Shown one piece after another: positions 1 through 64,000 of a stretch of 64,000 nucleotides of DNA. This stretch comes from Nitrosomonas aestuarii (GTDB lineage Bacteria > Pseudomonadota > Gammaproteobacteria > Burkholderiales > Nitrosomonadaceae), in contig NZ_QAAE01000004.1 of the NCBI RefSeq assembly GCF_003046585.1, forward strand, positions 1 through 64,000, written 5' to 3'. The position numbers and the translations under genes are program-made. Under the pieces are notes generated by a model, which was not told the origin of the DNA, made no database searches, and was given only the letters and a program-made list of their open reading frames with translations. Each line of letters begins with the position of its first letter. Position 1 is the stretch's first letter.

Positions 1-140
1 TAGCTTTTTGACTCTCCCCCAAATTTTGATGTCAGTATTGTAGTAATTGCCGCCGTCAGCGTGGTCTTACCATGATCCACATGCCCAATTGTACCTACAT
101 TCACATGCGGCTTTGAACGCTCAAACTTGCTTTTTGCCAT
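1..140 (-). CDS. tuf: Elongation factor Tu, N-terminal part (runs off the window)
   Basis: EF-Tu is the GTPase that delivers aminoacyl-tRNA to the ribosomal A site. Only the first 46 codons are present; the gene continues past position 1. The start ATG is at 140-138. The visible protein begins [15 protein letters not shown] and carries the G1 P-loop GHVDHGKTT at about residues 19-27, diagnostic for EF-Tu. It is the last gene of a co-oriented tRNA-Tyr, tRNA-Gly, tRNA-Thr, tuf block, the order known from the E. coli tufB operon, so co-transcription with the tRNAs is likely (inference). Confidence 0.97.
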
Positions 141-190
141 GACCTGCTCCTTCTCAGCTTACTATTTTAATCCAATATGTTTACTAACTC

Positions 191-265
<75 letters not shown>

Positions 266-303
266 AATCATTATCATCTAAGTTAAATACCCATAACCCC
301 AAT

Positions 304-377
304 TGGAGCGGGTGAAGGGAATCGAACCCTCATCGTAAGCTTGGAAGGCTTCTGCTCTACCATTGAGCTACACCCGC
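304..377 (-). tRNA. tRNA-Gly (TCC anticodon)
   Basis: A 74-nt cloverleaf on the minus strand with acceptor GCGGGTG/CACCCGC, anticodon loop CTTCCAA (anticodon TCC), T-loop TTCGATT and an encoded CCA. It sits between tRNA-Tyr and tRNA-Thr in the tuf operon. Confidence 0.96.
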
Positions 378-474
378 ACACATTCAAAAAGGAGCTAATT
401 CTAGCCACTAAAAATGTAAATGGCATGCAACTCCACTCTGTTCACTATCGCTTTTATCCTGCTTTTGATTCCCA

Positions 475-561
<87 letters not shown>

Positions 562-682
562 AAACGAAACCGGTGATTATGAATATATCCTGGCAATAAG
601 TCAAATACTTATTGTACACATTTAGCAGATTAAGCGCCGTGGTTTTGAAAATCACTTCGATGCCTAGATTTAATACACCTGA

Positions 683-1660
683 TTAACTGAGACGTATCCG
701 AGGATCAACCAAAGTGTATGAAATATCTGTCAAGATCAAACCCACTATATAGAGCAGTGACCCCAGAAAAACCATGGCTCTGACCACTGCAAAATCCTGC
801 GAATTTATGGCATCAATCGTATAGCTTCCCAACCCTGGTATTCCAAAAAAGGATTCGACAATCAAGCTGCCCAAAAACAATAATGGAACAATAACAACTG
901 CTCCCGTCAGTATCGGAATCAATGCATTCTTTAGCACATGTTTGAATAACACCAGATGTTCTGGCAATCCTTTTGCTCTTGCAGTACGCACGTATTCCTT
1001 TCCCATTTCTTCGAGAAAAATTGTTCGATACCATCGAGTATTTGCGCCCGCACTGCTAATAACACCAATAATCACTGGCAAAATCAGAAATTTGGTTGCA
1101 TCGAGTCCGGTAGAAAACCCAGAAATTGGGACTAAATGCCACAATTTACTTACCAGGAACTGCCCCCCAATGATATAAAAAAGACCGGATATTGACATTA
1201 AGGCAACACACAGAACCACGCCCCAAAAATCGATATAAGTTGAACGAAAGAAAACCATTATCAAGGCAAAGATAATATATGTAAATAACCCCAAAACAAA
1301 GACGGGGAGAGCGATTGCAAAGCTTGGCAGCATACGCGATCTAATTTCGTAACCTATATCACGCCCCTCATCTGAAATTCCGAAATCAAAAGCAAACATC
1401 GCAATCGATTTTTCAAAGAATATTGTATGTGTAAGTTTATCTAATCCGTCCTGCGCTTGGTCAAATAACAAAGGCTTATGATAACCGCGCTCAACTTTCC
1501 ATTTTTCAATTGCTTCCGGCGTTACATACTTAATACCAAGCTGCATGCGTGCCATATCATCAGGCGTATTCACCACAAAAAATAATGTGAATGTAAGTAG
1601 ATTTACGCCAACAAGAATCGGTACAGCGTAGAGAATGCGGCGAAAGATATAACTCAGCAT
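683..1660 (-). CDS. ABC transporter permease, DppB/OppB family
   Basis: Inner-membrane permease of a peptide/nickel-type ABC importer, 325 aa, the usual length for DppB-like proteins. It starts MLSYIFRRILYAVPILVGV, the family's first membrane helix, and has several more hydrophobic segments. The conserved cytoplasmic ATPase-contact loop reads EYVRTARAKGLPE at about residue 220, followed by the typical GLGSYTIDAI stretch and the terminal DPRIRLS. It lies 9 bp downstream of a family 5 solute-binding protein, so the two form an operon. No DppC-type second permease or ATPase follows; the next genes are tRNAs. Substrate unknown. Confidence 0.9.
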   Translation of the reverse strand: MLSYIFRRILYAVPILVGVNLLTFTLFFVVNTPDDMARMQLGIKYVTPEAIEKWKVERGYHKPLLFDQAQDGLDKLTHTIFFEKSIAMFAFDFGISDEGRDIGYEIRSRMLPSFAIALPVFVLGLFTYIIFALIMVFFRSTYIDFWGVVLCVALMSISGLFYIIGGQFLVSKLWHLVPISGFSTGLDATKFLILPVIIGVISSAGANTRWYRTIFLEEMGKEYVRTARAKGLPEHLVLFKHVLKNALIPILTGAVVIVPLLFLGSLIVESFFGIPGLGSYTIDAINSQDFAVVRAMVFLGSLLYIVGLILTDISYTLVDPRIRLS

Positions 1661-1669
1661 AAATGCAAC

Positions 1670-3901
1670 TTAACTCGACTTTGGCTGTAACTTTTTAATG
1701 CCCATACTACTTTCATGACGACGATAAACTGCAACTGCAGGTATTAAATTTATCACGATGATAACAAACGCAAGCACGAGAGGCCATAAAACCGGTTCAT
1801 TCCATTCCCGTCGCTTTTGCTCTCTTAGGTCCGAGTCAATGCGGTAGTACTTTACATTATTATTTGAAATTCGATTTGGTTTTACATTTTTATACCAGGC
1901 ATGATAAAGCCCATATTCCTTTGGATGATAACCCCACAACCAGGGTGCATCGAAACGCAATATTTCCACCATACGGTCAATGATCTCCTGGCGTCCGGGG
2001 CCATTATCCATATTCTTCATTTGCTCAAACAGCTGATCGTATACCGGATTGTCATAGTTAGCTGCATTATTTGCAGCATTTCCACTACTATTTCCAACTT
2101 TTCTTTGTGGCCCATACAGTAAAAATAGAAAATTTTCTGGGTCTGGATAATCCGCATGCCATCCCCATTCAAAAATCTGCGCATTCCCTTTTCGAATTTT
2201 ATCCTGAAAACGATTATAGTCTGTACTTCGTACAACCAATTGAATATTTAATTTCTGGAATTGTTTGCGCATCCAGTCAAGAAATGAACGATCTTCAGCA
2301 CTGCGTGCAGTTACATCAAAATACAAAACAAGTGGCACACCTGTTTCCTGGTCAATCCCGTTCGGATAACCCGCTTCAGCAAGCAAATGACGAGCAACTT
2401 GTATCGACTTACGCTGCGGACCATTGTTGATCCAATCGTAGACAACCGGATTTATCCCTTCCCGACCATGGCGAAAACCCGGCATTCCCGGCGCTATTGG
2501 GCCATGTGCCGGCAACCCCCGTCCATTGGCAAAAATTGATATATATTCCTCATAATCAACAGCAATGGATATCGCCTGCCTGAGTTTACGCGCAGAAACG
2601 CGTGTTTTCTCAGACGTACCCCCTACAGTTGGGTCTAACATATTGAAGCCGATATAAAAAGTAGAAACTGCCACGGTTGTCTCAAGGCGTATACCTTGCT
2701 CCGCCATAGCTTCGGTTACCGTTGCCTCACCCTGCCCTACTAATTGTACCGCCTGATCAAAGCTGTCGGAACCGATTCCGGATGCATCATAATATCCTTG
2801 TAAAAATTTGTTCCATCTAGGTATGCCTTCTCTTTCACGCGTATATACAATTTTGTCTATAAAAGGGATGGACTTGCCTGCATCTCTCAGCAACCCATTT
2901 TCATAATCAGCAGGCATGCCGTCTTCAGGATAGAATTCCCCGTGAAAATTTGGATTTTTTTCCAGTACCATGCGCAAATTTGGATTATTTTCGGTCAGCA
3001 TATATGGCCCTGTCCCGACAGGATACCAATCCAATGTAATATTTTTCTCAATTAAACCTTGTTGCGAATAAAATAAATCAGCTTCCCAAGGAATGGGAGC
3101 AAAAAAAGGCATCGCCAACCAATAAATAAATTGTGGATATTTTCCATTTATTTTTATTCGATACGTATAATCATCTACTACATCCACACCTTCAAGTGGA
3201 TACTTATTAAGATTTAAAAAATCCCCGCTTTCCTTAAATCCGCTCTGCACATTCCTTAGAACATTTGAATAATCGCGCAACCCTACAATATAATCTGCCA
3301 TTAGTCCGTAAATTGGTGAATGCAACTTAGGATGGGCCAGTCGCTTTATCTGATACGCATAATCATGCGCTGTTAATTCACGCGTTCCGGTTTCAGGAAA
3401 ATCAGATAATCGGTAAACAGCCGCAAGCGCCTCTTCGTTCAACTGGTGATATAACCATCCACTTTGCACATGTGTTGCAAATGCCGGATGCGGTTGATAA
3501 AAAATTCCCGGTTTAATAGAGATTTCATATTGCGTATAGGCAATAGCATCCGCGTCTACATCGTCCGGCAATGGGCAATCATGATGATCATAATAAGTAA
3601 TCACTGGCATTTCTACGGATGTATAAGGCATCAATGTAAAGGGTCGCTTTAAATAATGATATTGTAAGGGCGGTTGGTAGATCTGCGCCGTAAACTGTAT
3701 TTCGTTTGCGCTATATGATTGCACCGGATCGAGATGCTTGGGGCGTTCCGTAAAAACGTTATAAAGAATATTCTTGCCCGTATCTGAAGTTCGATATGGA
3801 TTATTCCAAACCATCTGACCACAAGCAGCCAACTGAATCAAAGCAGCAGATGTCAGGCAAAAAATTACTACCTTTATTTTGTTTTTACACAACTTCATCA
3901 T
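1670..3901 (-). CDS. Family 5 extracellular solute-binding lipoprotein with C-terminal membrane helix
   Basis: Periplasmic binding component of the oligopeptide/dipeptide-type importer. An upstream in-frame start at 3970 exists, but the tandem ATGs at 3901/3898 place a lipoprotein signal correctly: basic start, hydrophobic core, lipobox LAAC with Cys at residue 27. The roughly 743-residue protein is longer than typical family members (500-600 aa). It carries recognisable family 5 blocks such as YPVGTGPYML, RQAISIAVDYEEY and EWGWHADYPDPENFLF. Unusually, a hydrophobic helix (WPLVLAFVIIVINLIPAVAV) occurs near residues 705-725, followed by a basic tail, which predicts anchoring at both ends. It forms an operon with the downstream permease. 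Ligand not predictable. Confidence 0.88.
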   Translation of the reverse strand: MMKLCKNKIKVVIFCLTSAALIQLAACGQMVWNNPYRTSDTGKNILYNVFTERPKHLDPVQSYSANEIQFTAQIYQPPLQYHYLKRPFTLMPYTSVEMPVITYYDHHDCPLPDDVDADAIAYTQYEISIKPGIFYQPHPAFATHVQSGWLYHQLNEEALAAVYRLSDFPETGTRELTAHDYAYQIKRLAHPKLHSPIYGLMADYIVGLRDYSNVLRNVQSGFKESGDFLNLNKYPLEGVDVVDDYTYRIKINGKYPQFIYWLAMPFFAPIPWEADLFYSQQGLIEKNITLDWYPVGTGPYMLTENNPNLRMVLEKNPNFHGEFYPEDGMPADYENGLLRDAGKSIPFIDKIVYTREREGIPRWNKFLQGYYDASGIGSDSFDQAVQLVGQGEATVTEAMAEQGIRLETTVAVSTFYIGFNMLDPTVGGTSEKTRVSARKLRQAISIAVDYEEYISIFANGRGLPAHGPIAPGMPGFRHGREGINPVVYDWINNGPQRKSIQVARHLLAEAGYPNGIDQETGVPLVLYFDVTARSAEDRSFLDWMRKQFQKLNIQLVVRSTDYNRFQDKIRKGNAQIFEWGWHADYPDPENFLFLLYGPQRKVGNSSGNAANNAANYDNPVYDQLFEQMKNMDNGPGRQEIIDRMVEILRFDAPWLWGYHPKEYGLYHAWYKNVKPNRISNNNVKYYRIDSDLREQKRREWNEPVLWPLVLAFVIIVINLIPAVAVYRRHESSMGIKKLQPKSS

Positions 3902-4112
3902 GATAAAACTTTTTATTAAATGGTTTTCACGAAAATCAGAGTCCAAACAAACGAGAAAGAAGCAAATCACTTTTCATCTTTCATTCAGTGTATATAGTTT
4001 TCTGAAACCGAATCAATTTAAATTTTGAAATATTAAAATTCATTCGGCTCATTCAATTGGCTGATAGCTTCGGCTATAATTTACGATTACAAAAAAATTT
4101 ACAAGGAATTTT

Positions 4113-4898
4113 ATGGGATTTCTCAATAATAAACGCGTTCTCATTACCGGATTACTGAGCAATCGCTCAATTGCATATGGCATTGCCAAAGCCATGCAAC
4201 GTGAAGGCGCAACATTGGCCTTCACTTACCAAGGTGAAGAAGTTCGCGACAGAATTGAAAAATTAGCAAATGAACTTGGCAGCAATTTATTGTTTCGATG
4301 TGATGTTACCAGTGACAGCGAAATCACAAAATGTTTTGATGATTTACAGAATCATTGGGATAGTCTGGATTCCATTATCCATTCCATCGCTTTTGCACCA
4401 CGGGAAGCCCTCACAGGCGATTATCTGGAAAGTGTCAATCGCGAAGCTTTTCGTATCGCACATGATGTCAGTGCATATAGCTTTTCTGCGCTTGCAAAAG
4501 CAGGGTTACCCCTTATGCAAAATCGAAATGCTTCATTGCTGACACTCAGTTACTTGGGCGCAGTACGTGTCATGCCGAATTATAATGTCATGGGATTGGC
4601 AAAAGCTAGTCTTGAAGCCAATGTACGTTTTATGGCCTCGAGTTTGGGTCCCAAAGGAATTCGTGTTAATGCAATATCGGCAGGTCCCATCAAAACACTT
4701 GCAGCAGCCGGGATTGGAAATTTTGGTAAGTTATTAGGATACACCGAAAAAGTCTCACCTTTACGACGTAATGTCACAACCGAAGAAGTCGGCAACGTCG
4801 CGGCCTTCTTATGTAGCGATCTGGCAAGCGGAATTACAGGTGAAATAACTTATGTAGACGCCGGATTTAACACCGTGGCTTTTGATCTCAGTGATTAG
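4113..4898 (+). CDS. fabI: Enoyl-[acyl-carrier-protein] reductase (NADH), FabI
   Basis: Catalyses the last reduction of each type II fatty acid elongation cycle (trans-2-enoyl-ACP to acyl-ACP) in the cytoplasm. The 261-aa length matches FabI. The protein has the atypical SDR nucleotide motif [13 protein letters not shown] at residues 13-25 and the FabI catalytic pair in [21 protein letters not shown], with Tyr147, Tyr157 and Lys164 matching E. coli Tyr146/Tyr156/Lys163. A Shine-Dalgarno-like AAGGA precedes the ATG. It converges on ppiD with a shared terminator-like hairpin between the two. Confidence 0.97.
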
Positions 4899-4914
4899 AA
4901 AAAAACTTCATATA

Positions 4915-4952
4915 ATTTTGCCACGTATCTTGGAAACGATACCTGGCAAAAT
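4915..4952. terminator. Bidirectional hairpin terminator between fabI and ppiD
   Basis: The arms ATTTTGCCA and TGGCAAAAT are extended by an inner GTATC/GATAC pairing, giving a stem of about 15 bp with a small bulge. A T-rich tail follows on the plus strand (ATATTTTC), and on the minus strand the reverse complement runs into a T-rich stretch upstream of the fabI stop. The position between convergent genes supports a terminator acting in both directions. Confidence 0.75.
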
Positions 4953-4956
4953 ATTT

Positions 4957-6837
4957 TCAGTAACTGTCGCGTTTAATGGTTACATCATAACGCTGTCTGA
5001 TGCCACCCAGATAAGAAGACATTTCTTCTTGCGTGATCATTTGTTGTAACTGGTGACTAAAATTCATACGTTTTTCTTTGTCCGTCATTTCAGGTTCAAT
5101 AACATCTGTTATACGTATCAGGCTATAGCCTCCCTGTGGATTTTTACCCCCCGTATAGGTCGGTAGCATATCGACGTCTGCTTGAAAAATTGTACGTATG
5201 ACTTCTTGACTCAAGCCTTGAGGTTGCATATACGACACTTGTTTGGATTCACCCCAATCAATTGCAACATCCTCTCCCGCCAGTAAGCTTTCAAGCTTTG
5301 CCTGACCTTCTTCAATCGCCATGTCTGCAGCTTTCTGTTTTTTAAGGCGACCGACAATCTCATCACGAACAATGGACAACGATTGCGCTGTTGCTTCCCG
5401 ATGCTCTAAAACTCGCGCGGACACCAGAGTATCAGGCATAACTTCGATAGCTTCGGTATTACGTTTATCGAAAAGTACATCGTCAGAAAAAATTGCGCTC
5501 AACAATTTTTCATTAGCCAAAATAGCGGGCTCTGTTGAATTTTTATCGACCCAGTCACTTTGTTGTATTGTCAATTCAAATTTTTCGGCTGCAGGCTGAA
5601 GACTGTCACTTTGTTCATAGACGGTATTGCTAAAATCTTCCGAAGCCTCGCCAAAAACACTGCTGACCATCTGCATCTTCAACTTTCTCTCAATCTGTTC
5701 ACGCACCTCATTCAAGTCAGCAATTTTTGCCTTCTTAATTTCATCCAGTTGGATAATATGAAAACCAAAATCAGTCTCCACCAATCCACGAATCTCGTCT
5801 GGCTGCATTTGAAAAATCTCGTCTTCAAAAGCCTTGACCATCACACCTCGCCCGAAAAAACCTAAGTCACCGCCTCGGCTTGCAGAACCTGGATCATCTG
5901 AAAAATTTTCAGCAAACTCCGAAAACTGTTCAGGACGCTGCAAAACTTGCTCCAGAATACCTTCTGCTTTCCCACGCACTGCCTGTTTTTCATCATCCGG
6001 CGCTGTTGATGCAACAGCTAATAAAATGTGACTTGCTTTTCGCTCTTCAGGCTGGCCAAATTCCGCTTGGTGTTCATCGTAATAATTCTGAATAGCATCG
6101 CCACTTACGGGTTCGTTTTCAGCCAGCGATTCAAGTGATAGTACTAAATATTCAACCCGCACACGCTCAGGTAGAAAAAATTCGGACTGGCGTGCATCAT
6201 AATAGTCTTTAATGTCGCTCTCGGCAGGCTCAATCTGCGACAGAAAATCCTCTGGCATGATCTGCGCTTGACTGATTTCTCTTTGCACTTCACTCAAATA
6301 CATGACCTTGCTGACAGCCGTGTCCGAAATGAAAGTGTTTTCACTATATCCATCGAGAAGCTGCTGCAAAAGTAGCTCCTGGCGCACACGTGACTCAAAG
6401 GCAACCGGGTTCAGTCCTTCATTACGTAAAAAAGCTTCATATTGCTTTTTTGAAAATTTATTATCCAACTGAAATTCCGGGATCTGACTGATTTCGTTAA
6501 CCAACTGCGAATCCAAGACAGTAAAGCCATTATTCACAGCTTCACGAAACAACAAACGTTGCTGAATCAAACGTTCGAGCACTGAATCTCTGAGTTCATA
6601 ACTATCCAGCATTACATTATCAAAATTACCGCCAAACATGGCGCGCAAGCGCGCCTGGTGATCCCGCAATGCCTGTTCAAACTCGCGACGTTGTATTTCC
6701 TCTCCATCGACCACAGCGACATAGCCTTCTCCGCTTTCACTGCGATAAGACTGAACACCCCAAAACATGAACGGCAATACCGCCAACAATAGAACAAACT
6801 GAACAATACGTTTTTTACGGTTTACAAAATCAAACAC
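4957..6837 (-). CDS. ppiD: Periplasmic folding chaperone / peptidyl-prolyl isomerase, PpiD-like
   Basis: Membrane-anchored periplasmic chaperone that assists outer-membrane and secreted proteins leaving the Sec translocon. The 626-aa protein has a short cytoplasmic start, one membrane helix (VQFVLLLAVLPFMFWGVQSY, residues 12-31), a SurA-type N-terminal chaperone region and one parvulin domain at about residues 265-365 (KASHILLAV, GGDLGFFGRG, FGFHIIQLDE). The length fits PpiD rather than SurA. It lies downstream of hupB with tRNA-Val and tRNA-Asp in between; hupB-ppiD adjacency is conserved in E. coli. Whether its parvulin domain is catalytically active cannot be told from sequence. Confidence 0.92.
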   Translation of the reverse strand: MFDFVNRKKRIVQFVLLLAVLPFMFWGVQSYRSESGEGYVAVVDGEEIQRREFEQALRDHQARLRAMFGGNFDNVMLDSYELRDSVLERLIQQRLLFREAVNNGFTVLDSQLVNEISQIPEFQLDNKFSKKQYEAFLRNEGLNPVAFESRVRQELLLQQLLDGYSENTFISDTAVSKVMYLSEVQREISQAQIMPEDFLSQIEPAESDIKDYYDARQSEFFLPERVRVEYLVLSLESLAENEPVSGDAIQNYYDEHQAEFGQPEERKASHILLAVASTAPDDEKQAVRGKAEGILEQVLQRPEQFSEFAENFSDDPGSASRGGDLGFFGRGVMVKAFEDEIFQMQPDEIRGLVETDFGFHIIQLDEIKKAKIADLNEVREQIERKLKMQMVSSVFGEASEDFSNTVYEQSDSLQPAAEKFELTIQQSDWVDKNSTEPAILANEKLLSAIFSDDVLFDKRNTEAIEVMPDTLVSARVLEHREATAQSLSIVRDEIVGRLKKQKAADMAIEEGQAKLESLLAGEDVAIDWGESKQVSYMQPQGLSQEVIRTIFQADVDMLPTYTGGKNPQGGYSLIRITDVIEPEMTDKEKRMNFSHQLQQMITQEEMSSYLGGIRQRYDVTIKRDSY

Positions 6838-6998
6838 TGTTATAAAAATCCGATATGATGAACGAATGAAAAATTTGGCTGGATAAAGTTCTCAGATTGC
6901 CTTAGATTGAAAACAACAGATCTGGCGCTAATGCTAAAAAAACACCTCAATCAAACCTGAAACTGGTTCTATGAGGCGCATTCATATAGAAGCATTCT

Positions 6999-7075
6999 TG
7001 GCGGAGTGGACGGGACTCGAACCCGCGACCCCCGGCGTGACAGGCCGGTATTCTAACCAACTGAACTACCACTCC
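6999..7075 (-). tRNA. tRNA-Asp (GTC anticodon)
   Basis: A 77-nt cloverleaf on the minus strand with acceptor GGAGTGG/CCACTCC, anticodon loop CTGTCAC (GTC), T-loop TTCGAGT and an encoded CCA. It lies between tRNA-Val and ppiD. Confidence 0.96.
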
Positions 7076-7101
7076 AAACATATCAACTTCTTTTTTTGTA
7101 C

Positions 7102-7177
7102 TGGTGGGTGCTGACGGGATCGAACCGCCGACATTCGCCTTGTAAGGGCGACGCTCTACCAGCTGAGCTAAGCACCC
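7102..7177 (-). tRNA. tRNA-Val (TAC anticodon)
   Basis: A 76-nt cloverleaf on the minus strand with acceptor GGGTGCT/AGCACCC, anticodon loop CTTACAA (TAC), T-loop TTCGATC and an encoded CCA. It begins 19 nt after the hupB stop and is probably in the same transcript. Confidence 0.96.
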
Positions 7178-7196
7178 CTCTCTTAAAGAAAGGCCG

Positions 7197-7469
7197 CTAG
7201 TTTACTGCATCTTTAAGTGCTTTACCAGCACTAAATTTAGGAACCTTCGCTGCCTTGATTTTGATGGCCGCACCTGTACGTGGATTTCGGCCAGTACGGG
7301 CCGCCCGCTTACCCACCTTAAAAGTTCCAAATCCGACTAAAGTAACAGTGTCATTATTTTTTAGTGCAGATGTTATTGCCGATAATGCACCATCTAATGC
7401 GCTACCAGCGGTAGCTTTTGTGATGTCAGCAGATTTCGCTATTGCTTCTACGAGTTCGGATTTGTTCAT
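7197..7469 (-). CDS. hupB: DNA-binding protein HU
   Basis: Nucleoid-associated protein that bends DNA without sequence specificity. The 90-aa length and the start [19 protein letters not shown] are typical. The DNA-binding arm has the HU signature [20 protein letters not shown] at residues 47-66, including the intercalating RNP. A good ribosome site (AAGGGG) precedes the ATG. In E. coli lon lies upstream of hupB; here the upstream neighbour on the same strand is gpsA, which ends 240 bp away, and lon is absent. The 7470-7708 gap is AT-rich, holds no gene, and presumably carries the hupB promoter. Confidence 0.97.
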
Positions 7470-7708
7470 ATAATTCCCCTTCTAAAGTTTATTGGTAATT
7501 AAATCACAAGCAATTACTGCACAAACGCACTTATATCAAGCCATCTGCACGAGGTCAAGAGATTACATCACTCTCACAAAAAAATAAATCCGCAGCCGTA
7601 GCCATATTGCATTGATACAGCAATCTTAGCGCCCGAAGCACTCTCAAATAAACAAGGAGATAGCACCATACGCAAATATTTTTTAATTTATGTAAAAAAA
7701 AGAGCCAT

Positions 7709-8698
7709 TTAATATATTTCTGCCTTTGGTTCCCGATTTAACAAATTCTCTACTGCCGCTCTTGCCGGCACATTTTCGTGTAAAATGCTGCAGACTGCCT
7801 CTGTTATCGGCATTCCCACGTTTAATTTTCTGCTTAATTGCAATACGGCCCTCGCTGTATAAACACCCTCCGCAACATGGCCTAGGGTATTTAAAATATC
7901 AGACAATGGCTTTCCCTCCGCCAGCAAAAGTCCAACACGCCGATTCCTGGATAAGTCGCCAGTACATGTCAACAATAAATCACCCACACCAGCCAGTCCC
8001 ATAAACGTTTCCATTTTTCCACCAAGTTCGAGCCCTAAACGTGTAATCTCCATTAAACCACGCGTAATGAGTGCAGCGCGAGCATTATGACCAAACCCCA
8101 TGCCATCGGATATCCCGGCAGCAATCGTAATGACATTTTTAATAGCGCCGCCAGTTTCCACACCTACAACATCCTGGCTTGTATAAATCCGTAAGTTTGT
8201 GCTGTGCAACTGGCTTGCAATGTCACGAGCAAAACAGTCATCTTCAGATGCCAGTGTCAGTGCAGTGGGCAGGCCTTGTGCCACTTCTTTAGCAAAACTC
8301 GGGCCCGAAATGACACCGCACGAAATATTACTTGGATATACTTCTTTAACAATCTGATGCGGCAATTTGGCGGCTTCCGATTCAAAACCTTTACATCCCC
8401 AGATAACAGGTACCTTCTTTTCGATTTTTGTGATGCTTTGTAAAGTCTCGCGAAAACCGGCTATTGGGACAACAATTAACGCAAGCTCTGCGGCCTCCAA
8501 AGCTTCATGTATCGATGCAGTAAGACGCAACGTCTCCGGTAATGGAAAGTCCGGAAAAAAACTTAAATTAATACGGTGGGAAATCAGCTCTGAAAAATGA
8601 TTTGAATCCTTTGTCCATAATGTAACCTGATGTCGGGCTGACAGGTTGATTGCCAGTGCTGTACCCCATGCACCGGCACCCAGAATGGCAATATTCAT
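7709..8698 (-). CDS. gpsA: Glycerol-3-phosphate dehydrogenase [NAD(P)+]
   Basis: Reduces dihydroxyacetone phosphate to sn-glycerol-3-phosphate for phospholipid synthesis. The start MNIAILGAGAWGTALAIN at 8698 was chosen over an ATG three codons upstream because its ATG overlaps the stop of the preceding SH3 gene (ATGA), a typical coupling. The 329-aa length matches the family. The Rossmann GAGAWG is at residues 7-12 and the substrate-domain motif GGAIKNVITIAAGISDG is present. It closes a rhodanese-grxC-secB-(SH3)-gpsA operon that parallels E. coli yibN-grxC-secB-gpsA. Confidence 0.97.
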   Translation of the reverse strand: MNIAILGAGAWGTALAINLSARHQVTLWTKDSNHFSELISHRINLSFFPDFPLPETLRLTASIHEALEAAELALIVVPIAGFRETLQSITKIEKKVPVIWGCKGFESEAAKLPHQIVKEVYPSNISCGVISGPSFAKEVAQGLPTALTLASEDDCFARDIASQLHSTNLRIYTSQDVVGVETGGAIKNVITIAAGISDGMGFGHNARAALITRGLMEITRLGLELGGKMETFMGLAGVGDLLLTCTGDLSRNRRVGLLLAEGKPLSDILNTLGHVAEGVYTARAVLQLSRKLNVGMPITEAVCSILHENVPARAAVENLLNREPKAEIY

Positions 8699-9222
8699 GC
8701 ACCCCAAACCTGATTAGTTTTGATGTAACCACTTTGTCCGTCTCGATGACGCACTTTTATCCATCCGGGTATATCGGAATTAAGCCATTCCATAACGACA
8801 CTTTTCTGAGCTTGAAAAACCAACTCGGAGGTCTCATCCGCCAATTGAAAAATATCGGCCACAGGAACCGTTACGATGACAAAACGCTGCTCGCTCAGCG
8901 CTTTCTTCTCCACCCAGGCTAGACCGCCGCTGCTATCACGCACCTTTGCCCAGCCTTCAACATTCACTACAGCTTCAACTGGCAAATTTGAGCTTGCAAC
9001 AAATAATTTACCGGACTTTACTGAGGGCGCGTCATACATAATGGTTGCATTCTCGGCAATTGAAAGAAAATCTATACCGGCAACTGACTTATGTGGCCAA
9101 ATAACCAGCATAACGATCAAAGAGATACCGAGAACAAAGTCACGAATATCAGATTCATCCATCAATCGAAGAATCCTGTCTCTTTTATTCTGCAAATATT
9201 TATGCATGTTTACTAACATCAT
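8695..9222 (-). CDS. Membrane-associated SH3-domain protein
   Basis: A 175-aa protein of unknown role. The N-terminal 30 residues are basic, followed by one hydrophobic helix (DFVLGISLIVMLVIWP, about residues 28-43), then two bacterial SH3-like repeats. The first is around MYDAPSVKSGKLFVASSNLPVEAV...GWAKVRDSSGGLAWV and the second ends in PGWIKVRHRDGQSGYIKTNQVWGA. The layout suggests a periplasmic protein held by a signal anchor, with SH3 domains that may contact peptidoglycan (inference). It begins 7 bp after secB and overlaps gpsA by 4 bp, so it is translated within that operon. The first methionine is ambiguous; ATGs at 9222, 9219 and 9207 are possible. Confidence 0.8.
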   Translation of the reverse strand: MMLVNMHKYLQNKRDRILRLMDESDIRDFVLGISLIVMLVIWPHKSVAGIDFLSIAENATIMYDAPSVKSGKLFVASSNLPVEAVVNVEGWAKVRDSSGGLAWVEKKALSEQRFVIVTVPVADIFQLADETSELVFQAQKSVVMEWLNSDIPGWIKVRHRDGQSGYIKTNQVWGA

Positions 9223-9228
9223 ATGGTT

Positions 9229-9684
9229 TTATTGCTTTGTTTCAGATGATTCTGATCCTGCCCGCTGCTCGCTTTGATAATAGATGGCTTCAAAATTGAC
9301 GGGATTCAGGATCACAGGTGGAAATCCGGCACGGGTTACCGTATCTGAAACGGTTTCTCTTAAATAAGGAAACAGAATATTAGGACAACCTATACCTAAA
9401 ACCGGTGCTATTTCTTTCTCAGGTACATTTCGTATTCTGAATATACCCGCTTGATGTACTTCTACCAGAAACATTACCTTATCTTTAACTTTGGCAGTGA
9501 CTGTCACCATTACCTGTACTTCATAGAGACCCTCGTCTATCGTCTGATTTTTTGTATTGAGCTGAAGATTAACCTGCGGCGCTTCACGCTCAAGAAAAAT
9601 ACCTGGCGCATTTGGTATTTCAAGTGACAAATCACTTACATAAATTTTTTCTATATTAAAAGCCGGCTGCTGTTGTTCACTCAT
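9229..9684 (-). CDS. secB: Protein-export chaperone SecB
   Basis: Tetrameric cytoplasmic chaperone that keeps precursors unfolded and hands them to SecA. The 151 aa match SecB closely: the family stretches IEKIYVSDLSLEIPNAP and CPNILFPYLRETVSDTVTRA, and the acidic C-terminal tail. It follows grxC by 43 bp in the same operon. Confidence 0.97.
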   Translation of the reverse strand: MSEQQQPAFNIEKIYVSDLSLEIPNAPGIFLEREAPQVNLQLNTKNQTIDEGLYEVQVMVTVTAKVKDKVMFLVEVHQAGIFRIRNVPEKEIAPVLGIGCPNILFPYLRETVSDTVTRAGFPPVILNPVNFEAIYYQSEQRAGSESSETKQ

Positions 9685-9727
9685 ATGTTATTATTTTGAC
9701 CATGAAATTTTAATTTAAATGATGTTT

Positions 9728-9985
9728 TCAAGATACCAGCAAAGGCATCAATTCCCCTTTATGATCCAATCGCGCCAGATCATCATATCCGCCAATATGT
9801 TTCTCGCCAATATAGATCTGCGGAACTGTTCTACGACCCGTTTTCGCCATCATTTTATTGCGTTGCTCCGGATCCAAATCAATCCGTATTTTTTCTATTT
9901 CTTCAACACCTTTGGCATGCAATAGATTTTCAGCCATTTTGCAATAAGGGCAGAACCCTGTTGTATACATTATTACCTTGCTCAT
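9728..9985 (-). CDS. grxC: Glutaredoxin 3
   Basis: A small glutathione-dependent disulfide reductase of 85 aa. It has the dithiol active site C12-P-Y-C15 and the glutathione-binding TVPQIYIG and GGYDDLARLD motifs. It begins 3 bp after the rhodanese-like gene, so the two are co-transcribed and probably translationally coupled. Confidence 0.96.
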   Translation of the reverse strand: MSKVIMYTTGFCPYCKMAENLLHAKGVEEIEKIRIDLDPEQRNKMMAKTGRRTVPQIYIGEKHIGGYDDLARLDHKGELMPLLVS

Positions 9986-9988
9986 TTT

Positions 9989-10426
9989 TTATCTCTTGAC
10001 GATAGGTAGACTCGCGCGTTTCCAGGCATCAATACCGCCCATCAGATTATGCACTTGACCAAAACCATTTTTATATAAAACATTGCTTGCATGATTAGAT
10101 CGTATACCACTCTTATAAATTACGACAATGGGTTTTTCTTTAAATTTTGTCAATTCCACCCAGCGTTCTTCAATCTTCCCAGTTGGAATATGCTTTGAAT
10201 TGGGCAAGTGTCCTGCTGCAAATTCACTTTCATCTCTGACATCCAGCACTACGGCATCTTCATAATTAATCAATTCTATAGCCTTGCGCGTATCAATTTC
10301 TTTAGTCCCCCGTTTTCCCACAGCAGGCCAAATCAACATTGCAGTACTGACAATTGCAGCAATAACAAAAAAAATATTTTCTATTCTCAGTAAAAAATAA
10401 TCTTGAAATATTGATGACTCTTCCAT
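9989..10426 (-). CDS. Membrane-anchored rhodanese-like protein lacking the catalytic cysteine
   Basis: A 145-aa protein with an N-terminal membrane helix (FFVIAAIVSTAMLIWPAVG, residues 19-37) and a single rhodanese fold (VVLDVRDESEFAAGHLPNSKHIP; NLMGGIDAWKRASLPIV). It corresponds by position and architecture to E. coli YibN. The active-site loop reads VVIYKSGIRS: where relatives have a catalytic Cys before the SGxRS signature, this protein has Tyr104, so sulfur transfer is unlikely. It is the first gene of the grxC-secB-gpsA operon and is divergent from gpmA. A sequencing error is unlikely, as the frame is clean. Confidence 0.85.
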   Translation of the reverse strand: MEESSIFQDYFLLRIENIFFVIAAIVSTAMLIWPAVGKRGTKEIDTRKAIELINYEDAVVLDVRDESEFAAGHLPNSKHIPTGKIEERWVELTKFKEKPIVVIYKSGIRSNHASNVLYKNGFGQVHNLMGGIDAWKRASLPIVKR

Positions 10427-10783
10427 AAATACTCTTTTTCCTTGTGTTTGTATTATTACCAGATTTTAGCAGAAACCAGCACTATTAACCGTGGATGCAT
10501 ATTAACATCAAGAATGAGATTTGATCTCATTTTTCACTCGCAAAAAAATTCATCAAATTTTACCTATTCTTCTTTATACCCTTCATTTTTCCATATTTTC
10601 CACAGCGCGATAACTTACTTTTATTCACAGCTCCTTCTCTCTTCTGTAATTTGTTGTATTGATCACAAAACAATTTAAGTATACAAAAATTTTTCGTTCC
10701 AAAAATCAGATAGATGCTGCGTTAAACAGTAATATATATTAAAATAATGAATTACGCTTTTCAAAAAAGAACGCAAAAACAAC
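10427..10783. other. Divergent intergenic region with a perfect AATGAGAT inverted repeat
   Basis: This 357-bp AT-rich gap separates the divergently transcribed rhodanese operon and gpmA and must hold promoters for both. The only clear structure is an inverted repeat at 10513-10531, AATGAGAT-TTG-ATCTCATT followed by TTT. It could be an operator or a weak terminator; no gene ends just upstream of it on the plus strand. No protein-coding gene is supported here. Confidence 0.5.
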
Positions 10784-11533
10784 ATGAAAAAAATCGTCCT
10801 TCTTCGACATGGAGAAAGTATCTGGAATAAAGAAAATCGATTTACCGGCTGGACAGATGTTGATTTAACGCCAAAAGGGGTTGAAGAAGCCCGAAATGCA
10901 GGTAGGGTACTACGCGATAACGGATTCAATTTTGACATCGCATACACTTCAGTACTCAAACGTGCGATACGAACCCTGTGGATCTCACTCGATGAAATGG
11001 ATCTGATGTGGCTTCCCATTCACAACACCTGGCGGCTAAATGAACGGCACTATGGCGCTTTACAGGGACTGAACAAAGCTGAGACAGCCGCTCAATATGG
11101 TGATGAACAGGTTTTAACCTGGCGGCGCAGTTACGATACCAGGCCTCCCGAATTATCTATTGATGACGAGCGCTATCCCGGATCAGACGTACGCTATAAA
11201 CAACTTTCCCATTCAGAATTACCACGCACAGAGTGTCTTAAAGATACCGTTGCAAGATTCCTCCCCTACTGGAAAAAAATAATAGCACCGCAAGTCCAAT
11301 CAGGAAAAAACATTATTATCACGGCACATGGAAATTCCTTACGTGCGCTCATAAAATATCTTGACAACATCTCGGATCAGGATATATTAAATTGCAATAT
11401 CCCCACGGGCATTCCATTAATTTATGAACTTGATGATCATTTAAGTCCTGTTCGCAACTATTACCTGGGAGAGCAATCCTTGATACAGGAAGCAATGCAA
11501 AAAGTTGCTAACCAGGGCAAATCTACCGGATAA
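10784..11533 (+). CDS. gpmA: 2,3-bisphosphoglycerate-dependent phosphoglycerate mutase
   Basis: Interconverts 3- and 2-phosphoglycerate in glycolysis/gluconeogenesis through a phosphohistidine. The 249-aa length fits the dPGM family. The catalytic LLRHGES motif puts His9 at the active site, followed by [14 protein letters not shown]. The second histidine lies in [16 protein letters not shown]. In E. coli the same chromosomal slot, next to yibN and envC, is occupied by the non-homologous cofactor-independent enzyme GpmI. The gene is followed after 78 bp by an EnvC-like gene. Confidence 0.97.
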
Positions 11534-11611
11534 TCAGCAAGCACCGCCACACATACAGACAGTAGCAATTTACCATTAGTATAAGGTCATTAAGTATTCA
11601 TATATTAATAC

Positions 11612-12814
11612 TTGAAATCAATCCAGCCCATAAACAGAATGTGTAATCAGCTTCAGAAGTTGGTTCTAGTGTCTATCACGATATTGCTCTGCTCATCAGG
11701 TGCAATTGCTGACAACCAAAAAAAGCTTGAAACGTTACGCAATCGCATAAATTCATTGCAGATGGATTTAGCAGCACATGAAAAAGTAAAGCAAAATGCC
11801 GCAGACGCGCTCCAGGACACAGAACGATCCATCAGCAACATCAACCGAAAACTCCTTGGGTTAAGAAAAAACAAACAGCAACTTGATGATGAACTGAAAC
11901 AACTTCAGACGAAATATCATCGACTAAATGATGATCTTGAAAAAAACCATGATCAATTGGACGCACTGCTTTTTCAGCAGTACCTGGGAAACGAGCAAAA
12001 CTATTTACGCGCGCTGCTCAATCAACAAAGTCCAAATCAAACTGCACGTGATATGTATTACTATCGGCAATTATCCAAATCACGTTTTGAAAGTATCAAC
12101 AGTCTTCGTGACAACCTAAATCAGCTCCAAACGCTCGCTCAGTCCGCACGACAGAAAAAAAAACAAATACTCACCCTGCAAACTGAATATAGCAAGCAAA
12201 ATAAAAAACTAGCACAAGAAAAATTAAAACATAAAACGATACTTGCGAATGTATCCAAAGAAATCACCCAGCAACAAAACGAAATCAGCAAGCTTGAGCA
12301 AGATGAAAATCGGATTGCAAAATTAGTTGAAGAAATCAATAAATTACTAAAACAGAAAAACAACAAAGACGCGCTTTACAACACACGAATTCCAGACGCT
12401 ACAAATCAGAATGCCGCCTTTAATACACTTAAGGGCAAGCTTATTCTTCCTGTACGCGGGAAACTTGTGAACCGTTTTGGTGGTCAACGTTCAGGTAGAC
12501 ACATAAAATGGAAAGGCCTTTTTATCAGCTCACCCAGCGGCAGTGATGTAAAAGCAATCGCAAAGGGGCGTGTTGTTTTTGCTGACTGGCTGCGCGGCTT
12601 TGGAAACTTGCTCATTATTGACCATTCGCATGACTATATGAGTCTATATGGTAATAATGAAGCACTGTTGAAGCAGGTAGGCGATATCGTGCGCAGTGGC
12701 GATACCGTCGCTACGGTCGGTAATAGCGGCGGCAATCCTGACTTCGGTCTGTATTTTGAACTGCGTCATAAAGGAAAAGCATTTGACCCATTGACCTGGA
12801 TAAAAATAGAATAA
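11612..12814 (+). CDS. envC: EnvC-like murein hydrolase activator
   Basis: Periplasmic factor that activates division amidases at the septum in well-studied relatives. The 400-aa protein has a signal peptide (LVLVSITILLCSSGAIA), a long coiled coil from about residue 35 to 250 rich in Lys, Gln, Glu and Leu, and a C-terminal LytM/M23 fold (VRGKLVNRFGG; WKGLFISSPSG; DYMSLYGNN; FGLYFELRHKG). The zinc-binding His/Asp positions of active M23 peptidases are not preserved, as expected for EnvC, which regulates rather than cleaves. The start is uncertain: TTG at 11612 or ATG at 11639. The gpmA-envC-ctpA order parallels the E. coli yib region. Confidence 0.92.
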   Translation: MKSIQPINRMCNQLQKLVLVSITILLCSSGAIADNQKKLETLRNRINSLQMDLAAHEKVKQNAADALQDTERSISNINRKLLGLRKNKQQLDDELKQLQTKYHRLNDDLEKNHDQLDALLFQQYLGNEQNYLRALLNQQSPNQTARDMYYYRQLSKSRFESINSLRDNLNQLQTLAQSARQKKKQILTLQTEYSKQNKKLAQEKLKHKTILANVSKEITQQQNEISKLEQDENRIAKLVEEINKLLKQKNNKDALYNTRIPDATNQNAAFNTLKGKLILPVRGKLVNRFGGQRSGRHIKWKGLFISSPSGSDVKAIAKGRVVFADWLRGFGNLLIIDHSHDYMSLYGNNEALLKQVGDIVRSGDTVATVGNSGGNPDFGLYFELRHKGKAFDPLTWIKIE

Positions 12815-12990
12815 TTCATTGAAACCAGATAAAACATACACGAATATGTTGTTTATGAAAGATAAGCGGACACTTTCTCTATGTTTTTAATGTATCATCA
12901 ATAGCATGAATGTTATAAATTTATAGTTCTGTTATTGATAAATTGTAATTTTAATCACTCAAAATTCGTTAAGTGCGGAGACACAGCATC

Positions 12991-14406
12991 ATGAGTAACA
13001 TAATTAAAAAAGCAGGTTTAGTTTTTGTTGGCGCAATCACAGGTGTGATGCTCAGCTTGAATTTTTCTGCCATTGCTAAAAAAGATTCAGTAGAAGCCGT
13101 TCATCCGCTACCTATCGAAGAATTACGCACGTTTGCGCAGGTATTCGGACGCATAAAAAGTGACTATGTCGAATCAGTGGAAGACAAGCGATTGATCACT
13201 GAAGCCATCTACGGAATGCTGGTTGGCCTTGATCCACATTCATCCTATCTCGACAAGGATGAATTCAAAGAATTGCAAATCGGTACGCATGGCGAATTTG
13301 GCGGTCTGGGAATTCAAGTTACCATGGAAGATGGGCTGGTAAAAGTAATTTCTCCCATTGAGGATACGCCTGCGTTTCGAGCCGGCATCCAGACAGGCGA
13401 TCTGATCGTTAAACTGGATGATACCGCAGTTAAAGGCATGACTCTGACCGAAGCCATTAAACTCATGCGCGGAAAACCTAAAACTTCGATCATCATTACG
13501 ATTGTAAGGGAAGGTGAAAAAGAACCTTTGGTTTTTACGCTGGTACGCGACATCATTAAAATTCAAAGTGTCAAATCCAAGCTGATAGAGCCTGGCTTTG
13601 CTTATATCCGCATTACACAGTTTCAGGAACATACCGGGGAAAATCTAGCGCAGGCAATTAAAACGCTTTTTTCCGAGAGCAGCACACCCATGCAAGGTCT
13701 CATTCTAGATTTACGCAATGATCCGGGTGGCTTATTAAACGGTGCAGTAGCCGTTTCATCCGCTTTTCTTCCTAAAAACGCGCTGGTTGTTTACACGGAA
13801 GGACGCACTGCGGATGCAAAAATGCGATTACACGCCAATCCTGAGTATTATCTGCGCGGACATGGCAGAGATTATCTGCATGATTTACCATCCGAAGTCA
13901 AAACTGTACCCATGATTACACTGGTTAACGGTGGCTCAGCTTCAGCCTCTGAAATTGTTGCGGGTGCGCTGCAGGATCATAAACGGTCTGTCGTCATGGG
14001 CTCACAAACGTTTGGCAAGGGATCCGTACAGACTGTACTGCCATTAGGTAATGATACTGCAATAAAACTAACGACCGCTCTTTACTATACACCCAACGGA
14101 CATTCCATTCAGGCGACCGGTATTACTCCTGACATTTTGGATGAATCCGAAAACGATGACGATCAGCGTGTGCGTGAAGCAGACCTAAATCGCCATATCG
14201 CGAATGGCAAAAAAGGTGAAAAAAAACCTGAGACAGAAAAGGCTGCACAAAAATCAACGAATAAGCCTAAAAAAGAAAACAGTAAAAAGAATACAGGTCC
14301 TATTGAATTCGGCTCCAGCGAGGACCAGTTACTCACTCAAGCTATGAATTACTTTAAAGGCATTACCACGTCGCCTGAGAAAAAAGGCGAGAAATCTGAC
14401 GGTTAA
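12991..14406 (+). CDS. ctpA: C-terminal processing protease, S41 family (CtpA)
   Basis: Periplasmic serine protease that cleaves C-terminal tails of envelope proteins. The ATG at 12991 was chosen over an upstream in-frame GTG at 12973 because GGAG sits 10 nt before it. The roughly 471-aa protein has an N-terminal signal/anchor (AGLVFVGAITGVMLSLNFSA), a PDZ domain around GGLGIQVTMEDG to RGKPKTSIII, and the S41 core. The Ser/Lys dyad lies in GGSASASEIVAG (about Ser318) and TFGKGSVQT (about Lys343). The C-terminal 60 residues are a Lys/Glu-rich low-complexity linker. Downstream of envC, as in many proteobacteria; substrates unknown. Confidence 0.94.
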   Translation: MSNIIKKAGLVFVGAITGVMLSLNFSAIAKKDSVEAVHPLPIEELRTFAQVFGRIKSDYVESVEDKRLITEAIYGMLVGLDPHSSYLDKDEFKELQIGTHGEFGGLGIQVTMEDGLVKVISPIEDTPAFRAGIQTGDLIVKLDDTAVKGMTLTEAIKLMRGKPKTSIIITIVREGEKEPLVFTLVRDIIKIQSVKSKLIEPGFAYIRITQFQEHTGENLAQAIKTLFSESSTPMQGLILDLRNDPGGLLNGAVAVSSAFLPKNALVVYTEGRTADAKMRLHANPEYYLRGHGRDYLHDLPSEVKTVPMITLVNGGSASASEIVAGALQDHKRSVVMGSQTFGKGSVQTVLPLGNDTAIKLTTALYYTPNGHSIQATGITPDILDESENDDDQRVREADLNRHIANGKKGEKKPETEKAAQKSTNKPKKENSKKNTGPIEFGSSEDQLLTQAMNYFKGITTSPEKKGEKSDG

Positions 14407-14451
14407 ACATCACAAAAAAGTAATTCATCGAATTACCGGAGCAGTTGTTTT

Positions 14452-15201
14452 TTGAATAACCAGCAGTTGCTCCGGTATAGTCGTCATATCATGCTGCCTG
14501 AAATTGACATATCAGGCCAGGAAAAACTACTTGAATCAAAAGTACTCATTATAGGCGCAGGTGGCTTGGGTTCACCCGCGGCAATCTATCTGGCCGCAAG
14601 CGGCATCGGTAAACTTACCATATGTGATGGTGACAAAGTCGATCTCACCAATCTACAACGTCAAATCATGCACTCTTCATCTTCGGTTGGTCTTTTCAAG
14701 ACACATTCCGCTCAGCGCACACTTTCCAGCATCAATCCAGAAGTCAATATCGTATCCATAGCGGAATTTGTACAAGATAAAGAACTACATCAGCTTGTTG
14801 CAAAAGCCGATGCCGTGGTTGATGCCAGTGACAACTTCACAACACGTCATAGTGTCAATAAAGCGTGTGTTGTACATCAAAAGCCATTAATTTCGGGTTC
14901 AGCTGTTCGTTTTGAAGCTCAGATTTCAGTTTTCGACTTGCGCCACCCCAACAGTCCTTGTTATCACTGTCTTTATCCAGAAGATGGTGACACTGAAGAT
15001 ATGCCTTGCGCAGTCATGGGTGTTTTTTCTCCATTGGTGGGCATTATCGGCAGCATGCAGGCAGGTGAAACACTTAAAATTCTTTTGAATATGAATGGAA
15101 CGTTAAATGGTAGATTGCAATTATTGGACGGACTCACCATGAACTGGCGAACAATCAAACTGAATAAGGACCCAGCCTGCTTGGTTTGTCAGACCACATA
15201 G
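14452..15201 (+). CDS. moeB: HesA/MoeB/ThiF-family adenylyltransferase
   Basis: Adenylates the C-terminal glycine of a ubiquitin-like sulfur carrier (MoaD or ThiS) for molybdopterin or thiamine synthesis. The 249 aa begin at a TTG codon; this start gives the family N-terminus MNNQQLLRYSRHIMLPEI. The ATP-binding GAGGLGSPAAIYLAASG is at residues 35-51, followed by the family block DLTNLQRQI. Zinc-binding CYHC and CLVC pairs and the PCAVMGVFSPLVG segment are present. There is no C-terminal rhodanese domain, so it resembles MoeB/ThiF rather than MoeZ. The choice between MoeB and ThiF cannot be settled from this locus. Confidence 0.9.
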   Translation: MNNQQLLRYSRHIMLPEIDISGQEKLLESKVLIIGAGGLGSPAAIYLAASGIGKLTICDGDKVDLTNLQRQIMHSSSSVGLFKTHSAQRTLSSINPEVNIVSIAEFVQDKELHQLVAKADAVVDASDNFTTRHSVNKACVVHQKPLISGSAVRFEAQISVFDLRHPNSPCYHCLYPEDGDTEDMPCAVMGVFSPLVGIIGSMQAGETLKILLNMNGTLNGRLQLLDGLTMNWRTIKLNKDPACLVCQTT

Positions 15202-15244
15202 ACGCAAATTGATAGAGCTTGATCTCTATAATTGATTCATCAAA

Positions 15245-16193
15245 GAGGCTGTAAATTTAACCGTGTAACTACCTGAGTTAAACATACTCAATCAACCGAT
15301 CCTCAAGTTCGGTCATAACACGATTTAAAGCAGCAATCCAGTTTTTGATCGGCATTGTCCAGTTTCTGGATGCTTCCTGCACCGCCGGGAAGATTACTTT
15401 TTTGGCGAAATCATCAGTTGGAAACAATTTACGTTTTTTGACCGCCTTCTGAATAATACTGTTGAGCAATTCGATGGCATTGGTTGTATAGATGGTTTTT
15501 CTGATATTATATTTAAAGAGTGCGCAAATGTTGTCTCAATGCGCGCGCCATGATCGATCGATCTGCGGGTATTTTTCGTCTCAGCGTGCAGAAAATTGAT
15601 CCAGCGCCAACAAGGCTTCTTCCTCAGTTACAGACTGATAGATACACTTCTAGTCTGCGGTGACAGTCTTAGTCGGAAAAAAACGTGACAATGAATGGCA
15701 TCAGGAAAACCCTTCAAGCCGTCAACACAGGCAACCAGAATATCTTTTGACGCCACGATCCTGAAATTCTGTCAGTACATTCAGCCAGAATTTCGCGCTT
15801 TCGTTTTCCGACAGCCACAGCCCTGATGCCAGATGGACCGCCTTTTTGATCACCCGCTTGTCCAAGCAAATCTTGAACAGGATGCAATCCAGATAAACAA
15901 TCGCATAAAGCGCATCCAGCAAGGTAGAACGCATCTTGTGCTTCTTTAACAACCGGCGATTCAAAGTCTCCCGGTCTGTCACGTGGTGTGTTAGGTTAAA
16001 ACGCACCATCTTCTGTTCGTAAAGTCTTGCAGGGATAACCATTGCACCGATTGTCTGAATGGGGCTGATCATACTTGTCATAGCCCGGAAAATCATCAAG
16101 CTCAGCGTTCAGTGCCGTTTCTATTACAGCTTTCGTTAATGTCTATCCTTTAAAAACTTGATGATAGACAATTACACAGTTATTGGGACAGTC
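15245..16193 (-). mobile_element. Decayed IS256-family insertion sequence
   Basis: The ends are related inverted repeats: the left end starts GAGGCTGT...TAACCGTGTAACTACC at 15245 and the right end, read inward, starts GACTGT...TAACTGTGTAATTGTC at 16193. About 950 bp lie between them, shorter than the roughly 1.3 kb of intact IS256 relatives. The interior is a broken transposase on the minus strand. The element separates moeB from the methyltransferase genes. Flanks contain similar ATCAAAG strings that might be a target duplication, but the match needs an indel. Confidence 0.8.
15278..16140 (-). pseudogene. IS256-family transposase, frameshifted and internally deleted
   Basis: Two separate fragments match one family. 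The 5' fragment (about 16099-15722) contains LYEQKM, YAIVYLDCI, INKAVHLA-like IKKAVHLASGLWLSENESAKFWLNVLTEF, the region around the first DDE aspartate. The 3' fragment (15469-15278) ends RNWTMPIKNWIAALNRV, the characteristic IS256 C-terminus. Between them at about 15500-15720 the reading frame is repeatedly broken and part of the DDE core is missing, including the usual glutamate block. No functional transposase can be made. Confidence 0.85.
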
Positions 16194-16243
16194 TTCGATC
16201 AAAGTAAAAACGTTTATTCAAGTTGGACAGGCGCAATTAAATC

Positions 16244-17110
16244 TCAATCATTCGCTTCTGGTTTCTGCAGCAAAAAAATTCCCCATGCCAGATAGCCATT
16301 CTTGCCGCCTTCTATCCAGTAGCCCAAACCGGTTTTCATGCGCTCGATATAAGCTGAATCAATTTTATTGATCAACTCATCCGAATATTTTTCAGTCTCT
16401 TCGAGAACGCGCTGATAATGCCTAACCAACTGATCGGTAAAATTATCAAACTTCACCACATTAAATCCAAGATCCTCGGCAACTTGACGATAAAATTTGG
16501 GTGAGCCAAGTGAACTCAAATGAATGCGATCCAATATCGGCTGCAACACTCCCTGAGGACAATTATCCGCTTGCATAGGATCGGTAAAAACAAAATAACC
16601 TCCCGGTTTTAAAACACGAAAAGCTTCAGCCAGAACTTGCTCGCGACGACCGCTGTGCAAAATCGCATCTTGCGACCAGATAACATCAAAACCATTTTCC
16701 TGATCTCCAGTCACAAACGGCAGTGTTTCGAAACTACCGTCAATTACCTGAATTTTTTCAGACAAATGTACGGCCGAATTCAATTCGCGTGCACGCTGAT
16801 TTTCCACCTCACTCAAATTTAATGCCTTTACATGTGAACCATAGGTTTTTGCCAGATAACGGGCGGCGCCGCAATAACCAGAACCCAGATCAAGCACCAA
16901 GTCCTCAGCATTTAAGGAAGGCAGGTAACTTACCATTGTTTGCACCGTTCTTTGACTTGCAACACTAATCGGCTCGTCACTCATTTCATATAAGCCGATA
17001 TGAATATCCTCGCCTCCCCAAATTTTGCTGTAAAAGTAATCGGCATCCTCACTGTTGTAGTAATCGCGCGCCGTATTAACAGCAACAGATTGTGTTTTGT
17101 TCGAATTCAT
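16244..17110 (-). CDS. Sarcosine/dimethylglycine N-methyltransferase
   Basis: Transfers methyl groups from S-adenosylmethionine to sarcosine and dimethylglycine, the last steps of betaine synthesis from glycine. The start at 17110 (MNSNKTQSVAVNTARDYYNS) is preferred because it falls 4 bp after the upstream gene's stop. The 288-aa protein has the SDMT-like N-terminus DYFYSKIWGGEDIHIGLY, SAM motif I VLDLGSGYCGAARYLA, and the VIWSQDAILHSGRR block with a YFVFTDPMQ strand. Together with its upstream partner it makes a complete glycine-to-betaine route, known from halophiles such as Ectothiorhodospira and Aphanothece. Family assignment is from recognised motifs, not a search. Confidence 0.87.
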   Translation of the reverse strand: MNSNKTQSVAVNTARDYYNSEDADYFYSKIWGGEDIHIGLYEMSDEPISVASQRTVQTMVSYLPSLNAEDLVLDLGSGYCGAARYLAKTYGSHVKALNLSEVENQRARELNSAVHLSEKIQVIDGSFETLPFVTGDQENGFDVIWSQDAILHSGRREQVLAEAFRVLKPGGYFVFTDPMQADNCPQGVLQPILDRIHLSSLGSPKFYRQVAEDLGFNVVKFDNFTDQLVRHYQRVLEETEKYSDELINKIDSAYIERMKTGLGYWIEGGKNGYLAWGIFLLQKPEAND

Positions 17111-17114
17111 ATTT

Positions 17115-17933
17115 TTACTCGTCAGTTGATTGATAGGCTTTCTCAGCAATATGAATAAAGAAATCAGGTTCACTTTCACGATAAGTTTCCTGAAAATCTC
17201 CGAAAGTTTCTATCTTCTGAAAACCGACTTCTTGCATCAATCGCGTTGTATAGCTTTTTCTGAGCGGAAACATATTCAAATAAAATTTATCATTATCGGA
17301 AAAACTGTATTCAAATCGCGCCAAGCCCTTGTCAACATGCACCGGTTTTACCGAAACATTTGTCCCACAATAATAATAGGTATGGGTACTGGAAAAACCA
17401 TAATCCAGCAACGCATCATAATTGCGCTGATCCAGTATCAGAACGCCATCATGACGCAATGCCGCATAAAATTCAGCTAATGTTTTGCGGCGGTCATTCT
17501 CATTAAACAAATGCGTAAACGAGTTACCCAAACAAATAATTGCATCAAATTTTTGATGCACATCCTGGTTTAGCCAGCGCCAGTCTGCTTGAACGGTACG
17601 TAAAAGATGGCCCCGGGAACGTGCATTGGCAAATGCCTTAGAAAGCATTTCAGCACTACCGTCTGCACTGACCACTTCAAATCCTGCTTCTAGCAACCGC
17701 ACGGAATGAAAACCGGTTCCGGTTGCGACATCAAGTACTTGTCGACAACCTCTTTCTTTAAGCTTATCAATAAAAAAAGAACCTTCAGATTGAATACGCG
17801 CATCCCAGTCAATCAATGAATCCCATTTCTGAACAAATGCGTGAACATACTCAGCGCGATACTGATCTGTCTCACGCACGGATACCGGGTCAGATCCATA
17901 ATCTTGTTTTGTTTTACTTGATAAATTATTCAT
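17115..17933 (-). CDS. Glycine/sarcosine N-methyltransferase
   Basis: Methylates glycine to sarcosine and then dimethylglycine with S-adenosylmethionine. The ATG at 17933 has GGAG 6-9 nt upstream and gives 272 aa, a usual GSMT length. Motif I is VLDVATGTGFHSVRLLEAG; other family blocks are VSADGSAEML, FDAIICLGNSFTHLF and LILDQRNYD. It lies immediately upstream of the dimethylglycine methyltransferase gene (4-bp gap), so the pair is an operon. The 17934-18113 gap to the divergent ribF holds its promoter. Confidence 0.88.
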   Translation of the reverse strand: MNNLSSKTKQDYGSDPVSVRETDQYRAEYVHAFVQKWDSLIDWDARIQSEGSFFIDKLKERGCRQVLDVATGTGFHSVRLLEAGFEVVSADGSAEMLSKAFANARSRGHLLRTVQADWRWLNQDVHQKFDAIICLGNSFTHLFNENDRRKTLAEFYAALRHDGVLILDQRNYDALLDYGFSSTHTYYYCGTNVSVKPVHVDKGLARFEYSFSDNDKFYLNMFPLRKSYTTRLMQEVGFQKIETFGDFQETYRESEPDFFIHIAEKAYQSTDE

Positions 17934-18113
17934 AAATTCTCCGCGAGTATGAGTGTAAATAAACTGCCGCAATGATTGCTATTACAAAAGCAGCAACACA
18001 AAACGACGTCGGAAAAAACCATAATCATAAAATGCCTATAGGGCATGATTGCATGCATTCTAGACCGACTCGGCATAATCAAGCTAAAATTATTAAATTT
18101 CAGGTAACTTCAC

Positions 18114-19058
18114 ATGCAAATCTGGCGAAGCAAATCTTCACCAAATAATAGGACGCCCATTGCACTTACTATAGGCAATTTTGATGGCGTACATTTAGGC
18201 CACCAAGCTATACTAATCCGTTTGAGAAACACCGCAAACAAACTCGGAATAGCTGCTTGTGTCATGACTTTCGAGCCGCATCCACGCGAATTTTTCGCGC
18301 CAGATCAAGCACCTACTCGATTAACCAGCTTAAGAGAAAAATTCGAACAGCTAGCCAAATCAAATATTGATTGTATACGAGTATACCGCTTCAACTACGA
18401 TTTCGCAAAAATCAGTCCCGAAGAATTCATTTCGCGGCTTTTGCAAAAAGAACTATCTGTTCAATGGTTGCTGATAGGCGATGATTTTCGTTTCGGGGCA
18501 CGCCGAGCGGGAGACGTTACCGTGTTAAGGGCTTTATCAAAGCAACATGGTTTTGAAGTTGAAGAAATGCCGAGCTTTTTAATAGATGGTCAACGTGTGT
18601 CAAGCAGCCGTATCAGAACAGCACTTGAAGATGGCGACTTACGAACGGCTCATCGCTTATTAGGCAGACCATACAGTATGAGCGGACGCGTTATCAACGG
18701 TAACAAATTAGGCAAAAAACTCGGCTTTCCGACCGCGAATATTCACGTCAAACATAATCGTCCACCCTTATCTGGTATTTTTGTCGTAAACGTTTACGGC
18801 ACAAACAAGTCGAATCCATCTTTGGCTTTTCCAGGGGTTGCGAGTCTTGGTGTAAGACCCACCGTACATGAGAACGGCAAACCGACATTGGAAGTTCATT
18901 TGTTTGATTTTGACCGATCAATCTATGGTTATCACTTGCAGGTGGATTTTCTCCATAAACTCCGTGACGAAGAAAAATATCCCGATCTGGATACGCTCGC
19001 TCGTCAAATTCATAAAGATGTCATACAGGCAAAAAGCTTTTTTCAATCAATTGTATGA
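18114..19058 (+). CDS. ribF: Bifunctional riboflavin kinase / FAD synthetase
   Basis: Phosphorylates riboflavin to FMN and adenylates FMN to FAD. The 314-aa protein has the N-terminal nucleotidyltransferase domain (TIGNFDGVHLGHQAI at about residues 20-34; LLIGDDFRFG; SSSRIRTAL) and the C-terminal riboflavin kinase domain (NGNKLGKKLGFPTANI; GVASLGVRPTV). The ribF-ileS-lspA order is conserved in proteobacteria. Confidence 0.97.
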   Translation: MQIWRSKSSPNNRTPIALTIGNFDGVHLGHQAILIRLRNTANKLGIAACVMTFEPHPREFFAPDQAPTRLTSLREKFEQLAKSNIDCIRVYRFNYDFAKISPEEFISRLLQKELSVQWLLIGDDFRFGARRAGDVTVLRALSKQHGFEVEEMPSFLIDGQRVSSSRIRTALEDGDLRTAHRLLGRPYSMSGRVINGNKLGKKLGFPTANIHVKHNRPPLSGIFVVNVYGTNKSNPSLAFPGVASLGVRPTVHENGKPTLEVHLFDFDRSIYGYHLQVDFLHKLRDEEKYPDLDTLARQIHKDVIQAKSFFQSIV

Positions 19059-19224
19059 TAGAAATTATTATTTTCAGTGCTTCTTGAATGCCCTTTGGGC
19101 CCGTTAAATTCATACAAAAAACAACAGTATGTCATAAAATAGCAACAGATAACGCTTATTCGTATATCATTAGAGTGCCGAAATATCTCGATTAGTGCCC
19201 ATCCCAACGTTTTCAACCATTTTC

Positions 19225-22047
19225 ATGACAGATTATAAAAATACACTTAATTTGCTTGACACCCCTTTTCCCATGCGTGGCAATCTTGCCAAACGCGAAC
19301 CCACGATGCTGGCATCGTGGCAGAAAAAAAACCTGTACCAAAAAATTCGCGCTGTAAGCAAGGGTCGCCCCAAATTCACGCTACATGACGGTCCACCCTA
19401 TGCAAACGGCGACATTCATATTGGTCATGCCGTCAATAAGATTCTTAAGGACATCATTATTAAGAGCAAAACACTGGCGGGATTCGATGCGCCTTATATT
19501 CCCGGCTGGGACTGTCACGGCCTGCCGATTGAACATCAAATTGAGAAAAAACATGGCAAGCAGCTATCCGCCGACAAAGTACGTGCGCTCTGTCGCGCCT
19601 TTGCCGGAGAGCAAGTAGCACGCCAAAAAGCGGATTTTATCCGCTTGGGCGTTCTGGGCGATTGGGATCAATCGTATCTCACCATGAATTTTGAGACTGA
19701 AGCGGGCATCATTCGCGCACTGGGAAAGATTTATCAAAACGGTTATCTCTATCAGGGGCAAAAACCGGTTAATTGGTGTATTGATTGTGGTTCCGCTTTG
19801 GCAGAAGCGGAAGTCGAGTATGAAAACAAAACTTCACCGGCGATTGATGTTGGTTTTGAAGTGGCACACAAAAATACAAATGCCGTCTGTGAACAACTAA
19901 CAGCAATTTTTGGTATTCATCGCGATGATATTCTGGCCAATAACAGTATCATGGCGGTAATCTGGACAACCACTCCTTGGACACTACCAGCCAACCAGGC
20001 GGTTTGTGTGCATCCTGATTTTGATTATGAACTCATCCAAACTGACCAAGGATTACTGATACTGGCAACGGAACTCAAACAAGCCTGTCTGGAACGATAC
20101 GCTCTGACAGGTACGACATTAGGTCATTGCAAGGGAATAGCACTGGAAAACTTATACCTACAGCATCCATTTGAAGATCGTACGGTCAAAATTATTTGCG
20201 GCAAACATGTCACTCTGGAAGCCGGTACCGGCCTGGTACATACTGCACCGGCGCATGGTCTGGATGATTATTTTATCGGCCAAAAATATAATCTTCCCAA
20301 CGAAAGCCCGGTTGATAGCAATGGTAAATTTACAGCGGATAAACCGCTTGTCGGAAATTTATTTGTCTGGAAAGCGAATGATATCGTCATCGACGCGTTA
20401 CAAACAGGCAACCATTTGCTTTGCCTGAACAAAATCGAACACAGCTATCCACATTGCTGGCGGCATAAAACACCGATTATTTTTCGCTCCACGCCGCAGT
20501 GGTTTATCGGTATGAACCTGCAACCAAAAACCACTGCTTCCGAACAGCACTCAACTTTGCGCGATCTTGCTATGCAGGCCGTTGACACAACTCGTTTCTA
20601 TCCTGCATGGGGAAGAGCCCGCCTGGAAGCCATGATTAAAAACCGCCCTGACTGGTGTGTTTCTCGTCAGCGTAACTGGGGTGTTCCTATGGCGTTATTT
20701 GTGCACAAAGAAACGTACAAACCACATCCGCGCACCTTGGAACTTTTCGAGCAGGTCGCCCAGAAAGTCGAACAGCAAGGCATAGAAGCCTGGTTTTCAC
20801 TTGACGAGACCGAACTGCTTGGAGAAGAAGCCAAAGATTATCAAAAACTTTCTGATACCCTTGATGTCTGGTTTGATTCAGGCACAACACATGACACCGT
20901 GGTCAAACCCAATGCCCTACTGGAACATCCGGCTGATTTATACCTGGAAGGCTCCGATCAACATCGTGGCTGGTTCCAATCCTCGCTGCTAACGGGCTGT
21001 GCCATTGATAGTCGTGCTCCTTACAAGGCATTACTTACGCATGGTTTTGTCGTAGACGGCCATGGCCATAAAATGAGTAAATCCAAAGGAAATGTCATTG
21101 CACCACAAAAAGTCATGGACACCTATGGTGCTGATATTCTGCGTTTATGGGTCGCGTCTACCGATTATTCAGGCGAACTCTCTATTTCCGACGAAATTCT
21201 CAAACGCGTGGTGGAAAGCTATCGTCGTATCCGTAACACCTTACGATTTTTACTCGCTAATCTGGTCGATTTCGATGCAGAAAAAGATATGCTGGCAATT
21301 GAAGACTGGCTTGAAATTGATCGTTATATGCTGGCTTATGCTCAGGCCTTCCAGCAAGATCTCACGCAAATCTATGGTCAGTATGAATTTCACCAGGTTG
21401 TACATAAACTACATAATTTCTGCTCTGAAGACCTGGGCGGATTTTATCTTGATATCATCAAAGATCGTCTTTATACAGCCGCTGCCAGCGGAAAACCGCG
21501 TCGCGCCGCACAAAGCGTGCTCTATCACATCATACATAGCCTGACGCGTTTATTTGCACCTATTCTCAGCTTTACCGCTGAAGAAGCATGGGAACACCTG
21601 GCGTTTCAATCTGAAGATAGCATCCTACTCCATACATGGCACCAATTTCCCGATCAACCAGATTCTCAGCAATTACTGGAACGCTGGTCAAAAATACGTA
21701 CCTTACGTTCTCAAGTACTTAAAAAACTGGAAGACTCCAGAGCACAGGGTGAAATTGGATCGTCTCTGGCTGCTACAGTGGAAATCCGCGCAAGTGGCGA
21801 TGATTTAGCATTACTCAAATCGCTTGAAGATGACTTGAGATTTGTATTGATCACATCCGAGTCCAGTCTGATACCGGTCGATAAATCACAAGCAATTGAC
21901 GTACGGGTTAAACCAAGTAATCATCAAAAATGTGAACGTTGCTGGCATTATCGCAATGATGTGGGTCAACATGCCGAGCATCCCACTATATGCGGACGTT
22001 GTGTTACCAATCTCTACGGTACCGGCGAAAAAAGACAGTATGCCTAG
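19225..22047 (+). CDS. ileS: Isoleucine--tRNA ligase
   Basis: Class I aminoacyl-tRNA synthetase that charges tRNA-Ile. The ATG at 19225 ([19 protein letters not shown]) gives the standard length of about 940 aa; an in-frame GTG lies 30 bp upstream. The signature [12 protein letters not shown] contains the HIGH motif and KMSKSKGNV the KMSKS loop. The CP1 editing domain includes [15 protein letters not shown]-terminal zinc finger (CERCWHY ... [10 protein letters not shown]) is complete. Between ribF and lspA. Confidence 0.98.
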
Positions 22048-22110
22048 TCATGATAGCAAGCACTTGTAACAATTTACGACTTTAAAAAATTCCTGGAAGC
22101 ATATACTGAA

Positions 22111-22629
22111 ATGAAATTACACTATTCGTTAAGTATCGCCCTGATCATTTTATCACTGGACCTGGCAACCAAATACTGGGTGGAATCAACTATGGTCTAT
22201 GGACAGCAGATTCCCGTTACAGGGTTTTTTAATCTTGTTTTGACTTACAACGCCGGTGCTGCTTTCAGTTTTCTGAGTGAAGCCTCTGGCTGGCAACGCT
22301 GGTTGTTAAGCGCAATAGCCGCGGGCGCATCCATCGTCATTATTTATCTGCTGATTAAATACAAAACAGAGAAGCTATTTTGTTTATCCCTCAGTTTCAT
22401 ACTGGGCGGCGCTATCGGAAATCTCTGGGATCGTATAACACTTGGGCATGTAGTTGATTTTCTGGATTTTTATGTCGGTGATTATCATTGGCCCGCATTC
22501 AACATTGCCGACTCTGCCATTTTTGTTGGTGCCGCCCTACTCATTATTGAAAGCTTCAGCAGTAAAGAAAATGCACAAACAGACTCAGACAGCAAAGTAG
22601 AAAGAAAAGAAAAAATAGAAAAACTTTAA
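22111..22629 (+). CDS. lspA: Lipoprotein signal peptidase (signal peptidase II)
   Basis: Inner-membrane aspartyl protease that removes signal peptides from prolipoproteins, of which this window encodes several. The 172-aa protein has four hydrophobic segments and both catalytic Asp motifs: GNLWDRITLGHVVDF and FNIADSAIF. A charged Glu/Lys tail of about 20 residues extends the C-terminus. It converges on a small lipoprotein gene whose stop lies only 5 bp away. Confidence 0.97.
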   Translation: MKLHYSLSIALIILSLDLATKYWVESTMVYGQQIPVTGFFNLVLTYNAGAAFSFLSEASGWQRWLLSAIAAGASIVIIYLLIKYKTEKLFCLSLSFILGGAIGNLWDRITLGHVVDFLDFYVGDYHWPAFNIADSAIFVGAALLIIESFSSKENAQTDSDSKVERKEKIEKL

Positions 22630-22633
22630 AAAG

Positions 22634-22816
22634 TTACTCTGTATTTTTATTTGATTTTTTTTCTTTAGTGATAGGGTTTTGGACTATGTAGCCCTTTTCC
22701 TTCATTTTATAACCGCCATACGCACCTGCGCCCGCGGCGGCAGCCATCCAGCAACCCGATAACAAGGGCAGCAAAGCGGTAAGAACCAACAAATTCAAAA
22801 ATTGTTTTTTTACCAC
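22634..22816 (-). CDS. Small lipoprotein of unknown function
   Basis: A 60-aa predicted lipoprotein. It starts at GTG with a strong GGGAG site 9 nt upstream. The sequence has a signal with lipobox LLSGC (Cys at residue 22), an Ala/Gly-rich stretch (AAAAGAGAYGGYKMKEKGY), and a Lys-rich polar tail. The glycine-rich segment recalls short YMGG/glycine-zipper lipoproteins, but no function can be given. Confidence 0.72.
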   Translation of the reverse strand: MVKKQFLNLLVLTALLPLLSGCWMAAAAGAGAYGGYKMKEKGYIVQNPITKEKKSNKNTE

Positions 22817-22916
22817 GTAAATCTCCCGTCGTTAATACAAATTACCCGGCATCTTTTTACGCATTTTCGGATGCGCTGTTTTCGAAATCTCCACATCGTG
22901 CAAAAGCCGGTAAAAT

Positions 22917-23333
22917 TCAGTGAGTGCAAATCGTTGCTGAAATACGCTTAAAAAATGAGCTGGCGGGGTATATGAACCATTCTTTTAATTCATCGTGATG
23001 TGCACCAACCGTGTTGCCGGTTGCCATGACACCGGAATAAAGCAGCATTGTATAAGATCGCGCACGCTCTGCTTCACAATCGAATTCATAAAAAGTTTTC
23101 AAAGACCGGTATCCACCTTTTTGCTTCTCATCATAACTGGACAAAACCCATACTTTTTTGTGGTGTTCACCACTCTTGCGGACAGTTGTCGGATCAAAAT
23201 AATGTGCCACGCTCTTATTTGAATCAGAGTTAATCAACACCCAATCTGCCAGCACGGGCGTACATAAACTTATAAAACCGATCAGAAGTACCGCAAAAAA
23301 TTTTCTTTTCATTGTATTTTTACTAAATCTCAT
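22917..23333 (-). CDS. Secreted surface-adhesin protein E-like protein
   Basis: A predicted exported protein of about 138 aa: signal peptide KFFAVLLIGFISLCTPVLA, then a small domain with the order DWVLINSDSNKSVAHYFDPTTVRKSG, KVWVLSSYDEKQ, YRSLKTFYEFDCEAERAR and a C-terminal Cys (ICTH). This pattern matches the surface-adhesin protein E family (known from Haemophilus protein E), which is common and mostly uncharacterised in betaproteobacteria. Two Cys may form a disulfide. The start is uncertain: GTG 23336, ATG 23333 or ATG 23312. Transcribed alone. Confidence 0.72.
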   Translation of the reverse strand: MRFSKNTMKRKFFAVLLIGFISLCTPVLADWVLINSDSNKSVAHYFDPTTVRKSGEHHKKVWVLSSYDEKQKGGYRSLKTFYEFDCEAERARSYTMLLYSGVMATGNTVGAHHDELKEWFIYPASSFFKRISATICTH

Positions 23334-23547
23334 CACTTTTAACTGAAAAAGCCGCCGCCTATTCTAGGGCAAAAAAACAACTTCGTGAATCAGAAAAACG
23401 ATAGGCATACGAGAATACGATTACCAAATCATGGTTGCCTAATTTTTACTCAATAATTCAAATACCACCAATCAATCATTCAAGGTAGTGCTTCAAAAAT
23501 ATTGATAACCGGCATTATTGCAGTGCCTGTTTTAAATTTACGCTACA

Positions 23548-26500
23548 TTACGGCGTCTTTCGTGAAAGCTTACCAATTAACACGAAAAAAAGCGGCACGA
23601 AGAGAATAGCGAGAAATGTGGCCGCCAGCATACCCCCAAATACCCCCGTTCCAATTGAATGACGACTGGCAGCACCTGCGCCGGATGCTAAAACAAGCGG
23701 TAACACGCCTAAAATAAATGCCATTGATGTCATAATGATCGGCCGGAAACGCAGCTGCGCAGCTTCAAGCGCTGCTTCACTAAGTGACTTTCCGGCGGCA
23801 TATCGTTGGCTGGCAAACTCAACGATTAAAATCGCATTCTTTGCCGCCAGTCCAACGAGTGTTATCAGTCCGATTTGGAAATAAATATCATTGGTTAATC
23901 CACGTGTCCAGATAGCCAGAAGTGCACCTAAGACACCAAAAGGAATCGCAAGAATAACTGCGAAAGGAATCGACCAGCTTTCATATAATGCCGCTAATAC
24001 CAGAAACACCATGAGCAGTGCAAAAGCAAAAACCAGAATCGATTGTCCTCCGGCTTTCTTCTCCTGGAAAGAAATTCCGCTCCAATCAATTGCATAGCCG
24101 CGAGGAATAAGAATTTCACTCGCTATCTGCTCCAGTGCTTCTATAGCCTGCCCTGAGCTATAACCAGGTGTGGCGGCCCCCAACACGAGGGCGGTATTAA
24201 ACCCGTTGAAGTGCGTCACCGGATCGGGGCTGCTGCTAAATTCGGTGGAAACGACAGAATCCAGAGGAATCATTGTCTGTTCCGCGCCATTCTGAGCGCG
24301 CACATAAAGCTTGCTGATATCTTCGGGTCTGGATCGATATTCCGGCAGAGCTTCCGTCTGCACACGGTAGACGCGGCCAAATTTTACAAAATCGTTGATA
24401 TACAGATTTCCGAAATATGCCTGCATGGTATCGAAAACTTCTGAAATAGGTACACCCAGCGCTTTAGCCCGCTCTCGATCTACCTGAGCGAAAAGCCGGG
24501 GCGTACTGACGCGAAAATTGGTGCTGGCTGCAGCGATTGCCGGATGTTCTGTAGCCCTGGCCGCAAATGCCTGCGCAGCATCTGCGAATTGAGCAAAGTC
24601 ACCCCCGCTTGGATCCTGCAGTTGGAGTGAGAATCCCCCAGTAGAACCCAAGCCCTGAATAGAAGGCGCATTAAACGCCAGAATCAAGGCCTCAGGAATC
24701 TCGGCAAACTTTTCAAATGCCGCTGCAATAAGTCCGGGCACCTGCTGGTCCGGGTTTCGCCGGCCATCCCAGTGATTTAATGGTACAAACATCGTTGCTT
24801 GATTCGTTCCCCGGGTATTGAATACAAAATTTTGACCAGCTAAAGCATCTGTTGAATGGACTGATGGAATTGATAGAAAGTAATTCTCTATTTCTTCTAA
24901 AACTTTTATAGTCCTGGCCTTGGATGCGCCCTCAGGCAATTGAACGATGGTAATAAAATAACCCTGATCTTCTTCTGGAAGGAAACTTCCCGGTATTGTT
25001 TTGAACAATCCCAAAATAACAACGAACAACACACCGAAAACGGCCAAAGCAATTACGGACCGTTTGAGGATAATGCCAACAGCGCCAACATACCGTTTTT
25101 GTATCCAATCAAACATGCGATTAAAAACTTTCCAGAATCCCCTCGGTCCGCTGTGACTGGGTTTGAGAACCAGCGCACAGAGCGCAGGACTCAATGTCAG
25201 CGCCACAAATCCGGAGATAGCGACAGACAGCGCAATCGTAATCGCAAATTGCTTGTATAATTCACCGGTAATACCGCCTAAAAACGTGACGGGCACAAAT
25301 ACAGCAGCCAGTACCAAAACGCTTGCGATCACTGCCCCGGTTACTTCACTCAGAGCTCTGATCGCGGCGTCTCTGGGCGAAAGACCACCCTGTGACATGT
25401 GCCGTTCGACATTCTCCACTACAATAATCGCGTCATCCACCACAATACCGATGGCCAGCACCATGCCAAACAAGGTCAATGTATTAATTGAAAACCCCAA
25501 TGCCGCCATGCCCGCCAAAGTTCCTATCAGTGAAATAGGAACAGCAACAGCCGGTATGAGCGTTGCCCGCCAACTTTGCAAAAATAGAAAAACCACCAAA
25601 ATTACTAGCAAAGTCGCTTCAGCAAGTGTTTTTACAACTTCACGAATTGAAACTTCAATAAATTGAGTGGTGTCATAGGGAATATCGTACGAGACACCTG
25701 CCGGAAAATTGTCAGCCAGGTGATTTATTTCCTGACGTATTCGTTTAACGGTGTCGAGCGCATTAGCGCCCGGAGATAGAAACGTCAACAAAAAAGTATT
25801 GGTTTTTCCATTCCACCGCCCTTCAAGGTCATAGGACTGGGCACCCAGTTCAACCTGTGCCACATCCCGCATCCGCACCATAGAGCCATCGGGATTAGCC
25901 CGGATAATCATGTCTTCGAATTCACTGACCTCGCTCATCCTGCCATGTGTTATTACAGGAATGGTCAACTCCGTGCCTTCTGGAGAAGGCTCCCGACCGA
26001 TCCTTCCTGCTGGAAAATCACGATTCTGCTCACGCACGACAGCCGCAATCTCGCTAGGTGTGATATTAAGCTGCGCCATACGCATGGGGTCGAGAATCAA
26101 TCGCATGGCATAATTTTGCGAACCAAAGATAATCGCATCGCCAACACCTGGGAGTCGCTTGATATTGTCGAGCACCTGAATCTGTGCATAGTTGGAAAGA
26201 AAAACAGGATCATGCCTGGGGTCGCTGGAACTTAATGCGATCACCGCCAGCAAATCGGGCGACATTTTTTTAACCGTAATGCCTTGGCGAATCACTTCAT
26301 CCGGCAATTGCGGTTCGGCAAGCCGCTGCCGGTTCTGTGTCTGTACCTGAGCAATATCTATGTCGGTACCGATCTCGAATGTGAGCCGCATCGTCATATG
26401 CCCATCATTCGTACTGGTGGATTCATAGTAAAGCAGATTATCAATACCTGGCAGTTGCACCTCAATCGGACGTGCCACAGCTTCTGCGACAATTTCAGCG

Positions 26501-26661
26501 CTGGCCCCGGGATAATCCGCTTCAATTTGCACCATGGGCGGCGTGATTTGTGGAAATTGCGCTACCGGTAAGCTGCGCAACGACACCAAACCTACAACCA
26601 CAATAAGGATAGACATCACCGATGCAAAAATAGGCCGGTTAATAAAGAAATGAGGGCTCAT
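23548..26661 (-). CDS. RND-family multidrug efflux transporter (HAE1, AcrB-like)
   Basis: Inner-membrane proton-driven pump of a tripartite efflux system. The 1037 aa match AcrB-class length with 12 predicted helices and two large periplasmic loops. Diagnostic features are the N-terminus FFINRPIFASVMSILIVVVG, the helix 4 proton-relay aspartates in GIVVDDAIIVVENVERH, GGITGELYKQFAITIALSV and the GVFGGMLAATFLAILFVPLFF end. It is the third gene after an outer-membrane factor and a membrane-fusion protein. HAE1 class indicates hydrophobic and amphiphilic substrates; specific drugs cannot be inferred. No linked regulator is visible. Confidence 0.95.
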   Translation of the reverse strand: MSPHFFINRPIFASVMSILIVVVGLVSLRSLPVAQFPQITPPMVQIEADYPGASAEIVAEAVARPIEVQLPGIDNLLYYESTSTNDGHMTMRLTFEIGTDIDIAQVQTQNRQRLAEPQLPDEVIRQGITVKKMSPDLLAVIALSSSDPRHDPVFLSNYAQIQVLDNIKRLPGVGDAIIFGSQNYAMRLILDPMRMAQLNITPSEIAAVVREQNRDFPAGRIGREPSPEGTELTIPVITHGRMSEVSEFEDMIIRANPDGSMVRMRDVAQVELGAQSYDLEGRWNGKTNTFLLTFLSPGANALDTVKRIRQEINHLADNFPAGVSYDIPYDTTQFIEVSIREVVKTLAEATLLVILVVFLFLQSWRATLIPAVAVPISLIGTLAGMAALGFSINTLTLFGMVLAIGIVVDDAIIVVENVERHMSQGGLSPRDAAIRALSEVTGAVIASVLVLAAVFVPVTFLGGITGELYKQFAITIALSVAISGFVALTLSPALCALVLKPSHSGPRGFWKVFNRMFDWIQKRYVGAVGIILKRSVIALAVFGVLFVVILGLFKTIPGSFLPEEDQGYFITIVQLPEGASKARTIKVLEEIENYFLSIPSVHSTDALAGQNFVFNTRGTNQATMFVPLNHWDGRRNPDQQVPGLIAAAFEKFAEIPEALILAFNAPSIQGLGSTGGFSLQLQDPSGGDFAQFADAAQAFAARATEHPAIAAASTNFRVSTPRLFAQVDRERAKALGVPISEVFDTMQAYFGNLYINDFVKFGRVYRVQTEALPEYRSRPEDISKLYVRAQNGAEQTMIPLDSVVSTEFSSSPDPVTHFNGFNTALVLGAATPGYSSGQAIEALEQIASEILIPRGYAIDWSGISFQEKKAGGQSILVFAFALLMVFLVLAALYESWSIPFAVILAIPFGVLGALLAIWTRGLTNDIYFQIGLITLVGLAAKNAILIVEFASQRYAAGKSLSEAALEAAQLRFRPIIMTSMAFILGVLPLVLASGAGAASRHSIGTGVFGGMLAATFLAILFVPLFFVLIGKLSRKTP

Positions 26662-26678
26662 GGTATTTTCTGCGGAAG

Positions 26679-27899
26679 TTATTTGTTCGGAAGACTAGTT
26701 GAAGATACAATCCCTTCTTTTGAAGTGACAGTAACCTGTTTTCCCGGTTGAATCCGGTGAAAACCCTCCACAACTACACGTTCCCCCGAATGAAGGCCGC
26801 TTTCAATCAACCATTCATCACCATACCATGTGCTGGCCTTTACCGAACGAAATTCAACTTTATCTTCTTCATCAACCACATAAACAAATGATCCAGCAGG
26901 ACTTTGCTGAACAGCACGTTGTGGAATCAGAATCGCATTGGGGCGGATAATGCCCTTAAGGCGGACTTTGACGAATTGCCCGGGGAAAAAGTACGACTGT
27001 CCAGGAGAAAGATCACCTTCTGGATTAGGAAACCTAAACCGCCCTTGTAACGTACCTGTTTCGGGACTCAACGTGACAGCTGCAAAATCCAGCATCCCCT
27101 CCTCCGGATAAACACTGCCGTCCGAAAAAGTCATCACGCCATGTAATTGAAAAATGTCAGGCCGTTGAACCGTATCTTCAGCGAGCTCGCGTCTGCGGCG
27201 AAGCAGATAACTTTCAGGCACATTCACAGTGACATACATCGGGTCCAGTTGATCTATCGTAGTTAAAAGAGTGGTTTGCGCAGAAATTAACTGTCCTTCA
27301 TAGTAGCGGCTACGGCCAATGCGGCCTTTTACGGGCGCATAAATCAATGTATTGTCCAGATCAAATTTTGCCTTGACTAAATCATTCTGAGCCGCGTCCA
27401 AAGCAGCTTCTTCGCTTAAAACGTCCGCTACCGCATCATCGACATCTTTCTGGCTCACGGCTTGTTGCTCAAGCAGCGGCCGCACCCGCGCCAGATTCTG
27501 CTTGACCTGAACCAGACGCGCTTTGTGTTGCGCTACTTTCGCCTTCATGGCCTGATAAATGGCATTAAAAGGCACGGGATCGACGAGATACAGCTTGTCA
27601 TCTTTCTTTACATTCCGCCCTTCTGTAAAATAAACCTCTTTAATAATCCCGGAAACCTGCGACCGGATCTCCACCGGACGAAAAGCCTCAGTTTGCCCGA
27701 TAAATTCGGGTTCATCAGGCACCGTTCTTGCTGTCACTGTAGCGACTTCAACCTCCGGTGGGGGAATGGATGCATCAGTCGATTCGTCTGTAGAACAGCC
27801 ATTAACCAGCATCAGGCATAACCCGACCAACGCAATCCGAATAAATGTTTTTATTCGATTGCCGCATAATTGTATTTGTAACATACCGAGGTCAATCAT
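26679..27899 (-). CDS. RND efflux periplasmic adaptor (membrane-fusion lipoprotein)
   Basis: Periplasmic link between pump and outer-membrane channel. The 406-aa protein has an N-terminal lipoprotein signal with lipobox VNGC followed by Ser, a biotinyl-lipoyl-like segment (QVSGIIKEVYFTEGRNVKKDD), an alpha-hairpin (MKAKVAQHKARLVQVKQNLARVRPLLEQ is its first arm), and beta-barrel blocks (LIYAPVKGRIGRS). It stops 17 bp before the RND pump gene. Confidence 0.94.
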   Translation of the reverse strand: MIDLGMLQIQLCGNRIKTFIRIALVGLCLMLVNGCSTDESTDASIPPPEVEVATVTARTVPDEPEFIGQTEAFRPVEIRSQVSGIIKEVYFTEGRNVKKDDKLYLVDPVPFNAIYQAMKAKVAQHKARLVQVKQNLARVRPLLEQQAVSQKDVDDAVADVLSEEAALDAAQNDLVKAKFDLDNTLIYAPVKGRIGRSRYYEGQLISAQTTLLTTIDQLDPMYVTVNVPESYLLRRRRELAEDTVQRPDIFQLHGVMTFSDGSVYPEEGMLDFAAVTLSPETGTLQGRFRFPNPEGDLSPGQSYFFPGQFVKVRLKGIIRPNAILIPQRAVQQSPAGSFVYVVDEEDKVEFRSVKASTWYGDEWLIESGLHSGERVVVEGFHRIQPGKQVTVTSKEGIVSSTSLPNK

Positions 27900-27969
27900 A
27901 TTTGTTGTCCATTATTCATGCCTTGAAAAACCGAAAACAGCAAAAAAATTTCTGAGAAAAAAATTAATG

Positions 27970-29391
27970 TTATTCATCATCAGGGTTCCACCCGCCTCCC
28001 AGGGCTCTGTATAACTGGACAATCGACACCAGATGTAAGCGATGCGTTTCAGTGAGTGAAAATTCAGCTTCAAACAGATTGCGTTTAGCCAGCAGAACGT
28101 CTACATAACTGGTAATTCCACCCATGTATCGCAAATCCGCCACATGTAGCGCTGAACGCAATGCTTCTACCTGCACCCGTTTGGCTTCTCGCTGATCTCG
28201 AGAAGTGCGAATTGCAATCAAGGCATCTTCGACTTCCCTGAATGCCACCAGAATCGTTTGTTCATAGTTTGCCAGCGCTTGTCTGGCCTGCGCCTCAGCC
28301 GCCCGCTGCTCGAACCCCAGGCTTTGTGCATTAAACAAAGGGCCTGCCAGACCCACGCCACCCGCACCAAAATCAGTATCAGAAAGCAATAAATTCGACA
28401 ATGCCGGACTGGCCACGCCCAGAAACCCGGTGATCGAGAATCTGGGAAACCGCATGGCTTTTGTCATACCGATCCGTGCAGTTGCAGCCGACAAAGTTTG
28501 TTCAGCCTGTAAAATATCGGGCCGACGCTGCAGCAGTTCAGATGGTAGTCCGGCAGGAATCTCAAGTGGCATCTGCTGTTCATCCAATGTATGATGACGT
28601 AAAATCGGTGCCGGATTTTTGCCGATCAGCACATTCAGTTCGTTTTCTTTCTGTACGATCAATCTTTCAAATTCAGCCACACGTGCAGCAGCATTAGCAC
28701 GTTCGGCTTCAAACTGATCCAGATCAAGACGTGAGATAAGGCCATGTTCCAGCTGCGCACGAGATATGTCTACCGACTCTTGCCATGAAGACAAAGCGCG
28801 TAGGGCGATTTTCTGTTGCATATCAAATTGCAGCAGATCAAAATAGGACTGCGCAACCGCGCTGATCAGCATCAGGATGATTGCGCGGCGATTTTCTTCA
28901 CGCGCAAGCAAATCGGCACGCGCTGCTTCGTTGGCACGCCGGACTCTGCCCCAGACATCCACCTCCCAATTCATCGTTGATTGGCCAAAGTAGTTAAAAC
29001 CTGTTGGAAATCCGGGTCGTGCAAACCCACCGAGAGTGCCAAAAAAGGGCGCATTAGCGTCGCCTTCAATGTTAGGAAGAAAATCCATACGTACGGTATT
29101 TAAACGCGCCTGAAGTTCTTCAACACTGGCAGCCGCTTGTTTGAGGTCCCGATTATCTACCAAAGCCTCGATAATCAGTTTATGCAGTGTTTCGTCCTGA
29201 AGGAATTGCCACCAGGGCAAATTGGCGATTGATGCGCCTTCAGCCTGAGTCATTCGAAACTGTGTGTGCGTTTCAATTGATGGACGCCGATAGTCCGGGC
29301 CCATGGCGCAGGCTGTCAGAAATAAACTGGAGAGTATGATCGTTAAGCGCATCCAGCGTAGCTGACACTTTAACTTTATTGAAAAAAACAT
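27970..29391 (-). CDS. RND efflux outer-membrane factor lipoprotein (OprM/NodT family)
   Basis: Outer-membrane channel of the efflux system. The lipobox LTAC followed by the family start MGPDYRRP identifies the NodT/OprM class. The two halves are internally repeated; landmarks are LPWWQFLQDETLHKLI, NWEVDVWGRVRRANEAARA, GLPSELLQRRPDILQAEQTL and YMGGITSYVDVLLAKRNLFEAE. ATGs at 29391 or 29352 could initiate; 29352 places the signal peptide close to the start. Here this gene is upstream of the adaptor and pump, whereas it is often last. Promoter presumably in 29392-29753. Confidence 0.93.
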   Translation of the reverse strand: MFFSIKLKCQLRWMRLTIILSSLFLTACAMGPDYRRPSIETHTQFRMTQAEGASIANLPWWQFLQDETLHKLIIEALVDNRDLKQAAASVEELQARLNTVRMDFLPNIEGDANAPFFGTLGGFARPGFPTGFNYFGQSTMNWEVDVWGRVRRANEAARADLLAREENRRAIILMLISAVAQSYFDLLQFDMQQKIALRALSSWQESVDISRAQLEHGLISRLDLDQFEAERANAAARVAEFERLIVQKENELNVLIGKNPAPILRHHTLDEQQMPLEIPAGLPSELLQRRPDILQAEQTLSAATARIGMTKAMRFPRFSITGFLGVASPALSNLLLSDTDFGAGGVGLAGPLFNAQSLGFEQRAAEAQARQALANYEQTILVAFREVEDALIAIRTSRDQREAKRVQVEALRSALHVADLRYMGGITSYVDVLLAKRNLFEAEFSLTETHRLHLVSIVQLYRALGGGWNPDDE

Positions 29392-29574
29392 GGCTCTTGT
29401 GATAACAAAATTTTTTATTTTTACTGCACGGCACAAGTCACTTTACTATCACAAAATTTAAGGATCAATTATTTGATATGAAAGAAGGTTTTGTGCAGCA
29501 TATTTTTGGACTCAAATAATATAAAACTTTAGTGCCTAAAATATGCACTTTCTATAACATGTTCTTAATGCGAT

Positions 29575-29625
29575 CTTTTTAAGCTACGACGGCAACACAG
29601 ACAGTTTCTCAAAAACCTGTCAGGC
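29575..29625 (+). repeat. Dispersed ~50-bp repeat, copy A
   Basis: Contains CAACACAGACAGTTTCTCAA at 29593 followed by AAACCTGTCAGGCGG, close to copy B. It lies in the gap between the efflux operon and the acidic lipoprotein gene. Confidence 0.5.
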
Positions 29626-29664
29626 GGATATCCGAGAAAAGGGCGATCTGGATAGGCCGCTTAA

Positions 29665-29702
29665 CAAACGAAAGGACATTTCAGCCTTTCGTTTGTTATT
29701 TT
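29665..29702 (+). terminator. Strong hairpin with T-rich tail
   Basis: A perfect 13-bp stem AACAAACGAAAGG / CCTTTCGTTTGTT around a 9-nt loop, followed on the plus strand by ATTTTGATATT. The T-rich tail marks it as a plus-strand terminator, yet no gene ends upstream on that strand. On the minus strand, where the acidic lipoprotein gene ends 50 bp earlier, the hairpin lacks a T tract but may still terminate or stabilise that mRNA. Confidence 0.65.
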
Positions 29703-29753
29703 GATATTCGCAAGCTTTTTCAGCCTGCATGCTATTGTCAGTTTCCGATTTAA

Positions 29754-30191
29754 TTATTTTGTATCTTCATCTTCAATAGCTTCCATCGCTTCTTCACCTG
29801 TTTCCTCTGCGCTCTCACCAAGTTCAGATACGGCGTCCGCAGTCGTATCATATGCATCAGAAGCCGATTCCTGTACCTCTTCAACAGCATCTGAAATCGT
29901 GTCAGTTGCTGATTCTGTTGCATCCTCGGCAGCATCGGCAGCGGCATCATATGTTTCGGAAGTCGATTCCTGGGTATCGTCAACAGCATCCGAGATTGCG
30001 TCGGCTGCTGATTCTGCTGTATCTGAAACAAATTCAGCAGCGTCCGAGGCTGCCTCTTTAGTAGCCTCTATTGCTTCTGAAGTGAATTCGCTCACATCAT
30101 CAGCCACCTGATCTGCGGTTTCTTTGGCGTTATCGCAACCGAAAATTAAAAGTGTTGTGGTTATCAGAAGCATATAGAAAAACTTTTTCAT
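29754..30191 (-). CDS. Highly acidic Ala/Ser/Asp/Glu-repeat lipoprotein
   Basis: A 145-aa predicted lipoprotein. The ATG at 30191 has an excellent GGAGG ribosome site. A signal with lipobox IFGC puts the lipidated Cys at residue 19. The mature protein contains almost no hydrophobic clusters or basic residues. It is a heptad-like string of Ala, Ser, Thr, Asp and Glu with units such as ESAADAISDAVDDTQES, ESATDTISDAVEEVQES, ESASDAYDTTADAVSEL, a repeat of about 30 residues. This predicts an extended amphipathic or disordered rod on the inner face of the envelope. Similar low-complexity acidic lipoproteins exist but function is unknown. The long open frame on the opposite strand is a by-product of the repeat. 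Confidence 0.78.
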   Translation of the reverse strand: MKKFFYMLLITTTLLIFGCDNAKETADQVADDVSEFTSEAIEATKEAASDAAEFVSDTAESAADAISDAVDDTQESTSETYDAAADAAEDATESATDTISDAVEEVQESASDAYDTTADAVSELGESAEETGEEAMEAIEDEDTK

Positions 30192-30500
30192 ATTATTTCC
30201 TCCAAGTGAATACATTGATTAATATTACTATTTATGAATTTGAAAAACAAATTCGTCAGACTTGCCATCATCTTCGGAACATACCGATGTAACAGTATTT
30301 TCTTTGCGTTAATGTGATTTAATCTTGCAATAAATACATTTGGCAATGATTAATAGTATAACCATATGATTTAAAACAATGTTTGTTATAGTATCACATT
30401 ATAATCATATCACACTCAATGCCTATAGTTTTCTAATTGCTTACTCGCGCGCGCACGCAAGTGTTATAACTATATTGCATGCTGGTTGCCATTACCACGA
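30192..30500. other. Intergenic region upstream of the acidic lipoprotein, downstream of norD
   Basis: About 310 bp, AT-rich, no gene supported. It should hold the acidic lipoprotein promoter. An alternating CG tract (CGCGCGCGCACGC) lies at 30446-30458. At 30481-30513, overlapping the norD end, the arms CAACCAGC and GCTGGTTG can form a hairpin that may end the nor transcript. Confidence 0.45.
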
Positions 30501-32450
30501 TCATCCAACCAGCTGCTGATAGATTTTCGGAAGTACATCAGAGAGACGGTCGGGCTGGCCCACGATAGCATAGCCACCCCTTCCAAATAAGTAGGGAAAA
30601 TAATCCTGTGCCTTGCGGTCTATGGTAATCCCGAAAACCGAAAAACCTGCTCTGCGGGCCTCCAGTATGGCCTGTCGAGTATCTTCAATACCGTAACGGC
30701 CTTCATAATAATCCAGATCATTGGGTTTACCATCGCTTAACAGAAGTATCAGGCGATTCCGTTCCGGGCGCTTTTCCAAAAGTTGCCGGGTATGACGCAA
30801 AGCTGCACCCATTCGAGTGTAGTAGCCGGGACGCAGCGCAGCAATGCGTCGCAATACCTGGTTATTGAAAATATCGTTAAAATCTTTTACAGTGGCAATA
30901 CGCACATAGTGCCTTTTGCGTGAAGTGAAGGTGTAAATGGCAAATGCATCCTGGCATGTGGCCAGGCCGGAGGCCAGTGTTACCAGGGCTTCTTTCTCAA
31001 CATCAAGAATACGCCGGCGGTTAACCCAGCTATCGGTAGACAATGAAACATCCACCAGTATGGCTACAGCAAGGTCGCGCGCCTGATGATGCGTCTTTAA
31101 ATAGACCTGATCAGAACTGTTTCCGTTAGCGATATAATCACATTGTGCACGCACCAGCGCGTCCATATCCAGTTCAATGCCATCCAGCTGATAGTGTAAA
31201 ATCTCGCGTTTTGGCCGCAGTGCTTCAAACTGGCGCTGGATTTTACGAAAGCGACGTCTGGCCTGAAGGTCGGGCACCCATAGCGCTTTTTCTTCTTCGG
31301 CATTCTGGAAAATCACCCGACACTGCCGGGGAAGGTAGTCTTTACGCCGATAGTCCCATTCCGGGTATGCAAGTTCAGAAATCAATACAGCCGGATTAAC
31401 ATCATCCGGGGCAAGATCCAGATCAAATTTAAGTTTAGTCGCAGCACGGCGTTGATGCGGACTCAGCGCTATTTCTTCAATCGCTTCAGCGACATCTTTG
31501 GCGGCATCCTCATCGTCATCCTGCACGGCACGATTGACATTGACCATTTCAGACCAGCTGATGAGCTTTTCAAAACGATTCAATAGCAGTGGATCATTCC
31601 GCTCACTTTGTTCAAATTTTTCCCTTCGGCTCTTTTTTTTGCGTGTATCTTCGCTGTCCTGGCCGCTAAGGGTATCACCCGGTTCAGAGGCGTCTGGCTT
31701 CTCGCCTGGTGATACTTTATGCGGATGGATTTTCCCCCACAACGGAACGGGTAGAAAAGTACGGTAGTTATTGGCAGCCCGCCAGCGTTTGAAATCGGCT
31801 ACGGGCAGCGTGATAGCCCGTAAAAAAACTGCACCTAAAGAAGAATCGGGGCAAGTTTTACCCAATATTGCCTGAATCACAGTTTCGACAGCCTGCTCCT
31901 GTTCAGAAAGAGCGTGTGATCGGTCTGGCCGCTGTTTGCGGAACGCTGTACAGAGTTTTTGATAATCCTGAGCAAGACCGGGGTAATCGCCGCATATTTT
32001 AATACAGTTCCAGTAAGCGTTATGTAGAAATGCAAGATCGGTTCGCAATGGATCATCTGACGGTTCTTCAGATGAATCTTCAGCTAAGGCAAAAAATGCG
32101 GCCAGCCAGAAATAAAGCCGCCGGTTTAGAATAGCTGAGGGAAAAAAAGCAATCACTGCCGGTAACAACATACGCTCGGCATTGCATTCGATAGGCGACA
32201 TCGACTCCTGTTCCATACCCAACCGTTGCCATAGTCTCAGTCGGTGCCCTGATGATTGTGGTGTTCCCGCCGCCAACGCTACTCCGGCTGCACCGCCAAG
32301 GCCTCTAAAGAAAACGCCCAGAGAAGTGCGAACCGAATCCAGCGTTATAGCAGCGTCATGATAATAGGGATAGCTATCCGCCTTGCCAACAAGCCGATGC
32401 CAGTAACGGCCAATTTGCTCTTCCAGCTCGACAAATTCCCATAGACTCAC
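30501..32450 (-). CDS. norD: Nitric oxide reductase activation protein NorD (VWA domain)
   Basis: Accessory protein needed to assemble active cytochrome c nitric oxide reductase, thought to work with the AAA+ NorQ. The 649-aa protein starts at GTG. Its C-terminal third is a von Willebrand A domain with the MIDAS motif DVSLSTD (after DLAVAILV) and LILLLSDGKPNDLDYYEGRYG. The middle region has a charged Asp/Glu/Lys linker. It begins 5 bp after norQ, last gene of norCBQD. Confidence 0.95.
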   Translation of the reverse strand: MSLWEFVELEEQIGRYWHRLVGKADSYPYYHDAAITLDSVRTSLGVFFRGLGGAAGVALAAGTPQSSGHRLRLWQRLGMEQESMSPIECNAERMLLPAVIAFFPSAILNRRLYFWLAAFFALAEDSSEEPSDDPLRTDLAFLHNAYWNCIKICGDYPGLAQDYQKLCTAFRKQRPDRSHALSEQEQAVETVIQAILGKTCPDSSLGAVFLRAITLPVADFKRWRAANNYRTFLPVPLWGKIHPHKVSPGEKPDASEPGDTLSGQDSEDTRKKKSRREKFEQSERNDPLLLNRFEKLISWSEMVNVNRAVQDDDEDAAKDVAEAIEEIALSPHQRRAATKLKFDLDLAPDDVNPAVLISELAYPEWDYRRKDYLPRQCRVIFQNAEEEKALWVPDLQARRRFRKIQRQFEALRPKREILHYQLDGIELDMDALVRAQCDYIANGNSSDQVYLKTHHQARDLAVAILVDVSLSTDSWVNRRRILDVEKEALVTLASGLATCQDAFAIYTFTSRKRHYVRIATVKDFNDIFNNQVLRRIAALRPGYYTRMGAALRHTRQLLEKRPERNRLILLLSDGKPNDLDYYEGRYGIEDTRQAILEARRAGFSVFGITIDRKAQDYFPYLFGRGGYAIVGQPDRLSDVLPKIYQQLVG

Positions 32451-32455
32451 TTTGA

Positions 32456-33286
32456 TTAACCGTAAGTCGCGCGTATCAGTTCCAATAGGCCTTGCTTGAC
32501 ATCAACATCATCACATAGTGGTTCCACCAGTGCTGTTTCAGCTGCCTGAAAAGGATCTAACCCACTCTTCATAAGAATAGCGCAATAGACAAGCAGACGG
32601 GTTGATACGACTTCCTCCAGATCAATTTCTTTCAGTTCCCGCAGTCGTTTCGCAAGATTTACCAGAGGAATGCACTGTTTCACAGGCAAACCGCTTTCAG
32701 CTGCTATAATTTCAACTTCCGTTTCAGCTGGTGGAAAGTCAAAACTGATGGATACAAAACGCTGGCGCGTGCTGGGTTTTAGTGACTTGAGAATATTCTG
32801 ATAGCCCGGATTATAAGACACCACCAGCATGAATTCGTCTGGTGCTTGCAAAATTTCTCCGGTACGTTCGAGCGGCAGAATCCGACGGTCATCCGTTAAA
32901 GGATGAAGCACCACCGTCACATCTTTGCGTGCTTCCACAACCTCATCCAGATAACAAATACCACCCTCGCGCACAGCACGCGTCAATGGGCCATCCATCC
33001 ATACAGTCTCGCCACCTTTAAGTAGATAACGCCCTGTCAGGTCTGCCGCAGTCAAGTCGTCGTGGCAAGAGACGGTATGCAACGAACGCCCCAGCCGGGC
33101 TGCCATATGGGATATAAATCGGGTTTTGCCACAACCGGTTGGCCCTTTGATCAGTAAAGGAAGCCGTTGACGATAAGTCATCTCGAATAAAATACATTCA
33201 TTACCAACCGGTCTATAGAATGGCATTTCCGCCAGCATGGACGACGCTGTCGATTCCTGTTGAAACTGGGACGAATTCGTTGTCAA
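32456..33286 (-). CDS. norQ: AAA+ ATPase NorQ (CbbQ/NirQ/NorQ family)
   Basis: MoxR-like AAA+ ATPase that acts with NorD to insert the non-heme iron centre or otherwise activate NorB (established for the family; mechanism partly inferred). Walker A is GPTGCGKT at residues 48-55, Walker B GGICYLDEVVEA, sensor 1 VVSYNPGYQ. Starts at TTG 33286; ATG 33238 would give a start nearer to the family's usual one (YRPVGNEC). Lies 15 bp after norB. Confidence 0.95.
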   Translation of the reverse strand: MTTNSSQFQQESTASSMLAEMPFYRPVGNECILFEMTYRQRLPLLIKGPTGCGKTRFISHMAARLGRSLHTVSCHDDLTAADLTGRYLLKGGETVWMDGPLTRAVREGGICYLDEVVEARKDVTVVLHPLTDDRRILPLERTGEILQAPDEFMLVVSYNPGYQNILKSLKPSTRQRFVSISFDFPPAETEVEIIAAESGLPVKQCIPLVNLAKRLRELKEIDLEEVVSTRLLVYCAILMKSGLDPFQAAETALVEPLCDDVDVKQGLLELIRATYG

Positions 33287-33300
33287 AATTGCGACTGCTA

Positions 33301-34635
33301 TTATGAATACTTTGAAGTCGTTGTTACCTGTTCCTTGACAGGTCCAAGCGCCGAATAAATGAACAGTATTGCACCCAATACAAAAAACACACCCGAACCC
33401 AGCCGGAACCAGTAAAACAATTCAATTTGTGACTGGATTTGCATAAAGCCCATACCGAGCACACGCTGAAGGTGTGTCTGCAAAACACCTGCAAACGCAA
33501 GTGTGAAAGTCATGAATACCATAGCACCAGTCATCAACCAGAAACTCCACATATTCAGAATTTGATTGAATGGCTGTACTCCCCGAAGTGCAGGCAGGGC
33601 ATATGTGAAGAAAGCCAGATTCAGCATCACATAAGCGCCGTAAAAAGCCAGGTGGCCATGCGCAGCCGTCAACTGGGTGCCATGCGTATAGAAATTGATC
33701 GATGGAAAACTGTGCATGAGACCCAGCACCCCGGCGCCGAAGAAAGCCATTATCGGACAACCCAGACTCCAGAGCATCGCCGCTTTATTCGGATGGTCGC
33801 GCCCGCTTCGATAGACAAGATAAAAAGCCCACAAGACCATAGCGAAAAATGGAACCACTTCCAGAATCGAGAAAAAAGCGCCAATCCAGTGCCAGTATTC
33901 CGGCGTGCCAATCCAATAATAGTGATGACCGGTTCCAAGTAGCCCGCTGAAAAGTGAAAAGCCGACAATGACATAAAGCCATTTTTCGATAACTTCACGG
34001 TCAACACCAGTTAATTTAATCAGCAGAAAAGCCAGCATAGCCGCCATGATCAATTCCCAGACACCCTCCACCCAGACATGCACGACCCACCACCAGTACA
34101 GCTTGTCTAATGCCAGATTGTCAGGATTGTAAAAGGCGAACAGAAAAAAAATCAATGCACCCCATAAACCCAGCAGCAGGACAATGGAAACGACAGTTTT
34201 TCGTCCTTTGAGAACAGTCATACTGACATTGTAAATAAATACTATGAAGGCGACAGCCATCAGAACCTTGACCCAAAATGGCTGTTCCAGAAATTCACGG
34301 CCTTCATGGATGCCAAAAAGATAGCCGACCACTGCGGACAGAGCGGCGAATACAAAAATACCCAGTTGCAACCAGGCCAGTTTTGGACTGTGAATTTCGC
34401 ATTCACTTTCTTCGGGAATCAGAAAGTAACTGGCGCCAAAATAACCCAGCAGGAGCCACACCAGAAGTGCATTGGTATGTATCATTCGAATGATATGAAA
34501 AGGTACGGTTTCCGATAGAAAGTTCGGAAAAACATATACGGCGCCGGCCAGCACGCCAGCCAATACCTGTACCAGGAATAAAGCAAGTGCAGCGGCGAAA
34601 TAGGGATAGGCAAGCTTCTGGGTTTGATATTTCAT
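33301..34635 (-). CDS. norB: Nitric oxide reductase large subunit NorB (cNOR)
   Basis: Catalytic membrane subunit that reduces 2 NO to N2O. The 444-aa protein has about 12 hydrophobic helices. Metal ligands appear in order: MIHTNALLVWLLLGYFG (heme b histidine), WWVVHVWVEGVWELI (iron-site His with the conserved glutamates), GHHYYWIG (two iron-site His), and THGTQLTAAHGHLAFYGAY (heme ligands). It is short of the N-terminal quinol-oxidising extension of qNOR, and a norC precedes it, so it is a cytochrome c-type NOR. 43 bp after norC. Confidence 0.96.
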   Translation of the reverse strand: MKYQTQKLAYPYFAAALALFLVQVLAGVLAGAVYVFPNFLSETVPFHIIRMIHTNALLVWLLLGYFGASYFLIPEESECEIHSPKLAWLQLGIFVFAALSAVVGYLFGIHEGREFLEQPFWVKVLMAVAFIVFIYNVSMTVLKGRKTVVSIVLLLGLWGALIFFLFAFYNPDNLALDKLYWWWVVHVWVEGVWELIMAAMLAFLLIKLTGVDREVIEKWLYVIVGFSLFSGLLGTGHHYYWIGTPEYWHWIGAFFSILEVVPFFAMVLWAFYLVYRSGRDHPNKAAMLWSLGCPIMAFFGAGVLGLMHSFPSINFYTHGTQLTAAHGHLAFYGAYVMLNLAFFTYALPALRGVQPFNQILNMWSFWLMTGAMVFMTFTLAFAGVLQTHLQRVLGMGFMQIQSQIELFYWFRLGSGVFFVLGAILFIYSALGPVKEQVTTTSKYS

Positions 34636-34678
34636 TTATGAATCTCCGTGGGCAAACTTTTGCAAATATCTCGAGTAA

Positions 34679-35131
34679 TTAACCGGCATCGTTAGGCGGC
34701 CACCCCAACGTATCAATACGACTTGTCCATTCAAGAAAGTCAATTAAATCATCCAGTTCTTGTTCCGTCAGATTGAATTGGGGCATTTGACGGCGACCCT
34801 GCACGCCTGTCGGCTGCGCGCGCATCCAGGCTTTTAACCCCATACGCGCGCCCGCTGCGTTGTCGCGCCCACCATAGCGAACCCACACATTTCCCAACTC
34901 AGGCGCAAAATAAGCGCCTTCACCGAGCAGCGTATGGCAATTAATGCAGGAATGCCGTTCCCAGATATGTTTTCCTCGGGCAACCGCTTCAGTCAGGGTT
35001 GACTCATCCGTAGAAACATTTTTGATATAGTAATGGCTGTGTACCGTTAAAGCCGTGAAAACCACCAGAAAGAAGATTGAACCGCCATAGAAAATATTGC
35101 GTGCAGCTGACTTGGTTAAATATTCTGCCAT
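34679..35131 (-). CDS. norC: Nitric oxide reductase cytochrome c subunit NorC
   Basis: Membrane-anchored monoheme cytochrome c that passes electrons to NorB. The 150-aa protein has an N-terminal helix (FYGGSIFFLVVFTALTVHSHYY), the heme site C62-I-N-C65-H66 in ERHSCINCHTLLGEGAYFAPELG, and a distal RRQMPQFNLTEQE supplying the axial Met. The ATG follows a near-perfect GGAGGAGG site. First gene of the nor operon. In ammonia oxidisers this enzyme consumes NO generated during ammonia and nitrite metabolism. Confidence 0.96.
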   Translation of the reverse strand: MAEYLTKSAARNIFYGGSIFFLVVFTALTVHSHYYIKNVSTDESTLTEAVARGKHIWERHSCINCHTLLGEGAYFAPELGNVWVRYGGRDNAAGARMGLKAWMRAQPTGVQGRRQMPQFNLTEQELDDLIDFLEWTSRIDTLGWPPNDAG

Positions 35132-35300
35132 ACCTCCTCCCTTTTATAAACGGTTAAAATATCCACATCCATTAAGCATCCATTAGATCTTTATAAACAT
35201 TTAGATAAAGGTTTTTTAGAAGCTATCCAGGATTTAACGCAGGTTATCCGAGATAAAAAGCGGCGATTTTCTCGTTTTTGTTGTAAAGGCAACATCCAGT

Positions 35301-35340
35301 ACTCCCTAGGTAGGTGTCATCCTGTTCCCCTAGCAAGGGT
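35301..35340. promoter_or_regulatory. Candidate palindromic operator upstream of norC
   Basis: About 170-210 bp upstream of norC are ACTCCCTAGGTAGGTG, centred on CCTAGG, and 24 bp later TTCCCCTAGCAAGGGT, two CCCTAG-bearing imperfect palindromes. Their spacing and form resemble sites for LuxR/NarL-type response regulators, but no known consensus is matched in full. Proposed only from symmetry and position. Confidence 0.3.
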
Positions 35341-35405
35341 TTAGCTGTAAACACATTCACGGATGAACGAAAATTTATTTTACAATACGTTACAGTCTTT
35401 GCAAA

Positions 35406-35645
35406 TTATGTTTCCGTAATCATTTTATAAAGGCAATCTTTTAATAAAAGACGTTTCTTTTTTAAATCTTCCAGGTATTCGTCGGATGTATTCTCTACAC
35501 CTTCCTCTATCCGACGTACTTCCCGGTTTACATCATGATATTCCTCAAACATTCGAGAAAAATGCGCATCACTGATTTTCAATTCATGAATCCGATCATG
35601 GTACTCAGGAAATTCATGATGCAAATCATGCTTTTCGGGTATCAT
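35406..35645 (-). CDS. DUF465 / YdcH family small helical protein
   Basis: A protein of about 79 aa (start ATG 35645: MIPEKHDLHHEFPEYHDRIH) with the YdcH-type pattern: an acidic, His-rich N-terminus, HFSRMFEEYHDVNREVRRIEEG in the middle and a Lys-rich second helix (LKKKRLLLKDCLYKMI). It is predicted to fold as a helical hairpin. Function is unknown in the family. It lies upstream of norC on the same strand, 274 bp away, and shares its upstream region with an FNR-like site. Confidence 0.85.
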   Translation of the reverse strand: MIPEKHDLHHEFPEYHDRIHELKISDAHFSRMFEEYHDVNREVRRIEEGVENTSDEYLEDLKKKRLLLKDCLYKMITET

Positions 35646-35959
35646 TTTTTCTTCTCTCTGTTGAACGCTTACGTAATAAAAGCGCATTTACGATAACAAC
35701 AAAACACCTACCCACTTTGTTTGTCATACCTATATCTATAAGCAAATTTTATACCTGCTAACAAAAACCAACCTGATTTAGATCAAACTCGCGTGAAATC
35801 CACATTCAACCCTGCCCTGTCTCCCGGTTGTCGTGTTGGCGTTATGTTACGTGGATTCAACTTATTGCTCAATGCACTTTTCAAATTCCCATTGGATAAT
35901 CCGCAAATCTCGGCTAAACTAGCTGTCTTGATTTTAACTCGCTAACTAGAGGTAAGCCA
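35646..35959. other. Divergent promoter region between DUF465 and DUF2909 genes
   Basis: A 314-bp gap with no gene, bounded by divergent starts. The notable content is the FNR/Crp-type palindrome at 35773-35786 described separately. Confidence 0.5.
35773..35786. promoter_or_regulatory. FNR/DNR-type binding site
   Basis: CTGAT-TTAG-ATCAA matches the TTGAT-N4-ATCAA consensus of FNR/ANR/DNR/NnrR regulators at 9 of 10 fixed positions. It lies 128 bp upstream of the DUF465 start and 174 bp upstream of the DUF2909 start. Its closeness to norCBQD is consistent with an oxygen- or NO-responsive regulator. Confidence 0.5.
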
Positions 35960-36139
35960 TTGAACATTTTAGCAGCGATATTATTTCTCATTATTTTATA
36001 CAGCCTGGGTTCCGCACTTTATTACATGTATAAAGACAGCGGTGATTCAACGCGCATGGTCAAGTCACTCAGTATTCGCATTGGCGTATCAATTCTGCTA
36101 TTCGTTATCATGATGGCCTACAGCTGGTTCAATATGTAA
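35960..36139 (+). CDS. DUF2909 twin-transmembrane protein
   Basis: A short 59-aa gene starting at TTG with AGAGG 7-11 nt upstream. The product is two helices with a short polar turn: MNILAAILFLIILYSLGSAL, then YYMYKDSGDSTRMVKSLSIR, then IGVSILLFVIMMAYSWFNM. This matches the DUF2909/twin-transmembrane family, usually linked to cytochrome oxidase assembly genes (ctaG, coxIII) in betaproteobacteria. Here it stands alone near the nor cluster. Confidence 0.8.
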   Translation: MNILAAILFLIILYSLGSALYYMYKDSGDSTRMVKSLSIRIGVSILLFVIMMAYSWFNM

Positions 36140-36245
36140 CGCCCGGCCAAGTTTAGATTGTTATCAATCACAATTTGACTTTGGCTGATTGCAGACATCC
36201 AGATTCAATCATAAGCTATCTGCTCTCACACGCCGGATTTAAAAC

Positions 36246-37484
36246 TTGATAAAGAAGTCCGTCAGTCATGCAGATGTCATCATAATTGGCGCAGGGGCGG
36301 CAGGAATGATGTGCGCTATAGAGGCCGGCAAACGTGGTCGCTCTGTACTGCTGTTGGATCATTCGCCCAGGCTTGCCGAAAAAATCCGGATATCAGGCGG
36401 GGGGCGGTGTAACTTTACCAACCGGCATACCAAACCCGAGAATTTTCTGTCAAATAACCCACATTTTTGCCGATCGGCACTGGCCCGCTTTACACCGAAC
36501 GATTTTATCGCATTGCTTGAAAAGTATGGTGTACGTTATCACGAGAAGAAACTCGGGCAATTATTTTGTGACAACAGTTCACAACAGATTATCGATTTGT
36601 TAAAAAAAGAATGCGATGCTGCCGGCGTTACCTGGAAAATACCATCCAAAGTATCAGCTGTGAAACAGCTCAATCATGACGATGCAGATCACATAAATAA
36701 TAAGCGGTTTACTATCCAAACCGAAGGTAATACCTTAATTGCACACTCATTGGTAATCGCCACCGGGGGATTGTCAATACCGCAAATTGGCGCCAGCGAT
36801 TTTGGCTACCGGATCGCTCGTCAATTTAACATTCCGGTTACAGCGCTTCGACCGGGGCTGGTAGGTATGACTTTCTCTCAAAATGATTTTTCCTGTTTCA
36901 AGGATATTTCCGGCATCGTGACTGACACCGAAGTCAACTGTCAGAGCGCTTCATTTCGTGAGAACATATTATGGACGCATCGCGGACTTAGCGGCCCAGC
37001 TATTTTGCAGATTTCATCTTACTGGAGGCCTGGTACAGCCATCCATATCAATCTGCTTCCGCAGCAAGCATTGATGGATATTTTTCATACAAAAAAACAA
37101 AGCGATCAACTGTTATCTAATCTGCTCGCCAACTACTTACCCAGACGTCTTGTACATGCCTGGTGCGATATGATGCTGACTCAGCTGTCCTTATCGCACT
37201 TGTCCAACAAACCGGTCAGACAGTTTCGTGATAGCACACTGAAGCGAATTGCCGAAAAGATACATGACTGGCAAGTCGTTCCCAGTGGCACAGTGGGTTA
37301 TAAAAAAGCCGAGGTGACGGTGGGCGGCGTTGATACCCATGCATTATCTTCCAAAACGATGGAAGCCACGCAAGTACCCGGACTTTACTTTATTGGTGAA
37401 GTTGTTGATGTTACCGGACAATTGGGTGGTTTCAATTTTCAATGGGCCTGGTCATCCGGCTATGCTGCCGGCCAAGCGGTGTAG
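36246..37484 (+). CDS. NAD(P)/FAD-dependent oxidoreductase, BaiN/HI0933 (YhiN) family
   Basis: Flavoprotein of unknown substrate. The 412-aa protein begins at TTG; the Rossmann FAD motif is VIIIGAGAAGMMCAIEAGKRG at residues 11-31, then KIRISGGGRCNFTN (a family hallmark), LVIATGGLSIPQIGASDFGY and the C-terminal VPGLYFIGEVVDVTGQLGGFNFQWAWSSG. The family is widespread and mostly uncharacterised. Transcribed alone. Confidence 0.92.
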   Translation: MIKKSVSHADVIIIGAGAAGMMCAIEAGKRGRSVLLLDHSPRLAEKIRISGGGRCNFTNRHTKPENFLSNNPHFCRSALARFTPNDFIALLEKYGVRYHEKKLGQLFCDNSSQQIIDLLKKECDAAGVTWKIPSKVSAVKQLNHDDADHINNKRFTIQTEGNTLIAHSLVIATGGLSIPQIGASDFGYRIARQFNIPVTALRPGLVGMTFSQNDFSCFKDISGIVTDTEVNCQSASFRENILWTHRGLSGPAILQISSYWRPGTAIHINLLPQQALMDIFHTKKQSDQLLSNLLANYLPRRLVHAWCDMMLTQLSLSHLSNKPVRQFRDSTLKRIAEKIHDWQVVPSGTVGYKKAEVTVGGVDTHALSSKTMEATQVPGLYFIGEVVDVTGQLGGFNFQWAWSSGYAAGQAV

Positions 37485-37530
37485 ACAACATCCTGTCTGA
37501 CCAGACAAAAATGAAAAAGCCGACAGATTG

Positions 37531-38289
37531 TCAAGTCGCAATCATTCCTTTCTCATAACACAAGGGATCAAATTCAAACACAATGGATGGATCATAAATC
37601 AGCTTTTCCTTTTGTTTGCCCTGATAATCCACATGACTTAAAAAATGTTTAATGACATTGATGCGGGTACTTTTTTTGTTATCGCAGTGCGCGATATACC
37701 ACGGCGCGTATACAAAATGGGTTTTTACGAACATAATATCCCTGGCCTCTGAATACGCGTGCCACATGGTTTGCGCTTTTTTGTCGATAGGACTTATTTT
37801 CCACTGTTTGAGCGGACTTTCCCTGCGCGCTTTGAGCCGTTTCTTCTGTTCCTGTTTTGAGATATCAAGATAGTACTTAAAAAAAATGAAATCAGCCTGT
37901 GTCAGCAGATGTTCAAAATTACCAACCTCATCCATAAATTTTTGGCATTCGCGGTCGTTGCAAAAATTCATTACCCGTTCGACACCGGCACGGTTATACC
38001 AGCTGCGGTTAAAGAACACGATTTCTCCCGCAACCGGCAAAAACGGCGCGAATCGCTGAAAATACCACGCACTCTTCTCACGATCTGAAGGTATCCCCAG
38101 TGCGACGGTACGTGCTTCTCTTGGACTGAGATGTTCTCTGAAACGCTTGATGATGCCATCCTTACCGGCCGCATCCCTTCCTTCAAAAAGAAGGCAGACC
38201 TTCTTTTCCTGTTCAATCACGCTTTTGTGAAACTTCACTAGCTCTACCTGCAGCGTGTACAGCTCTTTTTTATAAGTTTTGTTATCCAT
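37531..38289 (-). CDS. ppk2: Polyphosphate kinase 2
   Basis: Transfers phosphate between polyphosphate and nucleotides. The 252-aa single-domain protein has Walker A EGRDAAGKDG at about residues 36-45, Walker B-like IVFFNRSWYNRAGVERVM, and the lid motif HAYSEARDIMFVKTHFVYAPW. PPK2 subclass (GDP, ADP or AMP preference) cannot be read confidently. It is followed upstream by ychJ on the same strand with a 29-bp gap, possibly an operon. Confidence 0.93.
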   Translation of the reverse strand: MDNKTYKKELYTLQVELVKFHKSVIEQEKKVCLLFEGRDAAGKDGIIKRFREHLSPREARTVALGIPSDREKSAWYFQRFAPFLPVAGEIVFFNRSWYNRAGVERVMNFCNDRECQKFMDEVGNFEHLLTQADFIFFKYYLDISKQEQKKRLKARRESPLKQWKISPIDKKAQTMWHAYSEARDIMFVKTHFVYAPWYIAHCDNKKSTRINVIKHFLSHVDYQGKQKEKLIYDPSIVFEFDPLCYEKGMIAT

Positions 38290-38318
38290 CGTGCCTATCT
38301 CTATCGCATCCCGATATT

Positions 38319-38714
38319 TTAAATAATATCACCATCCACATAAAACCACCGCCCGTTGTCACAAACAAAACGACTAATTTCATGCAAACGATAGGCACGC
38401 CCACCCACTTTGTAACGCGCCACAAATTCAACAATTGCATCTTTGGGCGTCAATTGCTCATGACGCTTCACAGCTAGCCCCAGCCATTGATCGTGTGATT
38501 GATCAGCCAATTCAAGTGAGACTGGACGCGTACTGCAATGCCAGGTTGCCAGAAGATAATCTTCACGTTTCAATGTATACGCCGCATAACGCGAGCGCAT
38601 TAAAATTTCAGCTGTTGCAGGTACTTTGGCGTTATCCAGATAGCTGCCGCAGCAATCGGAATATGCTTTGTGACCGCCGCACGGACAACCTTTTAATTTT
38701 GGTTTCACCTTCAT
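38319..38714 (-). CDS. YchJ family SEC-C motif protein
   Basis: A 131-aa protein with an N-terminal SEC-C zinc motif (CPCGGHKAYSDCCGSYL, residues 10-26) followed by the YchJ/UPF0225 NTF2-like domain (TAEILMRSRYAAYTLKREDYLLATWH; EFVARYKVGGRAYRLHEISRF). Function is unknown; single-domain YchJ proteins are common. Divergent from dinB. Confidence 0.92.
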   Translation of the reverse strand: MKVKPKLKGCPCGGHKAYSDCCGSYLDNAKVPATAEILMRSRYAAYTLKREDYLLATWHCSTRPVSLELADQSHDQWLGLAVKRHEQLTPKDAIVEFVARYKVGGRAYRLHEISRFVCDNGRWFYVDGDII

Positions 38715-38846
38715 TATTAATTCACAAAAATTGTTGCGCCAGACAAAATCATACTCACTGCCTTTGATTTATGATTTAATTTATCATAATCAATTATCCT
38801 GATCACAGATACGTCAAATAAAGTTATTATTTCGATTAGTACCCCT

Positions 38847-40037
38847 ATGAATTCCTCCGAACAACACCCATTGCAGCAACAAGCTATTAAGCGCCGTATT
38901 GCACACCTGGACATGGATGCTTTTTATGCATCCGTTGCGCTATTGCGTTATCCTGAATTGCGTGGGCTGCCTGTTGTCATCGCTGGCTGTGACAAACAAA
39001 AACCTGTATTGCAGGCTGACGGCAATAGACATTTTTTTCGATTACGTGACTATGCAGGTCGCGGCGTTATCACAACGGCAACTTATGAAGCGCGCGCAGC
39101 TGGTGTTTTCTCCGGCATGGGTATTATGAAAGCCGCGCAACTGGCGCCAGATGCGATTCTATTACCGGTTGATTTTAGCGCTTACCGCCACTATTCCCGT
39201 CTGTTTAAGACTGCTGTGACCAGCATTGCGCCGCAGATTGAAAACATGGGTATTGATGAAATTTATATCGATCTCAGCGATCTACCTGATGACACGATCA
39301 CCCTTGCACAACAAATCAAGCAAACTGTCCACAAGTCTGTCAGACTTTCCTGTTCGATCGGGATCGCCCCAAACAAGCTGTTAGCAAAAATCTGTTCAAA
39401 TCTCAAAAAACCCGATGGCATTACCATTCTTGATGCAGTCGACATTCCCGACCGAATCTGGCCGCTTCCTGTAAACAAAATAAATGGAATTGGTCCTAAA
39501 GCAACTCAAAAACTAGCACGATTGGGAATTACAACCATTGCCGAACTGGCATGCGCTGAATTGAGTTTATTGCAAACCTATTTTGGACGCAGCTATGCCA
39601 TCTGGTTACATGAAGCATCACGCGGCATTGATCATCGTCCGGTGATAACGCACACAGAACCAAAATCAATCAGCAGAGAAACCACGTTTGATCGCGACCT
39701 TCATCCACACCATGATCGTGCAATCTTGTCAAAATCATTCACAGCGCTATGCGTGCAGGTTGGCGAGGATTTAAAGCGCAAAGGCTATACAGGACGCACC
39801 ATCAGCATTAAACTGCGATTTGAAGATTTTCATACGATAACACGGGATATAACTCTGACTACATATGTAACCGATCCCGTACAAATACGCCATGCTGCGG
39901 GAAAATGTCTGAAACGAATACCACTTTCAAGAAAAGTGCGCCTGCTTGGCGTAAAAGTCAGCACACTTTCTTCTATCCACACACTACAGGACGCCGAAGT
40001 CTCCTCAGTGCAAAGAGAATTGCCTCTTATCATGTGA
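38847..40037 (+). CDS. dinB: Y-family DNA polymerase IV
   Basis: Translesion DNA polymerase. The 396-aa protein has the catalytic HLDMDAFYASV (about residues 20-30), MGIDEIYIDLSDL with the second acidic pair, SCSIGIAPNKLLAKICS, a helix-hairpin-helix (NKINGIGPKATQKLARLGI) and a little-finger domain. Between the palm strands it carries QKPVLQADGNRHFFRLRDYAGRG, about 20 residues longer than E. coli DinB at this site. The C-terminal beta-clamp tail is replaced by QRELPLIM, a QxxLPL clamp-binding motif. SOS box not seen upstream. Confidence 0.94.
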   Translation: MNSSEQHPLQQQAIKRRIAHLDMDAFYASVALLRYPELRGLPVVIAGCDKQKPVLQADGNRHFFRLRDYAGRGVITTATYEARAAGVFSGMGIMKAAQLAPDAILLPVDFSAYRHYSRLFKTAVTSIAPQIENMGIDEIYIDLSDLPDDTITLAQQIKQTVHKSVRLSCSIGIAPNKLLAKICSNLKKPDGITILDAVDIPDRIWPLPVNKINGIGPKATQKLARLGITTIAELACAELSLLQTYFGRSYAIWLHEASRGIDHRPVITHTEPKSISRETTFDRDLHPHHDRAILSKSFTALCVQVGEDLKRKGYTGRTISIKLRFEDFHTITRDITLTTYVTDPVQIRHAAGKCLKRIPLSRKVRLLGVKVSTLSSIHTLQDAEVSSVQRELPLIM

Positions 40038-40039
40038 CT

Positions 40040-40075
40040 GCATGTTAATGGCCTGCTTGACAGTCATTAACATGC
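40040..40075. terminator. Inverted repeat between convergent dinB and pnp
   Basis: A perfect 11-bp stem GCATGTTAATG / CATTAACATGC with a 14-nt loop, 3-38 bp after the dinB stop and 30 bp from the pnp stop. No U-tract follows on either strand, so it may protect 3' ends rather than act as an intrinsic terminator. Confidence 0.5.
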
Positions 40076-40104
40076 TGAGTGACAACTAATAGTCCGTTAA
40101 ATTC

Positions 40105-42246
40105 TTAGTTTTCAGTCGTATCGGTTGTTTCGATTGCCGTGTCCACAACATCAACTGCTTCTTCATTTGTTACCGCTTTCATACTGAGCCTCAAGCGGCC
40201 TTTATCATCTGCTTCGAGTACTTTAACACGCACTGACTGGCCTTCACTCAAGTGGTCTGACACGTTGTTTACACGCTCATTGGCAATTTGTGAAATATGC
40301 AGCAATCCGTCTTTACCCGGCAGCACACTCACAATCGCTCCAAAATCAAGTAATTTAAGCACTGCACCATCGTAGATTCTGCCAACTTCTACTTCTGCGG
40401 TCAAATCCTCGATCCGTTTTCTGGCAAGCTCTCCATTTTCGGCATTGACGCATGCAATTGTTACCTGGCCTTCGTCCGTAATGTCGATAGTTGTACCAGT
40501 TTCTTCGGTCAAAGCTCGAATAACCGCACCGCCTTTCCCAATGACATCCCGTATTTTTTCCGGATTGATTTTAATTTTAATGATCCGTGGCGCATGAATG
40601 GAAATACTGTCACGTGTGACGGGCATCGCTTCTTTCATGATTTCCAGGATATGTAAACGTCCTTCCCGCGCCTGTAACAGTGCTGCGTGCATGATTTCTT
40701 TGGTAATACCCTGTATCTTGATATCCATTTGTAAAGCGGAAATACCGTTTTCCGTTCCTGCCACTTTAAAATCCATATCACCTAGATGATCTTCATCACC
40801 CAGAATGTCGGTGAGCACTGCAAAACGCTTTCCATCTTTAATCAGTCCCATGGCAATTCCCGCAACATGCGCTTTTAAAGGCACACCAGCATCCATCAGC
40901 GCCAAGCAGCCGCCACATACTGACGCCATTGAACTGGAACCATTCGATTCTGTAACTTCGGAAACCACGCGCAGAGAATAACCAAATTCTTCCTGGGAAG
41001 GCAGCACTGCAATCAATGCACGTTTCGCCAGTCGGCCATGACCGATCTCACGACGTTTAGGCGTACCAACACGGCCGGTTTCACCCGTCGCATATGGCGG
41101 CATATTATAATGCAGCATAAAACGCTCAGAATAATCACCCTGCAGAGAGTCAATTCTCTGTTCATCACGCGCAGTCCCTAATGTTGCAACGGCTAAGGCT
41201 TGCGTTTCGCCGCGTGTAAAGAGCGCTGAGCCATGCGTACGCGGTAACACGCCGTTGCGTATTGTAATAGGCCTTACGGTACGCGTGCCGCGACCATCGA
41301 TACGAGGCTCGCCATCCAAAATCTGGTTGCGAACAATTTTAGACTCGAGTGCAAAGAATGCTTCCTCAAATGCGCGCGGCTCGGGTCCATCGTCGTTACC
41401 CACGCCAATTTCTTCTGCACTTTTTTGACGCACAGCCGCAATGGCTTCTGTACGCGCCTGTTTTTGCTTAATCTTGAAGGCCTGCCGTAAGTCTTGTTCC
41501 GCCAATTGAGCAATCTTTTCTTCCAAAGCAGTGTCTTTTTCCGGCGGCGTCCATTCCCAAGCCGCTACACCTGCTTCATCTGCCAGCTCATTAATTACAT
41601 TAATAATCGCCTGCATTTGCTCATGACCATACATCACCGCGCCCAACATAGTATCCTCTGACAGTTCCATCGCTTCGGACTCGACCATCAATACTGCCTG
41701 TTGCGTCCCGGCCACGACGAGGTTCAATTGGGTATCATTCAGTTCGGTCGTCGTTGGATTCAATACATATTCGTTATTGATATAGCCGACACGTGCAGCG
41801 CCAATCGGGCCATCAAAAGGAATACCAGACAACACGAGCGCCGCCGATGTGCCGATGATTGCAGGTATATCCGCATCCACTTCTTCATTCGACGACAGCA
41901 CAGTAGCCACAACCTGCACTTCATTATAAAAACCATCCGGAAAGAGCGGGCGTATAGGACGGTCAATAAGCCGGCAAGTCAATGTTTCTTTTTCTGAAGG
42001 ACGCCCCTCGCGCTTAAAGAAACTGCCGGGTATTCTCCCCGCAGCATAAAACTTTTCCTGATAGTCAACTGTGAGCGGAAAAAAATCCTGTCCAGGACTC
42101 ACATTTTTTGCACCAACAACAGTCACTAACACAACTGTATCGTCCATTGTCACCATAACTGCGCCATGTGCTTGCCTTGCGATCTCGCCCGTTTCCAGAG
42201 TGAGTTGATGACGCCCGTAAGTAATGCTCTTCTTGATAGGTTTCAA
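40105..42246 (-). CDS. pnp: Polyribonucleotide nucleotidyltransferase (PNPase)
   Basis: Phosphorolytic 3'-5' exoribonuclease, part of the RNA degradosome in many bacteria. The 713-aa length is typical. The start is TTG with AAGGA 8-12 nt before it. The two RNase PH-like cores are seen at [20 protein letters not shown] and [20 protein letters not shown], with [23 protein letters not shown] and the metal-binding [22 protein letters not shown] domain ([21 protein letters not shown]) and an S1 domain ([33 protein letters not shown]) follow. Downstream of rpsO as in E. coli. Confidence 0.98.
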
Positions 42247-42354
42247 TTAACAATCCTTTTTTCTTGAATTCATATCCGTTTAGCCAATTTAACTGCGCTG
42301 CGCTTTACAGCAGCTGTTTGATTTAACTATCCGGATATAGTATTTTGCGTTTTA

Positions 42355-42624
42355 TTACTTGCGTAAACCGAGTCGATCAATCAACGTTCTGTAGGCATCA
42401 ACATTTTGGCGTTTCAGATAATCAAGCAATTTACGGCGGCGGCCGACCATACGCAAGAGGCCACGGCGCGAATGGTGATCCTTGACATGTGTTTTAAAAT
42501 GACCGATCAAATCATTAATTCGGGTCGTTAAAAGCGCCACCTGAACCTCCGGGGAACCAGTATCGCTCTCGCTTCTCTGAAAATCACGCACGACCTGTGC
42601 TTTCTGATCAGTTGTAACTGACAT
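42355..42624 (-). CDS. rpsO: 30S ribosomal protein S15
   Basis: The 89-aa protein beginning [16 protein letters not shown] at ATG 42624 (chosen over an ATG four codons upstream) contains the S15 blocks [48 protein letters not shown]. It binds the central domain of 16S rRNA. Operon with pnp, 108 bp apart, as in most proteobacteria. Confidence 0.98.
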
Positions 42625-42854
42625 ATATTTCTCCAATTAATACCTAATGTAATATATAAAAACGCGAAATTTTACTCTTTAATATGGTCCTTGTCCAAAA
42701 CAGATCAAAGTATCTTTCAGTTTAAATTCTATTTTCTAAAAACATATCTATTGATATTAAATAGCGAAAACAAACCGAATCCAGATTAATCGATAAAATA
42801 ATTAACAGGCTTAGTTTTACCTGTTGCCCCCTATCGGCACCTTATTAATAAAGC

Positions 42855-44315
42855 CTAACTTGATAAAACCTGTACATTTTCTCCATCATTACCGGACGGA
42901 TTGGTAAATTGATCATTCAATTCCTGAATATAATCATTGGATTCATCAATAATTTCATCAATTGTTTGCTCAGTGACCTCATTCCAGCCAGCTGGTTTTT
43001 TAAAAAGCATGGATCTGTAGGCTGCCGTACTCTTGCTGAAAGCCTGTGTGTATTGCTTGCAGGTTTCATGATCACTACCCATTTCCTGCACGAGCTTTTT
43101 CTTGATCTTGTTTGCAACCCGTCTGCGAATCGTAAAATGAATAAAACCCAAACCGCCAAGCAATACCAGCAGCGCTACAAGAGAAAATGACTCACCGGGT
43201 ATAAACGCGCCCAACAAATCCCATGATTCAGTGAAATGCAAAGCCGTTCCGGCAAGAATTGTCAAAGTTGAAAAGATCACGCCGTCCAGTAGAAGTACTT
43301 TGCTTCGCCATTCACCCAGCATTTCTACCAACTTGACCATCGCCTGGTTTTTAATGGCTTTTGCTGTTTGCTCGAGCTTTCCGACTATACGATACGAACG
43401 CTCAACTTCAATTTGCTGCATTCGCGCATAAATGTCCGCCATATCCTCTTCACGTTTCTTCTCAAAACGTTCCCTGACTTGAGGATCGCTTATCGGCACC
43501 GCAACGTCTGGATTATAAATACGATAGAAGCGACCAGCGATTAAACCAACTTCTGCCAGCGAGCGCTGCCAGGCAGACACCACTTCTTCGGGGTTATCTT
43601 CCTGTGCAGTAACGTCCATCTGATTGAGAATATACAAAAATTTGTTTGCGTCAGCGCGATTAACACTCGCAGAAACCAGATAAGCAAGCGTATCTTGCAT
43701 GGCCTTCGGTTCGGGGTGGCGGGCATCAAAAAACACCAACACCAGATCAGAAAGATTTATAATATGCTGGGTCAAACGCAGCGTCGAAGCACGCTGACTA
43801 TCGGCATCAAAACCCGGAGAATCAATCAGGATTTTACCGCGTATTTTTTCGGACGGGCAGGTTTTTAGTTGCAGATAGGCATCAATACGCTCCTGTCCAG
43901 CTTCAGAAATTTCTTCAATACTTTTGCTGATATGAAAGAAAGGAAAACGCGGATCAGCATCCAGTGCAACACCGGGCAACGTTTTGGCCTGATTATGGCG
44001 GCTGTAACAGATAACCGTAAACTTATCATCTACGGCTTGATTACCGGTTCGTTGTAATTTCAGACCCAAATGTGTGTTGATAAAAGTTGATTTACCTGCA
44101 GAAAAAGTACCTAAAACGGCAATCATCGGCCACCAGGTAACGCAGGTTGCATAAGATTCATCTCTGCTAAGCAACCCCATACTATAGCCGATATAATCCA
44201 TTTTTCTGAAACTTTTGACTGCTTTTGCCAGTATAGGATTATCTGGATGTTCATCAGCCAGATGCTTTTCCAGACTATTTAGGAGTTTATTGATTTGTGT
44301 AGAACTATATGACAT
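42855..44315 (-). CDS. Dynamin-like GTPase with two C-terminal membrane helices
   Basis: A 486-aa GTP-binding protein of the bacterial dynamin/YfjP-like group. The G1 P-loop is GTFSAGKST (residues 69-77), G3 is DSPGFDADSQ, and G4 is NQMD. The P-loop starts GTFSAGKS rather than GxxNxGKS, typical of dynamin-like proteins. The C-terminal half has a helical bundle and two membrane helices (about residues 345-370 and 385-405: VIFSTLTILAGTALHF and LVALLVLLGGLGFIHFTI), then a coiled-coil end. Such proteins remodel or guard membranes in studied cases; the role here is unknown. Transcribed alone. Confidence 0.8.
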   Translation of the reverse strand: MSYSSTQINKLLNSLEKHLADEHPDNPILAKAVKSFRKMDYIGYSMGLLSRDESYATCVTWWPMIAVLGTFSAGKSTFINTHLGLKLQRTGNQAVDDKFTVICYSRHNQAKTLPGVALDADPRFPFFHISKSIEEISEAGQERIDAYLQLKTCPSEKIRGKILIDSPGFDADSQRASTLRLTQHIINLSDLVLVFFDARHPEPKAMQDTLAYLVSASVNRADANKFLYILNQMDVTAQEDNPEEVVSAWQRSLAEVGLIAGRFYRIYNPDVAVPISDPQVRERFEKKREEDMADIYARMQQIEVERSYRIVGKLEQTAKAIKNQAMVKLVEMLGEWRSKVLLLDGVIFSTLTILAGTALHFTESWDLLGAFIPGESFSLVALLVLLGGLGFIHFTIRRRVANKIKKKLVQEMGSDHETCKQYTQAFSKSTAAYRSMLFKKPAGWNEVTEQTIDEIIDESNDYIQELNDQFTNPSGNDGENVQVLSS

Positions 44316-44751
44316 AAGAGCCCCTTTTCATTCCTTATAAAATGCATCCTGATAAAGATGTTATGGATAATAAATTAATTTGATTGATAAATCCTGGTGT
44401 ATAAAAAAGATCCCACTCTTCAAAGTTATTTTGGTTTATGCTTACACCTGTGTATTCAGGAAAATCAATTACCGATTTAAATTTGATCTAACACAAGTTA
44501 AGTAAGTAAAATTTCAGTAAAAAATAAAGAACCCTCGCGTGGCGATTCTATCAAGAACAAATCCTGCTTACCAGCAAATGGCCGTTTTGATAATACTGTG
44601 TTGTGAAAATACCATTTTCTTTTCTTGTTAGCATTATTTTTTTGCAGCATATTTTTTCAATAATGAAAGGTCAAACCCGCCAGATAGCACTGACCAATAG
44701 CTCAAAAATCCAGAACTCCAAAAGAACAATGAACAGGAACAGTACATCGTT
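44316..44751. other. Gene-free region between the dynamin-like GTPase and the DUF502 gene
   Basis: A 436-bp AT-rich divergent intergenic region. It must carry promoters for both flanking genes. No RNA gene, repeat or clear operator was recognised. Confidence 0.5.
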
Positions 44752-45477
44752 ATGAATGACACGCGCAACAATAACATACAACAAACCGAACGTTCGGCGC
44801 ATATTGGACGGTATGTGCTGATAGGCGCACTGACAATCGCACCACTCTGGGTCACCTGGCTGGTTTTTGAGTTTGTACTAAAAATGCTGGCACAAATGGG
44901 TGAACCCTTACTGAAAGGACTGGCACGCGCAGTGCGTCCACATTCGGACACCATCGCCAGTTGGCTGCTCGATTCCAGCTTCCAGCAAGGCGTTGCCGCA
45001 CTGCTGACGATTGCCAGTCTGTACGGCATCGGACTATTGGCTTCATTCGTGATTGGCAAAAAAGTAATTGGTCTATACGAAGATATCCTGGCACGCCTGC
45101 CATTAGTACAAACTATATATGGCGCCACCAAACGTTTCTTGCACACCTTGAGCCAGCCACCTGTTACCGGACGCAGAGTCGTGCTTATTAGCTTTCCATC
45201 TTCCGAGATGAAGGCCATCGGCTTTATCACCAAGGTCATGCATGACACTGAAACAGGGGAGAAACTGGCAGCGGTCTATGTTCCCACCTCGCCCAATCCT
45301 ACTTCAGGTTATATTGAAATTGTGCCTATTAAAGATGTCGTCATGACTAATTGGAGCACGGAAGAAGCGATGACATTTGTAGTGACCGGCGGCACCACCT
45401 CACCTGAGAACATACACTTTTCAAACCCCAGAGTACCGCAAAATATGATGCCGGAAACGAAAACGAAAACCGATTAA
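44752..45477 (+). CDS. DUF502 family membrane protein
   Basis: A 241-aa integral membrane protein of unknown function. It has two helices, ALTIAPLWVTWLVFEFVLKML and GVAALLTIASLYGIGLLASFVIG (about residues 23-45 and 82-105), separated by a soluble loop, then a conserved DUF502 C-terminal domain (PLVQTIYGATKRFLHTL; VLISFPSSEMKAIGFITKV; VYVPTSPNPTSGYIEIVPIKDV). The domain order and length are typical. Confidence 0.88.
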   Translation: MNDTRNNNIQQTERSAHIGRYVLIGALTIAPLWVTWLVFEFVLKMLAQMGEPLLKGLARAVRPHSDTIASWLLDSSFQQGVAALLTIASLYGIGLLASFVIGKKVIGLYEDILARLPLVQTIYGATKRFLHTLSQPPVTGRRVVLISFPSSEMKAIGFITKVMHDTETGEKLAAVYVPTSPNPTSGYIEIVPIKDVVMTNWSTEEAMTFVVTGGTTSPENIHFSNPRVPQNMMPETKTKTD

Positions 45478-45825
45478 AATTTGTTTCAGTATATTTGATT
45501 GTTAACAGAGACACTGCAGAATCGAATTCCCGCTAAAGCTGCCTGGCATATCGATATTAGAAATTAAAATCAGGAATCACTTACGACTGTCAGAAAATGT
45601 CCTTACTCGGCCCGGAAAGTCACTCACTGAACATACTCTTGGGCTGATGGTAACGGGCATTGCATATAACATAAGGGAACTATGCTCGGAAGCCCGAATA
45701 AAAACGCCGCAGAAGATCAGGCACAGTCTGGTGTTAACCCGGGCTAATGGAAAATCCGGGTAAAAACCTGCTTCTCCGAACAAAATAACCAAGTTTATTA
45801 GGCCCTAGTATTTTTCTACGAATAG
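45478..45825. other. Gene-poor region left of the Fur box
   Basis: No gene supported. A short open frame on the minus strand (45577-45792) has no recognisable family and no ribosome site. An inverted pair CCGGG...CCGGG at 45738-45763 (CCCGGGCTAATGGAAAATCCGGG) is the only structure noted. It may be the end of an unrecognised mobile-element remnant. Confidence 0.35.
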
Positions 45826-45829
45826 TAAT

Positions 45830-45848
45830 GATAATAATAATCATTTGC
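45830..45848 (+). promoter_or_regulatory. Fur box overlapping a promoter
   Basis: GATAATAATAATCATTTGC matches the 19-bp Fur consensus (GATAATGATAATCATTATC) at 16 positions. A perfect TATAAT -10 hexamer begins at 45856; with 17-bp spacing the -35 hexamer falls inside the Fur box, a common arrangement for iron-repressed genes. Predicted start of transcription about 45868, plus strand. Confidence 0.7.
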
Positions 45849-45899
45849 ATACATATATAATACCATGTACAATTTCACACATTCATCGAAGCCCTAACC

Positions 45900-45950
45900 A
45901 TGATGATGTGTACCGCACCAATCAGCGCATGGCATTATCATTATGCGTAG
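45900..45950 (+). CDS. Possible 16-residue leader peptide
   Basis: ATG ATG ATG ... TAG encodes MMMCTAPISAWHYHYA. The peptide is Met- and aromatic-rich (W, H, Y, H, Y in a row). It begins about 32 nt from the predicted transcript start. No clear Shine-Dalgarno precedes it. The ATGATGATGTG at its start could pair with CACATC in the 5' arm of the terminator, so a leader-attenuator role is conceivable; equally it may be chance. Confidence 0.3.
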   Translation: MMMCTAPISAWHYHYA

Positions 45951-45999
45951 TCGGATGATTGGAGCTGTTTAAAGTGTAAAAGTTTATATAGGCAAGTTA

Positions 46000-46048
46000 C
46001 CCAGCACATCTCTGCTGTATATTTCCTGGATGTGCTGGGACTTTTATG
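46000..46048 (+). terminator. Intrinsic terminator after the Fur-box transcript
   Basis: A perfect 11-bp GC-containing stem CCCAGCACATC / GATGTGCTGGG (46000-46010 and 46029-46039) with an 18-nt loop, followed by ACTTTTATGATTTT. The T tract is on the plus strand only. Confidence 0.75.
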
Positions 46049-46367
46049 ATTTTCAATGCATGTCAACCCAATTTCAGTGTTCACGGACACTGTCTTGGCA
46101 AAGCGCAGGCATCCCTCCACATCACCTGATTCAAAATAAAAAATTGTCAAAAAAAAGCAGATCGATTTCACGATTACAATAGATTGTCGAAATCTTCGCA
46201 GTCGCGACTCTGTTCATCATGAAGCATGATATGCGCTTATCTACGACCCAGAAATAATATATCTATAGACAAATTTAGATCATTTTTTAGCATCTTATCA
46301 CGACTTAATCTTATTAAATATTCGGTTACGCTAGTAGTATTATTTACAATTACCCCTGAATCTATAG

Positions 46368-49300
46368 ATGCCCCAAGATATACAAGGCTTAGATGAATAC
46401 ATAGCTACACCTGCAACAAGATTAAGCAATCCCTTTGCAAACCCTTCATGGATGAAAATGCTTCTTGTGGCACTGGTGTATTTTGCCTGTGCATATTTCA
46501 GTAGACTGGTTAACCTCCCTGATTATTACAATTTGTTTACCGGCTTACCAGCTGGACTCGCTTTTGTAACATTTGTTATTTGGGGACCACGTTTGTGGCA
46601 ATTTATCTGGATAAGTGCTTTCGCGGCTGATCTCCTTCATTATGTAAATCAAGTTCACGATGCAGAATCGATTGCCATCAATATAATCACTGCTTTTTTT
46701 ACCGCAAGTGGCGCGATTACTCAGGCACTGATCGGCGCATATCTGGCAAAACCGTTCGTTAAAAACGCTAATAAGATCTTAAATATTGTGGAAACCACGG
46801 TTTTTCTTTGTAGAGCTGGTCCAATTGCATGCCTGATTTCTACCACCATTAATACGTTTGTTCTATATCAATTCCATGGATTGCAGGACAATGCAATAAT
46901 CATGATAACTTGGATGTCCGGATATACGCTTGATATATTGGGCATATTATTACTCGCTCCGGTTATTTTTTATACGCAGTCATATATGCGCATTGGAAAT
47001 GGCTGGCGACGTCGAATTGTCATCGTCACCACTTCATTGTTTGGTACTGCTGCGTTGCTATTAGCAGGACTGTGCTTATTCAATCATAATGAAGCGCGTA
47101 ATTCGCGCATTATATTTGAAGAAAAAGCCAATGAAATCAATTTTCATGCCAGAAATGCAATCAGAATTGGCGAAGACCGCCTACGTAACATAGCTGCCTT
47201 GAGCAAGAGTAATAATAGCTTGACTTCCTCTGAATTCGTAATTTTTAATCAAACTGCTGGATTACCAGAATGCGTCATTACTTTTTCCTGGATCCCGAAT
47301 GAAGCATACGGCGTAACAGCTGGGACATTTACACATCGATTAATCTATCCAGAAGATCATGAAGCTGACCTTTATGGTAAAGATATTGCCGAACAAGTCT
47401 CTGGGCCTGCCCTTCAGCGTACTATGAAAACTGGACGACTTACCCTAGCTAGTTCAGTCGATTCAAACAAACCAGTGTGGTGGTTGATTTACCCCGTGTT
47501 TGCTGACATTTCTTTAGATACCAAATCGACACCTGACAGCAAGTTGCTTGGTTTTGCAGCAGCACAAATTAATATGCAGTTGTTCTTTGAAGATTTAGTT
47601 AACACAGCGGATCATATGAACATTGCACTACGGATAAAGGGTATGGCTAGCTGGCATCCGTCAGAGACATTGTTAGAACACAGGGTGCCCGCTCAGTCTG
47701 CGCCAGACCTTAAATATTCACTGAGTAAACATTTTGCAGGCGAAGGTTTGCAAATTGAAATGTGGAGTCTTCATGTACCGGAGTTTGGTTGGGAAATAGG
47801 TTCAATAATATTTCTATTATTTGGACTCATATTCATGATTCTGATTAGCGCATATTCTTTCAATACACTGAATTATGGTTTTTATTTAGAGCATCAGATA
47901 ACGAAACGTACTCGTGAAATAGAATTGCAAAATGCCAGAACCAACGCACTGGTGGAAAATTTAAAAGATGTGGCTTTTACCGTAGATGAAAATGGTATTG
48001 TGCAGTCGATCAATCCTGCAATAACGCATATTTTTGGTTACACAGTAACAGAAGTTATTGGGTCCAGTATTACTTTTTTGATTCCAGAAATGGTTTGCAG
48101 TTTAACCAACTGCTGGCTCCAAACAAAAGAAGCAAAATCGTTTGAATTAGAGAAAGAAACAGAAGCACAGCACAAAAATGGTCATTTTTTTCCAATTCGT
48201 TTAACTATCGCTGAATATAGTGTGGACGGGGAGCGTTTTTTTTCCGGGGTACTACATGACTTACGCGAACAAAAACGATTAATGTCTGATGTCGAAGCGG
48301 CACGAGATAAAGCTGAGGCAGCCAGTCATGCAAAATCAGATTTTCTGGCTGCAATGAGCCATGAAATTCGAACACCAATGAATGGCGTAATTGGCATGCT
48401 CGAAGTACTGACTCAATCCAGTTTACGACCAGATCAGGTAGAAATTGTCGAATTGGTAAGGGAGTCAGCGATTGCACTACTCGGCATTATCAATGACATT
48501 CTTGATTTTTCCAAGATTGAGGCGGGTAAGCTGCAACTTGCAGATGAACCACTATCAATTGAGAAAGAAACCGAAAAAGTGTGCGCCTTGCTTGACCGTA
48601 TGGCTGAACAAAAAAATGTTGAATTACTCATGTTCGTTGACCCGGCAATTCCTGGTCGATTGCAAGGTGATGCATTACGTTTACGCCAGATTCTTTATAA
48701 TTTGATTAACAATGCTATTAAATTCTCAAGCAAATTAAAAAGACAAGGATACGTGTCTGTGCATGTTAAGCTTGCTTCTCCTGAACAAGGGCAGACATGG
48801 ATACAATGCGAAGTATGCGATAACGGCATTGGCATGAGTGAAGAAGTGCAATTACGGTTGTTTACTGCTTTCGAGCAAGGTGAATCTTCGACTACACGGC
48901 GTTTTGGCGGAACCGGGCTGGGACTGGCCATCAGTCGTCAGCTTGCCAATATGATGGGAGGAGAAATCACCGTTCAGAGTACAATAAATGAGGGCAGCAT
49001 CTTTTTTGTACGATTGCCGTTTACACATCGGAGCGCCGATAAACAGAATGAATCTATGCCTTTAGCGGAATTGTCATGTCTTACTATCGGTTCTGAAGGT
49101 GGTTTCATCTCAAATGCTACGCGTTATTTAACACATGCAGGAGCGCAAGTACAACACGTTGAAAGTATCAACGATGTTAATGTACACGGGACAACTTCAT
49201 CTGGGAAACCATGGGTTTGGTTATTGGATACCAAAGTAAATTTTTCAACGGACTTACTTCGTACAATAACCAATCAGTATGCACAACAAAATATACGTAT

Positions 49301-50258
49301 TATTGTTATTGGCCGTGGAAGACGCAGAAAACCACGTTGTATAGGAGATAACATTTTTCTAGTTGATGCTAATGTGCTGTCTCGCCGTAATTTAATACAC
49401 ACAGTGGCTTTAGCTGCCGGCTTTGCTCAAGAGGAAGAACTGGCAAGCAGTAACGAATCTTACGCTACAATCACAGAAACGACCGTTTCTGAAAATAATC
49501 TATGTTTGGGTAATCCGATTCTGGTTGCAGAGGATAACGAAATTAACCAGAAGGTTATTCAACGTCAGCTAACCTTGCTTGGTATAAAGGCAGATATAGC
49601 AAATAATGGCCGTGAGGCACTCAGACTATGGATGACCAATAAATATGCATTGCTGCTGACCGATGTGCATATGCCTGACATAGATGGTTATCAACTTACC
49701 GCTGCCATACGTGCAGAAGAGACAAAAGCAAATCTAAATCGTATGCCAATTATTGCACTCACTGCGAATGTGCTAAAGGGTGAGGCTGAACACTGCAAAG
49801 CATTAGGAATGGATGATTATCTTTCGAAGCCAGTACAGTTGGCCGTTCTGAAAGAAACAATAGAAAAATGGTACAGCCTGACGGAAATCAAAGATAACGC
49901 ATATCCGGAAGTAGCGCCTATGGATGTCAATATTTTAAAAAAATTAGTTGGCAATGACGAAACAGTAATAGATGAAATGTTATCCGCATTTCGTACAAGT
50001 GCTACCAGAATCGAAAGCGAGCTACAGATTGCGTGCGAAGCTTTACTTTGTGATCGAGCCAAAAAAGCCGCACACAAATTGAAATCTTCCGCGCGCAGTG
50101 TTGGCGCCCTGAGGCTGGGTGATGTATGCGAACAGATCGAGCAAGCGGGTAAAAATGGAGAAGCTGAGATATTGGGAGATTTGTTTGCCAGGTTTGAATT
50201 AGAAATGGCTTCTGTGAATAGTTATCTGGTTAAGTCTATAAAGAGTAATGAGCAGTAG
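46368..50258 (+). CDS. Hybrid sensor histidine kinase (MASE1, PAS, HisKA, HATPase, REC, HPt)
   Basis: A 1296-aa tripartite kinase. It has an N-terminal MASE1-type membrane sensor (about residues 28-240, several helices), an extracytoplasmic loop (240-465, CHASE-like position), a further helix near residue 485, a coiled coil, and a PAS domain (540-640, IVQSINPAITHIFGYTVTEVIG). The HisKA phosphoacceptor is His665 in MSHEIRTPMNG. The ATPase has NLINNAIKFSS, DNGIGMSEE and GTGLGLAISR boxes. A degenerate receiver (910-1020) precedes a canonical one with Asp1099 in TDVHMPD. The C-terminal HPt has His1236 in AAHKLKSSA. Downstream regulators overlap or follow. The 46049-46367 leader has no other gene. 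Confidence 0.93.
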   Translation: MPQDIQGLDEYIATPATRLSNPFANPSWMKMLLVALVYFACAYFSRLVNLPDYYNLFTGLPAGLAFVTFVIWGPRLWQFIWISAFAADLLHYVNQVHDAESIAINIITAFFTASGAITQALIGAYLAKPFVKNANKILNIVETTVFLCRAGPIACLISTTINTFVLYQFHGLQDNAIIMITWMSGYTLDILGILLLAPVIFYTQSYMRIGNGWRRRIVIVTTSLFGTAALLLAGLCLFNHNEARNSRIIFEEKANEINFHARNAIRIGEDRLRNIAALSKSNNSLTSSEFVIFNQTAGLPECVITFSWIPNEAYGVTAGTFTHRLIYPEDHEADLYGKDIAEQVSGPALQRTMKTGRLTLASSVDSNKPVWWLIYPVFADISLDTKSTPDSKLLGFAAAQINMQLFFEDLVNTADHMNIALRIKGMASWHPSETLLEHRVPAQSAPDLKYSLSKHFAGEGLQIEMWSLHVPEFGWEIGSIIFLLFGLIFMILISAYSFNTLNYGFYLEHQITKRTREIELQNARTNALVENLKDVAFTVDENGIVQSINPAITHIFGYTVTEVIGSSITFLIPEMVCSLTNCWLQTKEAKSFELEKETEAQHKNGHFFPIRLTIAEYSVDGERFFSGVLHDLREQKRLMSDVEAARDKAEAASHAKSDFLAAMSHEIRTPMNGVIGMLEVLTQSSLRPDQVEIVELVRESAIALLGIINDILDFSKIEAGKLQLADEPLSIEKETEKVCALLDRMAEQKNVELLMFVDPAIPGRLQGDALRLRQILYNLINNAIKFSSKLKRQGYVSVHVKLASPEQGQTWIQCEVCDNGIGMSEEVQLRLFTAFEQGESSTTRRFGGTGLGLAISRQLANMMGGEITVQSTINEGSIFFVRLPFTHRSADKQNESMPLAELSCLTIGSEGGFISNATRYLTHAGAQVQHVESINDVNVHGTTSSGKPWVWLLDTKVNFSTDLLRTITNQYAQQNIRIIVIGRGRRRKPRCIGDNIFLVDANVLSRRNLIHTVALAAGFAQEEELASSNESYATITETTVSENNLCLGNPILVAEDNEINQKVIQRQLTLLGIKADIANNGREALRLWMTNKYALLLTDVHMPDIDGYQLTAAIRAEETKANLNRMPIIALTANVLKGEAEHCKALGMDDYLSKPVQLAVLKETIEKWYSLTEIKDNAYPEVAPMDVNILKKLVGNDETVIDEMLSAFRTSATRIESELQIACEALLCDRAKKAAHKLKSSARSVGALRLGDVCEQIEQAGKNGEAEILGDLFARFELEMASVNSYLVKSIKSNEQ

Positions 50259-50905
50259 CGCAGCGATGAGGAAAAAACTCAACGATAAAAAACGGATTGA
50301 CAATATTTGGATACTCGATGATGAGTCCGTCATGCAAAAACTGCTGACACATATGCTCACAGAACTGGGGTATTTTTGCTCTGTTAGTTTTACGAGTGCG
50401 GCTACTGCGCTAGCTACGTATCACTCACTAAATGACTGGCCAGAGATGGATGGTCTTGAGTTTATGCGTCACTTGGCCGGGCAGCATTATACTGGTGGCC
50501 TGATTCTGGTCAGCGGTGAAAAATAACTGTACGCTTCGGGTCGCCGGAGCTGCTAGCCAGGCAATATCAGCTTTCTATACCAGGGGGACTATGTAGACTT
50601 TTTGCATTAGCAGATTTTTCTGCATTGTTTGAAAAGTATTTTTCCTTGGAAACTAAAGTACCGCAAAGTAACAGTAAAGTTTATGGGGCGGAGGCTGTAC
50701 GTGATGCGATTTACAAAGGTCAACTCGTCAATTATTACCAACCAAGGGTTGCAACAAGTACGGGTAAGATAATTAGCGTGGAAGATGTCAAAGATTAGAA
50801 GTTTTTATTCGCCGCAAATTATGCTCTATTGGTACAAGGTTATTTTATTGTGCATCCTATCCTGCTGCTGATGTGTTTGATTGGATCCAAAATTAACACT
50901 CATGC
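50248..50905 (+). pseudogene. Decayed response regulator-EAL phosphodiesterase gene
   Basis: The start ATG overlaps the kinase stop by 11 nt. The first 92 codons encode a receiver (IWILDDESVMQKLLTHMLTELGY ... EMDGLEFMRHL ... LILVSGE), but about ten residues around the phosphoacceptor Asp are deleted between NDWP and EMDG. After a TAA at 50524-50526, frameshifted sequence continues the family: FALADFSALFEKYFSLETKV, then an EAL start (AEAVRDAIYKGQLVNYYQPRVATSTGKIISVE). The rest of EAL is deleted until a C-terminal scrap, QGYFIVHPI and FDWIQN-stop near 50905. It once linked this kinase to c-di-GMP turnover; it is not functional now. Confidence 0.85.
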
Positions 50906-50943
50906 TCGCATGCTAGATATATTACCAAAGGAAAACAATTGTT

Positions 50944-52119
50944 ATGAATCGTTCTTTGACTAGTAATGCCTCCATACTTGTAGCATCGGACAACAGAAGC
51001 GATGCAGATGTCGTGCAAAGATTACTTTCCACAGATTATCCTAATACGATAACGACAATAGACCCGGATCAGGCCTCAGCAGACTTCGATCAGCATCGCC
51101 CGGAAGTACTGGTACTTGTTTTTAAAGAACTGGAGAAATCACAGCGTTATTATTTAGGATTGTATCGACAGGGTTGCGCTGTTCAGCTTCAACCCCATCG
51201 CACAATCGTTTTATGCGGCAAAGATGAAATCCATCACGCTTACAAACTGTGCCGGGAAGGAATATTCGACGATTACACACTATTCTGGCCTATGACGATT
51301 GATTCATCCCGTCTTCCAATGTCTGTTTTCCTGGCATTGCGTGAACAAGCTAGTCTCAGAGTTAGCACACCAACTGCAGCTGATTTTGCTGCTCAAGTAC
51401 GACGCATTGCAACACTGGAAAAAATGCTGACAGATCAATTGGCACAGGGAGATAATCGAATTGATGCAATCGGCCAAGCTGTTACATATGCCACCAATCA
51501 TGCAGCTTCAGCACTTGAAAATTTTTCACAACGGCTCATACAGGGTAATTTAGAGGATATCGTTGCGGTAAAAAGTGCTGACAAGTTACAACGCGAACTT
51601 GGGCAACTCAAGCGGGACGCTATTGAAGCACCGCTTCATACACTTACGCGGTCGGTAAACCCACTCAAACAATGGACTAATGAATTTCGCGAAGCGAATA
51701 ATACTCATCTGGAGTCTTTACGTACGCTAAACTCGCTTGCTAATACCATTCAACCATCACTATTGATAGTAGATGACGATGAATTTCAGCATAAAATTAT
51801 TAACTCTATTCTTAAAGAAGAAAGTTATAACTTGATGTTTGCAGCAAAAGGTAGTGACGTGTTTAATATCGTACGAAACTCACGCCCTGATCTTATCTTA
51901 ATGGATATCATGTTACCCGATATCAATGGAGTAGAAATAGTAAAACAGATTAAAGCTGTTACACGCCTTGCAAAAATTCCAATTATTATGATTACAGGCG
52001 AAAGTAAAAAAAATTTTATTATGGCGAGCCTTGAAGCTGGTGCCAGGGATATAATCGTCAAACCTTTTGTGCGTGACATATTATTAGAGAAAATAAAATA
52101 CTCACTGGATAATCCGTGA
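50944..52119 (+). CDS. Two-receiver response regulator
   Basis: A 391-aa protein with two receiver-like domains and no DNA-binding domain. The N-terminal one (ILVASDNRSDADVVQRLLST, residues 10-130) lacks the usual LDxxMP phosphosite. A helical, coiled-coil linker (residues 150-265) follows. The C-terminal receiver is canonical: LLIVDDDEFQHKII, LILMDIMLPDING with Asp321, IPIIMITG and the Lys in VKPF. Its output is probably protein-protein. By position it belongs to the upstream hybrid kinase. Confidence 0.88.
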   Translation: MNRSLTSNASILVASDNRSDADVVQRLLSTDYPNTITTIDPDQASADFDQHRPEVLVLVFKELEKSQRYYLGLYRQGCAVQLQPHRTIVLCGKDEIHHAYKLCREGIFDDYTLFWPMTIDSSRLPMSVFLALREQASLRVSTPTAADFAAQVRRIATLEKMLTDQLAQGDNRIDAIGQAVTYATNHAASALENFSQRLIQGNLEDIVAVKSADKLQRELGQLKRDAIEAPLHTLTRSVNPLKQWTNEFREANNTHLESLRTLNSLANTIQPSLLIVDDDEFQHKIINSILKEESYNLMFAAKGSDVFNIVRNSRPDLILMDIMLPDINGVEIVKQIKAVTRLAKIPIIMITGESKKNFIMASLEAGARDIIVKPFVRDILLEKIKYSLDNP

Positions 52120-52356
52120 ATACGCCATGACGTAGCTTAATAGATCCAGACGCATCAATTTGCAGATAACGGTGAAACACTCCCTTTTTTATTAATCCAA
52201 CGGGCACGTTATTGATGCGCTATTTCGCATGCCGCTGTTCCATTATGGACATACACAAGATGGATAAGCAATAAAAAAGGCCATGGAAGCAAAATGATTA
52301 ATATGCTCGAGTAACATTAAACTAAACGACACACAAATAACTTATAAAACATAATG

Positions 52357-53391
52357 TTATTTTATAATATCGCGTTTTGTGATACCACGCAATAATCGAC
52401 CGAGAATATCTGCTCCCGTAATAACCCGTTTTTCATCAGACCAGATGAGAATAAGATCATCATCGACGACATCATCCACCATCGAGTTCGGATTCACCTG
52501 CAAACGGGATAATATCTTTCCGAGCAAAGTGTTTGGATCCTTGACAATAATGGGACGATGACAATAAACATAAGGATTGACCGGCCCTGACCCGAACAGT
52601 GCTTCACGTAGAAAGGCATTAGCATTCAACACCATGCGGGGCTGATCATATTCATCAATAAGAATGATCCACTTTTTGCCGGAACGGTTGATTTCGAGCA
52701 GAAACGGGTCCAGGGCACGCCGTTCAAATTGCGGAAATATCAGCCTGCCATCTTTTGATGGCAGGCTGATTATGCTATCTGGATCGACATGCTCTCCTTC
52801 CTGCGTGACTGAAATGTCATCCAACGCTAAAAAATTCAGGGCGCCGATACCTTCCAGACGTTCCACATCCGATTCTTCAGCCTCAATATGCTTGCGAATC
52901 AGGGTTCGCAAATCGCGTTCCCTGAAATACGGGATACTCTCCTTTCCTAACCACCAATCCAACATCATCGCTGAAGGTTTTGCAACCGGAAAAAGAATAA
53001 CCTGATAAATGCGTATCAATGGAGCAAGCAATGCCCCCATACGCATAGCATGACGGGAAAAATAAGCCTGTGGAAATATTTCACCAGCAAATGTAATCAG
53101 TATTGTTGAGAAGAAAAAAGCAGCCACCCCAGCCATGACAGAATTGGATAACAGCGTTAGCAGAACATTAATCCCAACATTACCCCATAAAATGGTAGCA
53201 AGCAGGAAATTGAAATCTTTACGCAAGATCAAAATCTTTGCCGCATCTGTATTCCCGGCGGAAACATCTACTTCCAGATGCAGCCGGCTGATACCCAGCA
53301 ATGCCAAGTTTAAACCTGAGAACATAGCGGACTGACTGATACAAAACACGATGCCAATCCAGATCAAGGTGTCAATCGGCAAAACGCTCAT
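52357..53391 (-). CDS. CNNM/CorC-like (DUF21 plus CBS) membrane protein
   Basis: A 344-aa protein with an N-terminal DUF21 transmembrane region of about four helices (WIGIVFCISQSAMFSGLNLALLGISRLHLEV; GNVGINVLLTLLSNSV; FAGEIFPQAYF) and a C-terminal pair of CBS domains (about residues 190-330). CNNM proteins are linked to magnesium/cation transport; some members were called hemolysins. The C-terminal CorC/HlyC transporter-associated domain is absent. Contains a perfect 14-bp intragenic hairpin (52739-52770). Transcribed alone, convergent with the response regulator. Confidence 0.85.
   Translation of the reverse strand: MSVLPIDTLIWIGIVFCISQSAMFSGLNLALLGISRLHLEVDVSAGNTDAAKILILRKDFNFLLATILWGNVGINVLLTLLSNSVMAGVAAFFFSTILITFAGEIFPQAYFSRHAMRMGALLAPLIRIYQVILFPVAKPSAMMLDWWLGKESIPYFRERDLRTLIRKHIEAEESDVERLEGIGALNFLALDDISVTQEGEHVDPDSIISLPSKDGRLIFPQFERRALDPFLLEINRSGKKWIILIDEYDQPRMVLNANAFLREALFGSGPVNPYVYCHRPIIVKDPNTLLGKILSRLQVNPNSMVDDVVDDDLILIWSDEKRVITGADILGRLLRGITKRDIIK
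52739..52770. repeat. Perfect 14-bp inverted repeat inside the CNNM gene
   Basis: ATCAGCCTGCCATC and GATGGCAGGCTGAT flank TTTT with no mismatch. In the minus-strand mRNA it folds as a very stable stem-loop around the codons for SLPSKDGRLI. Perfect inverted repeats of this length are rare in coding DNA. Confidence 0.85.
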
Positions 53392-53780
53392 ATTTTAAAT
53401 GATAGTAGGATTGCGGTTTTATAATCATAACCAATATTCACATAATATACCGGGTACCAGGACATTTCTCTGAATAAATAAAGCGGTTACCAAAGAATGG
53501 TTTCAAAACGATCGTTGTTTCAATGAAAAAATAACTGCTACACTAGTACTCCAACAACTTAGAGATGACAGGTACAGCGTTCACAGGATGTTTCGTCCCA
53601 AAGCGCAGCGCGATGACAGCGCATCCTGTGATCGCCCGGCGGGTTAGCTTTTCAGCGTTACTGGCGGGGCAAGTTTCGCCGACAAGGGGCATAATCAATA
53701 TGCATTCTGGACCTGTTTTTAACGCCACAATATCAACACAGATAGTTTTTCAACAGACTGTCAGGGATTAAATAAAGCGT
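53392..53780. other. Intergenic region with palindrome and repeat copy, no supported gene
   Basis: A 389-bp gap. At 53580-53630 the arms TCACAGGATG and CATCCTGTGA frame a 31-nt loop. A 61-codon open frame on the minus strand (53543-53728) spans it without a ribosome site or known family. A copy of the dispersed repeat ends 15 bp before the next gene (core at 53734). Confidence 0.45.
53713..53766 (+). repeat. Dispersed ~50-bp repeat, copy B
   Basis: Contains CAACACAGATAGTTTTTCAA followed by CAGACTGTCAGG. Related copies lie at 29575-29625 (A), 56704-56755 (C) and 63268-63316 (D), all in intergenic DNA and in the same orientation. B and C share the core CAACRCAGATAGTTTTTCAA; B and D match at about 33 of 51 aligned positions without gaps. 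Confidence 0.6.
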
Positions 53781-54455
53781 ATGGGTCAACATTATCTGGA
53801 TTATTTATTCGCACCTAACGCCATTGCCGTATTCGGCGCCAGCATGAAATCCGCATCAGTAGGAACCCGTTTATTTCAGAATATTATCGCAAGTGGTTTC
53901 GCAGGTCCTGTTTACCCCATCAACCCTAAGTACAACAACCTGGATCAACAGACATGTTACCCCTCCATACGCGCGATTGACAAATCTGTTGACCTCGCTG
54001 TAATCGCTACGCCAGTGGCAACTATACCGGAAATCATCCATGAATGCGGTGAACAGGGCGTGTGCACTGCCATCATCCTCTCCGCCGGTTTCGAGGACGC
54101 ACAAGGCGAAGCCGGTATCTATCAGAAGTCTGTACTGGCAGAAGCACGCCGCAAAGGTATCCGCATCCTTGGACCGAATTGTCTCGGCTTAATTCGTCCT
54201 GTCAATAAGTTAAACGCCACCTTCAGCAAAAACAATGCGCACTCCGGCAATCTCGCTCTGGTATCACAATCGGGCGCGTTATGCACTGCGATCCTCGACT
54301 GGGCCATGGCGCGCAGCATAGGATTCTCCGCCGTGGTGTCACTGGGTAATGCGCTTGATATCGGTTTCGGCGAGGTGCTGGATTATCTCGCACTTGATCC
54401 CCATACCGAAAGTATCCTGTTATACGTTGAAGGTATTCGTGATGCGCGCGCATGA
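53781..54455 (+). pseudogene. N-terminal fragment of an acyl-CoA synthetase (NDP-forming)/GNAT protein
   Basis: A 224-aa CoA-binding domain (YLFAPNAIAVFGASMKSASVG; PVYPINPKYN; RGIRILGPNCLGLI; LVSQSGALCTAILDWA) that in relatives is continuous with the next ORF in one protein of about 900 aa. It stops at TGA after EGIRDARA, exactly where relatives continue with a helix (RxFxxAxRxxAR) leading to the KPVIVLK strand. The end overlaps the next ORF by ATGA. Loss of about a dozen codons with a frame change at a GCGCGC string best explains this. It may still be made as a separate subunit, as in archaeal alpha/beta ADP-forming acetyl-CoA synthetases. Confidence 0.75.
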
Positions 54456-56428
54456 AACCGGTTATTGTGTTGAAGGTTGGCCGTCACCATGAAAGTGCAC
54501 ATGCCGCACTCTCTCATACCGGCGCCATGGTAGGCGCCGACGATGTATTTGATGCAGCTCTGCGGCGCGCCGGTGCGGTGCGTGTTATGACTATCGAACA
54601 ATTATTTTCAGCCGCCCAGTTACTCGCCACTACGCATCGTGCGCAGGGCAACCGTCTCGCCATCGTCACCAATGGAGGTGGTCCGGGTATTATGGCCACT
54701 GACCGGGCAATTGACTTGGGCGTGGCAATAACGCAGCTTACTGAAACAAGCATACAACAACTAAACGCTGCTTTGCCGCCACATTGGTCGCACGGCAATC
54801 CGATAGATATTCTCGGTGACGCCACCCCCGCGCGTTATCGCAGCGCAGTCGAAATCTGCTTGCACGACACTCATATTGACGGAGTATTGATAATCCTTAC
54901 GCCACAGGCAATGACAAAACCGCTACAAGCTGCAAAAGCGGTGATTGAAGCGTCTACGGGTACAAACAAGCCAGTGCTGGCCTGCTGGATGGGTGAACCA
55001 CAGGTAAAAGCTGCGCGAAAGCTGTTTGCAAAGCATAAGATACCCTTTTTTCCAAATCCCGATGTTGCCGTTGAAGCCTTTACCTATCTTGTCAGCTACC
55101 ACCGTAACCAGAGATTATTGATGCAGGTCCCGGAGCCCTTGATGCGTAGCAGCGGGTCTGATATCAACGGTGCACACATGATCATCGATGGTGCTCTTGC
55201 AGAACGGCGCACCACGCTTAACAGTCTTGAGGCAAGAGCATTGCTGACCGCATTTGGGATAACCGTGATGCCTGCAATTTCAGCACGATCGGGCAATGAG
55301 GCGTTGGTTGCAGCAGAATCCCTTGGATTCCCCATTGCAATGAAAATCAATTCACCGGATATCAGTCATAAGTCCGATGTCAATGGCGTGCAATTAAATA
55401 TCGCTAACGCACACGCAGTACGCGGTACTTATAACGAATTGACCGCCACCGTCCAGGCACTATGTCCCAACGCTAAAATAGAGGGTGTCACGATAGAACG
55501 TATGCACCATCATCCTCATGGAAGAGAGCTCCTGGTCGGCGTGATTCGTGACCCTGTATTTGGCCCGATTATCAGCTTTGGTGCAGGGGGCACTATGGTT
55601 GAGTTATTACTGGATCATGCCGTAGCCATTCCACTGCTCAATGATTTTATCATCACAGACCTGATTAACCAGACCCGCATCTCGAAACTGCTGGGGCAAT
55701 TTCGTAATTTTCCTGCCGTGAGTATTCCCGCCATACGAAATGTGATGCGGCGCTTATCAGAAATGGTGTGCGAATTACCACGCATTTGTGAGCTCGATAT
55801 CAATCCGCTTATTGCTGATGAAAATGATGCGGTGGTATTGGATGTCCGTGTAGTCGTTGATGCACAGGCACCGATGCTGAAACCCTACGGACACATGGCC
55901 ATCCACCCATACCCTGCTCACCTGCAGAGACAGTGGCAACTTGCCGATGGCACTGACATTATCATCCGACCGATACGACCAGAAGATGCTGAAATAGAAC
56001 AAACCTTTGTGCATAATCTTTCACTACAATCGAAATATTTCCGTTTCATGCAATCGCTCTATGAACTCACGCCGCAAATGCTGATCCGGTTCACTCAGAT
56101 TGATTATGATCGCGAACTGGCATTGATCGCCGTCATCAGTGCAAAGCATCGAGAGACTGAAATCGGTGTAGCGCGCTACGTAACAAACCCCGATATCGAA
56201 AGTTGCGAATTTGCTCTGGTAATTGCCGATCAATGGCAACAAAAAGGTATCGGATCACGACTCCTGACCTGTTTGATAGAAGCTGCGAAAGCTAAAGGAT
56301 TCAAAACAATGGAAGGTGAAGTACTGGCGAACAATACCGCTATGCTCCGATTGACCAAGAATCTTGGATTTACGTCGCACATTAGTCAAGACGATCCTGC
56401 TATCATTGCGATCTCCAAAGCGCTTTAG
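54452..56428 (+). CDS. Acyl-CoA synthetase (NDP-forming) C-terminal part with GNAT acetyltransferase domain
   Basis: A 658-aa ORF: succinyl-CoA-ligase-like domain with the SHTGAMVG motif (KPVIVLKVGRHHESAHAALSHTG at residues 2-24), ATP-grasp domain (SLGFPIAMKINSPDISHKSD; FGPIISFGAGGTMVELL; CELDINPLIADENDAVVLDVRV; about residues 230-480), and a C-terminal GNAT domain (DIIIRPIRPEDAE ... ADQWQQKGIGSRLLTCLIEAA). Family: Pat/PatZ-like protein lysine acetyltransferases and ACD enzymes. The SHTG histidine is retained. Its start overlaps the upstream fragment stop, so translation by reinitiation is possible, making the pair a natural split version. Confidence 0.85.
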   Translation: MKPVIVLKVGRHHESAHAALSHTGAMVGADDVFDAALRRAGAVRVMTIEQLFSAAQLLATTHRAQGNRLAIVTNGGGPGIMATDRAIDLGVAITQLTETSIQQLNAALPPHWSHGNPIDILGDATPARYRSAVEICLHDTHIDGVLIILTPQAMTKPLQAAKAVIEASTGTNKPVLACWMGEPQVKAARKLFAKHKIPFFPNPDVAVEAFTYLVSYHRNQRLLMQVPEPLMRSSGSDINGAHMIIDGALAERRTTLNSLEARALLTAFGITVMPAISARSGNEALVAAESLGFPIAMKINSPDISHKSDVNGVQLNIANAHAVRGTYNELTATVQALCPNAKIEGVTIERMHHHPHGRELLVGVIRDPVFGPIISFGAGGTMVELLLDHAVAIPLLNDFIITDLINQTRISKLLGQFRNFPAVSIPAIRNVMRRLSEMVCELPRICELDINPLIADENDAVVLDVRVVVDAQAPMLKPYGHMAIHPYPAHLQRQWQLADGTDIIIRPIRPEDAEIEQTFVHNLSLQSKYFRFMQSLYELTPQMLIRFTQIDYDRELALIAVISAKHRETEIGVARYVTNPDIESCEFALVIADQWQQKGIGSRLLTCLIEAAKAKGFKTMEGEVLANNTAMLRLTKNLGFTSHISQDDPAIIAISKAL

Positions 56429-56534
56429 TATCCTCATTACTGGTGTATTTCCAAAGACGTAAAGGCGCCCTCTCATTCCTGCATACCAAGCTATCTAAAC
56501 CAATCAATACATTCGGCGGCGAAAAAGCCAACCG

Positions 56535-56700
56535 GCTGGCGACAAATTAAAAAAAGCGATCACCACCATCGGCCAGTATTGCGGTGCAAGTTGTTCGATT
56601 CCGGCGCCTTCCAGAAACACGCCGCGCACTATGATCAGAAAATAGCGCAGCGGATTGATTAGTGTCAGAGGTTGTCCCACTTCCGGCTGTTGTATCAGCG
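56535..56700 (-). pseudogene. ABC-2 type permease, C-terminal remnant
   Basis: In one minus-strand frame the 55 codons read LTLINPLRYFLIIVRGVFLEGAGIEQLAPQYWPMVVIAFF, the characteristic C-terminal segment of ABC-2 permeases (YbhS/YbhR type), with the NPLRYF ... RG.FL.G.G ... WP order. No start, and the sequence upstream is cut off by a dispersed repeat copy at 56704. The rest of the gene is gone. Confidence 0.75.
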
Positions 56701-56703
56701 TAT

Positions 56704-56755
56704 GGTTTTAATTCCGCAACAACAACGCAGATAGTTTTTCAACACCTGCTGAAGC
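56704..56755 (+). repeat. Dispersed ~50-bp repeat, copy C
   Basis: Carries CAACGCAGATAGTTTTTCAA at 56723, one mismatch from copy B in a 20-bp core. It lies at the broken end of the ABC-2 remnant and directly abuts the 3' end of the acetolactate synthase-like gene. Confidence 0.6.
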
Positions 56756-56757
56756 AA

Positions 56758-58401
56758 TCAATCGAACGATTGACTCAACGTTCTGATTTCCTTGTTCAGA
56801 ATCCTGTCGTTATCAGCATAATCCACAGCGACTTCAATAACATGCACACCAGGTTCGATAAAGCAGTTTTTCATGAGTGGCTCCAATTCATCACTGGCTG
56901 CAATCCGGTGACCATACGCCCCGTAACTTTGCGCATATTTGACAAAATCAGGATTACCGTAATCGAGCCCAAAGTCTGCAAATCCCATTTGAGTCTGTTT
57001 CCATTTGATCATGCCATAAGCATTGTCGCGTAAAATAATAATTATGACATTTAAGCTGAGGCGTATCGCCGTTTCAAGTTCTTGCGAGTTCATCATGAAA
57101 CCACCATCACCGCAGATCGCAACGATTTTTTTTTCAGGATAAATAAGACTGGCTGCCATTGCGGAAGGCAATCCTGCGCCCATAGTTGCAAGTGCGTTAT
57201 CCAGCAAAATCGTGTTGGGTTGATGCGCTTTATAGTTACGCGCAAACCAGATTTTATAAATCCCGTTATCAAGCGCGATGATGCCATCATCCGGCATGAC
57301 TTTTCTCATGTCGGCAACCAGTCGCTGCGGATACATTGGGAAATGTGAATCATCAGCCCTTTCCTGCAGATGTGTCTCAAGTTTCTTCTTTACAGCTAAT
57401 AAATAAGAGAAATTCCAGCTTCTTTGTGGCTTTATTGTCTCAGATAAACGCTCGATACTATCGGCAACATCACCAATCACGCTCAGTTGGGGATAATAAA
57501 CCGGATCAATTGGCGCAGTAACATAATTAACATGAATCACTTTGCAGTGATTCTTTTTCATAAAAAAAGGCGGTTTCTCTACAACATCATGCCCCACATT
57601 AATAATCAAGTCAGCATGATCTATGGCGCGGTGCAGAAAATCATTATCAGATAATGCCGCTGTACCCAGGAACAGCGGGTTCCGTTCGTCAACCACCCCT
57701 TTTCCCATTTGTGTGGAAAAAAACGGAATGCCCGTTTTCTCAACAAATGATTGCAGCCAGCCGCAGGTTTGTTTTCTATTGGCACCAGCACCAAGCAGCA
57801 ATACCGGACACGCAGCATCCTCGATCATGCTTGCGGCCGCCTCAATTGACCGGTTATCCGCAATCGCGCGATGAAATAAACTTTTTTGAATAACGGGCAT
57901 ATCGCTTATGTCGCTGGCGATATCTTCCGGAAGTTCAAGGTGTGCCGCCCCCGGACGTTCATCTTCGGCAACACGAAAAGCTTCTCTGACATGCGCCGGG
58001 ATACTGTCAGCTCCGCGGATCTGTCGTGTGTATTTTGTTAACGGGTGCATCATGTCAACGACATCTACAATCTGAAAACGACCCTGTTTGCTGCTTTTTA
58101 TGGGTTTTTGCCCGGTAATCATCACCATAGGCATTGCACCAAGCTGTGCATAAGCGGCAGCAGTAACGAGATTGGTTGCACCCGGCCCCAGGGTTGCTAA
58201 CACCACACCGGCCCTGCCGGTTAAACGCCCATAAGTTGCAGCCATGAAACCCGCCGCCTGTTCATGCCGGGTAAGAATCAGTTTTATCGAAGACGTCCTT
58301 AATGAATTCAAGAAATCAATATTTTCTTCGCCCGGAAGGCCAAAAACATACTCCACGCCTTCGGTTTCCAGCGCTTTTACAAAAATATCAGTCGCTTTCA
58401 T
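56758..58401 (-). CDS. Acetolactate synthase-like thiamine diphosphate enzyme
   Basis: A 547-aa TPP enzyme. The N-terminal domain has GLPGEEN and the catalytic Glu47 in RHEQAAGFMAATYGRLTGRAGV; the central domain is HDVVEKPPFF; the C-terminal TPP motif is GDGGFMMNSQELETAIRLSLNVIIIILRDNAYG. It resembles the single-subunit catabolic acetolactate synthase (AlsS-like) group rather than IlvB, which needs IlvN; no regulatory subunit is nearby. Reaction (2 pyruvate to acetolactate and CO2) is therefore likely but other substrates are possible. Follows a glutamate synthase-like gene by 26 bp. Confidence 0.85.
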   Translation of the reverse strand: MKATDIFVKALETEGVEYVFGLPGEENIDFLNSLRTSSIKLILTRHEQAAGFMAATYGRLTGRAGVVLATLGPGATNLVTAAAYAQLGAMPMVMITGQKPIKSSKQGRFQIVDVVDMMHPLTKYTRQIRGADSIPAHVREAFRVAEDERPGAAHLELPEDIASDISDMPVIQKSLFHRAIADNRSIEAAASMIEDAACPVLLLGAGANRKQTCGWLQSFVEKTGIPFFSTQMGKGVVDERNPLFLGTAALSDNDFLHRAIDHADLIINVGHDVVEKPPFFMKKNHCKVIHVNYVTAPIDPVYYPQLSVIGDVADSIERLSETIKPQRSWNFSYLLAVKKKLETHLQERADDSHFPMYPQRLVADMRKVMPDDGIIALDNGIYKIWFARNYKAHQPNTILLDNALATMGAGLPSAMAASLIYPEKKIVAICGDGGFMMNSQELETAIRLSLNVIIIILRDNAYGMIKWKQTQMGFADFGLDYGNPDFVKYAQSYGAYGHRIAASDELEPLMKNCFIEPGVHVIEVAVDYADNDRILNKEIRTLSQSFD

Positions 58402-58427
58402 AAAATTCTTAAACTTGTGTATATTCT

Positions 58428-60071
58428 TTAATTGATGACTACCAGCCCTTCATCACAACTGGCAATATGCTTATCAGGACAAAAGCTATCGGCAGACGCT
58501 TCCTTGACATCTTTTTCAAGATACGCTGGATAAGGTTCCTCCAGCAAGCATCCCGGCGTGAGATACGGAAACAGTTCATCGTATCGCTTAATACAAATCT
58601 GATCTACCCGCCTGAATACATGCGTTCGATTGACCTGTACTATGTCACTGAGACCCGCCGAAGCCAGAATCTCCATCAAAGCCTTGACTGTTTCCCGGTG
58701 GAAGTTTGCGACTCTTTGCGATTTGTCCGTGACAACCAGCCCTTTGGTCAATCCTGCATTCTGGGTCGCCACACCTGTCGGGCAATCATTAGTATTACAG
58801 ATCAAAGATTGCACGCATCCCAGCGCCAGCATCATTCCCCTCGCGCTGTAACACAAATCTGCACCGATGCTTATCAGCCTGGCCATATGAAAACCGGTGA
58901 ATATCTTTCCAACTGCAATCACTTTGACATCTTTTTTCAAATTAAAACCTGTCAAAACATCACAAACAACTCGCAGTCCATCCCTTAATGGCATGCCTAC
59001 GGAATTACTGAATTCAAGTGGTGCGGCACCGGTCCCACCCTCTGCGCCATCCACGGTGATAAAATCGGGCCTGATCCCGGTTTTGACCATTGCTTTACAT
59101 AATGCGACAAATTCGCTGGGTCTGCCAACACACAGCTTAAAACCGACCGGCTTTCCTTTCGATAAGTCCCGTAATTTCTGTATAAAAAGCATCATTTCAA
59201 CCGGATTTGAGAAAGCGGTATGCGCTGGCGGGGAAACGACTGCCACATAAGGTTTCACACCACGAATCCTGGCAATCTCCGGCGTATTCTTCGCTGCTGG
59301 CAAAATACCACCATGACCGGGCTTGGCGCCTTGGGACAATTTGATTTCAATCATTTTAATATTTTCATGTGCAGCGGTTTCGGTAAATTTCTTTTCGCAA
59401 AAAAAACCCGTCTCAGAACGACAACCAAAATATCCGGTTCCAATTTGCCAGATTAAATCGCCATTATGCGCCAGATGAAATGGAGTAACGCCCCCTTCCC
59501 CCGTGTTATGTGCAAAGTTTCCTGTCTTGGCACCCTTATTCAGCGCACGAATGGCGTTATTACTCAAACTACCAAAGCTCATTGCCGAGATATTCAACAC
59601 GCTGGCACTATAGGATTGTTTGCAATTGGCCCCACCAATTAATATCCTTGGGTCAGCATCTTGGTGTTTTAAATGAAAAGCTGCTATTGAATGCGCAAAC
59701 CATTCATAACCCTGGCGATATGTGTCAATTTTTGTGCCATAAGGATTTGTGTCCAGATTGCACTTGGCACGCTGGTATATGACCGAACGAAACATACGAT
59801 TAATTGGCGCGCCATCAATATCAGATTCGATAAAGTACTGCCGCACAAATGGTCGGGCAAATTCCATTAGCCAGCGGCCACGGCCAATCAACGGGAAATT
59901 GCGCCTCAGCGAATGTTTCGTCTGCACCATATCAAAGCAGCCAATAACAATCAAAGGCACAGCCAGCACTAGTAAAACCATCCCGATTTTTGGCCAAAAG
60001 AAACTGAGTGCAACGATTAAAAATAGGCTCAGTAAAGATACGAATACAAATACGATTCTCATTACATCCAT
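58428..60071 (-). CDS. FMN-binding glutamate synthase-family protein
   Basis: A 547-aa protein with two N-terminal membrane helices (IVFVFVSLLSLFLIVALSFFW; GMVLLVLAVPLIVIGCFDM) and a glutamate synthase central/FMN barrel domain: ISAMSFGSLSNNAIRALNKGA, LSQGAKPGHGGILPAAKNT, TVDGAEGGTGAAPLEFSN, IGADLCYSARGMMLALGCVQSLICNTNDCPTGVATQ. The GATase domain is absent. Relatives are called GltB-like FMN proteins; the function is not known. Operon with the acetolactate synthase-like gene. Confidence 0.88.
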   Translation of the reverse strand: MDVMRIVFVFVSLLSLFLIVALSFFWPKIGMVLLVLAVPLIVIGCFDMVQTKHSLRRNFPLIGRGRWLMEFARPFVRQYFIESDIDGAPINRMFRSVIYQRAKCNLDTNPYGTKIDTYRQGYEWFAHSIAAFHLKHQDADPRILIGGANCKQSYSASVLNISAMSFGSLSNNAIRALNKGAKTGNFAHNTGEGGVTPFHLAHNGDLIWQIGTGYFGCRSETGFFCEKKFTETAAHENIKMIEIKLSQGAKPGHGGILPAAKNTPEIARIRGVKPYVAVVSPPAHTAFSNPVEMMLFIQKLRDLSKGKPVGFKLCVGRPSEFVALCKAMVKTGIRPDFITVDGAEGGTGAAPLEFSNSVGMPLRDGLRVVCDVLTGFNLKKDVKVIAVGKIFTGFHMARLISIGADLCYSARGMMLALGCVQSLICNTNDCPTGVATQNAGLTKGLVVTDKSQRVANFHRETVKALMEILASAGLSDIVQVNRTHVFRRVDQICIKRYDELFPYLTPGCLLEEPYPAYLEKDVKEASADSFCPDKHIASCDEGLVVIN

Positions 60072-60119
60072 CTGTTATCAGGGTTAACTATAAGTTTGAG
60101 CTGTCGTGTTTCCATCAGA

Positions 60120-60988
<869 letters not shown>

Positions 60989-60999
<11 letters not shown>

Positions 61000-63127
61000 C
61001 TCTTCGATGCGTATGATATTTTTCCACCCAGGTCAGCAGACGCTGCGGTACATGCGCACGCTTCCATTCTCCTGCTGCATATTTATTGGCTTCTGACCAG
61101 GTAGGATAAGTATGTATCGTACCCAATATTTTATTAAGACCCAGACCGTACTTCATCGCCAGCACAAATTCCGCTAGCAAATCACTGGCATGCTCACTTG
61201 CTATAGTGACGCCAAGGATGCGATCCTTGCCCGGCACCGTCAGCACTTTTACAAAGCCATGTGCAGCCTCATCAGCAATGGCGCGATCAAGATCATTCAG
61301 GTCATAACGCGTTATCTCAAATGCAATACCACGTGCATTGGCCTCTCCTTCCGAAAGGCCCACTCGGGCAATTTCCGGGCTTGTAAATGTGGTCCACGGA
61401 ATCACGGAATAATCCACTTTGAATCGCTTCAAGCTCCCAAACAACGCATTGACCGACGCATACCAGGCTTGATGCCCCGCTGTATGTGTAAACTGGAACG
61501 GTCCGGCTACATCGCCGCATGCGAAGATATTAGGATAAATTGTCTGTAGCCAGGCATTGGTTTCAATTGTCCGTTTTGACGTAACCGGGATGCCAAGTGC
61601 TTCAAGGCCAAAACCTTCCGTACGCGGCACTCTGCCAACGGCGCATAACAACGCGTCAAACGACAGCGCTTCTTCATCACCATCTTCATGGCGCACAATT
61701 AAACGTTGTGTGCCGTTTTCCGCTTCACAACGCACAGCTTCAACCTGCGTTAAGATGCGCACGCTGTCATCCTGCAATGCCGCTTTTACCAAGGCAACTG
61801 CGTCTGTATCTTCGCGCATCATCAAATCTCCTCGCTCCACCTGCGTTACCTGACAGCCAAGACGGGCAAAAGCCTGCGCCAGTTCGCAACCAATGGGACC
61901 ACCACCGAGCACAACCAATCGTTCAGGACGTTCTGTCAGCGACCAGATAGTATCGGATGTATAATAACGAACAGCGTCCAGTCCCGGTATTTCCGGTACA
62001 GCAGGTCGTGCACCCGTTGCAATAACGATTGCCCGCGTAGTCAGCGTTTGCCCGTTCATTTCGACTGTCCAGGGAGAAGTGATGCGTGCATCACCTTGCA
62101 ATACTTCCACGCCCAATTGCGTATAACGTTCTATTGAATCATGTGGCTCCACCGTTTTAACGACCCGGCGCACACGCGCCATCACTTCGGCAAAGTCATA
62201 ACTCAGATTTGCTTCTGCGACACCCAGCGATTTAGAATCGCGCACTTGCTTGATAAAACCAGCTGAACGAATCAGCGCTTTAGAGGGGACGCAGCCGTAG
62301 TTAAGGCAATCGCCACCCATCTTGTGACTTTCGATGAGTGTTACTTTTGCGCGTGTAGCCGCTGCGATATAGGCGGTGACTAATCCTGCAGCACCAGCAC
62401 CAATTACTACCAGATTACGGTCAAACCGGGCTGGTTTAGGCCAGCGCGCATAGAGGCGGCGTCGCCTGGCCATGCCAATACCCCAGCGCGCAAGCCATGG
62501 AAATGCGGCCAGTAAAATAAACGATCCGATCAACTCAGGCGATAAAATATCAGACAAACTGGAAATTGCAGCCAACTGGGTCCCGGCATTGACATAGACC
62601 GCCGTACCAGCCAGCATGCCAAACAGACTGGCCCAGAAAAAAGTGGCGCTACGGATAGCAGTCAACCCCATCAAGAGATTGATAAGAAAAAAAGGGAAAG
62701 CAGGCACCAGGCGCAGGGAGAATAAATAAAATGCCCCATCCCGTTCCAATCCCTTATTGATAGTTGTCAAACGATCGCCAAAACGGCGTTCCACTGTTTC
62801 ACGCAGTACATAGCGCGCCACCCAGAAAGCCAGGGTTGCACCAATTGTGGCAGAGACCAGCACCACCGGTACGCCAACCCATAACCCAAACATGGCACCA
62901 CCAGCAAGCGTCATCACAGTGGCGCCGGGTAAGGAGAGTGCTGCCATAACAATATAAGCAGCCGAATATATGCCAATAATCAACAAAGGCCGGGTCTGAT
63001 AAGACTGCTTCAGCTCTTCATGCCTCGTCTTGAGTGTTTCCAGACTAAAAAAATGATGCAGATCGAATGCAAAAAACAATCCAATCATCAGGCCAAGCAA
63101 AATGAGTATCCACCAACGCAGCTTCAC
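60989..63127 (-). CDS. VTT-domain / mercuric reductase-like flavoprotein fusion
   Basis: A 712-aa protein from a GTG with AAGGA upstream. The first 240 residues are a DedA/TVP38-type VTT membrane domain (LPGATVMTLAGGAMFGLWVG; RYVLRETVERRFG; LVPAFPFFLINLLMGLTAI). The rest is a pyridine nucleotide-disulfide oxidoreductase: NLVVIGAGAAGLVTAYIAAAT, the redox-active CXXXXC in GGDCLNYGCVPSKALIRS, the NADH motif VVLGGGPIGCELAQAFA, the FAD motif IFACGDVAGPFQFTHTAGHQ and a dimerisation end GTIHTYPTWSEANKYAAG. This fusion is recurrent in bacteria; the substrate is unknown. No N-terminal HMA domain, so it is not a MerA. Confidence 0.9.
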
Positions 63128-63267
63128 GGTTCTTTCCTTTTTATATCAGTCATTTAATTATAAATTATTGCGCTTTATACTATGTAAAATATTCAATTAA
63201 CAAGCCATTGAAAAACGTTTTAGATGAATGCAAAAAAGCATAAGTATAAGAAATAAGTATTTTTTTC

Positions 63268-63316
63268 TGTTTTAAACGTCTCAGCGGTAACGCAAACTGT
63301 CTTTCAGTAATCTGTT
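63268..63316 (+). repeat. Dispersed ~50-bp repeat, copy D (weakest)
   Basis: CTGTTTTAAACGTC...TAACGCAAACTGTCTTTCA...TCTGTTA aligns to copy B without gaps at about 33 of 51 positions. It is 8 bp from the end of the DUF3047 gene. Confidence 0.4.
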
Positions 63317-63323
63317 ATACCGT

Positions 63324-63965
63324 TCATTGTGCAGTAAACCAGATATCCCCATACCATGCCGTTGCAGAAGCGCCAGTATTATCAGTGTCGGTCATAATTG
63401 CCACGGCATCAATGACACTAGGCTCTTCCCCAAATAAGCGCCGGTAATCGGCAAGCACATCGCGGCTCTCATTCATCCAGCGGCCAACATGGTCGGATCC
63501 TGATTGTATGGCGATCATGCGCGCATTATTCGTGTAGGCATTGAGCCAGTTGCTATCAACAGGCTGCTTATTTGACCATACATAGTTAATCGCACGTGTG
63601 CGCCAGAACATGACTCCGCCGGAAAAAACCACATAAATGCGTGCTGGATAATCATCACCGGTTTTGGTACGTTCGTCGTTACCCATCAGAATGTTAGCCA
63701 CTTTCCAGTCCCAGTTGAGTATGGGCGTTTTGTTTAAATCAATACTGACTGCACGATACAATCCAGATGCAGAAGCACTGCTGTCAGCACGCAAAACCAT
63801 TCCATCTGCTTCACGTTCGAACGCATAGACTGTTTGCCCGGCAAACACTTTTGACTGCCATCCGCTAAGATCACCCTGCGAAAAATGAGCAATACCGACA
63901 CGTTCACTCTCCGCCCATGACACAATAGGCACGAAAATTACAATCCAGCAAAGCAGTTTATGCAT
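63324..63965 (-). CDS. Exported DUF3047 protein
   Basis: A 213-aa predicted periplasmic protein (ATG 63965; a GTG at 63974 is in frame). The signal peptide is MHKLLCWIVIFVPIVSWAES. The mature part matches DUF3047: HFSQGDLSGWQSKVFAGQT, LNWDWKVANI, DDYPARIYVVFSGG, INYVWSNKQPV, SGSDHVGRWMNESRDVLADYRRLFGEEP and DAVAIMTDTDNTGASATAWYGDIWF. A beta-sandwich fold of unknown function. Upstream sequence runs off the window. Confidence 0.9.
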   Translation of the reverse strand: MHKLLCWIVIFVPIVSWAESERVGIAHFSQGDLSGWQSKVFAGQTVYAFEREADGMVLRADSSASASGLYRAVSIDLNKTPILNWDWKVANILMGNDERTKTGDDYPARIYVVFSGGVMFWRTRAINYVWSNKQPVDSNWLNAYTNNARMIAIQSGSDHVGRWMNESRDVLADYRRLFGEEPSVIDAVAIMTDTDNTGASATAWYGDIWFTAQ

Positions 63966-64000
63966 ACATACCACAAGTGTTATGACACGATGCCACGAAA

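Follow-up and report, generated by a model that had tools for sequence, protein, structure and literature searches.

It is probable that a 31-nt deletion at a short GC repeat has recently inactivated a type I Pat (PatZ-like) acyltransferase gene in this strain of Nitrosomonas aestuarii. The gene lies in the window, the 64,000-nt stretch of DNA analysed here, and is split into two open reading frames, ORF1 (53781-54455) and ORF2 (54452-56428), which overlap in ATGA as the initial annotation described. Judged by their domains, ORF1 and ORF2 are two pieces of one Pat/PatZ-like gene, in which an NDP-forming acyl-CoA synthetase is joined to a GNAT acetyltransferase. The features of the region are as follows.

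52357-53391: flanking gene
53781-54455, + strand: ORF1, 224 aa, CoA-binding domain and first half of the Succ_CoA_lig (flavodoxin-like) domain
53820-54194, + strand: CoA_binding_2 (PF13380), Pfam
54246-54449, + strand: Succ_CoA_lig (PF13607), columns 2-69, upstream half, Pfam
54444-54451, + strand: GC run, endpoint of the 31-nt deletion (junction)
54452-54455, + strand: ATGA, ORF2 Met codon overlapping the ORF1 TGA stop
54452-56428, + strand: ORF2, 658 aa, second half of Succ_CoA_lig, Ligase-CoA, ATP-grasp and GNAT
54455-54625, + strand: Succ_CoA_lig (PF13607), columns 82-138, downstream half, Pfam
54515-54517, + strand: conserved His codon in the downstream Succ_CoA_lig half (ORF2 residue 22)
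54659-55057, + strand: Ligase_CoA_2 (PF19045), Pfam
55193-55858, + strand: ATP-grasp_5 (PF13549), Pfam
55367-55369, + strand: conserved His codon in ATP-grasp_5
55958-56374, + strand: GNAT acetyltransferase (PF13302; overlapped by PF00583), Pfam
56758-58401: flanking gene

The Pat domains stand in the expected order, but they are spread over two ORFs, while intact relatives are one chain; the gene is therefore filed as a broken derivative and not as a working type I Pat. ORF1 matches positions 1-218 of the 447 in NCBIfam model TIGR02717 and ORF2 matches 231-446. The CoA-binding domain initially assigned to ORF1 is present, together with the first half of the next domain, which that assignment did not include. 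Likewise, ORF2 holds the remaining synthetase part and GNAT as proposed, with the cut inside Succ_CoA_lig and not between domains.

Escherichia coli PatZ, a type I GNAT protein acetyltransferase (9ISQ and 9IT0), has the same arrangement as the window gene, a synthetase part followed by GNAT, but PatZ is one chain and the window gene is in two pieces. For L032, an intact relative, the AlphaFold model comes closest in structure to entry 9IT0 (TM 0.83/0.84, 34% identity), and PatZ is the best solved sequence match of ORF2 (2-648). The match of PatZ with ORF1 covers 1-223 in 9IT0 and 6-223 in 9ISQ; the best solved relative of ORF1 is the ADP-forming acetyl-CoA synthetase (ACD) chain 4XYL_A, with PatZ next but one. 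Homology to a characterised Pat (9IT0) extends over the whole length apart from the lost 11-12 residues. In the alignment, E. coli PatZ is without the HTGAM loop and its His, whereas the window clade retains the His in 30 of 30 aligned relatives (from 35 loci, with L048, L060, L064, L065 and L066 left out). Since this swinging-loop His is kept in the clade, catalysis by the synthetase part may persist in intact relatives. The 4-hydroxybutyryl-CoA synthetase of Nitrosopumilus maritimus (8WZU) is an intact single chain and has no GNAT. According to PMC11494057 it has the single-chain order 1-2-5-4-3, like the synthetase part of intact relatives, and its swinging-loop His256 falls on His22 of ORF2, a position placed only by the offset from the match start.

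The frame is broken by a short deletion at the GC string, as was initially read from the sequence. Between the conserved Arg223 and the position of the ORF2 Met lie 33 nt, without a change of frame, in 7 of 7 aligned close relatives; the window has 2 nt, so 31 nt are missing and the frame is shifted. Relative to intact relatives this is a frame-disrupting lesion, as looked for in a pseudogene. Distant synthetase-only loci without a matched GNAT (L028, L030 and L031) are 3 nt longer at the junction region. In L033 and L035, GCGCGC flanks the lost stretch on either side, so that slipped pairing, or joining by microhomology, between GCGCGC-like repeats is the mechanism suggested. L032 and L065 each miss one exact copy of GCGCGC, so we infer the ancestral junction sequence, and the lesion may have arisen in two steps. 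No second stop or frameshift is present across the 2.6 kb of the window gene. Among the compared loci, which may omit records very near the window, the closest relative found is L032, with 78-79% DNA identity in both parts; L065 shows 77% DNA identity over the ORF1 part and 83.5% over 267 nt of ORF2.

The deletion also removes the core of a helix, in agreement with the initial reading. In the AlphaFold model of intact L032 (mean pLDDT 87.6), the lost stretch is residues 224-234, within helix 222-235. This helix, which has a strand on either side in the flavodoxin-like CoA-ligase domain, loses 11 of its 14 residues. Phe225, Arg230, Ala233 and Arg234 are invariant in all 30 aligned relatives, and all four are lost in the window. 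Ser227, Leu229 and Ala232 are conserved in 28 or 29 of the 30. The CoA-binding fragment that ORF1 would yield after this cut would be truncated and unstable. If ORF2 is translated at all, by reinitiation at the ATGA, its product would lack both the CoA-binding module and one half of the domain that follows it.

The same split is found in no other homologue among the order-wide matches listed or the rows of the genus search. The gene is patchily kept in the genus, with matches in 12 of 37 genomes at E 1e-60 (own genome counted), and in the other 11 it is a single uninterrupted frame of 893-914 aa. Of the other rows in this search, 25 reach GNAT, and every one of these has one open frame of at least 893 aa; the four remaining rows match the synthetase part only, and two of the four hold one stop. 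Across the order, 202 of 399 genomes have a match at E 1e-130; the matches listed fill 150 rows, one being the window's. Relatives had been described as a single protein of about 900 aa, which agrees with this list: 148 of the 149 other homologues in it are in one frame of at least 894 aa. A shared split in the remaining row, genome G161 (666 aa), was considered and rejected, as its 3117-base contig has just 26 bases upstream of the match. We found no split Pat in the literature as far as titles and abstract openings tell.

In L065, a related Nitrosomonas MAG, the gene halts at residue 89-92, where it runs into a multi-copy repeat at the contig end. Counting its own place, this repeat (L065:6268-6414) gave 40 matches in that genome, where 40 of 374 candidates were scored, and the rest of the gene is not found there at E 1e-5. 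The gene of L065 may have been lost independently, or the assembly may be broken at this point.

The window's own assembly has 58 contigs and 3.44 Mb and is rated 100% complete and 0.07% contaminated. A second intact copy was searched for in it and not found; the gene has one match only in its own genome. The flanking genes 52357-53391 and 56758-58401, which by the look of their sequences we take to encode a CNNM-like protein and an acetolactate-synthase-like enzyme, are found in 1 and 5 of 37 other genomes at the thresholds used. Both are rare, so the region looks accessory. The flanking sequence retrieved for the other loci, short in many cases, contains neither of them at E 1e-20. About 3 kb upstream, at 50248-50795, a receiver piece (24.9 bits, cut-off 30.2) and an EAL piece (16.6 bits, cut-off 31.3) do not share a frame. 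They likely represent a decayed REC-EAL gene, with both scores below the Pfam cut-off.

Selection on the window branch was estimated with a custom-written Goldman-Yang two-ratio codon model for six taxa (the window and L032-L036). With this custom model and the long branch of the outgroup L036 (about 2.7 substitutions per codon), the figures are rough. Omega is 0.121 on the window branch and 0.091 elsewhere (2dL 2.08), and omega = 1 on the window branch is rejected (2dL 48.9). For ORF1, the values are 0.130 on the window branch against 0.071 elsewhere (2dL 3.06), and for ORF2 0.110 against 0.098 (2dL 0.22). Relaxed selection in both halves had been named earlier as a refuting result; neither half shows significant relaxation. 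The intact L032 branch, taken as a control, gives 0.138 against 0.090 (2dL 3.07). Of the neutral fractions tried for the window branch, 3% is best; 0% costs 2dL 1.41 and is not rejected, and 7.5% costs 2.7. The best fraction for the L032 control branch is 5%, a similar profile, so there is no signal specific to the window gene. The loss, if real, is recent and occupies at most about 7.5% of the branch, which is an upper limit only. The selection result fits recent loss, artefact or retained function alike.

A fresh pseudogene, one of the two readings offered by the initial annotation, agrees with a split that is unique among the relatives seen, with a break inside a domain, with the loss of invariant residues and with the absence of a second lesion. 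For inactivation we also count the patchy presence of the gene, the halted gene of L065 and the likely decayed REC-EAL gene nearby. Against it stand the absence of significant relaxation and of a second lesion, and the halt in L065 may be an assembly break. Absence of relaxation and of further lesions is expected for a very recent loss and equally for no loss.

No loss at all would be the case if the 31-nt gap came from assembly, sequencing or one culture and the gene were intact in the natural organism. We consider this rather improbable, and rank it second after a recent inactivating microdeletion. The gap does lie at a GC-rich repeat in a 58-contig draft, purifying selection is not measurably lowered over the branch, and the gene has no other stop or frameshift. 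However, a gap of 31 nt is atypical of base-call error, the assembly holds no alternative copy, and the completeness and contamination of the genome are rated well (100% and 0.07%).

It is unlikely, and clearly more so than an artefact, that ORF2 is still produced by itself and works as an acyltransferase without regulation, having lost CoA sensing through the first domain. The ligase, ATP-grasp and GNAT domains are retained in ORF2 without a stop, and ORF2 is under purifying selection. Yet the half-domain at the new N-terminus would be expected to be unstable, and in E. coli PatZ, according to a review (PMC8556138), the isolated GNAT domain is inactive and the N-terminal domain is essential.

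About as unlikely, finally, is a working enzyme of two polypeptides, in which ORF1 and ORF2 are made by stop-start coupling and reassembled as in archaeal ACD or succinyl-CoA synthetase. This was the other reading initially offered, a new two-subunit enzyme like archaeal ACD, and it is not supported by the position of the cut or by the listed homologues. The ATGA overlap, purifying selection on both halves along the window branch, and the retention of both the swinging-loop His and the ATP-grasp His speak for it. The catalytic swinging-loop His is ORF2 residue 22, and a His stands there in 30 of 30 aligned relatives. The split, however, is neither at a domain border nor conserved in relatives: domain 2 is cut internally with the invariant core of a helix lost, and none of the listed homologues shares the cut. 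Archaeal ACD is divided between whole domains into alpha and beta, labelled 1-2-5 and 3-4, and the window gene inside domain 2 with a helix missing. In 4XYL, the ACD of Ca. Korarchaeum, chain A aligns with ORF1 over 6-223 and with ORF2 over 2-224, while the counterpart of chain B is the ATP-grasp part at ORF2 252-469. The 4XYL chains therefore part at whole-domain borders, between ORF2 224 and 252, whereas the window gene is cut at PF13607 69/82 and TIGR02717 218/231 of 447. Unlike ACD, the window gene also has a GNAT domain.

The ATGA overlap itself looks like a by-product of the deletion that needs no selection. ATGAA stands at the position of the ORF2 start in 6 of 7 aligned close relatives, which counts against evolved coupling; L034 has Ile. 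In the wider alignment Met is found at this position in 16 of 30 and the adjacent Lys in 30 of 30. Wherever a Met codon is followed by a Lys codon (ATGAAA or ATGAAG), a TGA can be read in the next frame. Read in that frame, the relatives contain another TGA 26 nt upstream, also within ATGA and inside the stretch lost in the window. The deletion removes this upstream stretch and shifts ORF1, so the Met-Lys pair becomes the default end of the frame. As evidence for evolved coupling the overlap therefore counts little, although reinitiation at the ATGA is possible. By eye, no Shine-Dalgarno sequence is seen 5' of ORF2 at a usable distance, a further point against coupled translation; the nearest GAAGG ends 18 nt 5' of the ATG. 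Programmed frameshifting between the ORFs was rejected, as no slippery heptamer is seen by eye at the junction. A promoter of its own for ORF2 was likewise rejected: the consensus scan gives no + strand promoter-like site in 53446-54452, and says little, since its 8 sites compare with an expected 4.7 (sd 2.1). A one-step working split Pat, in which the ATGA-coupled polypeptides would rebuild the Rossmann-like domain minus one helix, is the least credible reading; if true, it would be a two-part protein acetyltransferase with a detachable sensing module.

Before the break, the gene may have had a place in reversible acetylation. A gene of the histone-deacetylase family (PF00850) lies beside the intact gene, within the flanking sequence retrieved (about 6 kb at most), at 20 of the 35 loci L032-L066; among the 31 loci L001-L031, which have short flanks, it does so at 4. 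In these counts over L001-L066 a few loci repeat one record. Near the intact gene of L032 it is found at L032:8278-9225. The intact gene and the PF00850 gene could form a writer-eraser neighbourhood. Against a tight link, only L032 among five Nitrosomonas loci (L032-L035 and L065) has the PF00850 gene in its flanks. The window's genome holds an intact PF00850 gene on another contig (C10:101651-102502) and one acetyl-CoA synthetase above the curated cut-off. According to the review (PMC8556138), Bacillus AcuA/AcuC is a reversible acetylation switch, and the PF00850 and acetyl-CoA synthetase genes of the window's genome would fit a switch of this kind.

Automatic annotation would probably enter two genes at this place, and a stop-start overlap that resembles an evolved operon can result from one deletion. 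With the gene inactivated by a recent microdeletion, the preferred reading, the strain would have lost one arm of protein acetylation while its deacetylase-family and acetyl-CoA synthetase genes remain.
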